64,000 nucleotides of DNA from Bacteroidota bacterium (GTDB lineage: Bacteria; Bacteroidota; Bacteroidia; Sphingobacteriales; Sphingobacteriaceae): assembly GCA_013285685.1 (NCBI GenBank), contig JABDHD010000004.1, positions 1 through 64,000 on the forward strand, written 5' to 3'. The notes beneath the pieces are model-generated. The model saw only the letters and a program-made list of their open reading frames with translations, ran no database searches and was not told the DNA's origin. A program made the translations under genes and the position numbers. Positions 1 through 64,000 of this stretch are shown piece by piece. Position 1 is the first letter of the stretch, and every line of letters begins with the position of its first letter.

Positions 1-920
1 ACAAAGGTTGGCCCATTAAAATCCGAACCAAAACCCGAACCGATACTAACCGGCGTACCACTGCCAGCCGGGATTTCATAAACCGCATTATAGCTTATAT
101 CGGTCACGTAAACATTTCCGGCGGCATCTACGGCTACGCCTAGTGGTTCAGCGAAGCCCGAACCGATACTAACTGCCGCACCGTTGCCGACCGGGATTTT
201 ATAAACCGCGCTATTGCCAAAATCAGCCACATAAACGTTTCCGGAGGCATCTACTGCTACTCCGCAAGGGTTGAAAAAACCCGAACCGATACGAACCGGC
301 GTACCATTGCCGCCCGGAATTTTATAAACCGCGCTGTTGCCCAAATCAGTTACATAAACGTTTCCGACGGCATCTACGGCTATGCCCGCTGGTTTGATAA
401 AACCCGAACCGATACTAACCGGCGTACCATTGCCAGCCGGGATTTTATAAACCGCGCTTTTGCCATCGTCAGCCACATAAACGTTTCCGGCGGCATCTAC
501 CGCTACGCCTTCCGCTAATAAAAAACCCGAAGCGATAATAACCGGCGTGCCACTGCCGGCCGGTATTTTATAAATCGCGTTATCACCGCTAGCCATATAA
601 ACGTTTCCGGCGGCATCTACGGCTATGCCCAGTAGTGCGGGAAAACCCGAGCCGATGACTGAGGGGATGCTTTTATAAGCCTGTGCCGCTATATTGCTGC
701 TTGTTGGCACGAGCGCCGTAATAGCAGTGCCAATTACATACGTTTGCGGGCTGCTATAGCTAAGGGTGGGCGCCTGCGCAAATAGTTTTAAAGGAAGAGC
801 CATTATTAAGAAAATGACCAGCAACCGGCATTCCTTCAAAAAACAGGAAACTACAGGGCTGATGACAGCAGATGGATAGCCTCCATTGTTTTCAGCTGAT
901 TTCGAAAATAACGTTTTCAT
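1..920 (-). CDS. Secreted NHL-repeat beta-propeller protein (C-terminus beyond window)
   Basis: The frame opens at the ATG at 920 and is still open at base 1, so only the N-terminal 306 codons are visible. A basic stretch followed by a hydrophobic segment ending in LKLFAQ (about residues 32-49) looks like a signal peptide. A linker, YSSPQTYVIGTAITAL, resembles the start of putative Ig-like domains in Bacteroidota surface proteins. At least five near-identical repeats of about 41 residues follow, each with AVDA-x-GNVY-[VM]-[AT] and then AVYKIP, which is the NHL blade signature. The DNA repeats are nearly as conserved as the protein, which suggests recent internal duplication. Likely an extracytoplasmic binding or scaffold propeller; ligand unknown. 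Confidence 0.85.
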   Translation of the reverse strand, partial: MKTLFSKSAENNGGYPSAVISPVVSCFLKECRLLVIFLIMALPLKLFAQAPTLSYSSPQTYVIGTAITALVPTSSNIAAQAYKSIPSVIGSGFPALLGIAVDAAGNVYMASGDNAIYKIPAGSGTPVIIASGFLLAEGVAVDAAGNVYVADDGKSAVYKIPAGNGTPVSIGSGFIKPAGIAVDAVGNVYVTDLGNSAVYKIPGGNGTPVRIGSGFFNPCGVAVDASGNVYVADFGNSAVYKIPVGNGAAVSIGSGFAEPLGVAVDAAGNVYVTDISYNAVYEIPAGSGTPVSIGSGFGSDFNGPTF

Positions 921-1124
921 AAGGTTTTGATTAAAGAATAAGTGTCGTGATATTGATTTTTGGACATTAGTCGACAACAAAATCGCGGGGACGTTATTAC
1001 GTTTTAATATCAGGTTAATATTTCGGTTGAAGTTGTCGGTTTGTGTTTCCATTTTTGATAGTTAATGCCTGGTAGAATCCACCAGTATGTACCATCAAAA
1101 TTGGGTAGACATTTTATGCCATAC

Positions 1125-1158
1125 AATGACATATACATGCCTAATTGTATATGTCATT
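1125..1158. terminator. Perfect 13-bp hairpin with T-run, downstream of the response regulator gene
   Basis: Arms AATGACATATACA and TGTATATGTCATT are exact reverse complements around an 8-base loop. The T-run lies on the plus-strand side (1157-1160). The hairpin sits 47 bp past the stop codon of the minus-strand response regulator gene and upstream of the NHL gene, so it may end the regulator transcript even though the minus strand has no clear T-tract after the stem. An operator role is possible. Confidence 0.5.
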
Positions 1159-1204
1159 TTTCCGTAATAGCAGGAACTTGTGTTGATTGTGAGGCGCTGA
1201 TAAA

Positions 1205-1852
1205 CTACAAAAGCCTGTATTTTATTGCTTTTACAACAGCTTCGGAACGGGAATTTACCTGGAGTTTTTCGTAAATACTGCGGATATAATTACGGACGGT
1301 GTCAACCGCTATAAAATATTTTTCGCCGATCATTTTGTAGGTAAGCCCCTCAACGAGACCTTCAAGTACTTCGGTTTCCCTTTTATTCAGATTGATCTTT
1401 TCTTCGGGTGCCGAATAGTTTAATTTCATTAAGCCAAAAACCTTCCGGGCAATGGATGGCGACATTGGCGAGCCCCCGTCGCATACCTGCCTGATGGCTT
1501 CCATAATGCTTTCGGGCGATGCATTTTTTAACAAATAACCGGATGCACCCGCTAAAATGGCCTCCAGTACTTTATATTCATCCTCCAGTATCGTAAGCAT
1601 AATGACATGAATATTGGCGGTTTTATCGTTCTTCTTGATCAGCCGCGTGCATTCTATACCATTCATTTCAGGCAGGTCAATATCCATAAGCACCACCTCC
1701 GGCAGGATTGCTTTTATAGCTTTAAGCCCCTCTGGGCCTGTACCATAATCACCCACGCATTCAAAATCTTCTGAAAAATTAAGCAGGTATTTCAACCCTC
1801 CGCGAAAAAGCACATTGTCTTCTACAATAATAATGCGGATGGGACGGGACAT
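1205..1852 (-). CDS. NarL/FixJ-type two-component response regulator
   Basis: A 215-residue protein with an N-terminal receiver domain (about 5-120) and a C-terminal LuxR-type helix-turn-helix (about 148-212). The acidic pair E11-D12, the phosphoacceptor D57 in VVLMDIDLP, and a switch lysine in GYLLKNASP are all visible. NKRETEVLEGLVEGLTYKMI is the usual start of the LuxR helix-turn-helix. The two sensor kinases encoded just upstream are HPK7-type, the class that normally pairs with this kind of regulator, so it is probably the output of one or both. Its targets cannot be read from the sequence. Confidence 0.95.
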   Translation of the reverse strand: MSRPIRIIIVEDNVLFRGGLKYLLNFSEDFECVGDYGTGPEGLKAIKAILPEVVLMDIDLPEMNGIECTRLIKKNDKTANIHVIMLTILEDEYKVLEAILAGASGYLLKNASPESIMEAIRQVCDGGSPMSPSIARKVFGLMKLNYSAPEEKINLNKRETEVLEGLVEGLTYKMIGEKYFIAVDTVRNYIRSIYEKLQVNSRSEAVVKAIKYRLL

Positions 1853-1950
1853 GTTAAATGGAGGTATGTATTTTAACTGACGGGCACTTTAAAATCTTTG
1901 CAGCCCGGTGCAATAGTTGATAAATATAGCAAATGCCCCTTAACCCATAT

Positions 1951-1966
1951 ACGCATAAATATGCGT
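1951..1966. promoter_or_regulatory. Inverted repeat upstream of the response regulator gene
   Basis: ACGCATA and TATGCGT form a perfect 7-bp inverted repeat separated by AA, about 100 bp before the response regulator ATG and 46 bp beyond the stop of the upstream gene. The position suits an operator (perhaps autoregulatory) or a weak terminator. No T-run follows, so I favour a protein-binding site. Confidence 0.35.
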
Positions 1967-2012
1967 TTTAGAATTTTGAACAAGATAGCTTGATAATTTT
2001 AGAGTAATTTGT

Positions 2013-2507
2013 TTACCTCATCGCCTCCATAATAGGCATAATATCGCAAAGAAAGCTTTCGGAGCTTATTTTGCCATTTTTGTTAAACACATCATTTAGC
2101 ACGATGGTAAACCGGGCTCGTTTTAAAGTTTTTTTGTTTATCATGGTTACCGTAAACCACGCAACTACGTTAAAAGGATCTTTTTCATAGGCAAGTCCAT
2201 CGGGGAAACCTAACTTAACAATTGTCAATTGTTCCCAATTGTCAGCGAGGTCTATCCCCAGGTTCTGCCAGTACTTTTTTGCATCATCAAGCCTGTATTG
2301 TTTATAATTCCTTAAATCAATAAATGTTGCCGTGTCGGCATAAAGTTTACTTAACTCGTCCCAGCTGTTTTTCGGGTAAAGGCTAATTATGTTGTTTACC
2401 ACATCAATGTAAGGGTGTTCTTTATAAATGATACCATTTTTTTGAATGGTTTGGGCAGATGCGCTGCAAGTAAGTAGTGTGAATATCGAAATAAAAATTT
2501 TTTGCAT
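2013..2507 (-). CDS. Secreted NTF2-like (SnoaL-fold) protein
   Basis: A 164-residue protein with a clear signal peptide (residues 1-18, ending CSASAQ). The mature part has the helix-then-acidic pattern of NTF2-like domains, with NSWDELSKLYADTATFIDL near residues 47-65, a typical NTF2/SnoaL entry helix, followed by beta-rich sequence. These folds often bind small ligands or are enzymes, but no catalytic residue can be assigned here. It lies between a sensor kinase gene (71 bp upstream) and the response regulator gene, all in one direction, so it may be co-expressed with the two-component system. A periplasmic sensing accessory is a guess. Confidence 0.75.
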   Translation of the reverse strand: MQKIFISIFTLLTCSASAQTIQKNGIIYKEHPYIDVVNNIISLYPKNSWDELSKLYADTATFIDLRNYKQYRLDDAKKYWQNLGIDLADNWEQLTIVKLGFPDGLAYEKDPFNVVAWFTVTMINKKTLKRARFTIVLNDVFNKNGKISSESFLCDIMPIMEAMR

Positions 2508-2578
2508 ATGCTAATTATTGAATTGGTGAATTTTATATTCGGCAATTATTTGCCGGATTGTATTTACTTTAAAAATAT

Positions 2579-4687
2579 TCAACTTACCGGGCAGTTGAAT
2601 AAAATTTCCGTTCCGTTTTCCTTGCCGGACTTAATAAAAAGTGCTCCACCGGTCTGTTCCGCTCTTTTATGCATGTTTCTTAGGCCATTGCCTGCCTTTG
2701 CATTCGATAAATCAAAACCTACGCCATCCTCCTTTATCTCCATGATGAGCAGATTACGTCGTTTTGTCATATTAATGAGGATGTTAGACGCAGAAGCATA
2801 TTTAAAAGTATTGTTAAGCGCTTCTTTAAAAATCAGGTAAATGTTTTTCCGGGTTTCCATCGATAATACCAGCCTTAGCACCTCTTCGTCCACATCAAAT
2901 TTGAGACAGATATCTTTTACTTCTGCCAGTGGATAGGCAAATTCTCGCATCCGGTAAACAACCTCCTGCATGTTGTCGTTCTTTGGCTGAATGGTCCAGA
3001 TCATATCCTGCATTGCTGATACTGTGCCGCGTGAAGACTCGCCAATCATCGATAATATACTTTTTGTCCGCTGTGTATCAGCAAAATTATCATCCATAGC
3101 TATTTCGCTGTACAAAGCGATACTACTTAAGGCCGAACCTAACTCATCGTGAAAATCAGCTGCAATATCCGACCTTATTTTTTCCAGTTCGAGCAGTTTT
3201 TTGAACCGGTAACGCCGGTAGTAAAAGATAAAGGCAAGCAGCAGCAATGTGCTTCCTATGCCTAATAGTAATTGGTTACGGCGTTGCACATCAATCACGA
3301 GGCTTTTTAATTGGTTTTGCTGGTTAAGGCTTTGAAACCGCATACCATTAACGACATTGGCCTTATTGTAGTTTTCCAGTTTTAACCGGTTTAGCGAATC
3401 CTTTTGGCGCAGGTTATTAAGTTTAAGTTTTGTAAGTGATCTTTCTTTATTCAAATTAGCCATTTTCAACTGATCAATCCTGTTCTTATTGACCAGGTTG
3501 GCAATCTGTAGCTTTTTCAAGTCATTGTCTTTATTTAGCGACAAAATTTGCTGTTGATTTTTTTCGGTTTCCATGTCAACCCTGTATACTGCTTCTGATA
3601 CCTGGATCCTTTCAAAGCTTGTACGGGCATTAACGCTATCCCTGATCGCGACATATTTCCCCGTATAAATATAAGCCAAACGGTAATTTTCAGTATCATA
3701 ATAACAATAAGCCAACAATTGGTAAATTGATTTTTCAGCGCCTTTAAATTTAATAGCTTGAGCCAACTTCAGCGCCTGGTTTGCAAATTGTACCGCCAGT
3801 TTGTAATCATGTTGTGCGCGGGCAATGTTGCCTAAGTTTACTTTACAATAGATTTGTAAGTCGGGATTTTTAACGGAGTCCAGTATTTGATAGGCGTTTC
3901 GCGTACAGATAGCACATTTATCAAAGTCGCGTAGATACATATATATACTGCCTAAACCGAGGTACGCCTGGGCGACCCGATTAGACTCTTCCGGCACTTC
4001 AATTAAATATCGTTTATAATAATCAAGGCTTTCCTGGTACTTCCCCTGAACAAGTTTCAACCTTCCCATAAAAAAAAACACGATGGACGATGTGTAATTA
4101 ATTTGCTGGTCTTCCTGCATCGCTTTTAACAAATATGGCTCTGACTTGTCATATTCTTCCACATCAAAATAAATTTCTGAAATCGTTCGGTTTATCCTTG
4201 ATTCTTTTTTCTTTTGATTAAGCCCAAGGCAAAGCTTTAAAGCCTTTAGGTAATTTTCCATCGCTGAAGCGTAATCGTACCTTGTAAGATATTTAGCCCC
4301 CAGCCCCATAAGATTATCCGTTTCCAGGTTTATATCAACAGCTTTCCTTGCAAATTCAACACCTTGCACATTATACTTTATAGCTTCATCAGACTTAAAG
4401 TTGCTATTTAAGTCGGCAAGCTTTAAGCAGACCCTGGCGGCCGCACTCCAGTTTTTGGCATTAACGGCCTCCAGTAATAATTGTTCGGCTTCCGATAAAG
4501 ACGTGTCTTTTAATAAAGTTTTCTTATGAAGGTATCTATGGGTTGTGTTAACCTTTAAAGGAGTTACCGGCAAAAATGTTGTTGCCTCGTGGATGCTATA
4601 AGTATTTGTATTATCAAGCCTCGCCGCATATAATACCCTTGTTGTAAGGATAACCACAAAGAAGGTAACGTAAAATTTAAAGCCCAT
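2579..4687 (-). CDS. TPR-containing sensor histidine kinase (HPK7 type)
   Basis: A 702-residue protein: signal sequence (1-22), periplasmic TPR array (about 60-360), a long lysine/leucine/asparagine-rich coiled coil (about 370-465), one transmembrane helix (about 474-492), a HisKA_3 dimerisation domain with the phosphorylated histidine in AADFHDELGSALSS, and a HATPase domain whose N-box is FKEALNNTFKYA and G-boxes DGVGFD and GNGLRNM. This is a common Bacteroidota sensor architecture in which TPRs sense a periplasmic signal. The kinase half is strikingly like that of the next gene (shared QDMIWTIQPKND), so the two are duplicates with different sensor halves. The likely partner is the regulator at 1205-1852. 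Confidence 0.93.
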   Translation of the reverse strand: MGFKFYVTFFVVILTTRVLYAARLDNTNTYSIHEATTFLPVTPLKVNTTHRYLHKKTLLKDTSLSEAEQLLLEAVNAKNWSAAARVCLKLADLNSNFKSDEAIKYNVQGVEFARKAVDINLETDNLMGLGAKYLTRYDYASAMENYLKALKLCLGLNQKKKESRINRTISEIYFDVEEYDKSEPYLLKAMQEDQQINYTSSIVFFFMGRLKLVQGKYQESLDYYKRYLIEVPEESNRVAQAYLGLGSIYMYLRDFDKCAICTRNAYQILDSVKNPDLQIYCKVNLGNIARAQHDYKLAVQFANQALKLAQAIKFKGAEKSIYQLLAYCYYDTENYRLAYIYTGKYVAIRDSVNARTSFERIQVSEAVYRVDMETEKNQQQILSLNKDNDLKKLQIANLVNKNRIDQLKMANLNKERSLTKLKLNNLRQKDSLNRLKLENYNKANVVNGMRFQSLNQQNQLKSLVIDVQRRNQLLLGIGSTLLLLAFIFYYRRYRFKKLLELEKIRSDIAADFHDELGSALSSIALYSEIAMDDNFADTQRTKSILSMIGESSRGTVSAMQDMIWTIQPKNDNMQEVVYRMREFAYPLAEVKDICLKFDVDEEVLRLVLSMETRKNIYLIFKEALNNTFKYASASNILINMTKRRNLLIMEIKEDGVGFDLSNAKAGNGLRNMHKRAEQTGGALFIKSGKENGTEILFNCPVS

Positions 4688-4881
4688 AAAAATTTATCCC
4701 CATTATTGGAATACGTGTTATCAATAGCACCGATTCTTTAAATATAATTCTAAATGTTTGCAATAGCTATTTTAAGCAAGAAAAGCTGCTGTTTTTGGAG
4801 AAACTTAGTCGTAACTGCAAAAAAATTTCTTAACGATTTTGGGACTGCCCTTAAGACACTTCAGGGTGATGGAAGATAAAT

Positions 4882-5952
4882 TCAATTTACCGGGCAACTA
4901 AACAAGATTTCCGTTCCGTTTCCTTTATTGGATTTGACGAGAAGTACCCCGCCAGCCTGCTCAGCCCTTTTACACATATTAATTAACCCGTTACCAGCCC
5001 GTGCGTTTGACACATCAAAACCAGCCCCATCATCCACTATTTCCAATTTAAGCACATTATCCTGCTTAACCAGCTCGATACTGATAGTAGAAGCCGCAGC
5101 ATATTTGAAAGCGTTATTCAGCGCCTCCTTAAAGATGAGATAAATATTTTTTCTTATCTCCATGGGTAAAATCATCGCCTGCACGTCTTCAGAAACAGCA
5201 AATGTAAGGCTGATGTTTTTCAATTCCGCCAGGGGGTAAGCGTACTCGCGCATCCGGTAAATAACTTCCTGCATACTATCGTTTTTTGGCTGGATGGTCC
5301 AGATCATATCCTGCATGGCCGATATCGTGCCGCGGGACGATTCGCCGATGAGGGATAAGATGCTTTTTGTACGCATGTCGGCTGAACTATCCGATATAGC
5401 CATTTCGCTGTATAATGCAATACTGCTTAAGGTTGAACCCAGTTCGTCATGAAAGTCGGCAGCAATATCCGACCTTATTTTAAAGTATGCCAGTTCGGCG
5501 CTGAGTCGCTGATTTTCCAGGTCGCGGTGGATTCGTCCATTCAAAAACCAATCAGTGGTAAACTTTAATGCAGCGCTTAAAAATAAAAAAAAGAAGCTGG
5601 TAAATACGGTGCTCAAAAAATAGGATCCGAAACCAAGTTCATGACCTTTTACACGCGCCAATATATACTGCTTATAAACCAACGCGACGCCATACTTGCC
5701 AAAACCATACAAAACAATAGCGATGATTATGGTAATTGCATAGGTTCGATATCGTTTTTTAGCTAAAAACCGGGGGATTAACGCCAGGTAGTTCAGGTAA
5801 AACAAACTGATGTTTATTATAGGATACAGTAAAAATATAATCAGCAATTCTGTCGTGTTCATTTTGGTATTGCTGAGGGCAAAAAGCCAAACGCAAAGCA
5901 TAATAACGGACCAAAAAAGTGTATGCCATAATATTTGCCACTGTTGTTTCAT
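4882..5952 (-). CDS. Membrane sensor histidine kinase, paralogue of the TPR kinase
   Basis: A 356-residue protein with four predicted transmembrane helices in residues 1-135, then a HisKA_3 domain (AADFHDELGSTLSS, about 163-176) and a HATPase domain with FKEALNNAFKYA, DGAGFD and GNGLINM. It has no periplasmic domain, like LytS/YehU-style short sensors. The kinase module is nearly the same as in the TPR kinase downstream. Only 10 bp upstream of its ATG ends a decayed reg_prop sensor gene, so it may be a kinase whose former neighbour or sensory half was lost. Confidence 0.92.
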   Translation of the reverse strand: MKQQWQILWHTLFWSVIMLCVWLFALSNTKMNTTELLIIFLLYPIINISLFYLNYLALIPRFLAKKRYRTYAITIIIAIVLYGFGKYGVALVYKQYILARVKGHELGFGSYFLSTVFTSFFFLFLSAALKFTTDWFLNGRIHRDLENQRLSAELAYFKIRSDIAADFHDELGSTLSSIALYSEMAISDSSADMRTKSILSLIGESSRGTISAMQDMIWTIQPKNDSMQEVIYRMREYAYPLAELKNISLTFAVSEDVQAMILPMEIRKNIYLIFKEALNNAFKYAAASTISIELVKQDNVLKLEIVDDGAGFDVSNARAGNGLINMCKRAEQAGGVLLVKSNKGNGTEILFSCPVN

Positions 5953-5962
5953 TGTACCGAAA

Positions 5963-6423
5963 TTAATATTTTAAGGTCATTCCGTGTGCAAAATAGAAAA
6001 ATGGGGTAACAAAAGTATTGCACACCTGGTTAGGATACTTGTACATTGTAAAGCTATCTGAGGAACGGTTATACCTGGCGCAAATTGTTCCCAACATGAA
6101 ACCATAGATTTTGTTCTCATCGGATATCATGCCATATACGGCATTGTTGTAAACATATTTATCCTTGTCAACCCCGAGCGGGTAGACCCGGAGTTTATAG
6201 CATTATAACGCACCAAACCATCCGGGGTACTAATCCATACATAACCCTGGTCATCCTGCTGCACAAAGTTAATATCAACCTCCTGCGAGCCATCGCGCGA
6301 AGGCAATCCGTCTTTTTCTGTTAAATGCTCAAATTTTATATGGCCCGATTGCGCAATACCAGATTGACCGGCAACTACAAAAAATAGCAGAAAAAAGTAC
6401 TTTTTCACGATACGGCCAGACAT
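5963..6423 (-). pseudogene. Frameshifted N-terminal remnant of a reg_prop two-component sensor
   Basis: From the ATG at 6423 the frame gives a signal peptide ending GIAQSGHIKFEHLTEKDGLP, the classic opening of reg_prop hybrid sensors, and one blade (YVWISTPDGLVRYN). The original frame then stops after 98 residues. Moving one base at about 6198-6204 restores YKLRVYPLGVDKDKYVYNNA and a second blade ending YNRSSDSFTMYKYP, before a stop at 5963. The signal is thus a single-base deletion, and the remaining blades, Y_Y_Y domain and kinase are absent. Probably non-functional, though a 98-residue secreted peptide could still be made. Confidence 0.8.
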
Positions 6424-6520
6424 GATTTTAATGTTATGCTAAAGATACCGGAAATAATTAGCAAACAGGCACTTAAGCCCCAATTGGTTTTTGTTTCACT
6501 TTTTAACGCTTTAAAAACGT

Positions 6521-6694
6521 ATGAAAACTACATTCAGCTTGCTTTTTTATTTAAAAAAAGGAGACGTAAAGCCTGGTGAACAAATGCATATCCAAATTAT
6601 TGTTAGCCGTAAAGACGAGAGCAACAGTATCAAACTGAGTCCGCTAAATAATTCTAAGTGGACCAATACGCCCTTTTTTTATGCGATTTGGTGA
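6521..6694 (+). pseudogene. Arm-binding domain remnant of a Bacteroidota tyrosine integrase
   Basis: A 57-codon frame begins MKTTFSLLFYLKKGDVKPGE, the usual start of the arm-type DNA-binding domain of Bacteroidota tyrosine recombinases, and stops at 6692. The SAM-like and catalytic domains are absent. The rest of this gene-poor stretch (6424-6929) has no other convincing gene; one more short frame near 6760-6860 (VFDIEFSEDQRSRLEH) looks protein-like, but I do not recognise it. Together they suggest the scar of a lost mobile element between the kinase cluster and the MarR region. Confidence 0.6.
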
Positions 6695-6929
6695 CTAAAA
6701 TAGGGTTTTGACGTAAAAACAAAAGCCTGTAATTTCTTGATTATAAGTATTTTATCTGTTTTTGATATTGAATTCAGCGAGGATCAAAGGAGCCGGTTAG
6801 AACACATCGCTGCAATTTTAAGGGTATCCGGGAAATCTATAAGAAGAAATAAAGGGTACTTTTCGTAACGACGCTGTCATTTCTCGTTCCACTTAAAGCG
6901 CAATGAATTAAATGAGTATAAGGCACGTT

Positions 6930-7391
6930 TTAGTGCAACGAAAGGTATACCCTTCTGCTTAGGAGCACAAGCGTGTAACTGTACCCAACCAGGCCGCTTT
7001 GAAACAGAACGGTTTGCATTGCGAGGGAGCCAACTTGCACACTATATTTCGCCAAAGTATAGCTAATCAACGTAAACAGGTAAGCGCCGAACCGGTAAGC
7101 ATCCAGCTTATAACATGAGTTGACCGGTTTTTCAAAAACAACATAAAGCAATACAATAACAACCAATTCCCTGGTAAACAGGCAAATTAAAAATACCCAT
7201 TTTCCCGAAGGATTCACCATAAAAAGCCCGGTTGAAGACACTATTAGCCTGATTAAGTTCAGGCCCGACCACAAGCAAAAGCTTACATCCAGGCTACTAA
7301 CGACCAATTTAAGAAACCGGCCATAACTAACTGCTTTAAAAACAGAAGCCAATAATTTGGATAATATTGCAGAGATCATTGGGATTGGCAT
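6930..7391 (-). CDS. Hypothetical integral membrane protein
   Basis: A 153-residue frame with about four hydrophobic segments (roughly residues 30-55, 62-82, 100-122 and 128-148) and few charges, consistent with a small inner-membrane protein. I do not recognise a family. I start it at the ATG at 7391, because the longer GTG start at 7418 falls inside a terminator hairpin. The ATG at 7379 is also possible. It lies directly behind that terminator, with no obvious promoter, so expression and even reality are uncertain. Confidence 0.4.
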   Translation of the reverse strand: MPIPMISAILSKLLASVFKAVSYGRFLKLVVSSLDVSFCLWSGLNLIRLIVSSTGLFMVNPSGKWVFLICLFTRELVVIVLLYVVFEKPVNSCYKLDAYRFGAYLFTLISYTLAKYSVQVGSLAMQTVLFQSGLVGYSYTLVLLSRRVYLSLH

Positions 7392-7403
7392 TGATTTAAA
7401 AAT

Positions 7404-7428
7404 GATCAGGCGGGCCACCCGCCTGATC
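7404..7428 (-). terminator. Rho-independent terminator after the isochorismatase-like gene
   Basis: GATCAGGCGGG and CCCGCCTGATC form a perfect 11-bp GC-rich stem with a 3-base loop. Read on the minus strand it starts 8 bp after the TAA of the isochorismatase-like gene and is followed by A and a run of five T. This is a textbook intrinsic terminator and closes the MFS-hydrolase transcription unit. Confidence 0.88.
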
Positions 7429-7435
7429 CGTTAAC

Positions 7436-8014
7436 TTAATTTAAAGTTGCTATCCATTCATCAGTTGTTAATACTTCACCAGAAAAAGGGAACACTTTTT
7501 TAATTAAAAAATCATGCACCTCCGGTTCCGGGTCAGCACAAGCGTCGGAAAGGACGGTCATGTGGTAATCCCGGTCAGCTGCCTCCCTTAGGGTACTGAG
7601 TACAACCCCGGTCGTCGAAAATCCTGACAATACCAATGACTCGGCTTTATGGGCGCGGAGAATCATCTCCAGGTCACTGCCGGCAAAGGCGCTTACCCGT
7701 TTCTTGTGGACAATAATATCAGTTGGCAGCGGTTCGACAGCCTGGTGCACCGATGTGCCTTCATGGGAATGGGTGAACATCACCTTGCTTTCTTTAATAG
7801 CTCCAAAGCGCACATGTGCCGGATGAATTTCGGGATGACCCTCGCGAAAAGCCAGGGTTACATAAACTACAGTTACGCCTGCTTTTCGGGCGGAAACAAT
7901 TGCTTTTTCAATTTTCGTTAATAACGGTTCCGGATCGGGCAGGTAGCCCATCATCGTTTTCTGGATGTCCATCACCAGGAGGACGGTTTTACTGTTTTTT
8001 GAATTGTTCATCAT
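7436..8014 (-). CDS. Isochorismatase-fold protein lacking the catalytic cysteine
   Basis: A 192-residue cysteine-hydrolase-superfamily protein. The family aspartate (D16, LLVMDIQ) and lysine (K104 or K105, VHKKRVSAF) are present. In the nucleophile segment GFSTTGVVLST the position that holds Cys in nicotinamidases and similar hydrolases is Val (about V137). Nucleophile-less members exist (isochorismatase EntB and PhzD have Gly), so the protein could use water directly or have another role. The gene lies 14 bp after the MFS gene in one direction, and its closest relative in the window is at 10974. Substrate unknown; perhaps a compound also exported by the MFS protein. Confidence 0.85.
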   Translation of the reverse strand: MMNNSKNSKTVLLVMDIQKTMMGYLPDPEPLLTKIEKAIVSARKAGVTVVYVTLAFREGHPEIHPAHVRFGAIKESKVMFTHSHEGTSVHQAVEPLPTDIIVHKKRVSAFAGSDLEMILRAHKAESLVLSGFSTTGVVLSTLREAADRDYHMTVLSDACADPEPEVHDFLIKKVFPFSGEVLTTDEWIATLN

Positions 8015-8028
8015 GATTATAAATTAAA

Positions 8029-9423
8029 TTATATGGTTACTTCTAAATCGATCACTACTTTCCGTCGCTTGAAAAACAGGGGCAGCAGGAACATGACGAT
8101 CAGTACGCAGGCGATCAGCGAAAAGACAGCCAGCGAATGCAGGCCGGCATCGGTAGCCCCGGCTTTGAACTGGTGCTTCAGGCTGGAACCGGCCAGTATA
8201 GCGCCGATATAGCCTACCGTGCGAAACAGGCCAAAGCAGATGCCTACCTGGTCGTCCGGGGCCTCGGCATATAAGGTTGCCTGGTTTGATACCGTAAGAA
8301 TCCCTAAAGCTGCCCCGATGACTATCGTGATACTCACAATAAAATACACCGGCGAGGCGGTATTTAACAGGAAGATGCCTATGGTTGCTACAATAATGCA
8401 AAGCACACCTGTGCTCAGCAGGAGCTTGTAATTTTTATTTTTGGCGATTATCAAACTCAGTGCCATTGCGGTCAGCGAGAAGGGCAACATGATCAGCCCG
8501 ACACTTGAAGGGTTGATATGTTTGGACTGCTCCATCCATTGCGGCAGGCCGTAAAGCACCAGGTAAATAATAAAGTTGATGCCGATCTGACGCAGGAAGG
8601 TTGTATTTAAAAGCAAATTCAGGCTCAGTATTTTGATATCGATAAAAGGTTTAGGATGCCGGAGCTCAACAACTACTAATAGGATCAAAAGGATAACAGC
8701 AGCGGGGATTTTTAGGTACAAATAGGTTGGATAAAGGAGTGCCATTAAAAAAGCGAACAGGAAGGCGCAAAAGATCAGCAGGCCTAAAGGGTCCAGGTCT
8801 TTAAAGACTTGCAGGGCAGTTTGGTTGCGTTGAGCTTTTACCACCTTAACTTCATTTTTATTTTTGACCGACAGCAACAGGCCGATTAGCACCAAAGGAA
8901 TATTGATAAAGAAGATGCCCTTCCAGCCAAAGCTTTCCAGCAGGATACCCCCGAGGAACGGCCCGAATACCAGCGAAACCTGGCTCGCGATAGCGATAAT
9001 ACTTAATGTAAGGCCCGGCACATCCATGTTCAATGCTTTATAGCGTTGCCTGATCAGTGTCATGGAGGACGGATAAGCTGCCGAACTGCCCAGGCCTAAC
9101 AGCATGCGTGATACAATCAGCCAGCCAAAGCTTTGCGCACATACACCCACAATACCGGATAACAGGATCAGCAGGAAACCAAACAGGTTTATCTTACCGG
9201 GATTGAATACATCGCAAAGGCGGCCCATTAAGGGCTGGCCGATGGCCGAAGTAAAGTAAAGCGGAATAATGAGCAGCGCACCTGCACCGGGCTCCTGTTT
9301 AAAGGCCATGACGATGGTCAGCACCGCCGTAGCCAGCATGGTCGAGTTCAGTGGGTTAAGCATATTGCCCAATACCAGTGGCGCCAGAAACCTGGCCAGT
9401 CCTTTATCTTTTTTGTTTTTCAT
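8029..9423 (-). CDS. MFS drug-type exporter
   Basis: A 464-residue, highly hydrophobic protein with 12-14 transmembrane helices of the major facilitator superfamily. Loop 2-3 carries the motif-A-like GRLCDVFNPGKI, and SRMLLGLGSSAAYPSS matches helix 4 of DHA2-type drug:H+ antiporters. I start it at the ATG at 9423; extending to a TTG at 9471 would run across the double operator. It is divergent from a MarR repressor, and the paired 17-bp palindromes between them suggest repression relieved by a ligand. An isochorismatase-like gene follows 14 bp downstream. Confidence 0.9.
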   Translation of the reverse strand: MKNKKDKGLARFLAPLVLGNMLNPLNSTMLATAVLTIVMAFKQEPGAGALLIIPLYFTSAIGQPLMGRLCDVFNPGKINLFGFLLILLSGIVGVCAQSFGWLIVSRMLLGLGSSAAYPSSMTLIRQRYKALNMDVPGLTLSIIAIASQVSLVFGPFLGGILLESFGWKGIFFINIPLVLIGLLLSVKNKNEVKVVKAQRNQTALQVFKDLDPLGLLIFCAFLFAFLMALLYPTYLYLKIPAAVILLILLVVVELRHPKPFIDIKILSLNLLLNTTFLRQIGINFIIYLVLYGLPQWMEQSKHINPSSVGLIMLPFSLTAMALSLIIAKNKNYKLLLSTGVLCIIVATIGIFLLNTASPVYFIVSITIVIGAALGILTVSNQATLYAEAPDDQVGICFGLFRTVGYIGAILAGSSLKHQFKAGATDAGLHSLAVFSLIACVLIVMFLLPLFFKRRKVVIDLEVTI

Positions 9424-9439
9424 ATTACCAAAATCATTT

Positions 9440-9483
9440 ATCAAAGTTACTTTGATATTTTTAATTATCAAAGTAACTTTGAT
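9440..9483. promoter_or_regulatory. Double palindromic MarR operator
   Basis: Two 17-bp palindromes, ATCAAAGTTACTTTGAT (9440-9456) and ATCAAAGTAACTTTGAT (9467-9483), lie 27 bp centre to centre between the divergent MFS and MarR starts. They are reverse complements of each other, and the right copy extends to 21 bp (TTATCA...TGATAA). The size, symmetry and position are as expected for two MarR dimers controlling both promoters. Confidence 0.85.
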
Positions 9484-9520
9484 AATTATTTCTTACCTTT
9501 ATATCTCACTAAATAAAACA

Positions 9521-9955
9521 ATGGTTACCGAACAAGATAAAGAAGTAGCGCACAGCATCCGCGACCTGGTTACCCGGATGAACCGAAGGCTCAGGAAGCA
9601 GATTAGCAACCCCGAACAGCTATCGGTTGCTGAGCTCAATGTTATACAATTGCTTGTGGATAACAAGCAATTACTACCATCGGAGCTTTGCACACAGCTG
9701 AACCTATCATCGCAATATGTATCACAGGTACTTAACAGGCTCACGGAGCTGGGCTATATCTCCCGCCAATCCGTATCGTCGGATAAAAGGAAGTCCTACG
9801 CAGTCATTACAACAAAAGGCAGTGAGTGGCTGGCAGACAGCCGTAAAGAAAGGGAGGAATGGCTGGCTATGGCAATCTCAAAACAATATTCGGCTGCAGA
9901 TAAATCTCTTATTCAAAAGGTGGTAGCGCTACTGGCGGTATTACCTGAACTATAA
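9521..9955 (+). CDS. MarR-family transcriptional repressor
   Basis: A 144-residue protein. The winged helix-turn-helix spans about residues 40-110, with LSSQYVSQVLNRLTELGYI as recognition helix and start of the wing, and SSDKRKSYAVITTKG as the wing itself (a D-R-R-type motif). Flanking helices form the dimer interface. I use the ATG at 9521, just after the operator; longer in-frame starts lie inside the MFS gene. It is divergent from the MFS exporter and probably represses both genes. The inducer is unknown, but an aromatic or phenolic compound would fit MarR and isochorismatase-like neighbours. Confidence 0.93.
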   Translation: MVTEQDKEVAHSIRDLVTRMNRRLRKQISNPEQLSVAELNVIQLLVDNKQLLPSELCTQLNLSSQYVSQVLNRLTELGYISRQSVSSDKRKSYAVITTKGSEWLADSRKEREEWLAMAISKQYSAADKSLIQKVVALLAVLPEL

Positions 9956-10000
9956 GCGGATAGTTAGATTTACACCAAATTTAATATAATCGTTGTCTGA

Positions 10001-10174
10001 TTATTTGCTCAAAAATGACCGGTCAGAGCACCAACTCAACTTTAGCGGCAGATGTGCTTTTGTCGCCTTTACATACCCCTTAGTATGCCGTTTATATCTT
10101 TCTTTTACATCTACCGTGCAACCAACATAGTGTTTGCCATTGTTTAGTTCCAGGATATAAACGTAATACCACAT
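10001..10174 (-). pseudogene. Truncated duplicate of the GIY-YIG nuclease gene
   Basis: Starts exactly like the intact gene at 10620 (MWYYVYILELNNGKHYVGCT) and stays almost identical up to KLSW. It then diverges to CSDRSFLSK and a stop, giving 57 residues. The C-terminal helix with the catalytic glutamate is missing. It lies 446 bp from its parent inside a duplicated segment, so this is a broken copy made by tandem duplication. Confidence 0.8.
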
Positions 10175-10317
10175 TCAACGAAATTAAAAAACTTCCTGAA
10201 AGAAAGCGGACTTCGTCCGCCGAAGCCCGCTCCAGATATCAGGGACAGAAAAATATTAAGAACAAAAAGCCCGCCTTCGCTAAAGCTTCGGCGGGCGAAG
10301 GCGGAGAGAGAGGGATT
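10027..10317. repeat. Direct repeat copy 1 (GIY-YIG start, hairpin, tRNA-Ser 3' end)
   Basis: About 291 bp nearly identical to 10473-10763, at an offset of 446 bp, with only a handful of mismatches (for example around 10112, 10125 and 10238). It carries the N-terminal two thirds of the GIY-YIG gene, a GC-rich hairpin (CCGCCTTCGC...GCGAAGGCGG) and the last bases of tRNA-Ser. The match breaks inside what would be the T-arm region, so the junction lies in the tRNA gene. Confidence 0.9.
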
Positions 10318-10380
10318 AACTTCGTTGATCCCTTGTTGGGGAGGCTTAAAACAATTTATTGCCTGTTCGTTATCGCTCAT

Positions 10381-10620
10381 TTAAAACAGATGTTTAACCG
10401 CGAACGCCCTACCCGAACCGGATTTAAGATAATTCTCAAACTCATAAGCTTTGTATCGATTGGGGAAAGAGCAGCACCAACTCAACTTTAGCGGCAGATG
10501 TGCTTTTGTCGCCTTTACATACCCCTTAGTATGCCGTTTATATCTTTCTTTTACATCTACTGTGCAACCAACGTAGTGTTTGCCATTGTTTAGTTCCAGG
10601 ATATAAACGTAATACCACAT
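10381..10620 (-). CDS. Small GIY-YIG nuclease-domain protein
   Basis: A 79-residue single-domain protein of the UPF0213/YhbQ-like GIY-YIG group. YYVYIL and HYVGCT represent the GIY and YIG strands, the R in VKERYKRH is the catalytic arginine region, and the glutamate in AYEFENYLKSGSGRAF is the metal ligand. Length is normal for these minimal nucleases. Homologues commonly sit near tRNA or rRNA genes in Bacteroidota (from memory). Here the gene is downstream of tRNA-Ser on the same strand and within a tandem duplication, which fits either a repair or housekeeping nuclease or a selfish DNA passenger. Confidence 0.88.
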   Translation of the reverse strand: MWYYVYILELNNGKHYVGCTVDVKERYKRHTKGYVKATKAHLPLKLSWCCSFPNRYKAYEFENYLKSGSGRAFAVKHLF

Positions 10621-10763
10621 TCAACGAAATTAAAAAACTTCCTGAAAGAAAGCGGACTTCGTCCGCCGAAGCCCGCTCCAGATCTTAGGGACAGAAAAAT
10701 ATTAAGAACAAAAAGCCCGCCTTCGCTAAAGCTTCGGCGGGCGAAGGCGGAGAGAGAGGGATT
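10473..10763. repeat. Direct repeat copy 2 (parental copy overlapping tRNA-Ser)
   Basis: The parental partner of 10027-10317. Its right end covers the last 16 bases of the real tRNA-Ser gene (10748-10763), and its left end stops within the GIY-YIG coding region. The internal hairpin arms CCGCCTTCGC and GCGAAGGCGG lie just 3' of the tRNA and could act as its processing or termination signal. Confidence 0.9.
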
Positions 10764-10834
10764 CGAACCCCCGGTACCTGTTACAGTACACCTGATTTCG
10801 AATCAGGCACATTGAACCGCTCTGACATCTCTCC
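10748..10834 (-). tRNA. tRNA-Ser (anticodon CGA)
   Basis: Read on the minus strand from 10834: acceptor GGAGAGA pairs with TCTCTCC, followed by discriminator G. The anticodon stem CCTGA/TCAGG encloses loop TTCGAAA, giving anticodon CGA, which reads TCG (serine). A long variable arm and the T-arm GGGGGTTCGAATCCC follow. The 87-nt length and long variable arm are those of a class II serine tRNA. CCA is not encoded. Confidence 0.95.
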
Positions 10835-10922
10835 GGGTTCTGATTTTTTTCAGGGTGCAAATATATTATACATTCTCAAAAAAATGTGCTTTTTTAACGA
10901 CTTAAAATAAAGTGCCGATACT

Positions 10923-10930
10923 TACATTTG
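10923..10930 (+). promoter_or_regulatory. -7 promoter element
   Basis: TACATTTG matches the Bacteroidota -7 consensus TAnnTTTG exactly and lies 43 bp before the ATG at 10974. No convincing TTG is seen at the -33 position, so the promoter is supported by one box only. Confidence 0.5.
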
Positions 10931-10973
10931 GCCGGAGCGATAACAGTTCGCTTCATCTGACCAAAAGAAACAT

Positions 10974-11528
10974 ATGGAAAACACACAAAACACAGCCCTA
11001 TTGGTAATGGATATGCAAACGGCGATCCTCGGCATGCTGCCAACGGCCGCAGACTTTGTTGAAAACGTAGAAAAAGCGATAGCAAAAGCACGGGCCGGTG
11101 CTATCCCGGTAATTTACGTTGTCGTTGGATTCAGAACGGGCGCGCCGGAAGCCAGCCCAAACAATAAAGGTTTTGCCGGGGCCAGGGAGCGGTTTGGGCA
11201 AATGTCGCCTGAAGCATTTATGGCTATCGCGCCTGCGATTGCACCGCAGGAAGGCGACATTACTGTGGTAAAACGCCGGGTAAGCGCATTTACCGGCAGC
11301 GACCTTGAAGTGGTATTACGAGCGCAGGGAATCCAGCACATCGTGCTCACCGGCATCGCGACCAGCGGTGTTGTATTATCAACCACCCGCGAGGCCGCTG
11401 ATAAAGATTACCGCATAACTATATTAGCCGACTGCTGCGCTGATGGCGACGAAGAAGTTCACCGGGTACTAACTACAAAAGTTTTCCCGCGGCAGGCAGA
11501 TGTGATTAGTGTAGAGGGATGGAATTGA
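10974..11528 (+). CDS. Isochorismatase-fold protein lacking the catalytic cysteine (paralogue)
   Basis: A 184-residue member of the cysteine-hydrolase superfamily, paralogous to the protein at 7436-8014 (shared RVSAF-x-GSDLE and REAAD-[RK]-DY). The conserved Asp (LLVMDMQ) and Lys (VVKRRVSAF) are present. The nucleophile motif reads GIATSGVVLST, with Val where Cys is expected. It has its own -7 element and is monocistronic, unlike its paralogue. The shared loss of Cys means this is a subfamily trait and not a chance mutation. Substrate unknown; a non-hydrolytic role is possible. Confidence 0.85.
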   Translation: MENTQNTALLVMDMQTAILGMLPTAADFVENVEKAIAKARAGAIPVIYVVVGFRTGAPEASPNNKGFAGARERFGQMSPEAFMAIAPAIAPQEGDITVVKRRVSAFTGSDLEVVLRAQGIQHIVLTGIATSGVVLSTTREAADKDYRITILADCCADGDEEVHRVLTTKVFPRQADVISVEGWN

Positions 11529-11570
11529 GCTCAGAGCGCTGTCATCGTTCAAAACAAAATTTAACAGCGA

Positions 11571-11601
11571 TTGCGGTTATCGGCTGTACTCGCTATGTTT
11601 G
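11571..11601 (+). promoter_or_regulatory. Bacteroidota-type promoter of the propeller gene
   Basis: TTG at 11571-11573, a 20-base spacer, then TATGTTTG at 11594-11601, an exact TAnnTTTG. The expected start of transcription is about 11607, giving a leader of about 20 bases before the ATG at 11627. Best promoter match in this part of the window. Confidence 0.7.
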
Positions 11602-11626
11602 ATCATGATTTTTAAGATAGCGGGGT

Positions 11627-12763
11627 ATGAAACTAACCAATAAGAAACTTGCGTTGTTGCTGTTCGCGGCTTTGCTGCTCATCAGTGACGGCCTGTCTGC
11701 ACAAACCACTGGCTCGCAGAAAAGTAAACCGCTTTCCGGTCATTATTTGTTTGTTGCCGTGCCCGGCATTCGCGACTACATGGGCTATGGCGGACATGGC
11801 TTGCTGGTTTTTGATATGGACCATAATCACCGGTTTGTCAAACGGATATCAACCGGCGGTTTTCATCCCGATGGCAAGCCATCCAATGTAAAAGGTATAG
11901 CCGTGAGCGTGCTATTAAACAGCATTTATATCAGCACCATTGAATCCCTGCAGCGTATCGATCTCAGCACAGGCAAGGTAATATGGGAAAAGAAGATCGA
12001 TGGCGGCTGCGACCGCATGTCGATATCGCCGGACGGTAAAACGATGTATTTGCCTTCATTCGAAAATAATACCTGGAACGTGCTGGATTGCAAAACCGGT
12101 GATATTATAAAAAAGATCGAAGGGTTTAAGCGTTCGCATAATACGCTTTACGGGCCGTCGGGCGATCATGTTTATTTGGATGACCTGGCATCGCGCTGGT
12201 TATTGGTTGCGGATGCCAAAACAAATGCGGTAACCGGTAAAGTTGGCCCGTTTGGGAATTTCATCCGCCCGTTTACCGTTAACGGCAATGAAACCCGTGT
12301 TTATGTAACCATCGACAGCTTATTTGGCTTTGAGGTTGGCGATCTGAAAACCGACAAAAAGCTTGCCCGCATTAATGTGGAAGGCTGGGACACCGGGCCT
12401 GTAAGACGCCACGGCGACCCAAGTCATGGCATCGGCCTTACGCCGGATGAAAAAGAATTGTGGCTATGCGACGGCTATAATATGCGCCTGCATGTTTTCA
12501 GCGCGGCCCCGCCCTACCAGCAGCTAACTACCATCCCTTTGCAGGATATGCCGGGCTGGATCACCTTCAGCATTGATGGCAAATATGCCTACCCGTCGAG
12601 CGGTGAAGTGATCGATGTGAAAACACGCAAGGTGCTTTTAACGCTTAAAGATGAATTTTTTAACAGCGTGGGCAGCGAAAAGATGGTTGAAGTTGACCTT
12701 AAAAACGGCATGATAGTAAAAGCCGGCGACCAGTTTGGCGTTGGGCGGTTATCGCGCAAGTGA
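11627..12763 (+). CDS. Secreted YncE/YVTN-like beta-propeller protein
   Basis: A 378-residue protein with a signal peptide (1-25, ending GLSAQT) and repeated propeller motifs such as RMSISPDGKTMYLP, GLTPDEKELWLCDGYNMRLH and WITFSIDGKYAYPSSG, typical of YncE/lactonase-like seven-bladed propellers. KGIAVSVLLNSIYISTIESL is a further blade. No catalytic residues can be named. It may bind a ligand or metal in the periplasm or at the surface. Transcribed from its own promoter, upstream of the TMTC-like gene. Confidence 0.82.
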   Translation: MKLTNKKLALLLFAALLLISDGLSAQTTGSQKSKPLSGHYLFVAVPGIRDYMGYGGHGLLVFDMDHNHRFVKRISTGGFHPDGKPSNVKGIAVSVLLNSIYISTIESLQRIDLSTGKVIWEKKIDGGCDRMSISPDGKTMYLPSFENNTWNVLDCKTGDIIKKIEGFKRSHNTLYGPSGDHVYLDDLASRWLLVADAKTNAVTGKVGPFGNFIRPFTVNGNETRVYVTIDSLFGFEVGDLKTDKKLARINVEGWDTGPVRRHGDPSHGIGLTPDEKELWLCDGYNMRLHVFSAAPPYQQLTTIPLQDMPGWITFSIDGKYAYPSSGEVIDVKTRKVLLTLKDEFFNSVGSEKMVEVDLKNGMIVKAGDQFGVGRLSRK

Positions 12764-12891
12764 ATTAACATCATGCAAATTTATCCACCAATCAACGTTA
12801 AATTCAATTTCGGCTCACAGGTTTTATTTGTGTGTATTATATTTACCTGCCGACAAAATAGCTAACACTTGCATAAGCGCGGTTGCTCCAA

Positions 12892-15207
12892 ATGATGAAA
12901 CGCCCCTTAATTACCGGCATTGGTTTAATGCTGCTCCTTACGCTCATAACCTACCTGAACCACTTTGATAACGCCTTTCATTTCGACGATTTTCATACCA
13001 TCGTAAATAATGCCAATATCCGCACGCTAAAAAATACCCCGCGCTTTTTTACCGACGGACGCACCAGCAGCGTATTACCGCAAAACCAGGCTTACAGGCC
13101 GGTAACTGTACTTTCGTTAGCTGTTGATTACTGGCTGGCCGGCGATTATTATCCATCCTATTTTCAAATGTCAACTTTTATCTTGTTCCTTATACAAGGT
13201 ATATTGATGGTATTCCTGTTCAAAAAGATATTCGATCGGTCGGTCAAGTTCGGGCCAAACGTTTATGTGGCGCTGGTAGCAGTCACCTGGTACATGCTGC
13301 ATCCCGCCAACGCCGAAACAGTTAATTATATAATCGCGCGGACTGATGTACAATCCACCCTTTTTGTTTTACTGGGCCTGGTGATGTACATTTTTTCACC
13401 CTTTTGCAGAAAAACATACTTGTATTTAATTGCGGTTGGCATCGGCGCCCTGTGCAAACCCACCGCTGTAATGTTTGCGCCCATCCTGTTCTTTTATATT
13501 TTGTTTTTTGAGGAAAAGATCGGGTTGAACGAGTTGTTCAAAAAAAGCCGCTTTAAGCAAATTTGGGGCGTATTTGTTAAAACACTGCCATCGATCCTAT
13601 TCTGTACGGTGATGTACGTGTTTACCGGTAAAATGACCCCAAAAACCTGGGAACCCGGCGGCGCATCGGCCATACAATACCTCATTACGCAACCCTTTGT
13701 CATCCTTCATTATTTCGCCGAGTTTTTCCTGCCCACAAGTCTCAGCGCAGATACCGACTGGAAATTACTGCCGTCCGTTTGGGATATTCGCTTTATTGCC
13801 GGCTGCGCCTTTATCCTGGCGATGTTGGTTGTTGCCATTTATGCATCCAAAAAAACGCGGTTGCGGCCCATCAGCTTTGGCATAATCTGGTTCTTTTTGG
13901 CGTTGGTCCCAACTTCCAGTGTCATTCCGCTTGGCGAGGTATTGAATGACCATCGCATGTATTTCCCTTTCGTCGGCCTGGTTATGAGCATAAGCTGGGC
14001 GCTTGGTTTGCTTTATGTGAGGTACCTTTCGGGGGTAAGGAAAGAACTGGTTTTTACAGTGATAGCCTTGATATTGGCCGCCTACGCTTATGGTACCTGG
14101 CAACGCAATATCGTTTGGCATACCGAGGAAAGCTTGTGGCGCGATGTAACCATAAAAAGCCCTGAAAATGGCAGGGGGCTGATGAATTATGCTCTGGCGT
14201 TGTATGGCCGGTCGGATTTTTACGGCGCCGAAAAATATTTAAAGCTGGCAGAAAAGATCACACCGGAGTACTCGTCGGTTTATACCAACCTTGGGCTTGT
14301 AAAAGAAAATGAAGGTGATTTGGTGCTCGCCGAGAATTATTACAAAGCGGGCGTAAAACTGGGCAGCAACTATCCTGACCCCCTGACTTTTTATGGCCGG
14401 TTTTTAATAAAACAATGGCGCTTTACCGAGGCGATACCGCTGCTGCAAAAAGCGATTACCGTTTCGCCGCTTGATATCGAAGCCCGGGCATTGCTGATGA
14501 CCATCTATTCGATGACTGCAGACTGGGACAAGTTAAAAACGCTGGCGCAGCAAAGCCTGGCGCTTTTTCCTCAAAATCCCGATGTGATCAACTACCTGGA
14601 AGCGGCCAACAAAAAGGAAAACGAGCTGGATGTGGTTGACGAAAAAATAAGGCTGCACCCCGACTACGCAAAATTCACCGATTTAAGCGTACTCGACTAC
14701 CAGTTCGGGCGGTATGAGCAATGCATCACAACCGCACAGGAAGCTATTAATATCAATCCGAAATATGCCGAGGCGTATAATAACATCGGCGCGGCCTGTC
14801 TCAAACTGAAGCAGTACGACAGGGCGATTGATGCCCTTAAACAGGCCCTGCAGTTGAAGCCGGCCTTTATGCTCGCAAAAAATAACCTGGACTCGGCAGA
14901 ACGGGAGCTCAAAAGCCAGGGGCCAAAATCGGCTGATCTGACCGCCGCCGGTTATATCAATCTGAGCCTCTACTATTTTAACAACAAACGCTACCAGGAC
15001 TGTATCGACGCTTGCAATAAAGCCCTTGCGTTGAAACCGGGTTATGACCTGGCTTACAATAACATCTGCGCATCGTATAACAAGATGGGCAAATACGATG
15101 AAGCTATCGCGGCCGCAAAAAAAGGATTACAATCCAATCCCAATAATCAATTCCTGAAAAATAATCTTGCGGAAGCGATAAAAGGCCGGTACACCGTGAA
15201 AAAATAA
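12892..15207 (+). CDS. TMTC-like multi-spanning membrane protein with TPR domain
   Basis: About 771 residues: an N-terminal membrane half (about 1-420, roughly ten helices) followed by a TPR half (about 440-765). The first loop has an acidic FHFDDFHTIVNN motif, like the DD/DE motif in loop 1 of GT-C glycosyltransferases, and NQAYRPVTVLSLAVDYW matches TMTC/DUF1736-like proteins. By that family's logic it may transfer sugars from a lipid carrier to secreted proteins, with TPRs binding the acceptor. The function is inferred. I start at the first ATG (12892; another ATG follows at 12895) and not the TTG at 12883. Monocistronic. Confidence 0.8.
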   Translation: MMKRPLITGIGLMLLLTLITYLNHFDNAFHFDDFHTIVNNANIRTLKNTPRFFTDGRTSSVLPQNQAYRPVTVLSLAVDYWLAGDYYPSYFQMSTFILFLIQGILMVFLFKKIFDRSVKFGPNVYVALVAVTWYMLHPANAETVNYIIARTDVQSTLFVLLGLVMYIFSPFCRKTYLYLIAVGIGALCKPTAVMFAPILFFYILFFEEKIGLNELFKKSRFKQIWGVFVKTLPSILFCTVMYVFTGKMTPKTWEPGGASAIQYLITQPFVILHYFAEFFLPTSLSADTDWKLLPSVWDIRFIAGCAFILAMLVVAIYASKKTRLRPISFGIIWFFLALVPTSSVIPLGEVLNDHRMYFPFVGLVMSISWALGLLYVRYLSGVRKELVFTVIALILAAYAYGTWQRNIVWHTEESLWRDVTIKSPENGRGLMNYALALYGRSDFYGAEKYLKLAEKITPEYSSVYTNLGLVKENEGDLVLAENYYKAGVKLGSNYPDPLTFYGRFLIKQWRFTEAIPLLQKAITVSPLDIEARALLMTIYSMTADWDKLKTLAQQSLALFPQNPDVINYLEAANKKENELDVVDEKIRLHPDYAKFTDLSVLDYQFGRYEQCITTAQEAININPKYAEAYNNIGAACLKLKQYDRAIDALKQALQLKPAFMLAKNNLDSAERELKSQGPKSADLTAAGYINLSLYYFNNKRYQDCIDACNKALALKPGYDLAYNNICASYNKMGKYDEAIAAAKKGLQSNPNNQFLKNNLAEAIKGRYTVKK

Positions 15208-15567
15208 AATGAATTCTGTGTTTAGCAATTGAAAATTCTAAACATTCAAACTGTACTTAATTGAAAAATGCGAACACTAGGCAACTCCTTTTCGATATGG
15301 CATTAACTTCTAGAGATGCACCCAAATAAGGCGAAATCGTTTTTATTCCAGAGCATCGCTTTTGGAAACTGAGCACCAAACAGGGTGATCTCTATAAAAT
15401 TATTGGCATACGGAATGCTTTTGGGCTAAATAGGTTGAAAATGCTTAACTTTGTAAGTTAAGATGTTAAAAACTTTAACAAACTTTAACAGTTAAGTTTA
15501 TTATGTTTACTTACGTTTGAAAAGGCCAGAATAATCAACAACTATCCCGTTAAATCTCTTTTATCAA
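15208..15567. other. Intergenic region with gene remnant and palindromic control region
   Basis: No intact gene. Codons at 15330-15461 are open and look protein-like (FWKLSTKQGDLYKIIGIRN) but have no start and were not recognised, so they may be the tail of a lost gene. They end in CTTAACTT-TGT-AAGTTAAG (15444-15462), a perfect 8-bp inverted repeat. Shortly after comes GTTAAA-AAC-TTTAAC, and the motif AACTTTAAC occurs twice in tandem. This AT-rich symmetric cluster lies about 90 bp before the three-gene cassette and could be its promoter/operator. Confidence 0.5.
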
Positions 15568-16230
15568 ATGGCGCATTATATAGTACCTCCAGATTACATC
15601 CCAGGATTTGAAAGTATTATTAAGTTAGACCCGCTGCAATTAGACAATTTAACTAACATAATTTCAGAATTAAAAATTGGCGAGAGATTTGATAGACTAA
15701 TCCGGCGGGCATCCGCTCATTTGCAGCCACTGTCTGAAATAGAGTTAAACAATATCATACGGTCTCTTGTAAGTTTAGTTGAGATATTCGATTCGTCCAA
15801 TAGAAATATTCCCAAATTTTCGAGTGACTTTTCCGAGTCTTATGTAGAGTCGAATCCCACTGCAACAAAAGAAGATGGAGATAAACTAAAGATCAATCTG
15901 TCTAAACTTTTGACAAAATATGATTACATTAGAATAACTTCCAAGGCATTTGATATAATACAAGAAAATCCAATAAATTTTAGAAAAGCCAGGATTGTCA
16001 GTGATATAAGATTTGTCTTTGATGATGACTTGGAAAAGGATAGCAAATATGCTGTTGTTGTCCATAATCTAAAATTAGAATGTTATAATCCTGAAGGCAC
16101 TTTAAATTTTTTTGCTGCAATGGATTTGGCTGATTTAAAAAAAATGAGAACTGTCATTGACAGGGCAATTGAAAAAGATCGCATCATTCGTGAAAATAAA
16201 CATACGATAGATATCATTGACTTAGCATAA
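15568..16230 (+). CDS. Accessory cassette gene 1, unknown function (220 aa)
   Basis: A soluble 220-residue protein with no signal peptide or membrane segment. The C-terminal half looks like the conserved core: ITSKAFDIIQENPINFRKAR, VSDIRFVFDDD, AVVVHNLKLECYN, then an alternating hydrophobic strand and DLADLKKMRTVIDRAIEKD, a charged helix. I have a memory of similar proteins in Proteobacteria but can name no family. Base composition is clearly more AT-rich than the flanking genes. One base separates its stop from the ATG of the next gene, so translation is coupled. Probably a component of a horizontally acquired multi-protein system. Confidence 0.8.
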   Translation: MAHYIVPPDYIPGFESIIKLDPLQLDNLTNIISELKIGERFDRLIRRASAHLQPLSEIELNNIIRSLVSLVEIFDSSNRNIPKFSSDFSESYVESNPTATKEDGDKLKINLSKLLTKYDYIRITSKAFDIIQENPINFRKARIVSDIRFVFDDDLEKDSKYAVVVHNLKLECYNPEGTLNFFAAMDLADLKKMRTVIDRAIEKDRIIRENKHTIDIIDLA

Positions 16231-16231
16231 T

Positions 16232-16816
16232 ATGCCAACTCCCGCAATAAAACCATCATACGAATTCGTGTTATACGTAAATGAAAAGAAGTCATCTTAT
16301 AACAAACGCCCATTTTATTCCAATGGGGGTGGACGATATATCTTGCCTTCAAAAAATGATAAGTCATTATTTGCTCCGGACGGAGTTTTACAAATAGCTA
16401 ACGAGCCTGCATTGCCCTCCTATTTAATTGAAATTGAAGACAGAATAAATTCATCTAAAAGAATTTTGGACTATAAAAATAATTGGGATGATAATGGTGG
16501 AATCCCTGTTAATCCGACGATTTTTGAGAGGGCAACAAACTTTTTGAGGGACTACGCGGAAAGCGTTTTTGATGTTTGCAATAAGGCACTAAGAACACCA
16601 GACATAAATGCTGTTGGCGATGGGTCTGTCGATTTGGAATGGAATTTTGAAAACGCATATTTTTTAATTAATTTTAAAAACACCGAGGAAGATATTGCTT
16701 TTTATTATGGTGAATTCAAAGAAGATAATAAGGTAATTTTTGATGCGAATGGTCAAATTAACACAAATTACGTCCAGGGCCAATTTACTACTTACCTCTC
16801 TAATCTATCCAACTGA
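16232..16816 (+). CDS. Accessory cassette gene 2, unknown function (194 aa)
   Basis: A soluble 194-residue protein, no signal peptide. The segment ILDYKNNWDDNGGIPVNP (about 80-97) followed by a helix, and later a GDGSVDLEWNFENAYFLINF strand pattern, form a recognisable but unnamed motif set: NWD-x2-G-[GA] near the middle and an LEW core strand. Many unrelated bacteria carry proteins with this pattern (from memory; no assigned role). It starts one base after gene 1 stops and is AT-rich like its neighbours. The reading frame of gene 3 extends back into its 3' end. Confidence 0.8.
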   Translation: MPTPAIKPSYEFVLYVNEKKSSYNKRPFYSNGGGRYILPSKNDKSLFAPDGVLQIANEPALPSYLIEIEDRINSSKRILDYKNNWDDNGGIPVNPTIFERATNFLRDYAESVFDVCNKALRTPDINAVGDGSVDLEWNFENAYFLINFKNTEEDIAFYYGEFKEDNKVIFDANGQINTNYVQGQFTTYLSNLSN

Positions 16817-16835
16817 AAAAATCACTTTAGATTCA

Positions 16836-17255
16836 GTGTTATACAGGCAAGTGAAATTTAATATGATTTCACAAACGACGTTGCGGCCGTCAGCCAATAA
16901 TTTTAGAGACCCGGAATTATCGTGTGACTGGAATAAATATGCAACCCCAGAGCAGTGTCGAAAATTTATCTCAAAACAATATAAACCAAATACAAAAGAG
17001 TTTAAAAATGAGAGTGAATATTTTATATGTGGTATTTACGTACAAGATAATTTAAATCTCAATCCACAACAGACCTTTCTCCATGATCCGATATTCAGGT
17101 TGATACCCAAAAAAGGGACTCCCAATAATCGTGCTCATTCAATAATCGTTGGAGATAAATCAGAGAAGGACGCCTTGAAAGCGAGAGGCCAATTAGCAGC
17201 GCGAGCAAAATGGATATTGTTTGACGAGCAGGAATTCAAACAGCTAATTGCGTGA
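16836..17255 (+). CDS. Accessory cassette gene 3, unknown function (about 139 aa)
   Basis: A soluble protein with LYRQV near the N-terminus, TLRPSANNFRDPELSCDW, and a C-terminal block NNRAHSIIVGDKSEKDA...ARAKWI. LYR-[RQ]-V, RPS-x2-F-x-DPELS and N-x-AH-x3-VG-x-K are motifs of a widespread unannotated small-protein family (recollection). The start is uncertain: GTG at 16836 keeps the LYR motif, ATG at 16863 would lose it, and ATG at 16740 would overlap gene 2 by 77 bases. It ends the AT-rich cassette; no other gene follows before the inverted-repeat element at 17370. Confidence 0.75.
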   Translation: MLYRQVKFNMISQTTLRPSANNFRDPELSCDWNKYATPEQCRKFISKQYKPNTKEFKNESEYFICGIYVQDNLNLNPQQTFLHDPIFRLIPKKGTPNNRAHSIIVGDKSEKDALKARGQLAARAKWILFDEQEFKQLIA

Positions 17256-17369
17256 AGGATATTTCCAAATCTTTATTAAGTGCAGTTATACATTATAATA
17301 TTTTGATTTTAGCCACAGTCGAGCAATGTTAATACCCAAACTTTTAATTTAATTGTAGGCGGATTTAGT

Positions 17370-17468
17370 GCATTCGTATGTTAGTGCTTTCGGTGTGGGA
17401 ATCGCACCGCCCACCGCTTTAGAAGCACGTGCTCCCTTCGTTTTCAATCGCTAACACGCAATGAATGC
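17370..17468. repeat. Nested inverted-repeat element (about 99 bp)
   Basis: Successive complementary blocks fold into one long arm: GCATTC (17370) with GAATGC (17463), TGTTAG (17379) with CTAACA (17451), GTGCTT (17384) with AAGCAC (17423), and CGGTGTGGG with CCCACCG (2-base bulge) at the tip. It lies between the convergent ends of the cassette and the methyltransferase gene and reaches that gene's stop codon. It could be a bidirectional terminator, a structured RNA or a miniature mobile element. It has no terminal T-runs. Confidence 0.55.
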
Positions 17469-18331
17469 TATTTCTCCTTAACAAAGAAAAATGCCCTTAC
17501 ATCTGGTTTCGAAGCAGCGATAACAGGTTTCAACATAGCTATCCCGGTTGTTAAAAACAAGGCTTTGAGCTTGCCCACATCGCCGTCAGCCCGAATTCTT
17601 TCTTTAACGGTTTTAAAATCAACGGAGTTGAGTTTAAAATCAGCAATGTTATTAAATCCATGCCTGCCCAGCAGCATTTTTAGATTTTTTTGGTTAAAAT
17701 AATTCATGTGCGGGCTATGGAAATAGAACTGCCACAATCTTTCGAGGTAGGATTTGATGCCGAATTTGTTTAACAATACGGCTGTGCGATAAAAAAAGCC
17801 ATCGCTCATAGGCAGGTTAATGATCAGGATGCCTCCAGGCGCAAGGTCTTGCTTTAGCGCCGCTATCAGATCGTCCAGGTCTTTTATATGCTCAAACACA
17901 TCATTAAAAATGATAAAATCGTAACCGGCTTCACTTTTTATTGCCTCGTTAGGATAAAATCCGTAAAAAACATTCAGCCCGTTTTCTTCATGATAAGCTA
18001 CGAATGATTTTTCGGGCTCAACGCCGGTGCAGGTAATGCCTTTTTCCTGGCAAACTTTTAACCACCAGCCATTTCCCGAGCCGATTTCCAGTCCGCTAAG
18101 CTTGCCCGGTTTAACTCTCTGAAGCTCGTCGATGATCGTATAAAAATTTCCAAAACGCAGTGTTTTCAGGCCCACTTCGCGCGGACCTTCATCCAGCTTG
18201 GATTTAAAGGAGAAATCAAACCCGGCATCTGATGTAAACAATCCGCAGGACGGGCATTTATAAACATTAAATTTTAACCTGAACTTCAGTTTGGATGGGT
18301 TACCGCAAACCGGGCATTTTAGCTGATCCAT
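17468..18331 (-). CDS. Class I SAM-dependent methyltransferase with zinc ribbon
   Basis: A 287-residue protein. An N-terminal zinc ribbon has two CPxC knuckles (CPVCGNPSK at about 6-9 and CPSCG at about 25-28). Motif I is GLEIGSGNGWWLKVC, an acidic residue (GVEPEK) marks the end of strand 2, and IIFNDVFEHIKD and GGILIINLP are typical of Methyltransf_23 proteins in polysaccharide clusters. A hydrophobic helix (about 178-205) may contact membrane. It is the last gene of a three-gene minus-strand run with a GT2 glycosyltransferase and DUF2304, so it probably methylates a sugar or lipid-linked glycan. Confidence 0.88.
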   Translation of the reverse strand: MDQLKCPVCGNPSKLKFRLKFNVYKCPSCGLFTSDAGFDFSFKSKLDEGPREVGLKTLRFGNFYTIIDELQRVKPGKLSGLEIGSGNGWWLKVCQEKGITCTGVEPEKSFVAYHEENGLNVFYGFYPNEAIKSEAGYDFIIFNDVFEHIKDLDDLIAALKQDLAPGGILIINLPMSDGFFYRTAVLLNKFGIKSYLERLWQFYFHSPHMNYFNQKNLKMLLGRHGFNNIADFKLNSVDFKTVKERIRADGDVGKLKALFLTTGIAMLKPVIAASKPDVRAFFFVKEK

Positions 18332-18358
18332 TTAAATCCTTCTTCTCCTGAATTAAAA

Positions 18359-18718
18359 TTATGCTTTCTTTCGTTCCTGTTCTTCCCTTTTCATTTTCTC
18401 CTTCATCAAAGCGATTTCCTGCGTAAGCCGGGTAATACTGTGATGTGATTTTGAGCTGACCACCGACAAGTGCAGCAGGTAAATAAGAATAATGAATATA
18501 AACGCCGTGAACACCAGGTTAGGCGGGTCGAAAACGCCGAATAATTTCGACATAACTTCAAGGCCTTTGGTCCAAAAAGAAAAAACGATCAGGAATAGTG
18601 TACAAACACACCAAACGATAGCATATTCCTCTCTCAGTTTTCCTTTAGTAATAAGCCTGGCGATGTAGGCAATCAAGATAAAATTGATTGCGATAGTGAT
18701 GATCTGTATGCGGGTCAT
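18359..18718 (-). CDS. DUF2304 small membrane protein
   Basis: A 119-residue protein with three transmembrane helices (about 4-24, 36-54 and 67-88) and a charged C-terminal coiled-coil tail (LTQEIALMKEKMKREEQERK). The KGKLREEYAIVW segment after helix 1 is the DUF2304 signature. Its ATG overlaps the TGA of the glycosyltransferase gene as ATGA (18715-18718), so the two are translationally coupled. DUF2304 proteins regularly accompany dolichol-phosphate-mannose-synthase-like GT2 enzymes and may anchor or assist them at the membrane. Confidence 0.88.
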   Translation of the reverse strand: MTRIQIITIAINFILIAYIARLITKGKLREEYAIVWCVCTLFLIVFSFWTKGLEVMSKLFGVFDPPNLVFTAFIFIILIYLLHLSVVSSKSHHSITRLTQEIALMKEKMKREEQERKKA

Positions 18719-19431
18719 AGCCAACTGGATTTACGGGCATATATAAATAACATGCTCATGGTTACTTTGATGCAATAATATATCGACGCAAAATTGCCGA
18801 TGGACGATTGGCCGGCCAGGCGTTCGCTCATTAAAACCGGTACTTCCGCAATCGACAGGCCGCCATTTGAAAACAGCACAAGCGAAGCCGGTTCCGGGTA
18901 TTCGTCAGGGTATTTAGCTGCTGCGATGGTGATGGCGCTTTTGTCAAACAACCGGAAGCCGGATGTGCTGTCGTAAATGCTTTTACCGGTTAATATTTTA
19001 TTGAGCCAATGAAAATAGCGGATACCCATCCTTCGGGCAAAAGACGATTTAAACCCGCCTTCAGCCAAAAAGCGCGAACCTATGGTGATGTTCGTTTTGG
19101 TCTCTTCGTAAAAATCGATCAGTTTTATAAGCTCGCGCGGAGGGTGTTGCCCGTCACCGTCTACCTGTACGGCAAGGTCGAAGCCATTTTCCTTAGCATA
19201 TAAAAACCCGGTTTGCACCGCGCCGCCAATACCCAGGTTAACCAAAAGATCCAGAACGACAATCGGGTACAGGTCAGCAATCCATTTGGTGTCATCTTTG
19301 GAGCAATCGTTTACCACCGCGATATCCATTTGATAGTGGGCCGGCAATTTAAGCTGCAGTAATTGCTCCAGGATAAGCGGAAGAGTATTTCCCTCGTTGT
19401 AGCAGGGTATGATGACAAGCAATTTAGTCAT
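18715..19431 (-). CDS. GT2 glycosyltransferase, dolichol-phosphate-mannose-synthase-like
   Basis: A 238-residue GT-A-fold enzyme: VIIPCYNEGNTLP at the N-terminus, nucleotide-binding VVNDCSKDDT, metal-binding DGDGQHPP (the DxD motif), IGSRF, and STSGFRLF. This pattern is that of DPM1/DPG synthase-type enzymes that load a sugar onto polyprenyl phosphate at the inner leaflet. It has no C-terminal membrane segments, so the coupled DUF2304 protein may provide the membrane anchor. First gene of the operon with DUF2304 and the methyltransferase. Confidence 0.92.
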   Translation of the reverse strand: MTKLLVIIPCYNEGNTLPLILEQLLQLKLPAHYQMDIAVVNDCSKDDTKWIADLYPIVVLDLLVNLGIGGAVQTGFLYAKENGFDLAVQVDGDGQHPPRELIKLIDFYEETKTNITIGSRFLAEGGFKSSFARRMGIRYFHWLNKILTGKSIYDSTSGFRLFDKSAITIAAAKYPDEYPEPASLVLFSNGGLSIAEVPVLMSERLAGQSSIGNFASIYYCIKVTMSMLFIYARKSSWL

Positions 19432-19478
19432 TAATTTTTAGCCCGGTTTTTTGGTATTTAAGGTGCTAATATATTGCA

Positions 19479-19510
19479 TAATTCGATTTTTGTGACAGAA
19501 AATCGAATTA
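19479..19510. promoter_or_regulatory. 12-bp perfect palindrome upstream of the GT2 operon
   Basis: TAATTCGATTTT and AAAATCGAATTA are exact reverse complements around TGTGACAG. It lies 48 bp before the GT2 start on the minus strand. No gene upstream is transcribed into it, so a terminator is unlikely and an operator or leader RNA hairpin is more plausible. The rest of 19432-19640 shows nothing else I can interpret. Confidence 0.45.
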
Positions 19511-19645
19511 AAGTTTGACGATCAATCTTCTATTAACCTTCGCCGAAACGAGGCAAAATATAGTTTTGATCTTACCCGGAGCGATTTAAACCCGGCGTCT
19601 TTGTTCACTATTATCATCTTTGGTTTCGTGCAATATTTTATTTTT

Positions 19646-19679
19646 TTTGCCACAGTTAAGCGGTTTTAGCATATATTTG
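19646..19679 (+). promoter_or_regulatory. Strong Bacteroidota-type promoter of the small zinc-ribbon gene
   Basis: TTTG at 19646-19649, a 22-base spacer, and TATATTTG at 19672-19679 (exact TAnnTTTG). Transcription should start near 19685, about 63 bases before the ATG at 19749. The spacer is slightly longer than the usual 19-21. Confidence 0.6.
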
Positions 19680-19748
19680 GCTAACACCAATTGTAAATCA
19701 TTGTGCAGAAGTAATTCATGATCGTTTTACTTTAAACCCAATGATGCC

Positions 19749-19943
19749 ATGGTAACCCATAAGTCACAGCAAAGTTCTACCCCAACGCTTTCGTGCCCAT
19801 GCGGTAAAGCAAGCAGCGCGGATCTTGAGCGCATTCCGCGTGGGGTTTTGATAAAAATATTTCTTTTTTGGCTTCCCTTAAAGCGATATAAATGCATGAA
19901 ATGCCGGAGGAGAAAATTAGTATTCAAGCGCTTGCATGCTTAG
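19749..19943 (+). CDS. Small zinc-ribbon protein (64 aa)
   Basis: A 64-residue basic protein with a CPCG knuckle (about residues 16-19) and a second knuckle CMKC (about 49-52), flanking IPRGVLIKIFLFWLPLKRYK. Similar tiny proteins with R-I/V-PRG...LPLKRY-x-C-x2-C occur in sphingobacteria (recollection). The hydrophobic middle may sit on the membrane. Four cysteines could bind one zinc. Its own promoter matches the consensus and the gap around it is otherwise empty, which supports a real gene. Function unknown. Confidence 0.6.
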   Translation: MVTHKSQQSSTPTLSCPCGKASSADLERIPRGVLIKIFLFWLPLKRYKCMKCRRRKLVFKRLHA

Positions 19944-20095
19944 CTTTCCGTGTAATGCAAGCCAGGTTGTTTACAACCAGTGGACAGTTGCAGCGCATGC
20001 CATATTAACCAGGTTGAAAATATACTTTAAAACCATACTTTTATTCACATAAAAGTACTCCCTGTATCTCAGCAGACAATCACTTATTTTAATTT

Positions 20096-21760
20096 ATGGA
20101 CAGAAGGCATTTTGTGAAGTTATCTGGCACAGCCGGCGCCGCAATGTTGTTCAGCAGGGTTACTTATGCTGCCGGCAGCCAGCTTTTTATTAATAACCCT
20201 GACGAAGTTTGGGCAGAAACGGATTCGGGCTGGATGCGATTAAAAAAATCGCATCACAACGTTTTTTCGCTAAACGGAGTGGAAGTAACCCTTATCCAGT
20301 CAAATGGCTCAACAGGGGTTATTGGCCGTTCGCCGAACGCCAAATTGAGAAGTATTAAATTAAGATGGGCCTACCAGGTAAAACCGACCGCCAAATCTTT
20401 GGGGGATAGCTGGGAACGTATCTACGGGGACGCCGGCTGGGCAAGCCCCTTGGCAGGCGCCAAAAACCCCTGGTATGTCCTTTTAAATGATGACCGGCAC
20501 ACCGCTTGCTTCGGCGTAAAAACGGGGTGCAATGCCATTTGCTGGTGGGCGCTTAAACCCGATGCCCTTGAATTGATGCTTGACACTTGTTCTGGCGGCG
20601 TTGGGGTGGAGTTAGGGGATAGGCCGTTACATGCGGCCGATATCGTGACAACTGAAAGTTATAAAGAAGAAAATCCGTTTGCCACGGCCCGCCGGTTTTG
20701 CAAACTGATGTGCGAAAAACCGATCTTGCCCAAACAACCGGTTTATGGCATTAATGATTGGTATTATGCGTACGGAAACAATTCTGCCGGACTGATCAAA
20801 AAGCTGACAGCCATGATGGCCGAATTGGTGACGGATACTGCCAACCGGCCGTTTTCAGTGATCGACGCCGGTTGGGCGCAGTATTCGCCGTATTTGCCGG
20901 GTGACGGCGGCTGGGCCGACGATTTTTCAAAACCGAACGACAAGTTTAAGGACATGCACCGGATGGCCGATGATATTAAGGCGCTGGGCATGCGGCCTGG
21001 CTTGTGGACGCGCGCGCTCTGCGCCAGGTACAACGACAATGCAAAGCTGTTGCTGCCCAAAATAAAAGGACGGGATGATCCTAAAAATCCGGTGCTCGAT
21101 CCCACCATCCCCGAAAATATCGAAAGGGTAAAGCACAATATTTCTTTATACAAGCAATGGGGATACGATTTGGTAAAGCACGACTACAGCACCTATGATA
21201 TTACCGGCAGGTGGGGTTTTCAGATGACGGACAGCATTACCGAGCCAGGCTGGAGCTTTAACGATAAAAGTAAAACGACTGCCGAGATCATCAAACATCT
21301 TTACGGCGCCATCCGCGTGGCAGCAGGCGATATGTATCTCATCGGCTGTAACACGATAAGCCACCTTTCAGCCGGCGTTTTTGAAATGAACCGGGTAGGC
21401 GATGATACCAGCGGAAAAGACTGGGCACGCACCCGCAAAATGGGTGTAAACGCCATGGGATTCAGGATGCCCCAGCATAATACATTTTATGCGGTCGACG
21501 GCGACTGTGTTGGCCTGACCACAGCTGTGCCCTGGGAAAAGAATAAGCAATGGATGCAGCTACTGGCCGAAAGCAGTGCACCGCTGTTTATATCCGCCCA
21601 GCCGGAGGCGCTGGGCGCCGACCAAAAAGCATTTATCAAACAGTGCTTCGCCCAGGCTGCAAAAGTTCAGCCTATCGGCGAACCGCTGGACTGGATGGAG
21701 AACCCGTTGCCGGCGCGTTGGCGGTTGAACGGTAAAGAGGTTGATTTTAATTGGGATTGA
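20096..21760 (+). CDS. Clan-D glycoside hydrolase, alpha-galactosidase-like (GH27/GH36-like)
   Basis: A 554-residue protein. DRRHFVKLSG at the N-terminus with a following hydrophobic stretch resembles a Tat-like signal used by many Bacteroidota GHs. The catalytic barrel shows NDWYYAYG, VIDAGWAQY, ALGMRPGLWTRAL, and the nucleophile region GYDLVKHDYST (Asp as candidate nucleophile), all typical of melibiase-type clan-D enzymes. GVFEMNRVGDDTSG probably holds the acid/base. It likely removes alpha-linked galactose or a related sugar from glycans in the periplasm. The next gene starts 26 bp downstream and may be co-transcribed. Confidence 0.85.
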   Translation: MDRRHFVKLSGTAGAAMLFSRVTYAAGSQLFINNPDEVWAETDSGWMRLKKSHHNVFSLNGVEVTLIQSNGSTGVIGRSPNAKLRSIKLRWAYQVKPTAKSLGDSWERIYGDAGWASPLAGAKNPWYVLLNDDRHTACFGVKTGCNAICWWALKPDALELMLDTCSGGVGVELGDRPLHAADIVTTESYKEENPFATARRFCKLMCEKPILPKQPVYGINDWYYAYGNNSAGLIKKLTAMMAELVTDTANRPFSVIDAGWAQYSPYLPGDGGWADDFSKPNDKFKDMHRMADDIKALGMRPGLWTRALCARYNDNAKLLLPKIKGRDDPKNPVLDPTIPENIERVKHNISLYKQWGYDLVKHDYSTYDITGRWGFQMTDSITEPGWSFNDKSKTTAEIIKHLYGAIRVAAGDMYLIGCNTISHLSAGVFEMNRVGDDTSGKDWARTRKMGVNAMGFRMPQHNTFYAVDGDCVGLTTAVPWEKNKQWMQLLAESSAPLFISAQPEALGADQKAFIKQCFAQAAKVQPIGEPLDWMENPLPARWRLNGKEVDFNWD

Positions 21761-21785
21761 TACAAATCAATAATCAGATGAGATC

Positions 21786-22304
21786 ATGAAAAAATTTACT
21801 TTCTATTCGGTGCCTTCCGTTTGTGCTTGTATCGCGGTGATGTTATTAGCCCGCTGTACAAACAACAGTACCCGGCTGAGCGCGGCCGAAAGTTCGGCCG
21901 TAAAGGACAGCGTTACGCAAATGCTTGCGCACATCAGCACCGATGTGTCTACACGCGGCCCTGCTGCCTGGATAAATTATTTTGAAAACAACGCCGGCTT
22001 TTTCATGGGCTCGGATGGGGCGCTGGCATTCAGGGATTATCCCTCCGCAAAGTCGTTTACGCTTGGCACAGTCGTCAAAAACTTTAAAAAGATCAGCCTT
22101 AGCTGGAAAAACTTAAGGGTCGATCCGCTAACTGCAACTTATGCAAGCCTGGGCGCTGATTTTCATGAAGACGTCAGCATGGCCAATGGGCAAAGGCTAA
22201 GCATCGACGGCTATTTTACTGCAACGGCACATTTTGATGGCAGCCGGTGGAAGCTCAGAAATATGAATTGGGCAATCAAGGCGCCTCAAAAAACCGCGAA
22301 TTAA
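21786..22304 (+). CDS. NTF2-like (DUF4440/SnoaL) lipoprotein
   Basis: A 172-residue protein with a signal sequence ending in LLARC, so probably a lipoprotein acylated at that Cys (about residue 23). The mature part, with WINYFENNAGFFMGSDG, DPLTATYASLGADFHED and GYFTATAHFDGSRWKLRNMN, follows the NTF2/SnoaL pattern in which the final WKLRNMNW strand is characteristic. Lies 26 bp after the glycoside hydrolase in the same direction, probably one transcript. Function unknown; a ligand-binding role is typical. Confidence 0.75.
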   Translation: MKKFTFYSVPSVCACIAVMLLARCTNNSTRLSAAESSAVKDSVTQMLAHISTDVSTRGPAAWINYFENNAGFFMGSDGALAFRDYPSAKSFTLGTVVKNFKKISLSWKNLRVDPLTATYASLGADFHEDVSMANGQRLSIDGYFTATAHFDGSRWKLRNMNWAIKAPQKTAN

Positions 22305-22317
22305 GCAGTTAATGAAT

Positions 22318-22662
22318 TTATTGCCTGTTTATCCGGTCCGGATCGGTAACCTCTATTTCCGGCCGGCCTTTATACATTTCAAACACACCGGTGACGCAAA
22401 GGGGTTTGCCCTTTAGCTGTTCCCAGGGTAAGGTGATCTTATTCCCTTTTATCGCAATGGTGTACTTCTGATTGGGATAAGCACCGCCCATATTTAAAAG
22501 GGTGAGCGTATCGCTAAATATCCTCAGAGAGGAAATGGTATCGCACAGGGTTCCTGTTTTACCAAGGTTCTTCTTAAAATCCTCTGCCGAAAAATGTTGC
22601 TGCGCGGTTGCGGCAGCCGTAAACGTCATGAGGATGAGGGCCGTGATCAGTATCTTTTTCAT
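22318..22662 (-). CDS. Secreted OB-fold protein
   Basis: A 114-residue protein with a cleavable signal peptide (1-20, ending TAAATAQQ). The mature domain shows the strand pattern of a small OB-fold: CDTISSLRIF, TLLNMGGAYPNQKYTIAI, GKPLCVTGVFEMYKGRPEI then a short tail. VTG...KGRPEI is the usual end of bacterial periplasmic OB domains linked to nucleic-acid or carbohydrate handling. It ends convergently with the preceding lipoprotein gene (13-bp gap). Specific role unknown. Confidence 0.7.
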   Translation of the reverse strand: MKKILITALILMTFTAAATAQQHFSAEDFKKNLGKTGTLCDTISSLRIFSDTLTLLNMGGAYPNQKYTIAIKGNKITLPWEQLKGKPLCVTGVFEMYKGRPEIEVTDPDRINRQ

Positions 22663-22819
22663 ACGCTAAATTTAACGATGATAACGGCGGTTTGCCGACT
22701 TCCATAAAAAAATTACAAACCGGCCGGCAGGATGTTTTAGCAGGGGCCTGAATTTTATATGAATTGATGCTTAGCCCCTGAGTTAAAGTACAACGCGACT
22801 TAAGACTTTTGACTTAACA

Positions 22820-23614
22820 TCAAATGGTTTTGATCTTAGTTCGATAGAGCGCTATGGCACGGACGATCGAGGCGGCGATCTCATCCTGTCCTTTTTTTGA
22901 ATTCAGGTAGGCTTCTTCGCCTGGATTGTTGATATAACCGGTCTCGACTAAAACAGCGGGCATTGCGCTATGGGCCAAAACCAGGACGCCCTGCTCCTTC
23001 ACGCCGCGGCTGCGCCGGCCATCGTTATTCACAAATTCCTTATTCAGCAGCTCCCCGAAAAGGATGCTTTGTTTGCGGTATTTTTGCATAACGGTATTTA
23101 AAACGATGAGCGCCGTCGGGTCGGTTTCGCTGTAACCGTCGTAGTTTTTTTGATAGTCCTTTTCAATATAAATAGATGCGTTTTCGCGAAGGGCTTCCAT
23201 TTGCTCCTGCTTTCGGTGAAAGCCATAAACCAACAGCATTACACCTTTATTACTCGCACCGGTCCCGTCAGGCGACGAGTTGCAGTGAATGGAAACAAAG
23301 AGATTTGCATGATTTTCGTTAGCAATTTCCGAGCGGCGTTTCAGTTCTATAAAACGGTCTGTTGAGCGGGTCATAATCACATTAATCCCCGGCATCTCAT
23401 CCTTTAGCAACAATTCCACCTTTTTGGCAATGGCCAGGGCAACATTTTTTTCAGATGAATAAGCGCCATGTGCACCCGGGTCTTTACCCCCGTGCCCTGC
23501 ATCGATGACAACGGTTCTGAATTTAAAGCCGACATTATCTTCCTGGCCAAAGGCCGCGGCGCCTATAAGTACAAAAAATAGCAGGAGGTTAAAAGTGGTA
23601 AAGCGCTTTATCAT
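22820..23614 (-). CDS. N-acetylmuramoyl-L-alanine amidase (Amidase_3)
   Basis: A 264-residue secreted amidase: signal peptide (1-23, ending GAAAFGQ), then one catalytic domain. Zinc ligands are visible in VIDAGHGGKDPGAHG (His), SSEKNVALA (Glu) and LFVSIHCNSSP (His). The catalytic glutamate lies in VLVETGYINNPGEE. It cleaves the amide bond between MurNAc and the stem peptide in the periplasm, for cell separation or turnover. There is no extra AMIN or LysM domain, so it is a minimal AmiC/CwlM-type enzyme. The Fur-family gene lies 31 bp upstream in the same direction. Confidence 0.93.
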   Translation of the reverse strand: MIKRFTTFNLLLFFVLIGAAAFGQEDNVGFKFRTVVIDAGHGGKDPGAHGAYSSEKNVALAIAKKVELLLKDEMPGINVIMTRSTDRFIELKRRSEIANENHANLFVSIHCNSSPDGTGASNKGVMLLVYGFHRKQEQMEALRENASIYIEKDYQKNYDGYSETDPTALIVLNTVMQKYRKQSILFGELLNKEFVNNDGRRSRGVKEQGVLVLAHSAMPAVLVETGYINNPGEEAYLNSKKGQDEIAASIVRAIALYRTKIKTI

Positions 23615-23645
23615 TAAGTGATAAGGGTCAATTAATCAAATTGTT

Positions 23646-24092
23646 TTACCGGGCCTTAGCGACCACTTTATTGCATTTTGGACATAAACCTGTTGCATAC
23701 AAGGTGAACCCGTCAGGTTTGAAACCCTTTGGCAGGTGGAGGTCCGGGATCTCCAGTTCGTCAAGGCAGTATACATTGTTGCAGCTGGTGCAGTTAAAGT
23801 GCAGGTGTTCGTCGTGGTGATGGTTTTCTTCACAATTTGACGAGCACATGGCGTAGTTAGCCGTGCCGTTTAAGTCGAAAACTTTATGAATGATGCCTTT
23901 TTCTTCAAAGGCATTCAAGATGCGGTACAAAGTAACGCGGTCAATATCGGCCATTACCCCCTCCAGGTCGGGCTGTGAGGTGGCCACATTTTTTGCAGAC
24001 AGCATCGACAGTACTTTTAATCGCGGAGCGGTTTTTTTTAAGTGATGCTTATCGAGCAGTGCTTCAAACTTATGTGCTGTATGTTGTGTCAT
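23646..24092 (-). CDS. Fur-family metal-responsive repressor
   Basis: A 148-residue protein with an N-terminal winged helix (DRVTLYRILNAFEEKGIIHK, about 50-70) and a C-terminal metal-binding domain. The structural zinc site has two CxxC pairs, CTSC (about 101-104) and CPKC (about 138-141). ENHHHDEHLHF is the usual His-rich regulatory site. Could be Fur, Zur or PerR-like; sequence alone does not settle the metal. The nearby MerC-like gene with a Fur-type palindrome in its promoter is a plausible target. Confidence 0.9.
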   Translation of the reverse strand: MTQHTAHKFEALLDKHHLKKTAPRLKVLSMLSAKNVATSQPDLEGVMADIDRVTLYRILNAFEEKGIIHKVFDLNGTANYAMCSSNCEENHHHDEHLHFNCTSCNNVYCLDELEIPDLHLPKGFKPDGFTLYATGLCPKCNKVVAKAR

Positions 24093-24193
24093 TGAAGCTG
24101 AGCTAATTTAATACAAAGGTATAAACAATAACGCGAAATTTACTTGATTTATTTGAGCCGGGAGATTAGGATTATCTAATGTGGGCAGCGGGC

Positions 24194-24646
24194 TTATTGT
24201 TCCACAATTACTTCGCCGGCGGCTTTATGCGCGTGGTCATTCCTGATATGAAAGTGCGGGCCCTCAATTTGACATTTCGCACTGTACCTGAAATTAAAAA
24301 AATGCGCCGTGGCTATTAATAAACCGCCTATCGGCACAACAATAGCCTCGTGCCAGCCGCGCACAAATGCATGCCCGACAATAATAACCAAAAAACCTGC
24401 AACCAGCAGGATCGGCGGCAACAGTCTATGATGTGTCCGCAGGTATGATAAACCTATTGCATACGTGCCAATGCACAGCGCAAAAATAATCATACTCCAC
24501 TCAATCAATGGGTTAGCCAAAAAGCCTAAGCCCGCCAGCGGCAAAACGGTTATCAATAACGGCACGATTGCGCAATGTATGGCACACAGGATAGAGGCAG
24601 TCATCCCCGCATTATCCAACCTCGAACTATACTTCCCTTTTCTCAT
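24194..24646 (-). CDS. MerC-domain membrane protein
   Basis: A 150-residue protein with four transmembrane helices. The first helix holds CAIHC, the two-cysteine plus histidine metal site of MerC proteins, in SILCAIHCAIVPLL. The C-terminus has further histidines (PHFHIRNDHAHKA). MerC proteins move or sense metal ions; in Bacteroidota they are mostly outside mer operons. I choose the ATG at 24646 because TATATTTG lies just upstream and a longer start at 24679 would overlap the operator. Encoded 102 bp from the Fur-family gene. Confidence 0.85.
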   Translation of the reverse strand: MRKGKYSSRLDNAGMTASILCAIHCAIVPLLITVLPLAGLGFLANPLIEWSMIIFALCIGTYAIGLSYLRTHHRLLPPILLVAGFLVIIVGHAFVRGWHEAIVVPIGGLLIATAHFFNFRYSAKCQIEGPHFHIRNDHAHKAAGEVIVEQ

Positions 24647-24650
24647 GTCA

Positions 24651-24658
24651 CAAATATA
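24651..24658 (-). promoter_or_regulatory. -7 element of the MerC gene, possibly leaderless
   Basis: On the minus strand TATATTTG (exact TAnnTTTG) is followed by only TGAC before the ATG at 24646. The start of transcription would then fall at or next to the start codon, suggesting a leaderless mRNA, or translation from a later codon. Confidence 0.55.
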
Positions 24659-24684
24659 CATAACGCAATTTGGTTGCATTTATG
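24659..24684. promoter_or_regulatory. Probable Fur-type operator
   Basis: CATAACGCAA and TTGCATTTATG form an imperfect 26-bp palindrome (one inserted base) directly upstream of the -7 element of the MerC gene, where a repressor would block transcription. The divergent gene starts 105 bp away. The match to a specific Fur or Zur consensus is not close, so I infer the family from position, size and the neighbouring Fur-family gene. Confidence 0.5.
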
Positions 24685-24752
24685 TTTTTTGATATTTGAC
24701 ATGCAGATTATTTAATGTCGGCTTAAATATTTCTTAATGATTTAGCAATTGC

Positions 24753-24760
24753 TACTTTTG
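24753..24760 (+). promoter_or_regulatory. -7 element of the sphingomyelin-synthase-like gene
   Basis: TACTTTTG matches TAnnTTTG. Transcription should start near 24767, which makes the ATG at 24789 the natural start and rules out the TTG at 24768. No clear -33 box. Confidence 0.5.
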
Positions 24761-24788
24761 CGGACATTTGAATAAAAAATTACCTTAT

Positions 24789-25463
24789 ATGCCAGAAGCG
24801 TCGGCAAGGGAAATTTGGAAAGAAACCTGGAACACGCCGCACAAGAAACAGCAGATCGTCATTGGCACGGTACTTATGCTTTCTGTCGTTATCGCTATGC
24901 CGCATATTTTTAATTCGATTCAAAAGAAGAATGGCAAACTGCTGGATGATTGGCTTTTGGATATCATTCCGGCGCGGAACGTGTCTATTGCCATTTTTGC
25001 CATCATTTGGGCGATGATCCTGCTGGCGATCAACAGGGCAATGAAGGATCCTTCGATGTATATAACTTATTGCTGGACATACGTTTTTGTGTGTGCGGCA
25101 AGGCTAACCTGTATCAGCTTTGTTCCGCTCGACCCGCCTACGGGTCTTATACAGCTTACCGACCCGATAACCGGGATTTTCTACGGCAATTCGGTTATTA
25201 CTAAAGACTTGTTTTTTTCAGGCCATACGGCCACGCTTACGTTAATCTGTTTGTGCCTTAAAAAAAAGAACGATAAGATAGTAGCCGGTGTGGCAACGGT
25301 GGTGGTGGCTTTCCTGTTACTGGTACAACACATTCATTATACCATTGATATCCTGGCGGCGCCTGTATTTGTTAACGTGTTCTATCGCGCCACGCGCTAC
25401 TTCCTGTTCAAAAACAACAAGATCAACCACGACCACCAAAAGACCTTCCGGGCAATGGAATAA
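24789..25463 (+). CDS. Sphingomyelin-synthase-like phosphotransferase (PAP2_C)
   Basis: A 224-residue membrane protein with about six helices. It carries both active-site blocks of the sphingomyelin synthase family: KDLFFSGHTATL (D-x3-SGHT) and HYTIDILAAPVFVNVFYR (HY-[ST]-x-D-[IV]). The two histidines and the aspartate form the family catalytic triad. Bacteroidota make sphingolipids, so it may transfer a phospho-head group (ethanolamine or inositol) to ceramide, or act on another lipid. Acceptor and donor are inferred. Divergent from the MerC gene; no co-transcribed gene follows. Confidence 0.85.
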   Translation: MPEASAREIWKETWNTPHKKQQIVIGTVLMLSVVIAMPHIFNSIQKKNGKLLDDWLLDIIPARNVSIAIFAIIWAMILLAINRAMKDPSMYITYCWTYVFVCAARLTCISFVPLDPPTGLIQLTDPITGIFYGNSVITKDLFFSGHTATLTLICLCLKKKNDKIVAGVATVVVAFLLLVQHIHYTIDILAAPVFVNVFYRATRYFLFKNNKINHDHQKTFRAME

Positions 25464-25626
25464 TTTGCCCCCACGCGGTCTGTTTTGATCATTTCCTCTT
25501 GTTCCCGCGGTTTTTTAAATATTATTCCTGCCGTCTCAACATATCCGATATATTTGTTTTAACCAATTTCGCTAAAGCCCAGTGCCGGACTTTAGACCAT
25601 AGACTTTCGACTTAAGACTTACAATC

Positions 25627-27546
25627 ATGGCCCGATTAAACCTACTTGAAGAAACACGATACGAGAAACTGCCGGTAACGGTATATGAAAACCAGCAGCA
25701 GGCTTCTGTAGCAGTAGCCGGCAGAATTGCTGCGTTGATACGCAGCAAAGAAGCAAAAGGAGAAAAAACAGTTTTAGGCCTGGCTACAGGCGTTACGCCC
25801 ATCGGCGTTTATGCCGAACTGGTCAGGCTGCATCGTTCGGAAGGGTTGAGCTTTAAAAATGTCATCACGTTTAACCTGGATGAGTACTACCCCATGCAGC
25901 CTACCGCGGTGCAGAGCTATGTTACTTTTATGTACGAGAACCTGTTCTCGCATGTAGATATTCCTAAGGAAAACGTCCACATCCCCGATGGTACTTTAGC
26001 AATCGATGATATCCCTGCCTTTTGTTTAGAATATGAACGGAAGATCACGGCTTTGGGAGGATTAGACTTACAGGTTCTGGGTATCGGCCGTACCGGTCAC
26101 ATCGGTTTTAACGAGCCGGGCTCGGCGCCAAACTCCGGCACGCGGCTGGTTACTTTGGACGATTTAACCAGAAACGACGCCTCGCGTGACTTTGGCGGGA
26201 AATCCAATGTGCCCACCAAGGCCATCACCATGGGCGTGGGCACCATCTTCAAGGCCCGGGAAATTATCCTCATGGCCTGGAGTTTGAAAAAAGCGCCTAT
26301 CGTCAAAAAAGCGGTTGAAGGGGAGATATCGGGCGAGGTGCCTGCTACCTATTTACAGCTATCCGATCATGTGGAATTTGTTTTGGATGAGGCTGCCGCC
26401 AGTTCATTAACCCGTTTTGATACCCCATGGCTGGTAAAAGATTGTAGCTGGGAAAACGGCCTGAAGAAAAAAGCGGTCATCTGGTTAGCCAATACGGTTG
26501 GCAAACCCATTTTAAAACTCACCGAAGAAGATTACAATAACCATGGCATGGCCCAGCTTGCTGTTGAGCAGGGACCTGTTTATAACATCAACATCGATAT
26601 CTTTAACCAGTTGCAGCACACGATCACCGGCTGGCCGGGCGGAAAGCCCCATGCCGACGATTCGCAAAGGCCCGAAAGGGCACAGCCGGCCCAGAAGCGC
26701 TCCATCATCTTTTCGCCTCACCCGGACGATGATGTGATCTCCATGGGAGGTACTTTTATCCGTTTAGTTGACCAGGGGCACGATGTGCATGTTGCATATC
26801 AAACCTCTGGCAACACGGCTGTCTGGGATGATGATGTATTACGTTTCGTTGAATTCGCCATCGACTTTAACGAAAGCATCGGCGAGGACAATACCCGGTT
26901 AAAAGAGATCTATGAAGAAATGCGGGCTTTTATCCCTACCAAAAAGCCCAACCAGGTAGATACCAAAGAAATCCGGGATGTAAAAGGTTTTATCCGGAAG
27001 ACGGAGGCTATTTCGGGCGCAAGATATGCCGGCTTGCCGGACAGCCATATTCATTTTATGGCATTGCCCTTTTACGAAACGGGTAAAATAAAAAAGAACA
27101 CGGCAGGCGAAGAAGATATCCTGCTCACCATAGAACTCTTACAAAAAGTAAAACCGCACCAGGTTTTTGCAGCAGGCGACTTTGCCGATCCGAACGGGAC
27201 GCATTTGGTATGTTTTAACATCATCCTTGCCGCATTAAGAAGGCTGCAGGAAACCGAAGCTTGGGTAAAAGACTGCTGGCTGTGGATGTACCGCGGGGCC
27301 TGGCAGGAGTTTGATACCTGGGAGATCGAGATGGCGGTGCCGCTATCACCGCAGGAGGTGATCCGCAAGCGGAATGCGATCTTTAAACACCAGAGCCAAA
27401 AGGACAGGCCTGTTTTCCCGGGGGATGATGCACGCGAGTTTTGGGTAAGAGCTGAAGACCGTACCCACGAAACCGCCCGCAATTATGATAAGCTGGGCAT
27501 GGCTGAATATGAGGCGATCGAGGCCTTTGTAAGATACATTTACTAG
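25627..27546 (+). CDS. nagB: Glucosamine-6-phosphate deaminase fused to a PIG-L-type domain
   Basis: A 639-residue protein. Residues 1-265 are a NagB domain: LGLATGVTPIGVY, FNLDEYYPM with the catalytic Asp, LGIGRTGHIGFNEPGS with the active-site His, and PVKAITMG-like PTKAITMGVGTI. From about residue 350 a second domain begins with SPHPDDDVISMGGTF, the zinc-binding HPDD motif of PIG-L/LmbE deacetylases, and AAGDFADPNGTH. This fusion is the normal NagB form in many Bacteroidota. It converts GlcN-6-P to fructose-6-P and ammonia, linking amino-sugar catabolism to glycolysis. The second domain may act on GlcNAc-type substrates. No partner gene is adjacent. Confidence 0.95.
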   Translation: MARLNLLEETRYEKLPVTVYENQQQASVAVAGRIAALIRSKEAKGEKTVLGLATGVTPIGVYAELVRLHRSEGLSFKNVITFNLDEYYPMQPTAVQSYVTFMYENLFSHVDIPKENVHIPDGTLAIDDIPAFCLEYERKITALGGLDLQVLGIGRTGHIGFNEPGSAPNSGTRLVTLDDLTRNDASRDFGGKSNVPTKAITMGVGTIFKAREIILMAWSLKKAPIVKKAVEGEISGEVPATYLQLSDHVEFVLDEAAASSLTRFDTPWLVKDCSWENGLKKKAVIWLANTVGKPILKLTEEDYNNHGMAQLAVEQGPVYNINIDIFNQLQHTITGWPGGKPHADDSQRPERAQPAQKRSIIFSPHPDDDVISMGGTFIRLVDQGHDVHVAYQTSGNTAVWDDDVLRFVEFAIDFNESIGEDNTRLKEIYEEMRAFIPTKKPNQVDTKEIRDVKGFIRKTEAISGARYAGLPDSHIHFMALPFYETGKIKKNTAGEEDILLTIELLQKVKPHQVFAAGDFADPNGTHLVCFNIILAALRRLQETEAWVKDCWLWMYRGAWQEFDTWEIEMAVPLSPQEVIRKRNAIFKHQSQKDRPVFPGDDAREFWVRAEDRTHETARNYDKLGMAEYEAIEAFVRYIY

Positions 27547-27547
27547 G

Positions 27548-27768
27548 ATTTCACCGATTGGAGAATGATTTCACCGATTTTTGATCACAGATTACACTGA
27601 TTTAGGCACTGATAACACTGATTTCATTACCGATATTTTTCTTTTAATTGGTGTAATCAACAGTCAATCGGTGAAATCACAAACAATAATCGGTGTAATC
27701 ACCAACAATAAATCGGTGAAATCCCAAACAATAAATCGGTGAAATCGCAAACAATAAATCGGTGATTT
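27548..27768. repeat. GGTGAAATC word repeats with inverted left half
   Basis: The right part (27665-27768) has about 4.5 tandem units of 22-23 bp with the core AATCGGTGAAATC-x-CAAACAATA. The left part carries the complement (GGATTTCACCGATTG, GATTTCACCGATTT), so the whole forms one imperfect inverted repeat with degenerate internal words such as GATTACACTGATTT. It occupies most of the gap after nagB. Units abut with no unique spacers, so it is not CRISPR. Confidence 0.85.
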
Positions 27769-27832
27769 AATCCATGAACGTCAAACTAATGCCCAATCAA
27801 CACTATAGATAATAATTTATTTAAATTTGAAT

Positions 27833-27964
27833 ATGGTGCAAGTTGATTACAAAGAATTTATCGAAGTTGATCCCGGAGTAAGATTCGGCAGGCCGGTAAT
27901 TAAACGTACCCGGATAACCGTGTATGGTGTTTTTTTAAAGGATTACTTCAACAAACTGGCTTAA
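27833..27964 (+). pseudogene. DUF433-type antitoxin remnant (43 aa)
   Basis: Begins DYKEFIEVDPGVRFGRPVIK (from residue 5) and RTRITVYGV, an excellent match to the start of DUF433 proteins (the VapB-like antitoxins whose N-terminus reads P-x-VR-x-G-[KR]-P-x-[IV]-x-GTRI-x-V). It stops 10 codons later, before the helix-turn-helix part. Its end overlaps the stop of the convergent DUF1493 gene by four bases. No partner toxin is beside it, so it is probably a scar. Confidence 0.65.
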
Positions 27965-28287
27965 GAATTAATGATCTCCTCATTTAACTTTCCTGCTACA
28001 ATCCCTTTTTCCATCTGCCCGACAGTTAATACTTTATATTTGGGGGACGATTTACCAGTTATCAGCCTAATAATAGCAGGTAAAATTTGATCTCCTTCAG
28101 GTTCAAAATAATCGGCTGCCATGAAGTTTGACACATCGGCATCAAATTTTTTTCCATAAGCAATCAATAGTTCAGCGGCATCGTCGCCATAGATACGCAA
28201 ATCCCCAAATAGCCTCGATTGAGAATTTATCTTTGACTTTCGAATACCTGCAAATTCTGAAATAAAGTCAATGAGCATTTGATTCAT
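27961..28287 (-). CDS. DUF1493 (acyl-carrier-protein-like) protein
   Basis: A 108-residue protein. LFGDLRIYGDDAAELLIAYG followed by FDADVSNF and YFEPEGD matches DUF1493 proteins, which have an acyl-carrier-protein-like helical fold but no certain phosphopantetheine serine here (the usual DSL position reads YGDD). TVGQMEKGIVAGK is the typical C-terminal end. Function of the family is unknown. Convergent with the DUF433 remnant and transcribed away from the sigma gene; upstream, 28288-28657 has only an AT-rich stretch with no recognisable gene. Confidence 0.8.
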   Translation of the reverse strand: MNQMLIDFISEFAGIRKSKINSQSRLFGDLRIYGDDAAELLIAYGKKFDADVSNFMAADYFEPEGDQILPAIIRLITGKSSPKYKVLTVGQMEKGIVAGKLNEEIINS

Positions 28288-28657
28288 GATAAATTTCCTT
28301 GCTAAAATTAAAGTTAATATAAATTTTAAAAGGCGACCCGAAAACGTTCCGGTTCAACTTGAATTCAGCCCATTTCGTAGTTTAATCTTCGATTTAACAC
28401 TTTTTAACTTTTTTTAACATAAAAATCCAGCCGGAAAACGCGGCAAACAAACACGATAGATTTGGTTTTCTCACCACAAAAGAGCGCAATAACACCCAAC
28501 TACTAATGAATTAGGAGAAAAACGTCCGCCTTTGAGTCACCAACCGTACGAAAACGAACACTTTCGTAGTACCGCTAAAAATCATTTGGTTGATTATCAA
28601 ATACTTAAAATAAGGGTATCAATATTGGCATGGTCATACCAAACAAAACACACAACA

Positions 28658-29221
28658 ATGACCACCGACGTACGATTAGCTGAAATGTGGGAAGGCTGCT
28701 TAAAAAACGACCGTAAGCAGCAGGAACTTTTGTACCGCACCCTGGCGCCCAGGATGCTGGCAGTTTGTATGCGTTACGCCCACGACAGAGACGAGGCCCA
28801 GGATATTTTGCAGGAGGGCTTTATAAAAATGTTTAATAACGCCCATAAATACCGCGGGGAAGGAAACCTGGAAGGCTGGATACGCCGCATCATGGTGCAT
28901 TGCGCCATTTCCCGCTACCGCAAGCAAAAACCGATGGTTTTGGTGGATGATTTTGCCGAGGATAATGAATCGTTCACTAATGGCTATAACGACCATGGGC
29001 TGGAAGCAAAAGACCTGTTGAAGATGATACAAAAGCTGCCGAACATGTATAGGTCTGTGTTTAACCTGTATGCTATTGAGGGGTATTCGCACCAGGAGAT
29101 CGGCGCAAAGTTGGGCATTACTGAATTACTGTCACGCACCAATCTTTGCCGTGCAAGGGTTATCTTAAAAGAAATGGTAAACAGGCTTACCACCAGCGAG
29201 GTTTGCTACATGGCGGGATAA
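28658..29221 (+). CDS. ECF-type RNA polymerase sigma factor
   Basis: A 187-residue sigma70-family ECF factor. Region 2 includes RYAHDRDEAQDILQEGFIKMF and YRGEGNLEGWIRRI; region 4 includes LPNMYRSVFNLYAIEGYSHQ and the helix-turn-helix LGITELLSRTNLCRARVILK. I start at the ATG at 28658 because MTTDVRLAEMWEGCLKNDRK is the natural start; longer in-frame extensions lack a start motif. No anti-sigma gene follows. It may respond to an extracytoplasmic signal or be a stand-alone regulator, as often in Bacteroidota. Confidence 0.92.
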   Translation: MTTDVRLAEMWEGCLKNDRKQQELLYRTLAPRMLAVCMRYAHDRDEAQDILQEGFIKMFNNAHKYRGEGNLEGWIRRIMVHCAISRYRKQKPMVLVDDFAEDNESFTNGYNDHGLEAKDLLKMIQKLPNMYRSVFNLYAIEGYSHQEIGAKLGITELLSRTNLCRARVILKEMVNRLTTSEVCYMAG

Positions 29222-29253
29222 TCATAACCACTAAACTTACTTTTACTCAACAT

Positions 29254-29338
29254 ATATCCGGAGACGCGATGCATCGCGTCTCTACTTTTTTACGCCTAAT
29301 ATATCCGGAGACGCGAAGTATCGCGTCTCTACTTTTTC
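29254..29338. repeat. Tandem pair of GAGACGC palindromes
   Basis: Two 22-bp palindromes, at 29261-29282 (perfect) and 29308-29329 (arms of 9 bp, centre AGTA), each in the context ATATCCG-palindrome-TACTTTTT. They are 47 bp apart and stand between the convergent sigma and lipoprotein genes. The T-run after each stem makes them good terminators, and the shared flanks show that one was copied from the other. Related elements lie at 36902 and 37036. Confidence 0.9.
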
Positions 29339-29348
29339 ATACCCGTTT

Positions 29349-29783
29349 CTATCTTTTAAGCTTCACCTCTCTAAAAATCGTCCCGGACGGACTGAGGATA
29401 TTTTGCGTGGTAATATCGGCGGTAGTACTGGTTTGAGCAACAACGCTTGGCTCAGTAGCGCCATTGATCACCAGCCCGAAATTTTGCATGATAATGCTTT
29501 TTGAGGAGACCTGTTTGTAGGCCAGGGTATCATATGCGTCGCCCTCTTTAGTATAACAAAAACCGTCGCTCCTGAAATCAAAATAATCTCCTGCGCCGCC
29601 GATATAATTGGTAATAACAGGCGCCGTTTTTAGCCACGAATTGGAGATGCTATCCTGCACAAGCTGCCATTTACCTGAGAGCGACATCGAGCCATTCATC
29701 ATTCCGGGGTCGCATCCGGGTTTTGTGCAAGCGGTTAATACGGAAAACAATAGGATGATTGCGAGCAGGCTTTGTGGTTTCAT
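29349..29783 (-). CDS. Lipocalin-like lipoprotein
   Basis: A 144-residue protein with a lipoprotein signal (lipobox LTAC, acylated Cys at about residue 19). SGKWQLVQDSISNSWLK at the start of the mature domain and a run of alternating strands (DYFDFRSDGFCYT, TLAYKQVSSKSIIMQNFG) match the lipocalin-like family common in Bacteroidota lipoproteins (G-x-W opening). Probably binds a small hydrophobic ligand at the outer membrane, but this is inference. Convergent with the ECF sigma gene. Confidence 0.72.
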   Translation of the reverse strand: MKPQSLLAIILLFSVLTACTKPGCDPGMMNGSMSLSGKWQLVQDSISNSWLKTAPVITNYIGGAGDYFDFRSDGFCYTKEGDAYDTLAYKQVSSKSIIMQNFGLVINGATEPSVVAQTSTTADITTQNILSPSGTIFREVKLKR

Positions 29784-30020
29784 GGTTGTTGGCTTTCTTT
29801 TTTTAACAATACGGGCAGGTATGCCGAAACATTACAGTGGCGATAAAATCGCCGCAAGCTGTTTTTGGTTTACTGTGGAGTAAACCGCGCTGAAAATCCC
29901 CGCTGTGGTTCATCATACCGGCCTAACTATAAAATATTGGTGAAAGACCATGTCTTCAAAATGATAAACTTATATTTACACCGCACACACGATTATACCT
30001 GGATTTTAACAAATCGCCAA

Positions 30021-30542
30021 ATGAAGTTTTATTTAATCATCAGTTTTTTGATAGGTGTGAATTGTGCCTTTTGCCAAACCAATAATTTACGGACCTCTAA
30101 AATTGACAGTATAGCAGCTTCTATCGATTCGTTAAAAAATTATGGTTCATCAATAGAGGACGGCACAATCGAAATCAAAAGAAAAGGGATAATAAAAAAA
30201 ATATTTACAAAGAAGGTCGTTGGATCCTTCTCTAATAATTACTTCAGCAATCGTAAAACAAAGAGATTGGTTAAGGTAATCTACGAACAGGAGTTGGGTA
30301 ATCCTAAAAGAATAAGCTATTACTTCAACAATGACACCCTAATTCTTGTCAAAACCTTAACATGGGATGGCGCGGTTGCAGACAAGGTGCTCTCGTCCGG
30401 CCAGTTCTACTTTTTGCGGGATAGCCTTATCAAAAGAACCGGAATTGACTCTCTGGCAAAACCCGAATTTATGATCAAACACGCCAAAGAATTTATAAAG
30501 GATTGGCGCGACATGCAAAATATCAGATTGGGGAATAGGTAG
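30021..30542 (+). CDS. Secreted hypothetical protein
   Basis: A 173-residue protein, signal peptide 1-19 (ends CAFCQ). The mature part is basic and mixed alpha/beta: SIDSLKNYGSSIEDG, KRKGIIKKIFTKK, RISYYFNNDTLILVKTLTW. No family recognised; it resembles secreted small proteins that store or sense a state (toxin-antitoxin YwqK-like strands). The ATG at 30021 is chosen because a signal peptide starts there; an upstream extension to 29865 lacks one. It ends 36 bp before the convergent end of the GH92 gene. Confidence 0.65.
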   Translation: MKFYLIISFLIGVNCAFCQTNNLRTSKIDSIAASIDSLKNYGSSIEDGTIEIKRKGIIKKIFTKKVVGSFSNNYFSNRKTKRLVKVIYEQELGNPKRISYYFNNDTLILVKTLTWDGAVADKVLSSGQFYFLRDSLIKRTGIDSLAKPEFMIKHAKEFIKDWRDMQNIRLGNR

Positions 30543-30577
30543 CCAGCCCAGCGGCTTCGTTTATAAATAAAAATAGC

Positions 30578-32872
30578 CTACTTGTGTTTGGGCCCCATCA
30601 CAAAAGTAATTTCCCCGCCATTCATAATATCCTCATGACTGATAAAATAACCATTTAGCGACTTGCCGTTTAGCAGCATCTTTTGCACATAAACGTTTTT
30701 ATCGCCTTGGTTTTTAACGTTGATGGTGAATATTTTTCCATTCTCCAAATTGATCGCCGCATGATAAACTGACGGACTGCCAATAGCATATTGGTCTGAT
30801 CCCGGCGCCACCGGGTAAAACCCAAGAGCGCTAAAAATATACCAGGCGCTCATCTGGCCGGTATCATCATTGCCGCCCAAACCGTCGGGCGTGTTTTTGT
30901 ACATTTTTGGGATGATCATCCGCACCTTTTCCTGGGTTTTCCAGGGCTGGCTGGTCCAATCGTACAGGTAAGCGATCTGGTGCGAGGGCTCGTTACCATG
31001 CACATAGTTGCCGATGATGCCGTCCTTGGTAATATCCTCCGTCTCGGCAAAGTATTTATCAGGAAGGTCATAGCTGAATAGGCTGTCGATGTAAACGATA
31101 AAGCGCTTTTCGCCGCCCATTGCCTGCACCAGGCCAGGTACATCATGCGGCACGTACAGCGTATAATTCCAGGCATTGCCCTCGATAAAGCCCATGCCGA
31201 TAGTGGTAAACGGGTCGAATTTTGTTTTGCGGAAACTGCCGTCGCCCAGCTTTGGATGCATAAAGCCACTTTTCGGGTCGTACACATTTCTCCAGTTTTG
31301 CGATCGTTTGATAAAAGTGTCGTAAACGTCCGTCCGGTTTAGCTTTTTGGCCATTTGGGCGATGCACCAATCGTCATAAGCATATTCGAGTGTTGAGGAT
31401 ACGGAGTTATCATCCTTTTCGTCCGGGATATAGCCCATATCATTAAAATATCCGATGCCTTCATAATCGCGGTGATTGGCAGTAGTAACGGCCGCCTCTA
31501 ATGCCTTGTTGGCGTCAAAGGGGGCGTTGCCCTTCACCACCGCATCGGCGATGACCGATACGCTATGATAACCGCTCATGCACCAGTTCTCGTTAGCCGA
31601 GTTGACCCATATCGGCAGCATGTGCTCCGGGCTTTGATCAAAGTGGGCCAGCATGCTTTTTATCATGTCGGCATTTCTGTCAGGCTCAATAATGTTAAAC
31701 AGCGGGTGCAGCGCACGATGCGTATCCCAAAGACTGAAAGTAGTATAATTGGTAAATCCGTCCGCCTGGTGAACCTGCTGGTCCAGTCCTTTGTATTTAC
31801 CATCCACGTCCATATAAACCGTCGGGTTGATCATCGCATGGTACATCGAGGTATAAAAGTTCTCCTTATCACTTTTACTGCCTTCCACTACAATTTTGTG
31901 GAGTTCCTGCTCCCACAAATGCTGGCCGTCCTGCTTAACCTTTTCAAAATCCCATCCGGGTATTTCTGCCCACATATTGTTCAGCGCACCGTCAATACTT
32001 ACCGGCGAGATGGCAAATTTGATCTTTATCTTTTCGCCTTCTGCCGTTTTAAAATCAAACCACGTACGCATTTGCCGGCTGGCAATCTCGGGGAAGTTTT
32101 TCACCCCGTTGAATTTCCCCCAAAAGCCGCCGTAAACTTCGCGCTTCGAATAGTTTTTGTAGCCCATCTGGATAAACGGCTTATTAAAGGTCATGGCGAA
32201 ATACAGCGTGCGCGTGCGTGCCCAGCCATTAGTGATGCGGTAGCCCGCAACGGTACTGTCGTTAACCCTGCGTAGGTAAACCCACACGTTTTTATCGGGG
32301 TAATTGTAAATACCGGCCATCAAATCCAAAATAATATGCGCATTATCCGATTTGGGGAAAGTGTACTGGTGAAAACCCACACGCGTCGTTGTGGTCATCT
32401 CGGCTAAAATATTATAGGCGTCCAGCTTTACACGATAGTAATTTGCTTCGCTCACCTCATTATTGTGCGAGAAGGCAGAGCGATACCCGCTGCCGGGTTT
32501 ATCGGCCGTCCCGGGGTTTAGTTTTAAGTCCCCGATGGTCGGCATGATCAAAAAATCACCCAGGTCCGAATGCCCTGTACCGCTGAAATGGGTATGGCTA
32601 AAGCCGACGATCGTTTTATCATCATATTGGTAGCCCGCGCAATATTTGTATACGTCCGGGTTGTAGTGGCCATTCGAGTCATAGCTAACGGTGTCCGTCT
32701 CCGGGCTCAGCTGCACCATGCCGAAGGGCACGGTCGCCCCCGGAAACACATGCCCCATGCGTTGTGTGCCTATGATGGGTTTTACATATTGAACAAGGTT
32801 ATCGCCGGAATTGGTTTGCGCTGCCGCGATAAAAACGCAGCAGCTAAAAAGAACGGTCAGTATTTTCTTCAT
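30578..32872 (-). CDS. GH92 alpha-mannosidase
   Basis: A 764-residue protein with a signal peptide (ending FIAAAQ). GH92 signatures: GTQRMGHVFPGATVPFGMVQ at the N-terminus, GFSHTHFSGTGHSDLGDF, TTFSLWDTHRALHPLF, and GLGGNDDTGQMSAWYIFSAL near the C-terminus. The His/Asp/Glu set of these Ca2+-dependent inverting alpha-mannosidases is therefore in place. It trims alpha-mannosides of N-glycan type in the periplasm. Not in a polysaccharide-utilisation locus here: no SusC/SusD pair is nearby. Convergent with the small secreted protein. Confidence 0.95.
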   Translation of the reverse strand: MKKILTVLFSCCVFIAAAQTNSGDNLVQYVKPIIGTQRMGHVFPGATVPFGMVQLSPETDTVSYDSNGHYNPDVYKYCAGYQYDDKTIVGFSHTHFSGTGHSDLGDFLIMPTIGDLKLNPGTADKPGSGYRSAFSHNNEVSEANYYRVKLDAYNILAEMTTTTRVGFHQYTFPKSDNAHIILDLMAGIYNYPDKNVWVYLRRVNDSTVAGYRITNGWARTRTLYFAMTFNKPFIQMGYKNYSKREVYGGFWGKFNGVKNFPEIASRQMRTWFDFKTAEGEKIKIKFAISPVSIDGALNNMWAEIPGWDFEKVKQDGQHLWEQELHKIVVEGSKSDKENFYTSMYHAMINPTVYMDVDGKYKGLDQQVHQADGFTNYTTFSLWDTHRALHPLFNIIEPDRNADMIKSMLAHFDQSPEHMLPIWVNSANENWCMSGYHSVSVIADAVVKGNAPFDANKALEAAVTTANHRDYEGIGYFNDMGYIPDEKDDNSVSSTLEYAYDDWCIAQMAKKLNRTDVYDTFIKRSQNWRNVYDPKSGFMHPKLGDGSFRKTKFDPFTTIGMGFIEGNAWNYTLYVPHDVPGLVQAMGGEKRFIVYIDSLFSYDLPDKYFAETEDITKDGIIGNYVHGNEPSHQIAYLYDWTSQPWKTQEKVRMIIPKMYKNTPDGLGGNDDTGQMSAWYIFSALGFYPVAPGSDQYAIGSPSVYHAAINLENGKIFTINVKNQGDKNVYVQKMLLNGKSLNGYFISHEDIMNGGEITFVMGPKHK

Positions 32873-32894
32873 TATTCAGATGCAATAAATAAAG

Positions 32895-33015
32895 CGCCAA
32901 ATTAACACGATTTATAGGATTAAAAAGATTTACAGGATTAAAATAGCCACTATATGAAAAACAGTGGGATTTACCCAGATCCATCTTGTAATCTTTCTAA
33001 TCTTATGAATCGTGT
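32895..33015. repeat. GATTAAAAAGATT/AATCTTTCTAATC inverted word repeat
   Basis: On the left ACGATTTATAGGATTAAAAAG and GATTTACAGGATTAAAAT; on the right TGTAATCTTTCTAATCTTATG and AATCGTGT. The right half is the reverse complement of the left with imperfect words, so the whole is a long degenerate inverted repeat between the divergent GH92 and LemA genes. Nothing else in 32873-33107. Confidence 0.75.
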
Positions 33016-33107
33016 TCAGACACATTGGCATATTTGTAACAATGGTATACATATTGCAATCTAAGTTGTAAATTCACTCAGAATTAAAATCCAAAACAGA
33101 ACACATC

Positions 33108-33692
33108 ATGAAAAATTTGTTAATAGTATTAGGCGTAATTGTATTGATATGCCTTATTGGCGGATGCAGCTATAACGGTTTAGTAAACAAAGATGAGAAC
33201 GTAAAAGCCAAATGGGGCATTGTACAGGCCGATTACCAGCGTCGCGCCGACCTGATCCCTAACCTGGTAGCAACCGTTAAAGGCGCCGCTAATTTTGAAA
33301 AAAGCACGTTAACCGCGGTTACCGATGCACGCGCAAGGGCCACTTCTATCCAGGTTGACCCCACCAAGCTTGATCCCGCTACTATACAAAAATACCAGGC
33401 CGCACAGGGCCAGTTAAGTACCGCTTTAGGCAGGTTGCTGGTAGCTTCTGAAAACTACCCTGATCTGAAAGCAAATCAGAATTTCAGTGACCTGATGGCT
33501 GAACTTGCAGGAACTGAAAACAGGATCAAATTTTCGCGTGTGAACTTTGTTAACGCCGTTCAGGATTACAACCAAAGCATACGTTCATTCCCGGCTGTTA
33601 TCACTGCCAAACTTTTTGGGTTCAGCGAAAAAGGTAGTTTTAAAGCTGATTCGGCTGCACAAAAAGCACCGGTAGTTGGAAGTTTTAACTAA
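33108..33692 (+). CDS. LemA family membrane protein
   Basis: A 194-residue protein. N-terminal hydrophobic segment with a lipobox-like IGGCSYNGL (C at about residue 22), then a helical core with NVKAKWGIVQADYQRRADLI, LVATVKGAANFEKS, and ENRIKFSRVNFVNAVQDYNQ, all LemA signatures. It is anchored with the helical domain outside the cytoplasm. LemA is regularly next to TPM-domain genes, as here (33789 and 34234), suggesting a joint complex; function unclear. Probably first gene of that group. Confidence 0.92.
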   Translation: MKNLLIVLGVIVLICLIGGCSYNGLVNKDENVKAKWGIVQADYQRRADLIPNLVATVKGAANFEKSTLTAVTDARARATSIQVDPTKLDPATIQKYQAAQGQLSTALGRLLVASENYPDLKANQNFSDLMAELAGTENRIKFSRVNFVNAVQDYNQSIRSFPAVITAKLFGFSEKGSFKADSAAQKAPVVGSFN

Positions 33693-33734
33693 TGAAAACG
33701 AGATTTGTTGGATAGTGGTCAAAATAACAAGGGG

Positions 33735-33783
33735 GCCACTAACCCAGCAATTTCAATTCACTAATTCACTAATTCACTAATTA
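33735..33783. repeat. TTCACTAA tandem repeat
   Basis: AATTCACT repeats three times before TAATTAG, in the gap between the LemA and first TPM genes. A one-sided short tandem array, unlike the inverted word repeats. Confidence 0.7.
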
Positions 33784-33788
33784 GCCCC

Positions 33789-34223
33789 ATGGCCATATTT
33801 AACGACGACGAGCAATTACGCATAAAGAACGCCATTGCGGCTGCCGAGAAGCACACCTCGGGCCAGCTTCGCGTTTGTATCGAGAAAACCTGCAGCGAGG
33901 ATGTGCTCGACCGGGCAGCAAAGTATTTCCACGAGTTGGACATGCATAAAACCAGGCTGCGTAACGGCGTTCTGATCTACGTGGCGGTGGAAGACCGCAA
34001 ATTTGCCATTATCGGCGATGGCGGCATCAATAAAGTTGTACCGGATGGATTTTGGGACGATACCAAAGATGACATGCTGGAACATTTTAAAGCCGGAAAC
34101 CTGGTTGAAGGTATTGTTACGGGCCTGGAAATAGCCGGCGACCATTTGCAAAAATATTTCCCTCACAAACGGGGCGACGATAATGAATTGCCCGACGATA
34201 TTGCCTTTATGGACGGCAAATAA
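33789..34223 (+). CDS. TPM-domain protein (cytoplasmic or surface-less)
   Basis: A 144-residue protein without a signal peptide. The TPM (Psb32/YgcG-type) domain is visible: EKHTSGQLRVCIEKTC, RNGVLIYVAVEDRKFAIIGD, GGINKVVPDGFWDDTKDDM, EGIVTGLEIAGDHL. It is a soluble variant of the domain found in the next gene. Ten bp separates its stop from the ATG of the next gene, so they are co-transcribed with LemA. A role in membrane-protein or cell-envelope quality control has been proposed for TPM proteins but is not settled. Confidence 0.88.
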   Translation: MAIFNDDEQLRIKNAIAAAEKHTSGQLRVCIEKTCSEDVLDRAAKYFHELDMHKTRLRNGVLIYVAVEDRKFAIIGDGGINKVVPDGFWDDTKDDMLEHFKAGNLVEGIVTGLEIAGDHLQKYFPHKRGDDNELPDDIAFMDGK

Positions 34224-34233
34224 ACTTACGATC

Positions 34234-35031
34234 ATGTCAAAAAAAATTATACTGTCCCTGTTTATCCTGTTTACAGGGTTGTTTGCTTTTGCACAGAAAT
34301 ATCCGGATAAGCCATATCCGCCAAAATTGGTTAACGACTTTGCCCACGTACTTTCAGCCGGCGATGACCAGCAACTGGAAAGTAAGCTTGTAGCGTTTGA
34401 CGATACTTCTTCGGTTCAGATAGCCATCGTATTGACCGACACTGTCGGACAATACGATATAAGCGAGTACGCCCTGGGGCTATTCAACAAGTGGCAGATA
34501 GGACAAAAGGGAAAAGATAACGGCGTTTTGATATTTGCGGCAATTAAAGACCGCAAAGTAACTATCCAGGTGGGTAATGGGGCTGAAGTTGTGGTACCCG
34601 ATATGCTGGCCAACCGCATTATCGACAATGATATCAAACCAAACTTCAGGCAGCAGCAATATTACCAGGGACTGGATGCCGCCAGTGATGACCTGATAAA
34701 GCTGACAAAGGGCGAATATAAAAATACTAACGCGCGGCATGCATCCCGTAACAGCGACGACCATGGCGGCGGAGGTTACGGCATTCTCATCTTTATCATT
34801 ATTTTCATCCTCATCATCATTTTCCGCGGACGGGGCGGTGGCGGCCAGGTTATTGGCGGCGGCGGGAGCCCCTGGCTATGGTTCCTGGGCGGCGCGTTGC
34901 TCGGCAGGGGCAGCGGCGGCTGGGGTGGCTTTAGCGATGGCGGCGGCGGTTTCGGCGGTGGAGGAGGAGGCGGCTTCGGCGGATTTGGCGGCGGCGGCGC
35001 CAGCGGTGGCGGCGCGAGCGGCAGTTGGTAG
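34234..35031 (+). CDS. Secreted TPM-domain protein with Gly-rich C-terminus
   Basis: A 265-residue protein: signal peptide (1-20, ending FAFAQ), TPM domain (about 25-165, with PPKLVNDFAHVLSAGD, DNGVLIFAAIKDRKVTI, and QVGNGAEVVVPD), one transmembrane helix (about 184-197, GILIFIIIFILIII) and a Gly-rich tail of about 65 residues ending in alternating Gly/Ser/Phe. This is the YgcG layout. The Gly-rich tail is typical and gives high-GC DNA with long shadow frames on other strands. Last gene of the LemA/TPM group. Confidence 0.92.
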   Translation: MSKKIILSLFILFTGLFAFAQKYPDKPYPPKLVNDFAHVLSAGDDQQLESKLVAFDDTSSVQIAIVLTDTVGQYDISEYALGLFNKWQIGQKGKDNGVLIFAAIKDRKVTIQVGNGAEVVVPDMLANRIIDNDIKPNFRQQQYYQGLDAASDDLIKLTKGEYKNTNARHASRNSDDHGGGGYGILIFIIIFILIIIFRGRGGGGQVIGGGGSPWLWFLGGALLGRGSGGWGGFSDGGGGFGGGGGGGFGGFGGGGASGGGASGSW

Positions 35032-35048
35032 CTTTTAGTTCATGGTTG

Positions 35049-35181
35049 ATCCCGCACGTGCGGGATGGTTCATAGCCGGATTGTTAACGGGATGTGTTGG
35101 GCATGATTTGTGCCTGATTTAAACACTGAAAACCATGAACCATGAACCATGAACCATGAACCATGAACTATGAACCATAAA
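35049..35181. repeat. ATGAACC word repeat with perfect 18-bp palindrome
   Basis: ATCCCGCACGTGCGGGAT (35049-35066) is a perfect 18-bp palindrome flanked by GTTCATGGTT and GGTTCATAG. About 65 bp later come at least six tandem copies of AACCATG (35131-35180). The tandem copies are the reverse complement of the words beside the palindrome, so the set forms an inverted word repeat in the gap after the TPM gene. Confidence 0.85.
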
Positions 35182-35274
35182 CTGCAACGCAAAAAAAATA
35201 CTGTCCAACACTTGCTTTTTTGATTCTAATCGCGTTAACTTTAAGGCAATTATTAACCTTAAACTTATTGCGCC

Positions 35275-36174
35275 ATGGCACAAAATGCAGAAGCTTTACT
35301 AAAAGGATTTATCAGGCTGAGCGGTTCGCCTGAAGAAGTTGCAAACAAATTGGGACCGCTTGCTGGCCTTGAGGGTACCTGGAAGGGTAGCTCCGGATGG
35401 AATTTGATTGCCGTTCCATCACAAAAAGATGGCAACCCAACCTTTACGCTGCTTATCCAGCAGTACTCCGAAACGATTACTTTTTCGCCCATCACGGCCC
35501 CGGTGCCCAACAGGGGCGGTGCAACCCAGCAATTTATTACCGGCTTATTGTATGAGCTGACGATTAACGATATGAAGTATCCAAACGGCATACTTCATGT
35601 TGAAAATGGGATGTGGCTTAATATGACCGATATTGAAAAGCAGCCCGATGGGCCGGTAGTGGAAAGCAATGCGGTTAAACCTTTTGCAATTGCCCGGATG
35701 TCGGCTATTCCGCATGGAGATGTCGTAATTGCCCTTGGAAACGCTGCTACCTCGTCGGCGCCGCCGGTATTTCCGATGATTACCGCTATCCCGGATCCGA
35801 TTGGCCTTCCGCCTGTGTTCGGGTATATCGACCAATACACCAAAAATCCATTTTCAACCGAATTTCATGCGGCTAACGTAAACGGCACCCTGGCTGCCCT
35901 GGCTGCTACTCAAAAAATAACCCAGGTAACCACAATAACGGTTGATACGGCAAACGCAGGCGGCAACATATCAAATATTCCTTTTCTCGACGAGCACGTG
36001 AACCCCTCACGCTTCCAGTCTACTTTTTGGATAGAGGAGGTGGAGGCAGATGGAATTAGCTTTAATCAGCTGCAATACTCCCAGCAGGCCGACCTTAATT
36101 TTATAAAAAAGACCAATTTGCCCGGCGATATTATGTGGCCGCACGTAAATGTGAATACGTTGAGGAAAGTCTGA
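35275..36174 (+). CDS. Heme/nitrobindin-like (FABP-type) beta-barrel protein
   Basis: A 299-residue protein without a signal peptide. LGPLAGLEGTWKGSSGWNLI matches the first strand of bacterial lipocalin/FABP-like heme-binding proteins (G-T-W-x-G motif), and NRGGATQQFITGLLYEL and ILHVENGMWLNMT are further barrel strands. WIEEVEADGISFNQLQYSQQ near the C-terminus completes it. Ligand unknown (heme or fatty acid is inferred). It has its own promoter region: TTG (35207-35209), 21 bases, then TAACTTTA, one base off TAnnTTTG. Confidence 0.75.
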   Translation: MAQNAEALLKGFIRLSGSPEEVANKLGPLAGLEGTWKGSSGWNLIAVPSQKDGNPTFTLLIQQYSETITFSPITAPVPNRGGATQQFITGLLYELTINDMKYPNGILHVENGMWLNMTDIEKQPDGPVVESNAVKPFAIARMSAIPHGDVVIALGNAATSSAPPVFPMITAIPDPIGLPPVFGYIDQYTKNPFSTEFHAANVNGTLAALAATQKITQVTTITVDTANAGGNISNIPFLDEHVNPSRFQSTFWIEEVEADGISFNQLQYSQQADLNFIKKTNLPGDIMWPHVNVNTLRKV

Positions 36175-36185
36175 TTGGTTGGTGA

Positions 36186-36325
36186 TTCATAGTTCATGGT
36201 AGCTGCGGTGATCGGATAAGCGAGGATATGTTTGATAATTGCCAATTCATACACCTGGTTCTGTCGGATTTCCTACATTAGCAATGGTTTTTCGACTATG
36301 AACTATCAACCATGAACTATGAACG
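36186..36325. repeat. ATGAAC/GTTCAT inverted word repeat reaching into a start codon
   Basis: On the left GATTCATAGTTCATGG; on the right GACTATGAACTATCAACCATG, AACTATGAAC. The last ATGAAC word is the start codon and second codon of the Nudix gene at 36319. This ties the repeat to translation initiation at that gene and makes the element unable to spread without changing the gene start. Confidence 0.75.
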
Positions 36326-36873
36326 ACAAAAATCTTACCTGGAAAACACTTTCATCAACTTACCTCCACAAAGGGCCCTGGGCTACGCTGCGGTCTGACC
36401 GGTGCGAAATGCCCGGCGGGCATATCGTCGAAAACTATTATGTGCTGGAATATAATAACTGGGTAAATGCCGTTGCAATTACCGACGATAATAAAATCCT
36501 GATGGTTAAGCAGTACCGGCACGCGGCGGAGATTGTTTCGACTGAGCTACCGGGCGGCGTGATCGATGGGGATGAAACGCCAGAAGAGGCACTTCGCAGG
36601 GAGCTTTTGGAAGAAACAGGCTACCAGTTTGACGACTTTGAGCTGTTGTGCGTGGCCTATGGCAATCCTGCAACCGCAAATAACCAAACACGATGTTACC
36701 TGGCCCGCGGCGGAAGGAAAGTACAGGGGCAATCATTGGACGACCAGGAAGAGATCATTGTTATGCCGCATACCCTTGAAGAGGTAAGAACGCTGCTGCT
36801 TACCAACCAAATAGCCCAGGCATTGCATTGCACCGGGCTTTTTTATGCGCTGGTTAAACTGGGCGCTTTATAA
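36319..36873 (+). CDS. Nudix hydrolase (ADP-ribose pyrophosphatase-like)
   Basis: A 184-residue protein. The Nudix box is complete: GGVIDGDETPEEALRRELLEE then TGY, with the R-E-x2-EE metal site. LMVKQYRHAAEIVSTELPGG before it and AYGNPATANNQTRCYLA after it match ADP-ribose/GDP-mannose pyrophosphatases (NUDT5/NudF-like). It hydrolyses nucleoside diphosphate sugars such as ADP-ribose, a housekeeping cleanup function. No partner gene. It has the start codon inside a word repeat (see that entry). Confidence 0.92.
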   Translation: MNDKNLTWKTLSSTYLHKGPWATLRSDRCEMPGGHIVENYYVLEYNNWVNAVAITDDNKILMVKQYRHAAEIVSTELPGGVIDGDETPEEALRRELLEETGYQFDDFELLCVAYGNPATANNQTRCYLARGGRKVQGQSLDDQEEIIVMPHTLEEVRTLLLTNQIAQALHCTGLFYALVKLGAL

Positions 36874-36901
36874 TGTGGTATAATTCATGTTCCGTTTGGT
36901 A

Positions 36902-37057
36902 GAGACGCAATATTTTGCGTCTCCCACTGGCATATCCGTTTCCTTAATGAATTGTAGTGTTCAAATCGAACCTGAACTGCCGTATTGTTACCCCCCTTCA
37001 ATCGATGATCAAATTGGTAAACCTACCTATTACCAGGGACGCAAAATATTGCGTCTC
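36902..37057. repeat. Inverted pair of GACGCAA palindromes
   Basis: GAGACGCAA-TATT-TTGCGTCTC at 36902-36923 and GGGACGCAA-AATA-TTGCGTCTC at 37036-37057, 134 bp apart, sit between the convergent Nudix and NHL genes. Their flanks (GTAGAGACGC... and ...GCGTCTCTAC) are complementary, so the pair points inward. They belong to the same family as those at 29261 and 29308. Confidence 0.85.
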
Positions 37058-37073
37058 TACGGCAAAAGACGAC

Positions 37074-38504
37074 TTAAATCCCCGGTGTTATCGTGATCTT
37101 TCGGATGCAGTTGTTGTATTGATCTGCCACATAAATATTCCCGCTGGCGTCAACGGCTATTGATTGGGGATAGTTAAACAAGGCGGTGGTGCCTGAACCA
37201 TTGTTTAGCCCTGAGCTGTTCAAAGCGCCTGCTAAAAGGTATAATACACCACCCGTAGTATATTCAAATATTCTTCCGCTTTCGTCCACGATGTAAAGAT
37301 TACCTTGCGTGTCGATCGTGATTGCCGATGGGTAACCTAACAGGTTCTGTTGTACCGGGCTGCCAAAAATCGTGGTCACCACGCCCGAGGTCGAAATCTC
37401 GCGCAAAGCAGAGTTACCCTGGTCTGTAACCCAAACATTTCCTTTGGAATCGACGGCAACGCCTGAAGGCGTATCAAAAAAGGCCGCCTCGTCTGTCGCG
37501 TCGATAAATCCTTTAACTTTATTGCCCGCAATCGTTTTTGTCCTGCCATTTGGCATGATCTCCCGTATCACGTTGTTTCCCCGGTCCGCCACATAAATAT
37601 TTCTGGCGGCGTCCATACAAAGCCCTTGCGGACTGTTAAACTTTGCAAGCGAGTCGCTGGCGCCGGCCAGGTGGGCCGAATCTACCGCCCCGTTGCGATA
37701 ACCGGCCTGGCCGGTTCCTGCAAAAGTGGTTACAACCCCCAGGGGTGTAATTTTACGGATGACATTGTTCCCCTGGTCCGAAACATATACGTTACCCTGT
37801 GCGTCAACCACTTGCCCCGTCGGTGCATAAAATTCCGCAGAGGCCGCAGCCCCATTTACCAAACCTGCGGACTGGTTGCCCGCTATGGTGGTAACATTGC
37901 CCGTTGATGAAATTTCTCTTATCAGGTCGTTAAATGAATCGGAAACGTAAACATTTCCCTTATTATCTACAGAAACTCCTGCCGGGTTGTTAAACAAAGC
38001 GCCCAAAGCCGATCCATCATTAAAACCAGCAACTCCGGTGCCCGCAAAAGTAGAAACAGTAATAACATTGGTTCCGGCATTTGCCGCCAGCGTGGTAAAT
38101 GTAACTACGCTGCCATAGCCGGTGCCGGCGCTATTGGTTCCATAACCACGTAAATAATATTTGGTGCCCGGGGTTAAGTTTTTTAATTGGCTAACAAATG
38201 CGGTAATCGAGGTGCCGGGATTATAAACAGAGTCGGATGTTTTACTGTCAGCAACGGTAGGAGTTGAATTGGTTGAGCTATAACAAACGCCGTTGGCTGA
38301 AATAGCGCCATTGCCTGCGTTAAGAATTACGCCGCCGCTTTGCGCGGTGGTAGATGTTAAATTCTCGATAACCTTTACTGTGCCTACTGTAGGGATTACC
38401 ACAATAATTTGGGGCGCCGGTGTTTTGGAACAGCTTGCAACCGACATTACCGTAATCAATCCGAACAAGAAAAAAGAAATATGACGTAAGTAGGAAATTC
38501 TCAT
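37074..38504 (-). CDS. Fibronectin-III/NHL repeat lipoprotein
   Basis: A 476-residue protein from the ATG at 38504. Lipoprotein signal with lipobox SVASC (about residues 20-24), an Fn3-like module (about 40-130, LTPGTKYYLRGYGTNSAG) and five NHL units (for example GVSVDNKGNVYVSDSFNDLI, GQVVDAQGNVYVSDQGNNVI, GLCMDAARNIYVADRGNNVI) from about residue 145 to the end. It folds as a surface propeller tethered to the membrane; ligand unknown. The upstream inverted word repeat separates it from carB. Confidence 0.88.
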   Translation of the reverse strand: MRISYLRHISFFLFGLITVMSVASCSKTPAPQIIVVIPTVGTVKVIENLTSTTAQSGGVILNAGNGAISANGVCYSSTNSTPTVADSKTSDSVYNPGTSITAFVSQLKNLTPGTKYYLRGYGTNSAGTGYGSVVTFTTLAANAGTNVITVSTFAGTGVAGFNDGSALGALFNNPAGVSVDNKGNVYVSDSFNDLIREISSTGNVTTIAGNQSAGLVNGAAASAEFYAPTGQVVDAQGNVYVSDQGNNVIRKITPLGVVTTFAGTGQAGYRNGAVDSAHLAGASDSLAKFNSPQGLCMDAARNIYVADRGNNVIREIMPNGRTKTIAGNKVKGFIDATDEAAFFDTPSGVAVDSKGNVWVTDQGNSALREISTSGVVTTIFGSPVQQNLLGYPSAITIDTQGNLYIVDESGRIFEYTTGGVLYLLAGALNSSGLNNGSGTTALFNYPQSIAVDASGNIYVADQYNNCIRKITITPGI

Positions 38505-38626
38505 GCAAATAAAAAAAGGGGGACGTAAATTTTTAACCATACCGCTATGCGTCTTCGTAATCAACTGCAATTATAACCTTAATATTGCTTGTATTAAATA
38601 ATTTTAACAAATATTAACAAGAGGAG

Positions 38627-38755
38627 GTTAAAGGTGAAAGGCTAAAGGTGAAAGGTAAAAAACATGCCGTAATGATCTTTGCCTTTCGCCCCCAAATGTA
38701 TTTTTTTACCGAAAGCTACCTTTCACCTTTTACCTTTCGCCTTTCACCTCTCCTT
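38627..38755. repeat. GGTGAAAGG inverted word repeat
   Basis: On the left GAGGTTAAAGGTGAAAGG and CTAAAGGTGAAAGGTAAAA; on the right CTACCTTTCACCTTTTACC and TTTCGCCTTTCACCTCTCC. The right half is the reverse complement of the left with scrambled words. It lies between the stop of carB and the next gene on the same strand, so it could terminate carB; the last bases overlap the carB stop. Confidence 0.9.
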
Positions 38756-41570
38756 ACCGGCTTAAGTACATCGATTTCTCCTTATACAAATGCCTGAAAT
38801 AAGGATCCTGTAAATTAGGGATGAAACGGATGGCTTCGCCGGTTGATTTCATCTCTGGGCCGAGTTCCTTATTTACTTCATGGAACTTATCAAAAGAAAA
38901 TACGGGTTCTTTTATGGCATAGCCCCACAGTTTGCGCTCGATGGTAAAATCTTTTAGCTTATTAACCCCAAGCATACATTTTGCCGCTATGTTTATATAA
39001 GGAACGTCGTAGGCCTTAGCAATAAACGGCACTGTCCTTGATGCCCGCGGATTCGCTTCGATCACATAAACCTTGTCGTTTTTTATCGCGAACTGTATGT
39101 TGAGCAGGCCCAACACATTTAATGCCCTGGCAATTTTGTGCGTGTACTCCTCCATCTGGCTAATTGCATTGTCCGACAGATCAAATGGCGGTAACACAGC
39201 GAATGAATCGCCGGAGTGGATACCGGCCGGTTCGATATGCTCCATCATGCCGATGATATGCACATCCTCGCCGTCGCATATGGAATCCGATTCAGCTTCA
39301 GATGCCCGGTCAAGGAAATGGTCGATCAAAACGCGGTTTCCAGGCAGGCTCCTTAACAGGCTTACTACCGCTTTCTCCAGGTCTTCATCGTTGATCACGA
39401 TACTCATTCCCTGGCCGCCCAATACATAGCTTGGACGCACCAAAACCGGGTAACCAACCTGGTGGGCCACTTCCAGCGCTTCCTCGGCACTTTCGGCAAC
39501 GCCATATTTGGGGTAAGGTATTTCGAGTTCTTTCAGCAGATCCGAGAAGCGGCCGCGGTCTTCGGCAATATCCATGTTATCAAAGCTGGTGCCGATGACG
39601 CGGATGCCGTGCTGGTGCATTTTTTCGGCCATCTTCAACGCGGTTTGGCCGCCCAGCTGCACGATTACACCGTAAGGTTTTTCAAGTTCGATAATTTCTC
39701 TTACATGTTCCCAATACACCGGCTCAAAATAAAGTTTGTCGGCCATGTTAAAGTCGGTGGAAACCGTTTCAGGGTTACAGTTGATCATAATCGCCTCAAA
39801 ACCCGACTCCTTGGCAGCAATCAAACCGTGAACGCAGCTATAATCAAACTCAATACCCTGTCCGATGCGGTTCGGTCCCGAGCCTAATACGATGACCTTT
39901 TTCTTGTCAGAAACTATTGATTCGTTTTCGCCTTCGTACGTGGAGTAGTAGTATGGCGTTTTTGCAGGGAATTCAGCCGCGCAGGTATCCACCATTTTAT
40001 AAACCCGGCGGATATTCAGCGCCTGGCGTCTCTGGTAAACGTCTTCTTCAGATACATTTCCTAAAATATAAGCAATCTGTGTATCCGAAAATCCTTTTTG
40101 TTTCAGGGTGAAGAAAAACTCTTCGGGAATATTATTTAATGAATAACGGCGAAGTTCATTTTCCAGGTTCACCACGTCGGCAATCTGGTTTAAAAACCAG
40201 CGGTCAATCTTGGTAGCTTTGCGTACCGATTCTATCGGCACACCTAAGCTTAATGCATCATAAATATGGAACAGCCTGTCCCAGCTCGGGTGCTCCAGGC
40301 TGTGCATAATTTGCTCCAGGTTGCGGTTCTGGCGGCCATCGGCGCCAAGGCCGGCGCGCCCGATCTCCAAACTCTGGCAGGCCTTCTGCAGCGCCTCGAT
40401 AAAGCTGCGGCCTATGCCCATCACCTCTCCCACCGATTTCATCTGAAGCCCCAACTCACGGTTGGCGCCTTTGAATTTATCAAAGTTCCAGCGCGGTATT
40501 TTTACAATCACATAATCAAGCGTCGGCTCAAAATAAGCCGAAGTGGTTTTGGTGATCTGGTTTTCTATTTCGTCAAGGTTATAGCCTATGGCTAATTTGG
40601 CAGCTATTTTGGCGATAGGATACCCGGTGGCTTTTGATGCCAGCGCTGATGACCGCGAAACACGTGGGTTTATTTCAATGGCGATCAGCGCTTCGTCGGC
40701 AGGGTTTACCGAAAACTGCACATTACAACCGCCGGCAAAATTGCCAATGGCGCGCATCATCTTAATGGCCTGGTTGCGCATTTCCTGGTAGCAGCGGTCG
40801 CTTAGTGTCATGGCGGGCGCTACGGTGATCGAGTCGCCGGTATGGATACCCATCGGGTCGAAATTCTCTATCGAGCAGATGATGATCACGTTATCGTTAT
40901 TGTCGCGCAGCAGTTCCAGCTCAAATTCCTTCCAGCCCAAAACTGCCTGTTCAACCAAAACCTCGTGTGTTGGCGAGGCCTGCAAGCCCCTGCTTAAGGC
41001 GGCATCAAAATCTTCTTTCTTGTGCACAAAGCCTGCGCCTTTACCGCCCAGCGTATAGCTTGGCCGAATAACCAGCGGGAAGCCGATCTCCTGGGCAGCT
41101 TCTTTACCTTCCAAAAATGAATTGGCAATTTTTGAGGTGGCCACGCCCACGCCAATATCCACCATCAGCTGGCGAAAAGCCTCACGGTTCTCGGTTTTTT
41201 CAATCGCCGCAATATCAACCCCCACAATCCTTACATTATATTTTTCCCACAAACCGGCTTCCGATGCTTCAATACAAAGGTTAAGGGCTGTTTGGCCGCC
41301 CATGGTCGGTAACACCGCATCTATCGGCTGTTCCTTTAATATCTTTTCAATGCTTTCAACAGTAAGCGGCAAAAGGTAAACATGATCGGCAATCACCTTG
41401 TCGGTCATGATAGTAGCCGGGTTGCTATTGATAATGGAAACCGAGATGCCTTCTTCTTTTAGCGAGAGAGCGGCTTGCGAACCGGCATAATCAAACTCAC
41501 AGGCCTGGCCGATAATAATGGGGCCTGAACCAATAATTAATACAGATTTGATGGAGGTGTCTTTGGGCAT
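38754..41570 (-). CDS. carB: Carbamoyl-phosphate synthase large subunit, short form
   Basis: A 938-residue protein with both ATP-grasp halves: IIGQACEFDYAGSQAALSLK at the start, GGKGAGFV and GGQGMSIV as ATP-binding loops, INPRVSRSSALASKATGYPI in the first half and EANPRASRTVPFIAKAY in the second. It makes carbamoyl phosphate for pyrimidine and arginine synthesis with the small subunit, which is not in this window. The C-terminal MGS-like domain that binds ornithine, UMP or IMP in the E. coli enzyme (about 1073 residues) is absent: it ends at FRHLYKEKSMYLSR. That is regular in this phylum (recollection) and implies no allosteric control by those effectors. Confidence 0.97.
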   Translation of the reverse strand: MPKDTSIKSVLIIGSGPIIIGQACEFDYAGSQAALSLKEEGISVSIINSNPATIMTDKVIADHVYLLPLTVESIEKILKEQPIDAVLPTMGGQTALNLCIEASEAGLWEKYNVRIVGVDIAAIEKTENREAFRQLMVDIGVGVATSKIANSFLEGKEAAQEIGFPLVIRPSYTLGGKGAGFVHKKEDFDAALSRGLQASPTHEVLVEQAVLGWKEFELELLRDNNDNVIIICSIENFDPMGIHTGDSITVAPAMTLSDRCYQEMRNQAIKMMRAIGNFAGGCNVQFSVNPADEALIAIEINPRVSRSSALASKATGYPIAKIAAKLAIGYNLDEIENQITKTTSAYFEPTLDYVIVKIPRWNFDKFKGANRELGLQMKSVGEVMGIGRSFIEALQKACQSLEIGRAGLGADGRQNRNLEQIMHSLEHPSWDRLFHIYDALSLGVPIESVRKATKIDRWFLNQIADVVNLENELRRYSLNNIPEEFFFTLKQKGFSDTQIAYILGNVSEEDVYQRRQALNIRRVYKMVDTCAAEFPAKTPYYYSTYEGENESIVSDKKKVIVLGSGPNRIGQGIEFDYSCVHGLIAAKESGFEAIMINCNPETVSTDFNMADKLYFEPVYWEHVREIIELEKPYGVIVQLGGQTALKMAEKMHQHGIRVIGTSFDNMDIAEDRGRFSDLLKELEIPYPKYGVAESAEEALEVAHQVGYPVLVRPSYVLGGQGMSIVINDEDLEKAVVSLLRSLPGNRVLIDHFLDRASEAESDSICDGEDVHIIGMMEHIEPAGIHSGDSFAVLPPFDLSDNAISQMEEYTHKIARALNVLGLLNIQFAIKNDKVYVIEANPRASRTVPFIAKAYDVPYINIAAKCMLGVNKLKDFTIERKLWGYAIKEPVFSFDKFHEVNKELGPEMKSTGEAIRFIPNLQDPYFRHLYKEKSMYLSR

Positions 41571-41668
41571 GTGCTTTTTTTAATTCAAAAGTACGTTACG
41601 AAAACTGATGCCGCTGAGGAGTATTTCCCAACTTTCAAGTTCGATCATGAACTTTCAGCGTCGGGGTG

Positions 41669-41676
41669 CAAAGATA
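41669..41676 (-). promoter_or_regulatory. -7 element upstream of carB
   Basis: On the minus strand TATCTTTG matches TAnnTTTG exactly, followed by CACCCCGAC, about 99 bp before the carB start. A TTG at the -33 spacing is not visible. The long leader (about 90 bases) has no obvious attenuator. Confidence 0.5.
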
Positions 41677-41840
41677 CGTTTTGCGAAGACATTCCGTGGA
41701 TTTTTTTTGAATTAGTTGGGTTGGTTGATTGGGGTGATTATTGAGTGCTTGACCCGATGGCTATCGGGTGGGTTTTAAATTAAATGAACCGGGCAAGATT
41801 ACCTGATATATTTTTTACTTTTACCAATCAGCAAACGAAA

Positions 41841-42383
41841 ATGACCTTGTCGAATTTCATTTCAAGATTAAACTGGCGGCTTATTGTAACTCACTTTATT
41901 GCCTGTTGGCTTTTTATCTATTCTTTTGAACAGTTTTCTTATTTACACGACATAGAATTTTGGACGACTATTTTAACTCATTCCAGAAGTTGGCTTGAAA
42001 ACCCCAGAAATTGGAATTTCGGAGCGGGTAGGTTGTCCCTCAATTTACTATGGCTTGGCCTAAGTGGCTTTGTAGGCTTTTTAATTGCATTTGCTATTTC
42101 CCTGACAATAACAATCAAAAAAGATTGGTTTTGGGTAAATTCATTAATTGTTTTTTTAGTCGGTTGTGTTTTAGGCTTATCTGATTCACTTGGCTGGCGT
42201 TACCTAAAAACCATATTCCTTGCGCCAGGGCGTTTATTCAACTCCAATACGATTTTGTATGTCATCGCGAACGGCATTGTGATGCTAACATTGGGGTTAT
42301 TATTATTCTTTTTAAACGGGATGCAGCGATTCGTGCGTCCTAAAATAATCCCTGGAACAATTGAAGAAATATCAACAGAATAA
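41841..42383 (+). CDS. Hypothetical membrane protein
   Basis: A 180-residue protein from the ATG at 41841 with four hydrophobic segments (about 12-30, 70-90, 99-117 and 140-160), consistent with a four-pass inner-membrane protein. LFIYSFEQFSYLHDIEFWTT and a charged C-terminal end (IPGTIEEISTE) are the only distinctive stretches. No family recognised. Flanked by carB (divergent) and a lipoprotein gene 63 bp downstream. Confidence 0.6.
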   Translation: MTLSNFISRLNWRLIVTHFIACWLFIYSFEQFSYLHDIEFWTTILTHSRSWLENPRNWNFGAGRLSLNLLWLGLSGFVGFLIAFAISLTITIKKDWFWVNSLIVFLVGCVLGLSDSLGWRYLKTIFLAPGRLFNSNTILYVIANGIVMLTLGLLLFFLNGMQRFVRPKIIPGTIEEISTE

Positions 42384-42446
42384 CATTTCATAATACTTAG
42401 TTTTATAGATATTACGTTCTTTGTTTTTTTAAAGGCTACTAATTCC

Positions 42447-42974
42447 ATGAGAACAAAAGCACTTCAAGTCCTTTCATTACTATTGCTTCTCTCCGGCTGC
42501 TCCATTTGGCAATCCGCTGTAAAATCAACCTTTCCTTATACTACCATCATAACCATACCGCGAACTTCGGCAGATAATGTCCTTCTGTCGGCATCGGGCA
42601 CAGCAAAAAGCTTCGACCAAAATTTTAATAAAAACGGCAATAATGCCAATAAGGTAAAAGATGTAAAAATCGCTTCGGCGAAAATTGAGTCTGATGATCC
42701 CGCTGATTTTAATCTCGGCAACTTGTCGGTGATAAAAGTTTACCTGTCAAAAACAGATGGCAGCGAAGAACTGCTTGTGGCCTCAAGAACTGATATAACG
42801 GCGCTTGTTGGCAACAGCCTGGTGCTGGATATTGATAACACCAAAATATTGGATGATCAGGTAAATCAGTCAAACGTCGGTATAAGGATGGAGTATCAAC
42901 TGCGGGACCATATTTATGTAAATGCGCATTTGAAGGTTGTGTTGAGTTTAAGGGCAAGCCCGGGCAGCAAATAG
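42447..42974 (+). CDS. Hypothetical lipoprotein
   Basis: A 175-residue protein with lipoprotein signal (lipobox LLSGC, Cys at about residue 18). The mature domain is beta-rich: TFPYTTIITIPRTSAD, NLSVIKVYLSKTDGSEELLV, IGIRMEYQLRDHIYVNA-like VGIRMEYQLRDHIYVNAHL. I do not recognise a family, though the layout is like outer-membrane lipoproteins of unknown function in this phylum. Convergent with the TonB gene (5-bp gap). Confidence 0.7.
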   Translation: MRTKALQVLSLLLLLSGCSIWQSAVKSTFPYTTIITIPRTSADNVLLSASGTAKSFDQNFNKNGNNANKVKDVKIASAKIESDDPADFNLGNLSVIKVYLSKTDGSEELLVASRTDITALVGNSLVLDIDNTKILDDQVNQSNVGIRMEYQLRDHIYVNAHLKVVLSLRASPGSK

Positions 42975-42979
42975 CCGCA

Positions 42980-43951
42980 TTAATTTCCGGTTAGTGCAAA
43001 ACTGATTGGTACGCTGTATATTACCCTTACCGGCCGGCCATATTGCACGCCCGGCTCCCACTTGGGTGACCTTTTAATTACCCTTACTGCTTCGGCGTCC
43101 AGGCTGGGACTAACGGAGCGCGTTACTTGCACATCGCTCACCTTGCCATCTTTTTCAACTACAAACGACACATTAACCCGACCTTGAATGTTTTTTTCAC
43201 GCGCATCGGTCGGGTAATTGATACTCCTGGACAGATAGTCGCCAAAAGCATCAAGGCCGCCTTTGAATTGCGGCGGTATGCCTCTTTTGGTGTAACTTAC
43301 AGCCTGGCCATCCTTATCTACGGACTTTCCCTCCGTCAATGCACCGTCTTTGTAATTCTCGGTGTAGGTAATACCCCTACCTTTATCTGTTCCTTTCCAA
43401 GCGCCGTCACGCTTGCCGTTTTTCACCGTACCTTCTTCTTCAATATAGCTAAATTTATCGTCGTAAACTTTGTAATATCCGTTGTTGTTCGCCACGAGGG
43501 CGGTTCCTAATGAATCGTAATTGGCTTTAATCAAATAATTGCCTTCAATGTCGTTGTACCGGTCGCCATTATCCGGATATTCTTTTTGCAGGTATAATTT
43601 GCCGTTCGGAAAAAAATCGTACTCGTCACCAACAGGGATGTTATTCTTATAGTTGACGACACTTTTCTTTGAACCATTTTTATAAAATGTAAGGCACTGA
43701 CCATCAAAGGCAGGGGGATCGACCGTGCTGGTTTTGCCTATCAACTTTCTTTTCCCATCCTTATAATATTCCGATATGTTATAAAGCCGCGAACCGGAAT
43801 CCGGCGCACTTACCAATCTAAAATAATCTGAACTATCTTTATTGGTAACATACCTGCCATTATCTTTCATAAAAGATACGCTGATGATCTTATCCTGGGC
43901 AAGGCAAATTGAAGACGAAAAAATTAGAACTAAGAAAAAGAGTGGTTTCAT
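42980..43951 (-). CDS. Energy transducer TonB with YwqK-like repeats
   Basis: A 323-residue secreted protein: signal peptide (1-18, ending SICLAQ). The middle (about 60-215) has MORN/YwqK-like repeats (EYYKDGKRKLIG, FYKNGSKKSVV, FFPNGKLYLQKEYPDNGDRY, VKNGKRDGAWKG). The C-terminal TonB domain (about 230-323) has INYPTDAREKNIQGRVNVSF, EKDGKVSDVQVTRSV and GRPVRVIYSVPISF. There is no N-terminal cytoplasmic anchor helix of classical TonB; this YwqK-TonB mix is common in Bacteroidota. May transmit energy to TonB-dependent transporters or act in the periplasm only. Downstream of panD on the same strand, 31-bp gap. Confidence 0.88.
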   Translation of the reverse strand: MKPLFFLVLIFSSSICLAQDKIISVSFMKDNGRYVTNKDSSDYFRLVSAPDSGSRLYNISEYYKDGKRKLIGKTSTVDPPAFDGQCLTFYKNGSKKSVVNYKNNIPVGDEYDFFPNGKLYLQKEYPDNGDRYNDIEGNYLIKANYDSLGTALVANNNGYYKVYDDKFSYIEEEGTVKNGKRDGAWKGTDKGRGITYTENYKDGALTEGKSVDKDGQAVSYTKRGIPPQFKGGLDAFGDYLSRSINYPTDAREKNIQGRVNVSFVVEKDGKVSDVQVTRSVSPSLDAEAVRVIKRSPKWEPGVQYGRPVRVIYSVPISFALTGN

Positions 43952-43982
43952 GTATAAAAATCAGTCTGTTAGATAAGCTAAT

Positions 43983-44333
43983 TTACTTAATTAGTTTATT
44001 ATCCGCATCCGGAAATATCAAAATTGGCTGGTATTTGCGCGCTTCGTCCATTTCCATGTAACCGTATGACATGATGATCACAATGTCTCCCAACTGGGCC
44101 AGCCGTGCCGTTGCGCCATTAAGGCAAATGGTGCCACTGCCCCTGTCGCCGCGGATCACGTAAGTTTCAAACCGGGCGCCATTGTTATTATTGACGATCT
44201 GCACCCGCTCGTTGGCGATGATGTTCGCCGCATCCATCAGATCCTCGTCGATGGTTATACTGCCCACATAATTCAATTCGGCCTGGGTAACCTTAGCCCG
44301 ATGGATCTTCGACTTCAATACTTGAATTACCAT
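43983..44333 (-). CDS. panD: Aspartate 1-decarboxylase
   Basis: A 116-residue proenzyme with the self-cleavage site GS in [15 protein letters not shown] (Gly24-Ser25 region), giving the pyruvoyl-bearing alpha chain. [16 protein letters not shown] and the C-terminal [19 protein letters not shown] match PanD. It makes beta-alanine for pantothenate/CoA synthesis. Length is normal. The gene stands alone, without panB/panC, with a word repeat in its promoter region. Confidence 0.96.
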
Positions 44334-44350
44334 GAGGCAAAGTTAGGATT

Positions 44351-44449
44351 AGTTCATGGTTCATGGTTCATAGTTCATGGCTTTTTTTGCTCTTTGAGCA
44401 GCTACTAAGTCCATCCTGCCATGAACTATGAACCATGAACCATGAACTA
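44351..44449. repeat. GTTCATGG/CCATGAAC inverted word repeat between divergent genes
   Basis: On the left AGTTCATGGTTCATGGTTC and ATAGTTCATGG; on the right CCATGAACTATGAACC and ATGAACCATGAACT. It fills most of the gap between the panD start and the greA promoter. Because both flanking genes start here, it cannot be a simple terminator at this site. Confidence 0.88.
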
Positions 44450-44457
44450 AAAAGAAA

Positions 44458-44490
44458 TTTGCATATTAAAATATAAAAATCTTATCTTCG
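44458..44490 (+). promoter_or_regulatory. Promoter of greA
   Basis: TTTG at 44458-44461, a 21-base spacer and TATCTTCG at 44483-44490 (one mismatch to TAnnTTTG). Expected start about 44496, leaving a leader of about 135 nt before the ATG at 44632. Confidence 0.55.
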
Positions 44491-44504
44491 TTTTACGCTA
44501 AAAT

Positions 44505-44546
44505 CAAGACTATGCAGGCAATGCCGGTGTAGTCTTGTTTGTTTTT
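44505..44546 (+). promoter_or_regulatory. Hairpin and T-run in the greA leader (attenuator-like)
   Basis: CAAGACTA (44505-44512) pairs with TAGTCTTG (44530-44537); an inner GGC-AAT-GCC can extend the fold. TTTGTTTTTT follows at once, so the element resembles an intrinsic terminator located about 10 nt after the probable transcription start. A second T8 run follows AGGAGGGCGG at 44571-44588. Both precede the greA ATG. Confidence 0.5.
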
Positions 44547-44631
44547 TATGTGGATGCGTCCTTCGGTAACAGGAGGGCGGTTTTTTTTGGAACCAGTTGA
44601 ATCTGAATTATTAAAATTAAAATTGTGCGTT

Positions 44632-45105
44632 ATGGCAGATGTAGCATATTACACCAAAGAAGGTTTGGAGAAATTAAAGGAAGAATTACAACGTTTAAAA
44701 ACAGTTGGCCGGTCCAACATATCAAAAGCAATAGCTGAGGCGCGCGACAAGGGCGACCTATCGGAAAATGCCGAATACGATGCGGCCAAAGAAGCGCAGG
44801 GCCTGCACGAAGCCAAAATAGCCCAAATGCAGGAAGTAGTAGCAAGCGCGCGCCTGCTTGACGAATCGAAGCTCGACCTTTCGAAAGTTTTGGCTTTATC
44901 CCGGGTTAAAATAAAGAACGTTAAAAATGGGGCGGTAATGAGCTATCAGCTTGTTTCGGAAAGTGAAGCCGACCTTAAAGCCGGGAAAATATCGGTAAGC
45001 TCACCGATTGCAAAAGGCCTGCTTGGTAAAAAAGTAGGCGAAACAACCGAGATCACCGTTCCGGCCGGCAAAATAGAGTTTGAGATATTGGAGATAAGCC
45101 GTTAA
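44632..45105 (+). CDS. greA: Transcription elongation factor GreA
   Basis: A 157-residue protein: N-terminal coiled-coil (about 8-75) with the acidic loop DKGDLSENAEYDAAKEAQ at the tip that enters RNA polymerase, and a C-terminal FKBP-like domain ending VPAGKIEFEILEISR. It rescues backtracked polymerase by stimulating RNA cleavage. The ATG at 44632 gives the standard length; an earlier in-frame start would be in the hairpin leader. HIT-family gene follows about 100 bp downstream. Confidence 0.97.
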   Translation: MADVAYYTKEGLEKLKEELQRLKTVGRSNISKAIAEARDKGDLSENAEYDAAKEAQGLHEAKIAQMQEVVASARLLDESKLDLSKVLALSRVKIKNVKNGAVMSYQLVSESEADLKAGKISVSSPIAKGLLGKKVGETTEITVPAGKIEFEILEISR

Positions 45106-45111
45106 AACGAG

Positions 45112-45204
45112 TTAAAACAAGTTGTAAAGGTTGTAGAAGTTGTAAAGGTTGGAACGTTCACTAACCCTTACAACTTCTACAACCACTACAACCTTTACAA
45201 CTAA
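45112..45204. repeat. TTGTAAAGG/CCTTTACAA inverted word repeat
   Basis: On the left AGTTGTAAAGG-TTGTAGAAG-TTGTAAAGG; on the right CCTTACAACTTCTACAACC and ACTACAACCTTTACAACT. The right arm has one more unit than the left. It fills the gap between greA and the HIT gene, both on the plus strand. Confidence 0.9.
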
Positions 45205-45207
45205 AAC

Positions 45208-45600
45208 ATGACCATTTTTTCAAAAATAGTTGCAGGCGATATCCCGGCGCATGTGGTTGCCGAGACCATCGATTACCTGGCATTCCTGGATATCAGTCCG
45301 TTAGCTGAAGGGCATGTGCTCGTGATCCCCAAAAAAGAGGTGGATTATCTTTTTGACATGGACGACGATCTGTACACCGGCCTGCAGATATTTGCCAAGA
45401 TTGTTGCTACCGGCTTAAAAAAGGCTATCCCCTGCAAACGGATAGGCGTAGCCGTTATTGGTCTTGAGGTTCCGCATGCGCATATTCACCTGATCCCCAT
45501 GAACCGGGTAGATGACCTAAATTTTGCACGGCCAAAACTCAGTTTTACTAATGAGGAACTGGCGGCGACGGCGCTTAAGATAAGGGAAGCTTTAAGGTGA
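45208..45600 (+). CDS. HIT-family nucleotide hydrolase
   Basis: A 130-residue protein. HIT motif H-x-H-x-H-x-x is seen as PHAHIHLIPM (about 92-98), with the catalytic His in the middle. IFSKIVAGDIPAHVVAE at the start and FLDISPLAEGHVLVIPK (about 27-43) are HINT/Hit signatures. It hydrolyses AMP-linked small molecules such as ADP-ribose- or AMP-lysine-like adducts. Usual length. Next to greA on the same strand, as in many Bacteroidota genomes. Confidence 0.94.
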   Translation: MTIFSKIVAGDIPAHVVAETIDYLAFLDISPLAEGHVLVIPKKEVDYLFDMDDDLYTGLQIFAKIVATGLKKAIPCKRIGVAVIGLEVPHAHIHLIPMNRVDDLNFARPKLSFTNEELAATALKIREALR

Positions 45601-45706
45601 TGTGCAGATGTGCAAATGAACCGATTTGAAAATTTTTGGATTTGAGGATGTGAAAATGAACGCATCTTCACATTCGCACATCTGCACATCCGCACATCTT
45701 CACACA
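45600..45706. repeat. GATGTGC/GCACATC inverted word repeat
   Basis: On the left GATGTGCAGATGTGCAAATG, then GGATGTGAAAATGAACG; on the right CATCTTCACATTCGCACATC, TGCACATCCGCACATC and TTCAC. Between the convergent HIT and ruvC genes, so a bidirectional terminator is possible. Its right end overlaps the last codons of ruvC by a few bases. Confidence 0.88.
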
Positions 45707-46272
45707 ATCCGTTTCGCGTTATCCTTCGCAAATGTCTCCCAGCCTGAGTACGATTTTTTACCGCCACTATTCCCTCCGGGATTTCGCTGAAAGGCATGGC
45801 AAACCGCAACTGCCAGGCCGTCTGTTGCGTCCAGAAAATCGGGGGTCTCGGTAAATTTCAGCAGGTTTTGCAGCATAGCGGCCACCTGTTCTTTGGCGGC
45901 ATTGCCATTGCCGGTGATGGATTGTTTTATTTTACGGGGGGCATACTCCGTAATATCGATGTTCCGGGTTAATCCGGCGGCCATGCAAACGCCCTGCGCG
46001 CGGCCCAGCTTTAGCATCACTTGTATATTTTTACCATAGAACGGCGCCTCGATGGCCATACAATCAGGTTTGTAATTATCGATCAGCGCCAGGGTTTTTT
46101 CAAAAATGCGCTGCAGCTTCAGCATATGGTCGTCAATCTTTTCCATCTTCACCACACCCAGGCTGATCAGTTCTATTTTGGGGCCGGTTTCTTTGATGAG
46201 GCCATAGCCCATTACGGCCGTGCCTGGGTCGATGCCGAGGATGATGCGTTCTTTTTGGTGAATGACGTTCAT
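45700..46272 (-). CDS. ruvC: Holliday junction resolvase RuvC
   Basis: A 190-residue RNase-H-fold nuclease. Catalytic acids are visible in LGIDPGTAVMGYGLI (Asp), MAIEAPFYGKN (Glu) and the C-terminal DATDGLAVAVCHA (two Asp). PRKIKQSITGNGNAAKEQVA is the DNA-binding segment. It cleaves Holliday junctions in recombination with RuvAB, which are not in the window. Slightly longer than E. coli RuvC because of a C-terminal extension (residues 165-190). Confidence 0.97.
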   Translation of the reverse strand: MNVIHQKERIILGIDPGTAVMGYGLIKETGPKIELISLGVVKMEKIDDHMLKLQRIFEKTLALIDNYKPDCMAIEAPFYGKNIQVMLKLGRAQGVCMAAGLTRNIDITEYAPRKIKQSITGNGNAAKEQVAAMLQNLLKFTETPDFLDATDGLAVAVCHAFQRNPGGNSGGKKSYSGWETFAKDNAKRIV

Positions 46273-46274
46273 TT

Positions 46275-46415
46275 TTTAGTGGCAGTGGCGGTGGCAGTAG
46301 CAGTAGCAGTAGCAGTAGCAGTTTTTTAGCTTAAATTTTTCAGTTGTTAGCGGATAGCGCTTGAATTTGCAACCAACCATTGCAAACTGCTACTGCTACT
46401 TCAAACATCCCCCAA
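46275..46415. repeat. GGCAGTAGCAG/CTGCTACTG inverted word repeat
   Basis: On the left GTGGCAGTGGCGGTGGCAGT and five copies of AGTAGC; on the right TTGCAAACTGCTACTGCTAC. The left is a trinucleotide-like array (AGT/GGC) and the right its degenerate complement. Between ruvC and aat on the same strand. Confidence 0.8.
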
Positions 46416-46424
46416 AGATACTAT

Positions 46425-47051
46425 TCACCCCCGTAATATCCCGATGTATTCTTCCCTGCTGATCATCCGTGCACCCATTGAAGCCAAATGACCGGTGTAA
46501 ACCTGGCAATCTACCAGCGAAAAACCCATTCCGCACAAATGTACCAAGGCAACTTTCGAGGCATTGCTCACATTGCTAAACATGCTTTCTCCGCAAAATA
46601 CCGTTTCAACCTGTACGCCGTAAAGGCCGCCGGCAAGCTCTCCGTTTTGCCAAACCTCAACAGAATGGGCATTGCCTTTTTGGTGCAGTTCAATATAAGC
46701 CGCCTTCATTTCACCGGTTATCCAGGTACCGTCCTGGCCAGGGCGCGGGGCCAGCGAGCAAGCATCGATCACCCCGGCAAAGGCATGGTCAATGGTTACC
46801 GTAAATTTATTCAATCTTAAAACCTGACGCAGCGACTTAGTCACCTTTAATTCCCCCGGAAAAAGCACAAAACGTTCATGTGGCGAATACCACAATATCG
46901 GCGTATCATCGCTGTACCAGGGGAAGATACTATTGTGGTAAGCCAGCAACAGGCGCTCAACCGACAGGTCGCCGCCAATGGCTAGCAGGCCATCTGCTTC
47001 AGCAAGCACGGGATCGGGAAACAACAAACGCTCATCCAGCCTGAATATCAT
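46425..47051 (-). CDS. aat: Leucyl/phenylalanyl-tRNA-protein transferase
   Basis: A 208-residue protein. GLLAIGGDLSVERLLLAYHN, GIFPWYSDDTP-like SIFPWYSDDTPILWYSP and GGLYGVQVETVFCGESMFS are Aat signatures; the last holds the acceptor-binding loop. It adds Leu or Phe to N-terminal Arg/Lys of proteins for the N-end rule. Normal length. Its stop is 10 bp after the start of a DUF3857 gene on the same strand, so it may be translated with the array downstream of it. Confidence 0.95.
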   Translation of the reverse strand: MIFRLDERLLFPDPVLAEADGLLAIGGDLSVERLLLAYHNSIFPWYSDDTPILWYSPHERFVLFPGELKVTKSLRQVLRLNKFTVTIDHAFAGVIDACSLAPRPGQDGTWITGEMKAAYIELHQKGNAHSVEVWQNGELAGGLYGVQVETVFCGESMFSNVSNASKVALVHLCGMGFSLVDCQVYTGHLASMGARMISREEYIGILRG

Positions 47052-47061
47052 CAGGACAAAT

Positions 47062-48993
47062 TTACGCCTTCCGCTTTATTACCAGCTTTTTGTTTTGTGC
47101 TTTGGCAACAGCATCCAAAAACTCCTGTAATTCGGTGTATTTGGCCGCAGGAATCACGTGGTTGGTTATATCAAATTTGGCTGTGCTTGTTACCTGGTTC
47201 TTTGCGGCGTCATAGGCGTATTTAACATCATAATCGCCATAACTGAATTTTAAGCTTTGATTAGTCGGTAACGTTTCTATATCGAAGCCTTGGGGCAGGT
47301 CGATGGTCGTAACGCAGGTTTTTTCAATCGGCGACTCAAAATAATAGTCTGACTTTCTGTGCTCTTCAACAGGGATAGTAAACCCAACCAAGTCAAAAAC
47401 ATGGGGACGGTAAAATTGCTTATCGCCGGCGGCTATATCGCAAAACTTATCATATTCCATGTCCAGGTCAACTTCCTTTATACCGTTAAGGTCGGTCATC
47501 GGTTTGACATCGAATGAGATAGGTTGCTTGATATTAAGCCCGCGCATAAAAGCCTCCTTTTGCTCATCAGCTTTTAGGGTGGCAAAGCCAATGTACTCAT
47601 CCCTATACACCCCGGTTGATGAAATTTTTATTTGCGCTTTGGCGCCGCCGTCCGCGTCAAGCGTTATATGAGCCTGGCTGTTAAACTGGTTGTCCTGCAT
47701 CGTACTGCGTGGCGTCCTTACCAGTTTGCCACCGTCTTCTGTGATCAGCAGCGCATTCCTGTTTTCGGTAAATGAGCCCAACTTTCCAAACGGCTGCGTG
47801 GTGCTCGTGCATTCAAGCCAGGTAGTGTCGCCTTTAAATGGAATGCATAATATTTCGTGATTGAAGGGGTTGAAAGGAAATGACGGGTCTGCCGGTTCCT
47901 TGTTTGGTTCAGCATTTATCACCGCGCAGTACGAATTAATATTAACCGCTCTTAGCAATGCGCACATATAGTTCGACAGCGCCTTACAGTCGCCATATTT
48001 CTTTTGATCTACAAACATCGCCGGAAACGGCTGATAACCGCCTATTCCGAGCTGTACGCTAACGTATCGCATATTTTGCTGCAAATAGTTATACAGGAAC
48101 CGCGCTTTTCCCTCATCCGTTTTTATCGTATCGGTCATTTTTTTTATCTCTGCTGCCCGTTCCGCAGTGAGCGAGTTTACCTGTGAATTAAGCCCCCATA
48201 TCCACTTGCCAAAAGCCTTCCACGTGCTGAAATCTCCGGCAAAGCCGTAAAACTGGAAATTTTTTGCGTTGAACTCTATCCTTGGCAACACCCGCCAGGC
48301 TTCTGCTTTTTCTTCCAGCTTTATCGCTTTTAGGTTTTTTACTTCCCATCTGTAATGGTAGATGCTGCCGTTAATCTCCCGCGATGGTTTTATATCTATA
48401 TTTTTATTCAGGTACCTGAAGCCCGCCGTAGTATCCGCTGTTACCTGATAGATGCTGTATTGTATAGCTTGCTGGTCGTGTTGTATACGCCATTGATCCA
48501 GGTCGGTAGCACTGGTTATCTCCTCTTCATACTCTGTTTCAATGGTTTCAGGATAGCTGGGCACGGTATGCTTTATACCCAAAAAACGATCGTCGGTCAC
48601 GATACTGAACCCGTCTGACGCAGCGCCGTCATACATATCGCTTTTGTGATACTTTTTTATGACGTTGCCGGCAGGATCAAACACGCGCATTTCAATGCTG
48701 CTGTAATTGTCGTATTTTCTGTTATAGGGTAAAACAAAAACCGCTTCATCGTCGCCTTTCTCGTTCAATATGGTCACCACCTCGTGAACCTTGATCGCTT
48801 CCTTTCCGGGCCCCTTCACCACCACATTTTTTTCATAAAAGCGCACCACCGAATTTGCATTATCTTTTAGCGAATCCGGTATTCCTGTCGCGATGTAGGC
48901 TTCTTTAGGTGGCTCTGTCTCCTGCCCCATTGCACTGCCTGCTGCAGCGCAAATCGTCACTGCAATAAAGAGGCTGTTTAAAATTTTATTCAT
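47062..48993 (-). CDS. DUF3857/transglutaminase-like protein A, catalytic triad present
   Basis: A 643-residue secreted protein, signal peptide 1-24 (ends SAMGQ). N-terminal DUF3857 (about 60-230), transglutaminase-like core (about 290-400), DUF3858-like C-terminus. The triad is visible: Cys336 in KKYGDCKALSNYM, His379 in NPFNHEILCIPF, and Glu394 in TTWLECTSTTQPFG. It is the only one of eight copies with Cys and His. It may act as a protease, transglutaminase or peptidoglycan-peptide amidase outside the cell, but the substrate is unknown. Most divergent member; last gene of the array, 10 bp after its neighbour. Confidence 0.9.
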   Translation of the reverse strand: MNKILNSLFIAVTICAAAGSAMGQETEPPKEAYIATGIPDSLKDNANSVVRFYEKNVVVKGPGKEAIKVHEVVTILNEKGDDEAVFVLPYNRKYDNYSSIEMRVFDPAGNVIKKYHKSDMYDGAASDGFSIVTDDRFLGIKHTVPSYPETIETEYEEEITSATDLDQWRIQHDQQAIQYSIYQVTADTTAGFRYLNKNIDIKPSREINGSIYHYRWEVKNLKAIKLEEKAEAWRVLPRIEFNAKNFQFYGFAGDFSTWKAFGKWIWGLNSQVNSLTAERAAEIKKMTDTIKTDEGKARFLYNYLQQNMRYVSVQLGIGGYQPFPAMFVDQKKYGDCKALSNYMCALLRAVNINSYCAVINAEPNKEPADPSFPFNPFNHEILCIPFKGDTTWLECTSTTQPFGKLGSFTENRNALLITEDGGKLVRTPRSTMQDNQFNSQAHITLDADGGAKAQIKISSTGVYRDEYIGFATLKADEQKEAFMRGLNIKQPISFDVKPMTDLNGIKEVDLDMEYDKFCDIAAGDKQFYRPHVFDLVGFTIPVEEHRKSDYYFESPIEKTCVTTIDLPQGFDIETLPTNQSLKFSYGDYDVKYAYDAAKNQVTSTAKFDITNHVIPAAKYTELQEFLDAVAKAQNKKLVIKRKA

Positions 48994-49003
48994 AAAGTTT
49001 TGG

Positions 49004-51004
49004 TCACGATTTCTTTAAAACAATTTGTTCCGCCAGCATCTCGTTCATTTTCTTAAAAAATCCAAACAGGTCGGGGTAGTTATCTTTTGAGTATTCGGCC
49101 ACATTAAACATAATAACATACCTTACCACAATTGATCCGTCCTGCTCAGCAACGAACCGTTTGAATGTGAAACTTTTATCGGGCATGGCCATGTTTACAC
49201 TTTTTGGCAAAGCATCGGTTTTGTAACCTGCCGGTATCTTGTAAACCCCGTTGATGGAGTAGACCCTGGGGTAAGCAAAATCAACATCGGTCATCCGGCC
49301 CTCGCTTAAAAACGGGTTGGTCTTAAATGGCGCAAACAGGTTCGGGCTTAAGTAAATGTAATTTTCATCCGTTCCGGCAAGGTCCATATTAAAACCTATA
49401 TTTTGTATAAGCGGTAGTGTATCCACTTCCATATTATCCATTTTTACCGAACTGATCTTTATGTTGTTGTCACCGTCCTTTAAAAAGTCGACGTACTTTT
49501 GCTCACCGTCGGTTTTATATTTATCAAGCGCTGCAATGCGGTTGTAGCTTGTGTTAGCTATCTGTGCCGTACCTTCCAGCTTGCCGCCGGCTTTTATTTC
49601 GGCGTTCACCAATATGCTCTCTCTTACAGGTGTCGATCTCTTTAAATGAATGATGTCAAAAACCTTCCTTTGCTTATCGATATACAAACCTGACGAATTG
49701 AGCAATTCGTCAGGCGTTTCGTTATACATATTGTACTTACCGGTAGCGTCGAGCACATAATTTTTTGTGCTGTCAACCGGGATATACACTACCGCACGGT
49801 TAAATTGATCAACGGAGGTATAAAACGGATCAACTTTGCCATGTTCCCTGGTGCTTACCACCATGGGGTAGGCCTGTAAACCAGCTTGCTTCAGCAGGCG
49901 ATACAAGGCCAGGTTGATCTCGGCTGAGTTGCCCGATTTGGTATCCCAGGCATGCGATGTACCATCATTGGTTTCCCAATCGTCGTTGCCGTTCCATTTC
50001 ATCGTATTTTTAACTTCATCAAACAGGTAAGCAATTTTTTCGTCCTCAGTCTTCAGCACCTTTGTTTTTTCAATAATGGCATCCTCGCCGGCCAGTTTCC
50101 CTTTCAGCTGGCCGCCAAAATCGTCATCATCAGCCAATATCCCGCCCACTTTGGCCCATGAGTCGGAATAATTGTGTGTAAACCCACCAAGCGGCCTCAC
50201 GGATACCAACTGGAAACGGAGCGCTTCAACGTTGTCGTGAAAGGATGACATATAAGGTTCGCTGGGCAGCGAATGAACATTGGCAATCGCTTTAACCTCG
50301 TTTGATACATTATACGGGTAATTTTGCCCGTCATACTGCATATTGCGACCTTCGCTTGAAGTGGCATATTTTACAAAATGGTCGGTAACGTGGGGCATCG
50401 CTCTAAAGTAAAATACCTCGGGCGTTTGCGTGGTTAATTCGCTGTACCTTACCGGTATTTTTTCCTGAAAATACCAGTCCGGAAAATCGGAATAGTCTAC
50501 GGTATTCCATTTGTATTTGTACTCAATAATGCAACCCGGTTTCACATCAGGCATGGTAAAAGTTATCTCGGCCCTGTTTTTGTCGATGTTTTTTGTGTAG
50601 ATCAGCTTTTTGTCCAGTTTGGTGATCACCTGCTTGCCGTCGACCAGGTTAATCGTTTCGGCTTGTATGCCCGTAATATACTCCAGGCGGGGCCCTCCCC
50701 AAAAAGCGAGGTATGGTATCTTGATATCGGCCTGGTCCTTGCCGTTATCATTAAAAATTTTTATCCGAACATGTATCTCCTCCATAATGGATTCCAGGTC
50801 CTCGCCAAAATACAGATCACCTTTTTTAAAAAGCATTTCGGCATTGGCGTCTTTTTCAAAATCACATTGCTTCAATTGCAGGTCGTCGTTGCTTACGGTG
50901 CCGAAAGGCTGTGTGATTGGGCCGCTGTAAGCGGTTTGCGCATGGGCGCGCCAGGCGCATGCAATTATTAATAATGATAATAACAGCGTAAATAATTTCT
51001 TCAT
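49004..51004 (-). CDS. DUF3857/transglutaminase-like pseudoenzyme B
   Basis: A 666-residue secreted protein from the ATG at 51004 (signal peptide ends RAHAQT). CDFEKDANAEMLFKKGDL opens the DUF3857 part. In the core, the Cys position is Ser360 (KSGNSAEINLAL) and the His position is Arg403 (DQFNRAVVYIP); the acidic residue remains (YVLDATGKYN, Asp419). It therefore cannot use the standard cysteine mechanism. Closest to member G in sequence (both with DVKPGCIIEYKYK). C-terminus AEQIVLKKS is close to the block common to B-H. Likely folds as a binding protein. Confidence 0.88.
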   Translation of the reverse strand: MKKLFTLLLSLLIIACAWRAHAQTAYSGPITQPFGTVSNDDLQLKQCDFEKDANAEMLFKKGDLYFGEDLESIMEEIHVRIKIFNDNGKDQADIKIPYLAFWGGPRLEYITGIQAETINLVDGKQVITKLDKKLIYTKNIDKNRAEITFTMPDVKPGCIIEYKYKWNTVDYSDFPDWYFQEKIPVRYSELTTQTPEVFYFRAMPHVTDHFVKYATSSEGRNMQYDGQNYPYNVSNEVKAIANVHSLPSEPYMSSFHDNVEALRFQLVSVRPLGGFTHNYSDSWAKVGGILADDDDFGGQLKGKLAGEDAIIEKTKVLKTEDEKIAYLFDEVKNTMKWNGNDDWETNDGTSHAWDTKSGNSAEINLALYRLLKQAGLQAYPMVVSTREHGKVDPFYTSVDQFNRAVVYIPVDSTKNYVLDATGKYNMYNETPDELLNSSGLYIDKQRKVFDIIHLKRSTPVRESILVNAEIKAGGKLEGTAQIANTSYNRIAALDKYKTDGEQKYVDFLKDGDNNIKISSVKMDNMEVDTLPLIQNIGFNMDLAGTDENYIYLSPNLFAPFKTNPFLSEGRMTDVDFAYPRVYSINGVYKIPAGYKTDALPKSVNMAMPDKSFTFKRFVAEQDGSIVVRYVIMFNVAEYSKDNYPDLFGFFKKMNEMLAEQIVLKKS

Positions 51005-51058
51005 AATGCGGGGTTTAATCAATTAAAAATATAGCAGTTTAATAATTAAGGGGCATTT

Positions 51059-52957
51059 TTATCCTTTTTTCAGGATCACCTGTTCATTCAGCAATTCATA
51101 CATTTTTTTATAAAAACCTCTCAAATCCTGGTAATCCTCGGCAAAGTGAACCGTTTTTCTATGGTCGATCAAATATCTCACCGTAATGGTGCCGTCGCCC
51201 TCCGCGATGGTACGCTTAAAAAGAATACTTTGATCGGGCATTACAATCGTTATGTTTTTTGGAAGTGCCTCTACTTTAAAACCCGTTGGAATTTTATAAA
51301 TACCACTGATGGAATGGTCATTGCGATATCCAAAATCTATATCCGAATACCGGTTTTCGCTCGTAAACGGGTTAACGCCCGTAAACGAAAACAAGTTAGG
51401 CGTAACGTAAATATAATTTTCATCAGAGCCCGCCAGGCTGATGTTGAAACCGATCTTTTGCGTTAATGGCAGGGTGTCAACATCCATATTCTCCATTTTG
51501 AATGAGGTGATCTTTATATTGTTATCGCCATTACGCAATGAATCGATATACTTACTGTCTCCGTCCGTAATGTATTCGCGGGCGGCCTTTATCTTGTTAT
51601 AAAAATCGCTGGTCACTTCAGCGTTACCATTTAACTTCCCATCGGCAGTGACCTCGGCATTTACAAAAACAGATTGCATTACCGGCTCGGCGTCTTCTAT
51701 CGGGATGAGTTTGGTTGTTTCGCTTTTGGGGTCGACGCTGAGGCCAAAGGTGTCCAAATCATCAAAAGGAATAGTATTGTACAGGTTGTACTTGCTGGCT
51801 GCATCCAAAATATAAAACTTATTACTGTCAACCGGTATATAAACCACCGCGTTGTTAAACCCCAAAAAATTGGGAAATGCCGGGCTCATTTTGCCGTTGC
51901 TCCTGGTGCTCACCACCATCGGGAAAGCCTTTATGCCCGCCCGCTTTAGCAAGTTATACAGCACGAGGTTTATTTCGGCCGAGTTGCCGCTTTTTTTGTT
52001 CCAGGCCTTAGTGATGGCATCGTAGGCAAAAAAGCTGGTCATTCCATCCCACTTCATCGAATTCCTTACCGTATCAAACAAAAAAGCTATTCTTTCATCG
52101 TCAGACGACAGACCTTTTGCGTGCTTAATAATCGCGCCTTCGCCCGCCAATAATTGATCAAACTCGCTCCCGAAATGCCCATAGTTCACTAAAGCCCTGC
52201 CGATCAAATTCCAGGTATGGCCCATTAAAAAATCAGGGTAAATTTCAATGCGTTCCAGGTTGTCCTTTGCCGAGGTCATAAAAGGCTCGTCGGGCAGGGA
52301 GTGAACATTTACCATTACCCGTATTTGCTTATCATCATCCGATTGGTGACTGTCAACGGCGTAGGATTGCCGCACATGCGGCACCGTTCTGACGTTGCCG
52401 CGGGCCAGGTAGTCGCTCTCCAGTTCGCTGTAGCGTGTAGGTATATTGTCCTGGAAAAACCAGGCGTACGGAAGCTGCGTACTGACATATTTAACCTCAA
52501 AAACCGACCCGGGTTTTACATCCGGTACTGCGAATGCTATTTCTTTGGTTTGCCGGTCAACTTTAGTAAAAAATAGCGTCTTTTTATCAAAGGGTGTAGT
52601 TACGATCTTTCCGTTTTCCAGGTTAAATGTTTCCACCTGCAGGTCGCTCATCGGGTTTCCCGTGCCATCGTCCTGCACCCGTATCCTAAATTCTCCTCTG
52701 TGCGTTCCGCGGTCTGTAAAAACCTTAATGCGGATATGCCGTTCCAGCATCAGCCTTGGAAATGCCTTGATCACTCCTTTATCAAAAAGCACCTCGGCAT
52801 TTGCATTCTTTTCAAAATCGCAGTCTTTCATGGTCATTTCGTTCATGCCAATCTTTCCGTACGGTTCTTCGCCGGGTGTTGGTGTCGTTGGCTGCGTTTG
52901 TGCGGTGGCTGAAAACGCAATAGCGCATAGCAGCAGTGAGGTAAATAGTTTAATCAT
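51059..52957 (-). CDS. DUF3857/transglutaminase-like pseudoenzyme C
   Basis: A 632-residue secreted protein (signal peptide ends FSATAQT, then a Pro/Thr-rich QPTTPTPG linker). Core: KSGNSAEINLVLYNLLKRAG with Ser for Cys, LGFNNAVVYIP with Asn for His, and FYILDAASKYN with the Asp kept. ENMDVDTLPLTQKIGFN in the C-terminal third is shared with B and G. Ends LLNEQVILKKG. Its 5' leader (ATGATCAGGTTTAATCC just at the start) is very like that of G, suggesting copied segments. Confidence 0.88.
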   Translation of the reverse strand: MIKLFTSLLLCAIAFSATAQTQPTTPTPGEEPYGKIGMNEMTMKDCDFEKNANAEVLFDKGVIKAFPRLMLERHIRIKVFTDRGTHRGEFRIRVQDDGTGNPMSDLQVETFNLENGKIVTTPFDKKTLFFTKVDRQTKEIAFAVPDVKPGSVFEVKYVSTQLPYAWFFQDNIPTRYSELESDYLARGNVRTVPHVRQSYAVDSHQSDDDKQIRVMVNVHSLPDEPFMTSAKDNLERIEIYPDFLMGHTWNLIGRALVNYGHFGSEFDQLLAGEGAIIKHAKGLSSDDERIAFLFDTVRNSMKWDGMTSFFAYDAITKAWNKKSGNSAEINLVLYNLLKRAGIKAFPMVVSTRSNGKMSPAFPNFLGFNNAVVYIPVDSNKFYILDAASKYNLYNTIPFDDLDTFGLSVDPKSETTKLIPIEDAEPVMQSVFVNAEVTADGKLNGNAEVTSDFYNKIKAAREYITDGDSKYIDSLRNGDNNIKITSFKMENMDVDTLPLTQKIGFNISLAGSDENYIYVTPNLFSFTGVNPFTSENRYSDIDFGYRNDHSISGIYKIPTGFKVEALPKNITIVMPDQSILFKRTIAEGDGTITVRYLIDHRKTVHFAEDYQDLRGFYKKMYELLNEQVILKKG

Positions 52958-53041
52958 GATCAGGTTTAATCCATGTGATAATAATAAGGAAAAATTTTTA
53001 ATTAAATGGACAAAAAAATGTGTGCTTTTTGGCCAGTATCG

Positions 53042-55225
53042 TCAAATCTTTTTCAAAACGATCTGCTCATTCAGCAGATCGGTCATTCTTTTAAAATAAT
53101 CATATACATCCGCATATTCCGATCGCGCAAAAAGTGATTTTTTATAGTTGATAACGTAATACACAATAACGTACCCTTCCTGTTCCAAAACCACCCGTTT
53201 AAAAATGATGCTTTTATCAGGCATGGTGACGGTTTGCGTTTTGGGCAGTACATCAACTTTATATCCATCCGGGATCCTATACTTGCCATTGATGGAAAAC
53301 AGGAAATTGCAGCCAAAATCAATATCCGAAAATCGCCGTTCGCTTACAAACGGGTTGTTGTGAAGTCCGGTAAACAAATTAGGATTAAAATAAATGTATT
53401 TATCGTCTGTTCCCGGGAGGTTGAGTTTAAAATCAATGGTTTGTATTAATGGCAGCGAATCGACTTCGGCATTCTCCAGTTTGATCGATCGGACCGTTAA
53501 ATTGTTATCGTGGTCGGTCAACAGCTCCTTATATTTTTGTTCATCCAACAAGTTGTACAAGGTAAGTGCATTTGTTTTGTTGTAGCTAAAGCTGGTGATG
53601 GCGGCCGTTCCTTCCATCGTTCCGTCTGGTTTTATACCGGCATTTATCGTCACTTCCTGCTTTACCGGCGCATCGTTTTTTAGAAACACCAGTTGGTATA
53701 CATTATTTTCTTTATCCATCCATAAACCTAAAGAGTTAAGCAAATCATATGGCACCTCGTTAAAGTTGTTATACTTGCCTGACGCATCTAACACATAAAA
53801 TCGCGACGAATCTGCAAGCACATAAACAACCAGCTTGTCGGGCTGAAAGCGGTTGACAAAATTGCTTAACATTTTTCCATTGTCCCTGGTACTAACCAGC
53901 ATGGGATCAGCTGCGACGCCGGCATCATTTAATAAGCCGCAAAGCGCCATATTTATTTCGCCCCAATTTCCTGCTTTATCTTCCCAGGCTTTCCTGATAC
54001 CGTCCTTCGATGCCCAGCTCCTGTCGCCGTTCCATTTCATCCGGGTTTTTACCTGGTTAAAAAGGTAGGCTATTTTTGCATCCTGGCCATTCAGCTTACG
54101 TGCCCATTTCACCAGGCCTTCTTTGTCGCTTACGCGCTGGTCAAAGGTCTTTTTCAATTCCTTGTCATTTGCCAGCTGCCTCCCTACAGTTGCCCAACTA
54201 CGCGCAACGTCGATAAATTGGCCGTCTGGCGTTGTAGCCGAAGTTAAGGCCAATTCAATACTTTGTATACCATCATCGGGCGAGCGCTTAAAAGGTTCCG
54301 CCCGTAACGATGGTACATCACGCATTGCCCATATGTGTCCATACCCGTTAAAAATAGCCGAATCGGTGGCCAGCGGCATTGTAGTCCGGTCAAGCGACAT
54401 GAAATTAACGTTGCGGTATAATTGAATGATATACTGGCTGTAACGCGTAGGAATATCTGATTGAAAAGACCACTTGGGCAAGGCCCGCGGGGCAGCCCTG
54501 TGCCATATATACCGTATCTCTATCACCGAACCCGGCTTTACATTGGGCATGGTAAACGCCACTGCGCCTTTGTATTTGCTCGTATCCTGGCGATAGATGA
54601 GTTTTGCATCAAGCGGGGTGTATTCAATTTTTCCATTGTTGAAGTTTAGCGTTTGTCCTGCTATACCGTCTATCTGTTCCGCGCCAAACTGGTTGGTATA
54701 ATCTATCCGGATGTTTGCCGCAGCCTTTCCCTTCTCATTAAATATTTTGATCCTTTTGTGTCGCTCCACCCTTACCCCGGTCGGCTCACTTGCCATCTGT
54801 CCAACGTCATAAACCACCATGGCATTGGCTTCCGGTTCAAAGCTGCATGAAGTTTGGGCCAAATCCAGGCTGTCCAATTTTTTATGGGGCACTGATAAGC
54901 CATTGTCTTTAAAATTCACCATCAAGTTGGTATCCACCTTCAAATTTGTCGCCAATTGGCTTTCCAATGCCAGCTTATCTGCGGCCGAGATGGTACCTGT
55001 AGCTACTTTTATCAGGATGTCGGTGCTAATGGTGTCTGTTTTCTTGAGCCGGAGCATCACCCTTGCAGCTTTAATTAACTCGCTGTCGCTTTTAGAAAGT
55101 GTGCGATGTGCCAACCGCTTCAGCATAGCGGCACTTAAGGTATCAATACGGGCCGTATATACCTGGGCCCGGGCAATACCGCAAAATGTAAAAATCAGCA
55201 AAAGCAGAATTACAGTCTTTCTCAT
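53042..55225 (-). CDS. DUF3857/transglutaminase-like pseudoenzyme D, N-terminally extended
   Basis: A 727-residue secreted protein (signal peptide ends GIARAQ). It has an extra segment of about 100 residues (20-125; helical, with TLSKSDSELIKAARVMLRLK) before the DUF3857 part that begins TSCSFEPEANAMVVYDVG. The core is the most altered: AGNWGEINMALC has Trp where Cys belongs, and RFQPDKLVVYV has Asp/Lys where His belongs; FYVLDASGKYN keeps the Asp. Ends LLNEQIVLKKI. The extension may be a separate interaction domain; function unknown. Confidence 0.87.
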   Translation of the reverse strand: MRKTVILLLLIFTFCGIARAQVYTARIDTLSAAMLKRLAHRTLSKSDSELIKAARVMLRLKKTDTISTDILIKVATGTISAADKLALESQLATNLKVDTNLMVNFKDNGLSVPHKKLDSLDLAQTSCSFEPEANAMVVYDVGQMASEPTGVRVERHKRIKIFNEKGKAAANIRIDYTNQFGAEQIDGIAGQTLNFNNGKIEYTPLDAKLIYRQDTSKYKGAVAFTMPNVKPGSVIEIRYIWHRAAPRALPKWSFQSDIPTRYSQYIIQLYRNVNFMSLDRTTMPLATDSAIFNGYGHIWAMRDVPSLRAEPFKRSPDDGIQSIELALTSATTPDGQFIDVARSWATVGRQLANDKELKKTFDQRVSDKEGLVKWARKLNGQDAKIAYLFNQVKTRMKWNGDRSWASKDGIRKAWEDKAGNWGEINMALCGLLNDAGVAADPMLVSTRDNGKMLSNFVNRFQPDKLVVYVLADSSRFYVLDASGKYNNFNEVPYDLLNSLGLWMDKENNVYQLVFLKNDAPVKQEVTINAGIKPDGTMEGTAAITSFSYNKTNALTLYNLLDEQKYKELLTDHDNNLTVRSIKLENAEVDSLPLIQTIDFKLNLPGTDDKYIYFNPNLFTGLHNNPFVSERRFSDIDFGCNFLFSINGKYRIPDGYKVDVLPKTQTVTMPDKSIIFKRVVLEQEGYVIVYYVINYKKSLFARSEYADVYDYFKRMTDLLNEQIVLKKI

Positions 55226-55286
55226 TTTGGTTTAGTTTATCGTTCCCGTTATTATTTCGCCCTGCCCTGAACCGTTGCGGCCTGTC

Positions 55287-57185
55287 TTACAATTTTTTTA
55301 AAACAACCTGCTCATTCAACATTTCGTACATCTTTTTATAAAAGTCATGAAGCTCAGTATAATTTTCTTTAAAATAAATGGATTGGTGATAATCAATAAC
55401 ATATCTTACCATAATTTGGCCGTCCTGCTCACCAACCAGGCGTTTAAACGTAATACTCTTGTCGGACATTGACATACTCGCACTATTCGGCAGTGCATCT
55501 ACTTTGTAGCCTGCCGGCATTTTGTAAATGTCGCTTATTGAATAGCTGTCCTGGTATTTAAAATCGATATCGGTAAAACGGGTTTCACTCAAAAATGGAT
55601 TACCGCCCAACCCTGTAAACCAATTGGTATTTAAATATATGTAACCTTGATCCGACCCGCCCAGTAATATGTTGAAATCGAAGCTTTGTGTTAGGGGCAG
55701 CGTATCTGCTTCCATGTTTTCAAATTTGAGCCCGGTGATATTCAAGTTATTGTTGCCATCTTTCAAATAATCCGTAAATTTTTGCTCGCCTTCGGTTTTA
55801 TATTTTTCAGCAGCCTTTAAACGATTGTAACTATAACTGTATATCGTGGCTGTGCCCGCCATTTTTCCGTCCGGTTTTATTTCGGCGTTTACCAGCACCG
55901 TTTTACGTACAGGCGAAAGTTTTTGCAAAAAAAGAAGGCCGTATTTGTTATTTTGCTTGTCCACCCAAAACCCGAAATTATTTAACAAGTCGCCTGGTGT
56001 TTCGTTAAATACATTGTATTTATTGCTAGCATCCAAAACATAATATTTTGTGCTGTCAACAGGTATATAAGTTACTGTCCGGTTGAACTGAAACATCGAG
56101 GAATAAGCGGGATTTACCCGCCCATTTTGGCGAGTACTTACCATCATCGGAAGCGCATTTACGCCCGATTTTTGAAGCAAGTGACATAAAATAAGATTTA
56201 TTTCGGTCGAATTGCCGCTCCTGGTATCCCAGGCATCCTGCGTGCCATCATTCGTATACCACTGGTCCAGGTCATTCCACTTCATTTGATTTTTCACCTC
56301 ATCAAAAACGTAGGCGATCTTGTCAGGAATTAAAGCCAAACTTTTTGCCTTATTGATGATCAAATCTTCGCCCTTAAGCTTTTTATCAAATTGACCGCCA
56401 AAATAATTGTCCCGGCAAACCTCATCCCCCAATTTCTCCCAGGTGTCCGAAAACTTTTCATTTATATGACCGGGAATGTTAACATTTGTAAATTCATACA
56501 ATATTCGCTGCGCATTATCTTTGCCCGAATTCATAAATGGCTCGTCCGGAAGCGATGGAATATTAGCCATGGACTTAACGTCGTCTGTATTTTCAACATA
56601 AGGTAAGCTCACCATCGCCAGGCTTTTATAATGCACTTCGCCTGGCAAGGTTTTGCTCAGTTCGCTATACCTGGTAGGAATATTATTTTGAAAATACCAG
56701 TTTGGGAATGCGAAAAATGTTCGTGAGTATAGCAAATATTTATATTCGACGATGGAACCCGGTTTCACATCAGGAAAGGCAAATGATAATTCAGTTCTTG
56801 CTCTGTCTACATATTGGGTAAACATTTGCTTCCTTTCAACCTTGGTTATAACTATTTTGTCATTGTTTGTATTTATCGTTTCGGCTTGCACACCGTCAAG
56901 GTATTGAAAATCGCCGCCACCGAAATATTGTATTTTAACATTTGCCTGTTCTTTCGCTTTTTCATTAAATATCTTTACCCGGATATGACGCTCAAAAACC
57001 AACGCGTCGGATGATAAATAAACCGAACCTTTATCGAATAATATTTCGGCATTGGCATTTTTTTCAAAATCACATGAAGTCATTTTAAGATCGGCCGTAT
57101 CAATAACGCCGTACGGCTGCACCTGCGAATATGCCCGTACAAGCAAAACGGTTAGCAGGATCAGCAGGTAAAGGCGCCTTTTCAA
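55287..57185 (-). CDS. DUF3857/transglutaminase-like pseudoenzyme E (TTG start)
   Basis: A 632-residue secreted protein. The start codon is TTG at 57185: an in-frame TAA lies four codons upstream and the signal peptide MKRRLYLLILLTVLLV begins there. Core: RSGNSTEINLILCHLLQKSG (Ser for Cys), QFNRTVTYIP (Arg for His), YYVLDASNKYN (Asp kept). ADTLPLTQSFDFN places it between the B/C/G and F/H groups. The start region is nearly identical to that of F, including the TTG. Ends MLNEQVVLKKL. Confidence 0.88.
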   Translation of the reverse strand: MKRRLYLLILLTVLLVRAYSQVQPYGVIDTADLKMTSCDFEKNANAEILFDKGSVYLSSDALVFERHIRVKIFNEKAKEQANVKIQYFGGGDFQYLDGVQAETINTNNDKIVITKVERKQMFTQYVDRARTELSFAFPDVKPGSIVEYKYLLYSRTFFAFPNWYFQNNIPTRYSELSKTLPGEVHYKSLAMVSLPYVENTDDVKSMANIPSLPDEPFMNSGKDNAQRILYEFTNVNIPGHINEKFSDTWEKLGDEVCRDNYFGGQFDKKLKGEDLIINKAKSLALIPDKIAYVFDEVKNQMKWNDLDQWYTNDGTQDAWDTRSGNSTEINLILCHLLQKSGVNALPMMVSTRQNGRVNPAYSSMFQFNRTVTYIPVDSTKYYVLDASNKYNVFNETPGDLLNNFGFWVDKQNNKYGLLFLQKLSPVRKTVLVNAEIKPDGKMAGTATIYSYSYNRLKAAEKYKTEGEQKFTDYLKDGNNNLNITGLKFENMEADTLPLTQSFDFNILLGGSDQGYIYLNTNWFTGLGGNPFLSETRFTDIDFKYQDSYSISDIYKMPAGYKVDALPNSASMSMSDKSITFKRLVGEQDGQIMVRYVIDYHQSIYFKENYTELHDFYKKMYEMLNEQVVLKKL

Positions 57186-57244
57186 TGGTTTAAATTAATC
57201 ATACTAAAATAATCAAATAATCCGTACTTGTTTTATGGTTAGCG

Positions 57245-59134
57245 TCACGATTTTTTCAATACGATCTGCTCATCCAGCATTTCGTACATTTTTTTATAAA
57301 AATCACGTATTGCCGCATACTCATTACCTGTATACAGGGTCCTGTTAAAATCGATCACAAATCTTACGTTTATAAAATTATCCTGGGCGCTCAGCATTCG
57401 CTTAAACACTATTCCCTGGTCGGGCAGCTGCATGGTTAATGACTTTGGCAGGGAAGAGACAGAATAGCCCGCCGGAATTTTATAATGCCCGATGATGGTA
57501 TAGGCATTGCGGCAGCCAAAATCAATATTGGCCACCCGGCTTTCACTTGTAAACGGGTTGGTACCAAAACTGGTAAAAACCGTCGGCTTAATATAAAGAT
57601 AGTCATTGTCGGGGTCGGGCCCTTTATATTTAAACGCAAAAGTCTGGATCAGCGGCAGTGTATCGTTTTCGGCATTATCTAATTTTAAGGACGAAAAGCT
57701 CAATTTCTTTTCCGCATCGCAAAATTGCTGCTTGTATTGCTCTTCGCCCAATGCCGCGTAGCTTTCCAGGTATTTTTCGCGGCTGCTTGCCGAGCTGCTT
57801 AGCTGCGCTGTTCCCGTGACCTCTCCCGCTGTATTTATTTCGCCGTCAACCAGGGTAATTTCTTTAGCGGCCCCTACTTTTATCGCCAGGGTATCAAGCA
57901 TCTTCGTTTCAGGGTCGATGAGTAAGGCGGTGAGGCCCATTAGGTCAAGCGGTACGTCGCGGTACGTATTATACGGCCTGGATGCATCCAAAACATAATA
58001 ATTGGCGGTGTCAAACGGGCAATAAACGGCTGTCCGGTTAAAATAACCGGCGCTGGCATACCGCGGATTAAACTTTCCGTTATCCCGACTGCATAGCAGG
58101 ATTAACGAGGCCCTGATCTTTGCGGCCTTCAGCAGGTGGTATAAGATCAGGTTTATTTCGGCGGAGTTGCCGGTCTTTTTGTCCCAAGCCTTTTTAATGC
58201 CGTCAATCGTGTACCATTCATCCTGTTTATCCCATTTCACCGATCTTTTTACCGTGTTGAATATCCATGCGATCTTCTCGTCCCGGTTTGGCAGATCATT
58301 GGCCTTGCGTGTTATCTCCTTCTCGTTCGGCAGTGTTTCGTCCAGCTGCCGCCCAAAGTCAAAATCATTCAACATGTCAAAACCCAATTGGTGCCAGTTA
58401 TTATAACCCCGCCTTATGATAAGGCCCTGGATGTAACTATTCGGATAGTCCATGTAAGGTTCGTTTGTAAATGACTTTACATTTGATAGCGCCCAGATAT
58501 GCTGTATATCGTTTGATCCTGATGCTTTGATAACCGTGTCCCTGGCCATTGGCTGATTCAAATACTTTAAAACATCAAACGAATGCTCGCGGTTGAAGCT
58601 GCCGTCAAACTGGCTGTAACGGGTGGGCAAACGGTCTTGAAATAACCAGTCGGGATAATTAAAGCGCTCCGGCGTCGACCACGTGTATGCAAATTCGACT
58701 ACCGAGCCTGCATGCACATTGGGGAACGTAAAAACAATGGTTTCAACAAATTTATTGGTTTGCTCGGCAAATATCTGGCTGGTATCAACTTTTGTATACG
58801 TAATGGCGTTATGATCTAAATTGATCGTCTCGGCTTTTATATCGGTGATCCGTTCCCCCAGCCTGCCGGGAAGAAAAGCGATACGGACATTGGCCTCGTC
58901 CTTTCCCTTTTCACTGAATATCTTGATCCGTTTATGCCGCCGCATAAATATGGTTTCGCCGTCGTAAGTAACATAGGCATCGTCAAAAAGCACCTCGGCA
59001 TGGGCATCTTTTTCAAAATCGCAAAAAGGCATTTTAAGGTCAGCCGTATCAATGGCCCCAAAAAATGCGGTTTGCGCATTTGAACGGGAAATTGAAACAG
59101 CGATTAACAGCAGCAGGTAAAGGCGCCTTTTCAA
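57245..59134 (-). CDS. DUF3857/transglutaminase-like pseudoenzyme F (TTG start)
   Basis: A 629-residue secreted protein starting at a TTG (59134) with MKRRLYLLLLIAV, as in E. N-terminus GAIDTADLKMPFCDFEKDAH. Core: KTGNSAEINLILYHLLKAAK (Ser for Cys), GYFNRTAVYCP (Arg for His), YYVLDASRPYN (Asp kept). LPLIQTFAFKYKGPDPDNDY in the C-terminal third groups it with H. Ends MLDEQIVLKKS. The leader and first codons were probably copied to or from E by gene conversion. Confidence 0.88.
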   Translation of the reverse strand: MKRRLYLLLLIAVSISRSNAQTAFFGAIDTADLKMPFCDFEKDAHAEVLFDDAYVTYDGETIFMRRHKRIKIFSEKGKDEANVRIAFLPGRLGERITDIKAETINLDHNAITYTKVDTSQIFAEQTNKFVETIVFTFPNVHAGSVVEFAYTWSTPERFNYPDWLFQDRLPTRYSQFDGSFNREHSFDVLKYLNQPMARDTVIKASGSNDIQHIWALSNVKSFTNEPYMDYPNSYIQGLIIRRGYNNWHQLGFDMLNDFDFGRQLDETLPNEKEITRKANDLPNRDEKIAWIFNTVKRSVKWDKQDEWYTIDGIKKAWDKKTGNSAEINLILYHLLKAAKIRASLILLCSRDNGKFNPRYASAGYFNRTAVYCPFDTANYYVLDASRPYNTYRDVPLDLMGLTALLIDPETKMLDTLAIKVGAAKEITLVDGEINTAGEVTGTAQLSSSASSREKYLESYAALGEEQYKQQFCDAEKKLSFSSLKLDNAENDTLPLIQTFAFKYKGPDPDNDYLYIKPTVFTSFGTNPFTSESRVANIDFGCRNAYTIIGHYKIPAGYSVSSLPKSLTMQLPDQGIVFKRMLSAQDNFINVRFVIDFNRTLYTGNEYAAIRDFYKKMYEMLDEQIVLKKS

Positions 59135-59158
59135 TGGTTTAAATTTCTTTTTTATGTG

Positions 59159-61180
59159 TCAGGATTTTTTCAAAACAATCTGCTCATTCAGCATCTCGTA
59201 CATTTTTTTATAAAAATCATGTACTCCGGGGTATTCGTCTACCCCGAATGCCTTTTTCCTGATATCTATTATAAAATGAACCAAAATGGACCCGTCCTGC
59301 TCGGCTACTATACGTTTAAAGACTATGCTTTTATCGGGCATAATCATGCTGACGTTTTTGGGCAAGGCATCAACTTTGTAACCTGCGGGGATTTTATACA
59401 CACCGTTTATCGAATAATTGCGCAAAAAGCCATAGTAAATATCTGTTAGCCTTGTGTCTGCCAAAAATGGATTGGCTTTAAGCGGCGTAAAAATATTGGG
59501 ATTTAAATAGATATAATTTTCATCCGAGCCGGCAAGGGTGAGCCCAAAAGCGATATTTTGCGTCAAAGGCAGTGTGTCCACATCCATATTCTCGAATTTA
59601 ACCGAGGATATTTTCAGGTTATTGTTTCCTTTAACCAGCGAGTCTGTATAAGCCTGATCGCCTTCAGTTTTATATTTTTTAACCGCCGCTATCCGGTCGT
59701 AGCTGCTGGAAAGGATCTGCGCAGTACCCTCCGCTTTTCCGGTCGGCTTTATCTCAGCGTTTATTAAAATCACCTGCCTAACCGGCAGGTCTTTTTTTAT
59801 CGAGACCGTATCATACTTTTTATTTGCCTTATCGATACACAAACCAAATGAGTTAAGTAGCTCGCTGGGCGCTTCATCATACAGGTTATATTTCCCGCTA
59901 GCATCCAGCACATAGTTTCTTGCGGAGTCAACCGGGACGTAAACCACTGCGCGGTTAAATTCGTATTCAGTAGTGCGCCACGGGTCAGGTTTGCCGTTTT
60001 CGCGCGTGCTTACCAGCATCGGATAAGCTTCTATTTTCGCCTTCTTTAATAAGTAATAAAGTATGATGTTTATTTCGGTTGAATTGCCGGATTTGTTTTC
60101 CCAGGCTTTATGGGCGCCATCAACGGTGTACCAGGTATCGTGCCCGTTCCACTTCATGTCGTTTTTTACCTCATTAAAAATATAGGCGATCTTCTCGTCG
60201 TCCGACTTTAAAAGGGCCGCTTTGCTTTCTATGGCGTCCTCGTTGCTGATTGAAGGATTAAGCTGTCCGCCGAAATCAGCGCTTTGAGTAAGGGTATATC
60301 CTACGTTTCCCCAATTATTCGAGAAAATCTCGTCAAATCCATTGATCGGTTTCATACTTACCAGGTCCAAATTTAATCGCTGTACATTATCTTCAAACGA
60401 AGAAATGTAAGCATCGTCCCGCAACGACGGGATATTGGCCATTCCCCATACCTCGTCGTTGTTATTATAAGCATAGGTTTCTGTTTCCTGGGTTCCCGTC
60501 GTCGTCATGCTGTTTGCTACCTCATGTGTCATCAATTTTAATACCTGCGCGACAGTGGCAGTAGTATGTGTTGTCAACGGCAAATTGATATGAAGCTGGG
60601 GTCTGAAATAAAAAATATCCGGTATGGCCACGCTCAATTCGCAATATCTTACCGGTATACCTTCCTGAAACTCCCATCCGGGTATGTCTGCATTATAGCG
60701 CTCCGTTAATTTATACTTATATTCAATAATGCATCCCGGTTTAACATCAGGCATTGCAAATTCCATTTCGCTTCTTTCGTCATCGATACCGGTGGTGTGG
60801 ATTAACTTTTTGTCGAGCTTCGTAATCGATGGTTGTCCGTCCACCAGGTTTACGGTTTGGGCCTCGATGCCGGTAATGTTTTGCATCCGTTCATAGCTCA
60901 GGAATGAAATTCTAATATCAGCCGCAGCATTGCCATAAGTGTTAAATATTTTTATGCGCTTGTGCACAGTCAGGGTAATGGATTTCAAATCTTCACCATA
61001 CTGCAGCTTTCCGAAGTTTGACAGCACTTCAGCATTGGCGTCTTTTTCAAAGTCGCATTGCGTCAGTTGCAGGTCGCTTAAATCAGTTTTGCCATAGGGC
61101 AGGTCCTGATAGGTTGGGGTTTGGGCACAGACAACATATGCCAGCGCACACAACACCAATGTGGTATAAATCCTCATCAT
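59159..61180 (-). CDS. DUF3857/transglutaminase-like pseudoenzyme G
   Basis: A 673-residue secreted protein (signal peptide ends YVVCAQT). CDFEKDANAEVLSNFGKLQY and DVKPGCIIEYKYK pair it with B. Core: KSGNSTEINIILYYLLKKAK (Ser for Cys), YEFNRAVVYVP (Arg for His), NYVLDASGKYN (Asp kept). A unique insertion around residues 210-245 (THTTATVAQVLKLMTHEVAN) adds a Thr-rich helical segment. Ends MLNEQIVLKKS. Confidence 0.88.
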   Translation of the reverse strand: MMRIYTTLVLCALAYVVCAQTPTYQDLPYGKTDLSDLQLTQCDFEKDANAEVLSNFGKLQYGEDLKSITLTVHKRIKIFNTYGNAAADIRISFLSYERMQNITGIEAQTVNLVDGQPSITKLDKKLIHTTGIDDERSEMEFAMPDVKPGCIIEYKYKLTERYNADIPGWEFQEGIPVRYCELSVAIPDIFYFRPQLHINLPLTTHTTATVAQVLKLMTHEVANSMTTTGTQETETYAYNNNDEVWGMANIPSLRDDAYISSFEDNVQRLNLDLVSMKPINGFDEIFSNNWGNVGYTLTQSADFGGQLNPSISNEDAIESKAALLKSDDEKIAYIFNEVKNDMKWNGHDTWYTVDGAHKAWENKSGNSTEINIILYYLLKKAKIEAYPMLVSTRENGKPDPWRTTEYEFNRAVVYVPVDSARNYVLDASGKYNLYDEAPSELLNSFGLCIDKANKKYDTVSIKKDLPVRQVILINAEIKPTGKAEGTAQILSSSYDRIAAVKKYKTEGDQAYTDSLVKGNNNLKISSVKFENMDVDTLPLTQNIAFGLTLAGSDENYIYLNPNIFTPLKANPFLADTRLTDIYYGFLRNYSINGVYKIPAGYKVDALPKNVSMIMPDKSIVFKRIVAEQDGSILVHFIIDIRKKAFGVDEYPGVHDFYKKMYEMLNEQIVLKKS

Positions 61181-61250
61181 GATTAGGTTTGATCAATAAC
61201 AGATAATAATAGGGAATTTTTTTAATTAAACGATGAAAAACTGTTTCTGG

Positions 61251-63146
61251 CTATAACTTCTTCAACACAATTTGCTCATTCAGCATCTCGTACATTTTTT
61301 TGTAAAAAGTCCGCAGGCTTGGGTACTCGTCCTTCGAAAACTGCGCCCTTTTGTAGTTTATGGTATAGCGGGTAATAATTGTTCCACCCTGCTCCGAAAC
61401 AAGCCGCCTGAAAATAATGCTATTATCCGGCATTTGCAGGCTGGCGGGCGGAGGCAGCACATTCACCTTGTAACCGGGCGGAGTTTTATACCGGCCATTG
61501 AAAGAATAATTGGCAAGGCAGCCAAAATCGATGCTTGAAATACGACTTTCGCTTAAAAAAGGATTTAATTCAAAGCCGGTAAAAAGGTTGGGATTAAAAT
61601 AAATATAGTCGCCGTCGGGCTCCGACAGCTTGTATTCAAAATCAAAAGTATTTATTAACGGCAGCGTATCATTTTCAACGTTTTCAAACTTGAACGAGGT
61701 GATTTTCAGTCCCCGATTGTTGTTTTGTATGCCTTCGGCATACTTTTTTCCGCCCAGGTCGCCATAAATTTCAAGGCGTTTTTCGCGGCTGTAACCGGCA
61801 CTGTTTACTTGCATAGTACCCGTTAAGCGACCGTCGGCGCCTATCTCGCCCGCTATAAGGGTGGCGTCTCCCGAAACAGTATTTTTTATGGTGAAGGTGC
61901 CAAACCTCATTTTATCCGGATCAATGGACAACACTTGCAAACCGGCAATATCAGGCGGGATTGCATTGAAAGCGTTATAACGGTTTGAAGCGTCGAGCAC
62001 ATAATACCTGGCGGAGTCGACAACGTAATAAACAGCAGTTTTGTTAAAGTTCAGCGTCGAAGGATAATCGGGGTTGAGTTTGCCGTGGTCGCGGGAGCTT
62101 AGGGCTATCAGGTAAACATTAACATTGGCCGATTTAAGCAAATCATATAAAATCAGGTTGATTTCGGTTGAGTTGCCGGATTTCTTCTCCCAGGCTTTTT
62201 TTACCCCGTCGATGGTAAACCAATAGTTGGTTTTGTTCCAGGTCATTGATTTTTTTACCAGGTTGAAAATATAGGCAATCTTTTCATCATTGGTTTTTAA
62301 GGTTTTGGCGCGGGCAATAATCGTATCCTGGTGAGCCAATTTATTATCGGCCTGCTGACCGAAATCCGGATCGGTAAGCATGCCTGCGGCTATGGTCAAC
62401 CAGTTTATACCGGGCTGGTGAAATTCAAATAAAATACCCTGGCGATAATCCTCGGGATAGTCCATATAAGGTTCTGTCTTGTACGACTTAACGTTTTTCA
62501 TTGCCCAAATATGTTCACTGCCGCTACCGTGTTCGGTGGTAAATGCCGTGTCTTTCGCCATTGGCTGATACACTTTGCTGAAGCAGTCGATTTTGTAGTT
62601 TTTGTCAAAACTTGCATCAATTTCACTATAGCGGGTGGGCAGGTGCAACTGAAAGCGCCAGTCGGGGTAATTACCGGGATAGGGTGTGATCCATTTATAT
62701 TTAAATTCAAGGACCGAGCCGGCTTTCACATTTGGGAACGTAAAAATTATGGCTTTTTTGTTTTTATCTACTGTTTCTGTAAAAACCTGTTTTTCATCAA
62801 TCGGGGTATATTCAATTTTACTGTCAACCAGGTTAATAGTTTCGGCCTCGATATCCTTTATCGATTCATCTCCATGCCTTCCGTAATATTCTATCCGTAC
62901 GTTTGCCTCTTTTTTTCCTTTTTCATTCAAAATTTTTACCCTTTTATGCCGCTCCATAATGATCGACGTAAATTCATACCTCACAACGGCGCGGTCGAAA
63001 AGCACCTCGGCATTAGCGTCTTTTTCAAAATCGCATAAAGTCATTTTTAGGTCGGCGGTGTCAATCACCCCGTATGGAAGAACCTGGGCGGGTGCGCTCA
63101 GGCATAAAATATTCAAAAACGTGAGGAGGTGAAGGATTTTTTTCAA
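61251..63146 (-). CDS. DUF3857/transglutaminase-like pseudoenzyme H (TTG start)
   Basis: A 631-residue secreted protein, first gene of the array, starting at a TTG (63146; signal peptide MKKILHLLTFLNILCLSAPA). GVIDTADLKMTLCDFEKDAN opens the mature part. Core: KSGNSTEINLILYDLLKSAN (Ser for Cys), NFNKTAVYYVV (Lys for His), YYVLDASNRYN (Asp kept). LPLINTFDFEYKLSEPDGDY groups it with F. Ends MLNEQIVLKKL. Its upstream region (63147-63231) is shared with the divergent DUF1800 gene and has no clear consensus promoter. Confidence 0.88.
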   Translation of the reverse strand: MKKILHLLTFLNILCLSAPAQVLPYGVIDTADLKMTLCDFEKDANAEVLFDRAVVRYEFTSIIMERHKRVKILNEKGKKEANVRIEYYGRHGDESIKDIEAETINLVDSKIEYTPIDEKQVFTETVDKNKKAIIFTFPNVKAGSVLEFKYKWITPYPGNYPDWRFQLHLPTRYSEIDASFDKNYKIDCFSKVYQPMAKDTAFTTEHGSGSEHIWAMKNVKSYKTEPYMDYPEDYRQGILFEFHQPGINWLTIAAGMLTDPDFGQQADNKLAHQDTIIARAKTLKTNDEKIAYIFNLVKKSMTWNKTNYWFTIDGVKKAWEKKSGNSTEINLILYDLLKSANVNVYLIALSSRDHGKLNPDYPSTLNFNKTAVYYVVDSARYYVLDASNRYNAFNAIPPDIAGLQVLSIDPDKMRFGTFTIKNTVSGDATLIAGEIGADGRLTGTMQVNSAGYSREKRLEIYGDLGGKKYAEGIQNNNRGLKITSFKFENVENDTLPLINTFDFEYKLSEPDGDYIYFNPNLFTGFELNPFLSESRISSIDFGCLANYSFNGRYKTPPGYKVNVLPPPASLQMPDNSIIFRRLVSEQGGTIITRYTINYKRAQFSKDEYPSLRTFYKKMYEMLNEQIVLKKL

Positions 63147-63231
63147 GCGTTCAAATTAATGGCTCTAAAATAATACTACTATTGATCTTTTACAATTAAA
63201 CTAACCTGGTTTTGCAGCGTCAAAACAAGGC

Positions 63232-64000
63232 ATGGACAATCTCAAACAAATAAAGCATCTTTATTCACGGGCAGGCTTTGGCCTGCGTTTTGAAGACATG
63301 CAGTCATTTGCAAATTTGTCCGTAAAAGATGCTGTAAAAAACCTGCTGGATGCCGTTGATGACCCTGTTGCCGCTATAGCCACGGATACCGACTATACCC
63401 CCGCAATGAAGGCCGATGTGGCGGCCCGCAAAATGTTTATGCAGCAGCAGCGCCAGGAAGAAAAGGACCTAAACATTGCCTGGATGGACAAAATGATGAA
63501 CACCCATGCCGTTTTGCAGGAGAAAATGACGCTGTTTTGGCACAATCATTTTGCCTGCCGCAGCAATAAGGCTTTTTTTGCCCAGCAACTCAATAATATA
63601 CATCGCGCCAATGCACTCGGCAGCTTCCGTACGATGCTTTTCCAGGTAGCGGAGGCGCCTGCAATGCTCCAGTTTTTAAACAACCAGCAAAACGTAAAAA
63701 ATCATCCCAACGAAAATTTTGCCCGCGAGGTAATGGAGCTTTTCACCATAGGCCGGGGCACCTATACCGAAAACGATATAAAAGAATCGGCAAGGGCTTT
63801 TACGGGCTACGGCTTTAACAAGGATGGTGAATTTTTGGTGCGAAGATTGGTGCATGACGACGGCCAAAAAACTTTTATGGGCAAAACCGGCAATTTTACC
63901 GGTGAGGATATCCTGAACATGCTGCTGGAAAGAAAGGAGACTGCGCACTTCATCAGCAATAAGCTGTATAAATACCTGGTAAATGAAGTGCCGGATGCTG
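63232..64000 (+). CDS. DUF1800 family protein (C-terminus beyond window)
   Basis: The frame opens at the ATG at 63232 and runs off the right edge after about 256 codons. IKHLYSRAGFGLRFED at the start, MTLFWHNHFACRSNKA, NFAREVMELFTIGRGTYTEN and ARAFTGYGFNKDG match DUF1800. Members of this family in Bacteroidota usually precede a DUF1501 gene, which may lie beyond the window. No signal peptide is visible. Transcribed away from the DUF3857 array. Confidence 0.93.
   Translation, partial: MDNLKQIKHLYSRAGFGLRFEDMQSFANLSVKDAVKNLLDAVDDPVAAIATDTDYTPAMKADVAARKMFMQQQRQEEKDLNIAWMDKMMNTHAVLQEKMTLFWHNHFACRSNKAFFAQQLNNIHRANALGSFRTMLFQVAEAPAMLQFLNNQQNVKNHPNENFAREVMELFTIGRGTYTENDIKESARAFTGYGFNKDGEFLVRRLVHDDGQKTFMGKTGNFTGEDILNMLLERKETAHFISNKLYKYLVNEVPDA

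Follow-up and report, generated by a model that had tools for sequence, protein, structure and literature searches.

The cassette at positions 15568-17255 lies in a 64-kb window (the whole stretch of DNA that was analysed) and consists of three consecutive genes between a TPR/membrane protein gene and a methyltransferase-like gene (Table 1). The three open reading frames noticed in the sequence-only reading of this DNA were confirmed, including the close spacing of genes 1 and 2. They do not form a chance set, since the same gene order occurs in 13 other distinct loci. The cassette had also been described as an AT-rich island, which is borne out by its G+C content of 34.8% compared with 44.3% for the window; among equal-sized windows this value is near the 1st percentile (34.6%; the 5th percentile is 38.6%).

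Table 1. Positions of the cassette genes, the insertion that carries them and the flanking features in the window.
Feature	Position	Strand	Length and remarks
TPR/membrane protein gene, upstream flank	12883-15207	+	
Insertion with cassette	15208-17467	.	Flanks: TPR/membrane protein gene and methyltransferase-like gene
AT-rich imperfect inverted repeat, 5' of gene 1	15444-15496	.	Arms 15444-15459/15481-15496
Gene 1	15568-16230	+	220 aa; ORF
Gene 2	16232-16816	+	194 aa; ORF; 1-base gap from gene 1
Gene 3	16743-17255	+	170 aa from ATG 16743; 139 aa from GTG 16836
Methyltransferase-like gene, downstream flank	17468-18331	-	

The start of gene 3 requires a correction. The gene had been given about 139 residues and a start 20-50 bases after gene 2. 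That start, GTG 16836, is probably too late, because the frame stays open upstream to an ATG and the residues ahead of the GTG (EKITLDSVLYR) are similar to the start E-x-I-P-D-x-x-x-L-Y of the relatives. We favour the ATG, from which gene 3 would overlap gene 2 by 74 bases. Seventeen other distinct loci carry both gene 2 and gene 3, and when longest-ORF starts are used the two genes overlap in 14 of them, by 4-46 bases; the exceptions are L010, L027 and L028.

The inverted repeat upstream of gene 1 has 16-nt arms that are 81% complementary and separated by a 21-nt spacer. A symmetric AT-rich control region had been proposed here; the symmetry is present in this imperfect form, and a control function is possible. 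The promoter-like match at 15475-15504 is weak, and the region has 17 such matches against 8.7 expected. The nested inverted repeat suggested downstream of the genes did not reappear in the list of inverted pairs (25 of 67), and no terminator-like site is listed for the plus strand in 15180-17480.

The genomic position of the cassette was compared with that in related genomes. A search of 100 same-genus genomes with the methyltransferase-like protein gave 12 loci for comparison, including the window's own. In eight of the 11 other loci the TPR gene directly adjoins the methyltransferase gene (at a distance of -19 to 123 bases when longest ORFs are used), and in the remaining three (L077, L078, L084) the TPR gene was not found within the stretch around the methyltransferase gene. 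In the window, 2260 bases separate the two genes; the segment between them thus came as an insertion or inside one. No repeat links the two ends of this segment among the 20 of 26 direct families and 25 of 67 inverted pairs listed.

The order gene 1-gene 2-gene 3 was found in 14 distinct loci, including the window, in Bacteroidota and beyond (L003-L007, L010, L012, L018, L020, L021, L025, L028 and L034, with L019 merged as a repeat of L010 and L022 as a repeat of L006). The conservation of the order past one phylum, which the sequence-only reading had named as a check on its proposal, is therefore present. Sorangium (L018) and Troglogloeales (L021) are outside Bacteroidota in the usual taxonomies, and Ignavibacteria (L020 and L028) are set apart from Bacteroidota by some. 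The genes were assigned by profiles made from mostly these same sequences, L034 excepted, so the tally is a count, not an independent check. Gene order was taken from the ORF lists. The gene 1 and gene 2 proteins are 18-33% identical to those of the window and the gene 3 proteins 23-40%, in alignments made without L034.

The distribution of the cassette is patchy. With gene 2 as query, six of the 151 genomes of the order were found, including the window's own, and all five others carry genes 1 and 3 in the same order. Gene 1 profiles found four of 296 phylum genomes and two of 395 class genomes, the own genome being counted each time; three of the four other genomes have genes 2 and 3 (L010, L012, L034) and the fourth (L011) lacks them. 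The gene 3 profile found five of 296 phylum genomes, including the own one, and the other four are the L010 and L012 genomes and those of L016 and L017. A gene 3 query of three sequences against named genomes gave 11 loci, from Sorangium, Balneolaceae, Ignavibacteria (two), Troglogloeales, Mucilaginibacter rivuli, Planctomycetota, Verrucomicrobia, Bacteroidetes, Phycisphaerales and Saprospiraceae; by profile, gene 2 is present in all 11 and gene 1 in seven. Gene 3 relatives were found neither in viral contigs nor, with the L010 protein as query, in plasmids or phage records; the query P0003 likewise found none in plasmids, and gene 2 had no match in plasmids.

Genes 2 and 3 also occur with other partners or on their own. 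A TIGR04255 protein occupies the gene 1 slot in L016 (E 1.4e-24), and an unrecognised gene does so in L023, L024 and L026. Genes 2 and 3 are present and gene 1 is absent in L027, and L017 has only a gene 2-like gene and a weak gene 3-like gene. The slot genes of L023, L024 and L026 were considered as divergent COMMD-like proteins, which is not supported, as their hhalign E-values of 0.05-0.4 do not improve on the 0.07 of a gene 2 control. The C-termini are nevertheless similar by eye.

The mobility of the cassette is well supported. One copy (L067) is located in a prophage, where portal and terminase genes lie to one side of it and replication genes to the other, and another (L068) adjoins an integrase, an excisionase-like gene and a rolling-circle replication gene. 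The cassette is a real, conserved and mobile three-gene system. The general collections assign no family to its proteins in the window: Pfam and PHROGs gave nothing better than E 0.13 for the window proteins, and NCBIfam nothing at E <= 1.

Gene 1 encodes a bacterial COMMD-like protein. The window protein is homologous nearly end to end to the solved COMMD-like protein MBK5214510 (PDB 9q6a, 9q6c, 9q6d), with a phmmer E-value of 1.1e-23 against 9q6a over residues 4-217 of 220. When the gene 1 profile was compared with the sequences of solved structures, MBK5214510 was again the best match (E 1.1e-49), followed by human COMMD7 (E 0.03) and then by ribosomal L9 chains (E 0.05). Human COMMD7 is thus barely ahead of ribosomal L9, and the link to the eukaryotic proteins is not based on sequence. 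The Pfam COMM_domain family (PF07258) matches two of 14 members with a best E-value of 0.026 and does not match the window protein; against single members, unrelated families score as well as E 0.0011. Pfam, NCBIfam, PADLOC and PHROGs give no family name for gene 1.

The relationship to COMMD proteins is seen in the structure predicted for the L021 relative (pLDDT 77 over a two-gene chain). In the Foldseek search with this model, 9q6a and 9q6c were found at E 8.7e-12 to 4.4e-10, and human CCC/Commander chains follow, beginning at E 1.9e-6. The search gave 11 rows at E <= 0.001, every one of them a COMMD protein. VIA-align gave Z 13.4 for 9q6a (rmsd 5.8, 204 residues) and Z 8.1 for a human COMMD chain (rmsd 9.5, 170 residues). 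The model consists of helices at 7-130, strands at 133-182 and a helix at 184-210, so the predicted architecture is a helical N-terminal domain followed by C-terminal strands and a helix, as in the COMM domain fold. The same two-part fold, helical domain plus COMM domain, is found in the COMMD ring of human Commander (8f2r, 8p0w). In humans, ten different COMMD proteins make up the ring and CCDC22/93 are its partners; no counterpart of CCDC22/93 was recognised in the cassette. To our knowledge, COMMD proteins had been known only from eukaryotes, where they act in endosomal recycling; a bacterial one has now been solved. The bacterial COMMD-like family is real and partly known. According to the titles of 9q6a and 9q6c, released on 2025-10-01, the solved protein is octameric and comes from Flavobacteriaceae (PDB). 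By analogy with this octameric relative, the gene 1 protein probably assembles into a ring.

Genes 2 and 3 are homologous to PDC-M32, a two-gene phage defence candidate of PADLOC whose genes A and B have the same order as genes 2 and 3 of the cassette. The gene 2 protein has a variable N-terminus and a conserved domain with the motifs WD-G and P-x-I-x-x-x-x-GS-x-D-x-x-W. The PADLOC model of PDC-M32A (PDLC04575) matches it with E 3.7e-6, at model positions 264-348 of 375 only, and hhalign aligned it with the C-terminal part of PDC-M32A at probability 95.3 and E 2.4e-8. For gene 3 and PDC-M32B the hhalign probability is 97.3 (E 2.4e-11); the PADLOC models of PDC-M32B gave no match to the window protein at E <= 1. 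With a cut-off of E <= 0.01, four of five PDC-M32B proteins are matched by the gene 3 profile and two of five PDC-M32A proteins by the gene 2 profile, neither profile being built from them. Conversely, of the 18 distinct proteins for each gene, the PDC-M32A profile recovers 10 for gene 2 and the PDC-M32B profile three for gene 3 at the same threshold.

In PDC-M32A the gene 2 domain is fused to a different N-terminal part of about 260 residues that has no counterpart in the cassette. Gene 1 was tried as the missing half and was rejected (hhalign E 0.29). Since the N-terminal part of PDC-M32A is missing and gene 1 is unlike it, the cassette is a COMMD-based relative of PDC-M32 and no member of it. 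A complete PDC-M32A/B pair is present in another genome of the same family (L008), and further pairs were found on plasmids of Limnohabitans, Rhodococcus, Rhizobium and Sinomonas; three of these four plasmid loci are near restriction, DNA-methyltransferase or toxin-antitoxin genes, the exception being L031. One paper reports that PADLOC assigns PDC-M32A and B to a prophage of Sinorhizobium and terms such systems hypothetical (PMC12429752), and another uses PDC in the same sense of phage defence candidate (PMC11514479). In the open literature, which here takes in few subscription papers and no preprints, we found no experiment on PDC-M32, no paper on TIGR04255, and no paper on the function of the bacterial COMMD-like protein or MBK5214510.

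These homologies qualify the view of the cassette as an undescribed system of unrecognised proteins, a view that is otherwise largely supported. It is a conserved mobile unit whose window proteins Pfam, NCBIfam and PHROGs leave unassigned, and to this extent the description stands. The statement that none of the proteins is recognisable does not hold in that form: gene 1 is homologous to a solved protein, and the homology of genes 2 and 3 is to a PADLOC candidate. Parts of the cassette were thus already known.

The fold of gene 3 was taken from a read-through model of L027 genes 2 and 3 (mean pLDDT 91.4, pTM 0.65). The first 11 rows in VIA-align are Tpt1/KptA structures with Z 9.4-7.5 over 91-96 residues, followed by the next row at Z 5.8. 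They cover model residues 136-261, which correspond to gene 3 (126 residues). Nine of these rows are Tpt1/KptA by title, and 1wfx (A. pernix APE0204) and 9lda presumably belong with them, the whole group representing few underlying proteins. The top match (Z 9.4, rmsd 3.0, 96 residues) is only modestly above background, because a best Z of 7 to 8 is usual for models without a clear match or true kinship. DarT appears further down the same list at Z 4.1. Foldseek found no PDB or viral-structure match to the L027 model at E <= 0.001; two viral structures are weaker matches, A0A9E7QQI2 (E 3e-3) and A0A345BPV0 (E 8.5e-3).

Gene 3 runs through an LYxRVH strand, about 24 residues, an MSTDW strand, a helix, two further strands and an NRAHT strand, a succession that by eye is similar to the LYHGT, VHLS and N-x-VWL elements of KptA. 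The first ADP-ribosyltransferase (ART) motif position varies, the sequence being either LYR-x-VH or LY-x-RVH. The predicted fold of gene 3 resembles that of Tpt1/KptA, and gene 3 differs from this family in lacking sequence similarity. Membership by sequence was rejected for KptA (hhalign E 0.65, with a low-diversity comparison profile made from 13 KptA sequences found in the window's order) and for the RES family (E 0.036, also with a low-diversity comparison profile), and Pfam gave chance-level matches only. In the Tpt1 chains only residues 84-181 are matched, and the N-terminal part of KptA has no counterpart in gene 3. On balance, we consider it somewhat more probable than not that gene 3 has an ADP-ribosyltransferase-like fold; ADP-ribosyltransferase activity would be less probable than the fold.

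The VIA-align lists of two models gave no clear fold for gene 2, although such lists cannot exclude other folds. For the gene 2 domain of the L027 model, the matches are Mediator chains (Z 5.8) and chain C of 7zhm (Z 5.2, rmsd 2.9, 75 of 87 residues). The second model matches Mediator at Z 7.0 and actin-capping protein at up to 5.8, and 7zhm is not listed. The Mediator chains are presumably MED17. Chain C of 7zhm is, judging from its length, the immunity protein of an ART toxin-immunity complex. One of the two gene 2 models has a middling match to this Tri-Tu entry of the Tre-Tu/Tri-Tu pair. The antitoxin KreA is reported to have, possibly, a fold like that of Tri-Tu (PMC12487901). Because the structural matches are middling, inhibition of gene 3 by gene 2 is only a guess. 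We know of no gene 1-like protein in the KreTA and Tre-Tu/Tri-Tu pairs.

The neighbourhood of the cassette does not support its enrichment in defence islands, another check named in the sequence-only reading. PADLOC models were compared at E <= 1e-10 with 100 proteins within about 5 kb of 15 loci, a set that does not include the window's neighbours or a control set. In total 43 PADLOC families matched, and each of the 25 listed was matched by one protein. The restriction (type IIG) and SNF2-like matches apparently belong to two large genes beside the L069 cassette, which makes L069 apparently the one locus of the 15 with clear defence neighbours. By eye, the remaining neighbours look ordinary and are mostly housekeeping-like.

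As a tentative explanation of these observations, one to which we give somewhat less than an even chance as a whole, we propose that the cassette is a horizontally mobile operon with a COMMD ring, a linking or inhibiting gene 2 protein and an ART-like gene 3 effector that stops growth. The ring of gene 1 proteins would sense a signal or hold its partners. The gene 2 protein would tie the effector, the small gene 3 protein with the ADP-ribosyltransferase-like fold, to the ring and probably keep it inactive. Infection or another insult may alter the ring and release the gene 3 protein, which would then modify a host or phage target, and growth would stop. In this scheme the cassette would be toxin-antitoxin-like and would probably have an anti-phage role. 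Given the other N-terminal part of PDC-M32A and the TIGR04255 or unrecognised genes in the gene 1 slot, gene 1 seems to be a sensor or regulator that can be swapped on a core of genes 2 and 3. Such a core with an exchangeable partner would fit the look of sensor-effector systems.

The same observations could be explained without conflict between cell and phage. It is unlikely, in our estimate, that the cassette is a regulatory or scaffold module, with the COMMD ring arranging genes 2 and 3 for a task of cell physiology and with gene 3 as an ART-like binder that does not catalyse a reaction. The role of eukaryotic COMMD proteins in endosomal recycling, the neighbours, which mostly look ordinary, and the variable first ART motif position are consistent with such a module; its patchy presence, its insertion and its prophage or integrase context are unsuited to a core task, and the homology to a PADLOC candidate also argues against it. 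We regard as quite unlikely a toxin-antitoxin or addiction module that has no anti-phage role and whose loss is harmful, with gene 3 as toxin, gene 2 as antitoxin and gene 1 as regulator. The compact and mostly overlapping genes, the sporadic distribution with copies in a prophage and beside an integrase, and the PDC-M32 relatives on plasmids would all be expected of an addiction module, but three conserved genes with a COMMD-like protein exceed the classic modules, and no DNA-binding domain was recognised in gene 1 or gene 2 of the window.

A defence module could also operate with a different kind of effector. Gene 3 would then be another small alpha/beta protein and no ADP-ribosyltransferase, in agreement with the ART assignment being without sequence support and with the lack of a significant Foldseek match. 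We find this improbable, as the top 11 VIA-align rows belong to one fold family, fall to Z 7.5 against 5.8 for the next row, and cover 91-96 of the 126 residues.

The growth-stopping operon with a COMMD ring and an ART-like effector, if it exists as proposed, bears on the origin of the Commander ring. Bacterial COMMD-like rings would serve a mobile anti-phage system as platforms for sensing or holding, with an exchangeable gene 1 slot, and the COMMD ring of eukaryotic Commander would descend from a bacterial immunity device. We put this forward as a speculation that is rather unlikely to hold in full. The packing of COMMD-like genes with two partners akin to a candidate phage-defence pair provides these proteins with concrete partners and a testable function. 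Gene 1 also has other company: in L011 it is accompanied by a DUF7689 protein (E 1.3e-29) and by another protein of 189 aa.

The COMMD-like gene of L011, a related locus in another genome, is followed by genes for a 189-aa unknown protein and a DUF7689 protein, and genes 2 and 3 of the cassette are not found downstream of it. With these two proteins, the COMMD-like proteins of bacteria have a second set of partners. At the related locus L016, a TIGR04255 gene is located immediately 5' of both the gene 2-like and gene 3-like genes. No publication on TIGR04255 was found in a search of the open literature, in which preprints were absent and subscription papers few.

The L067 prophage carries the three-gene cassette with packaging genes on one side and replication genes on the other. 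Neighbours of the plasmid-borne pairs of the phage defence candidate PDC-M32A/B (L029, L030, L032) include genes of toxin-antitoxin systems, those of a DNA methyltransferase accompanied by a helicase, and type I restriction genes.

Features of the window and of related loci
Sequence	Coordinates	Feature
L011	403-2136	COMMD-like locus
L016	21-1887	TIGR04255 locus
L067	2181-14610	cassette among prophage genes
Window	15208-15567	part of the insertion 5' of gene 1

The stretch of the insertion 5' of gene 1 is about 360 bases long; it contains an imperfect 16-nt inverted repeat and recurring AACTTTAAC-like words.

Four RES-domain matches were found in the window's own genome, outside the window. The viral folds in BFVD closest to the predicted gene 2-gene 3 structure are two unnamed proteins, A0A9E7QQI2 (E 3e-3) and A0A345BPV0 (E 8.5e-3).
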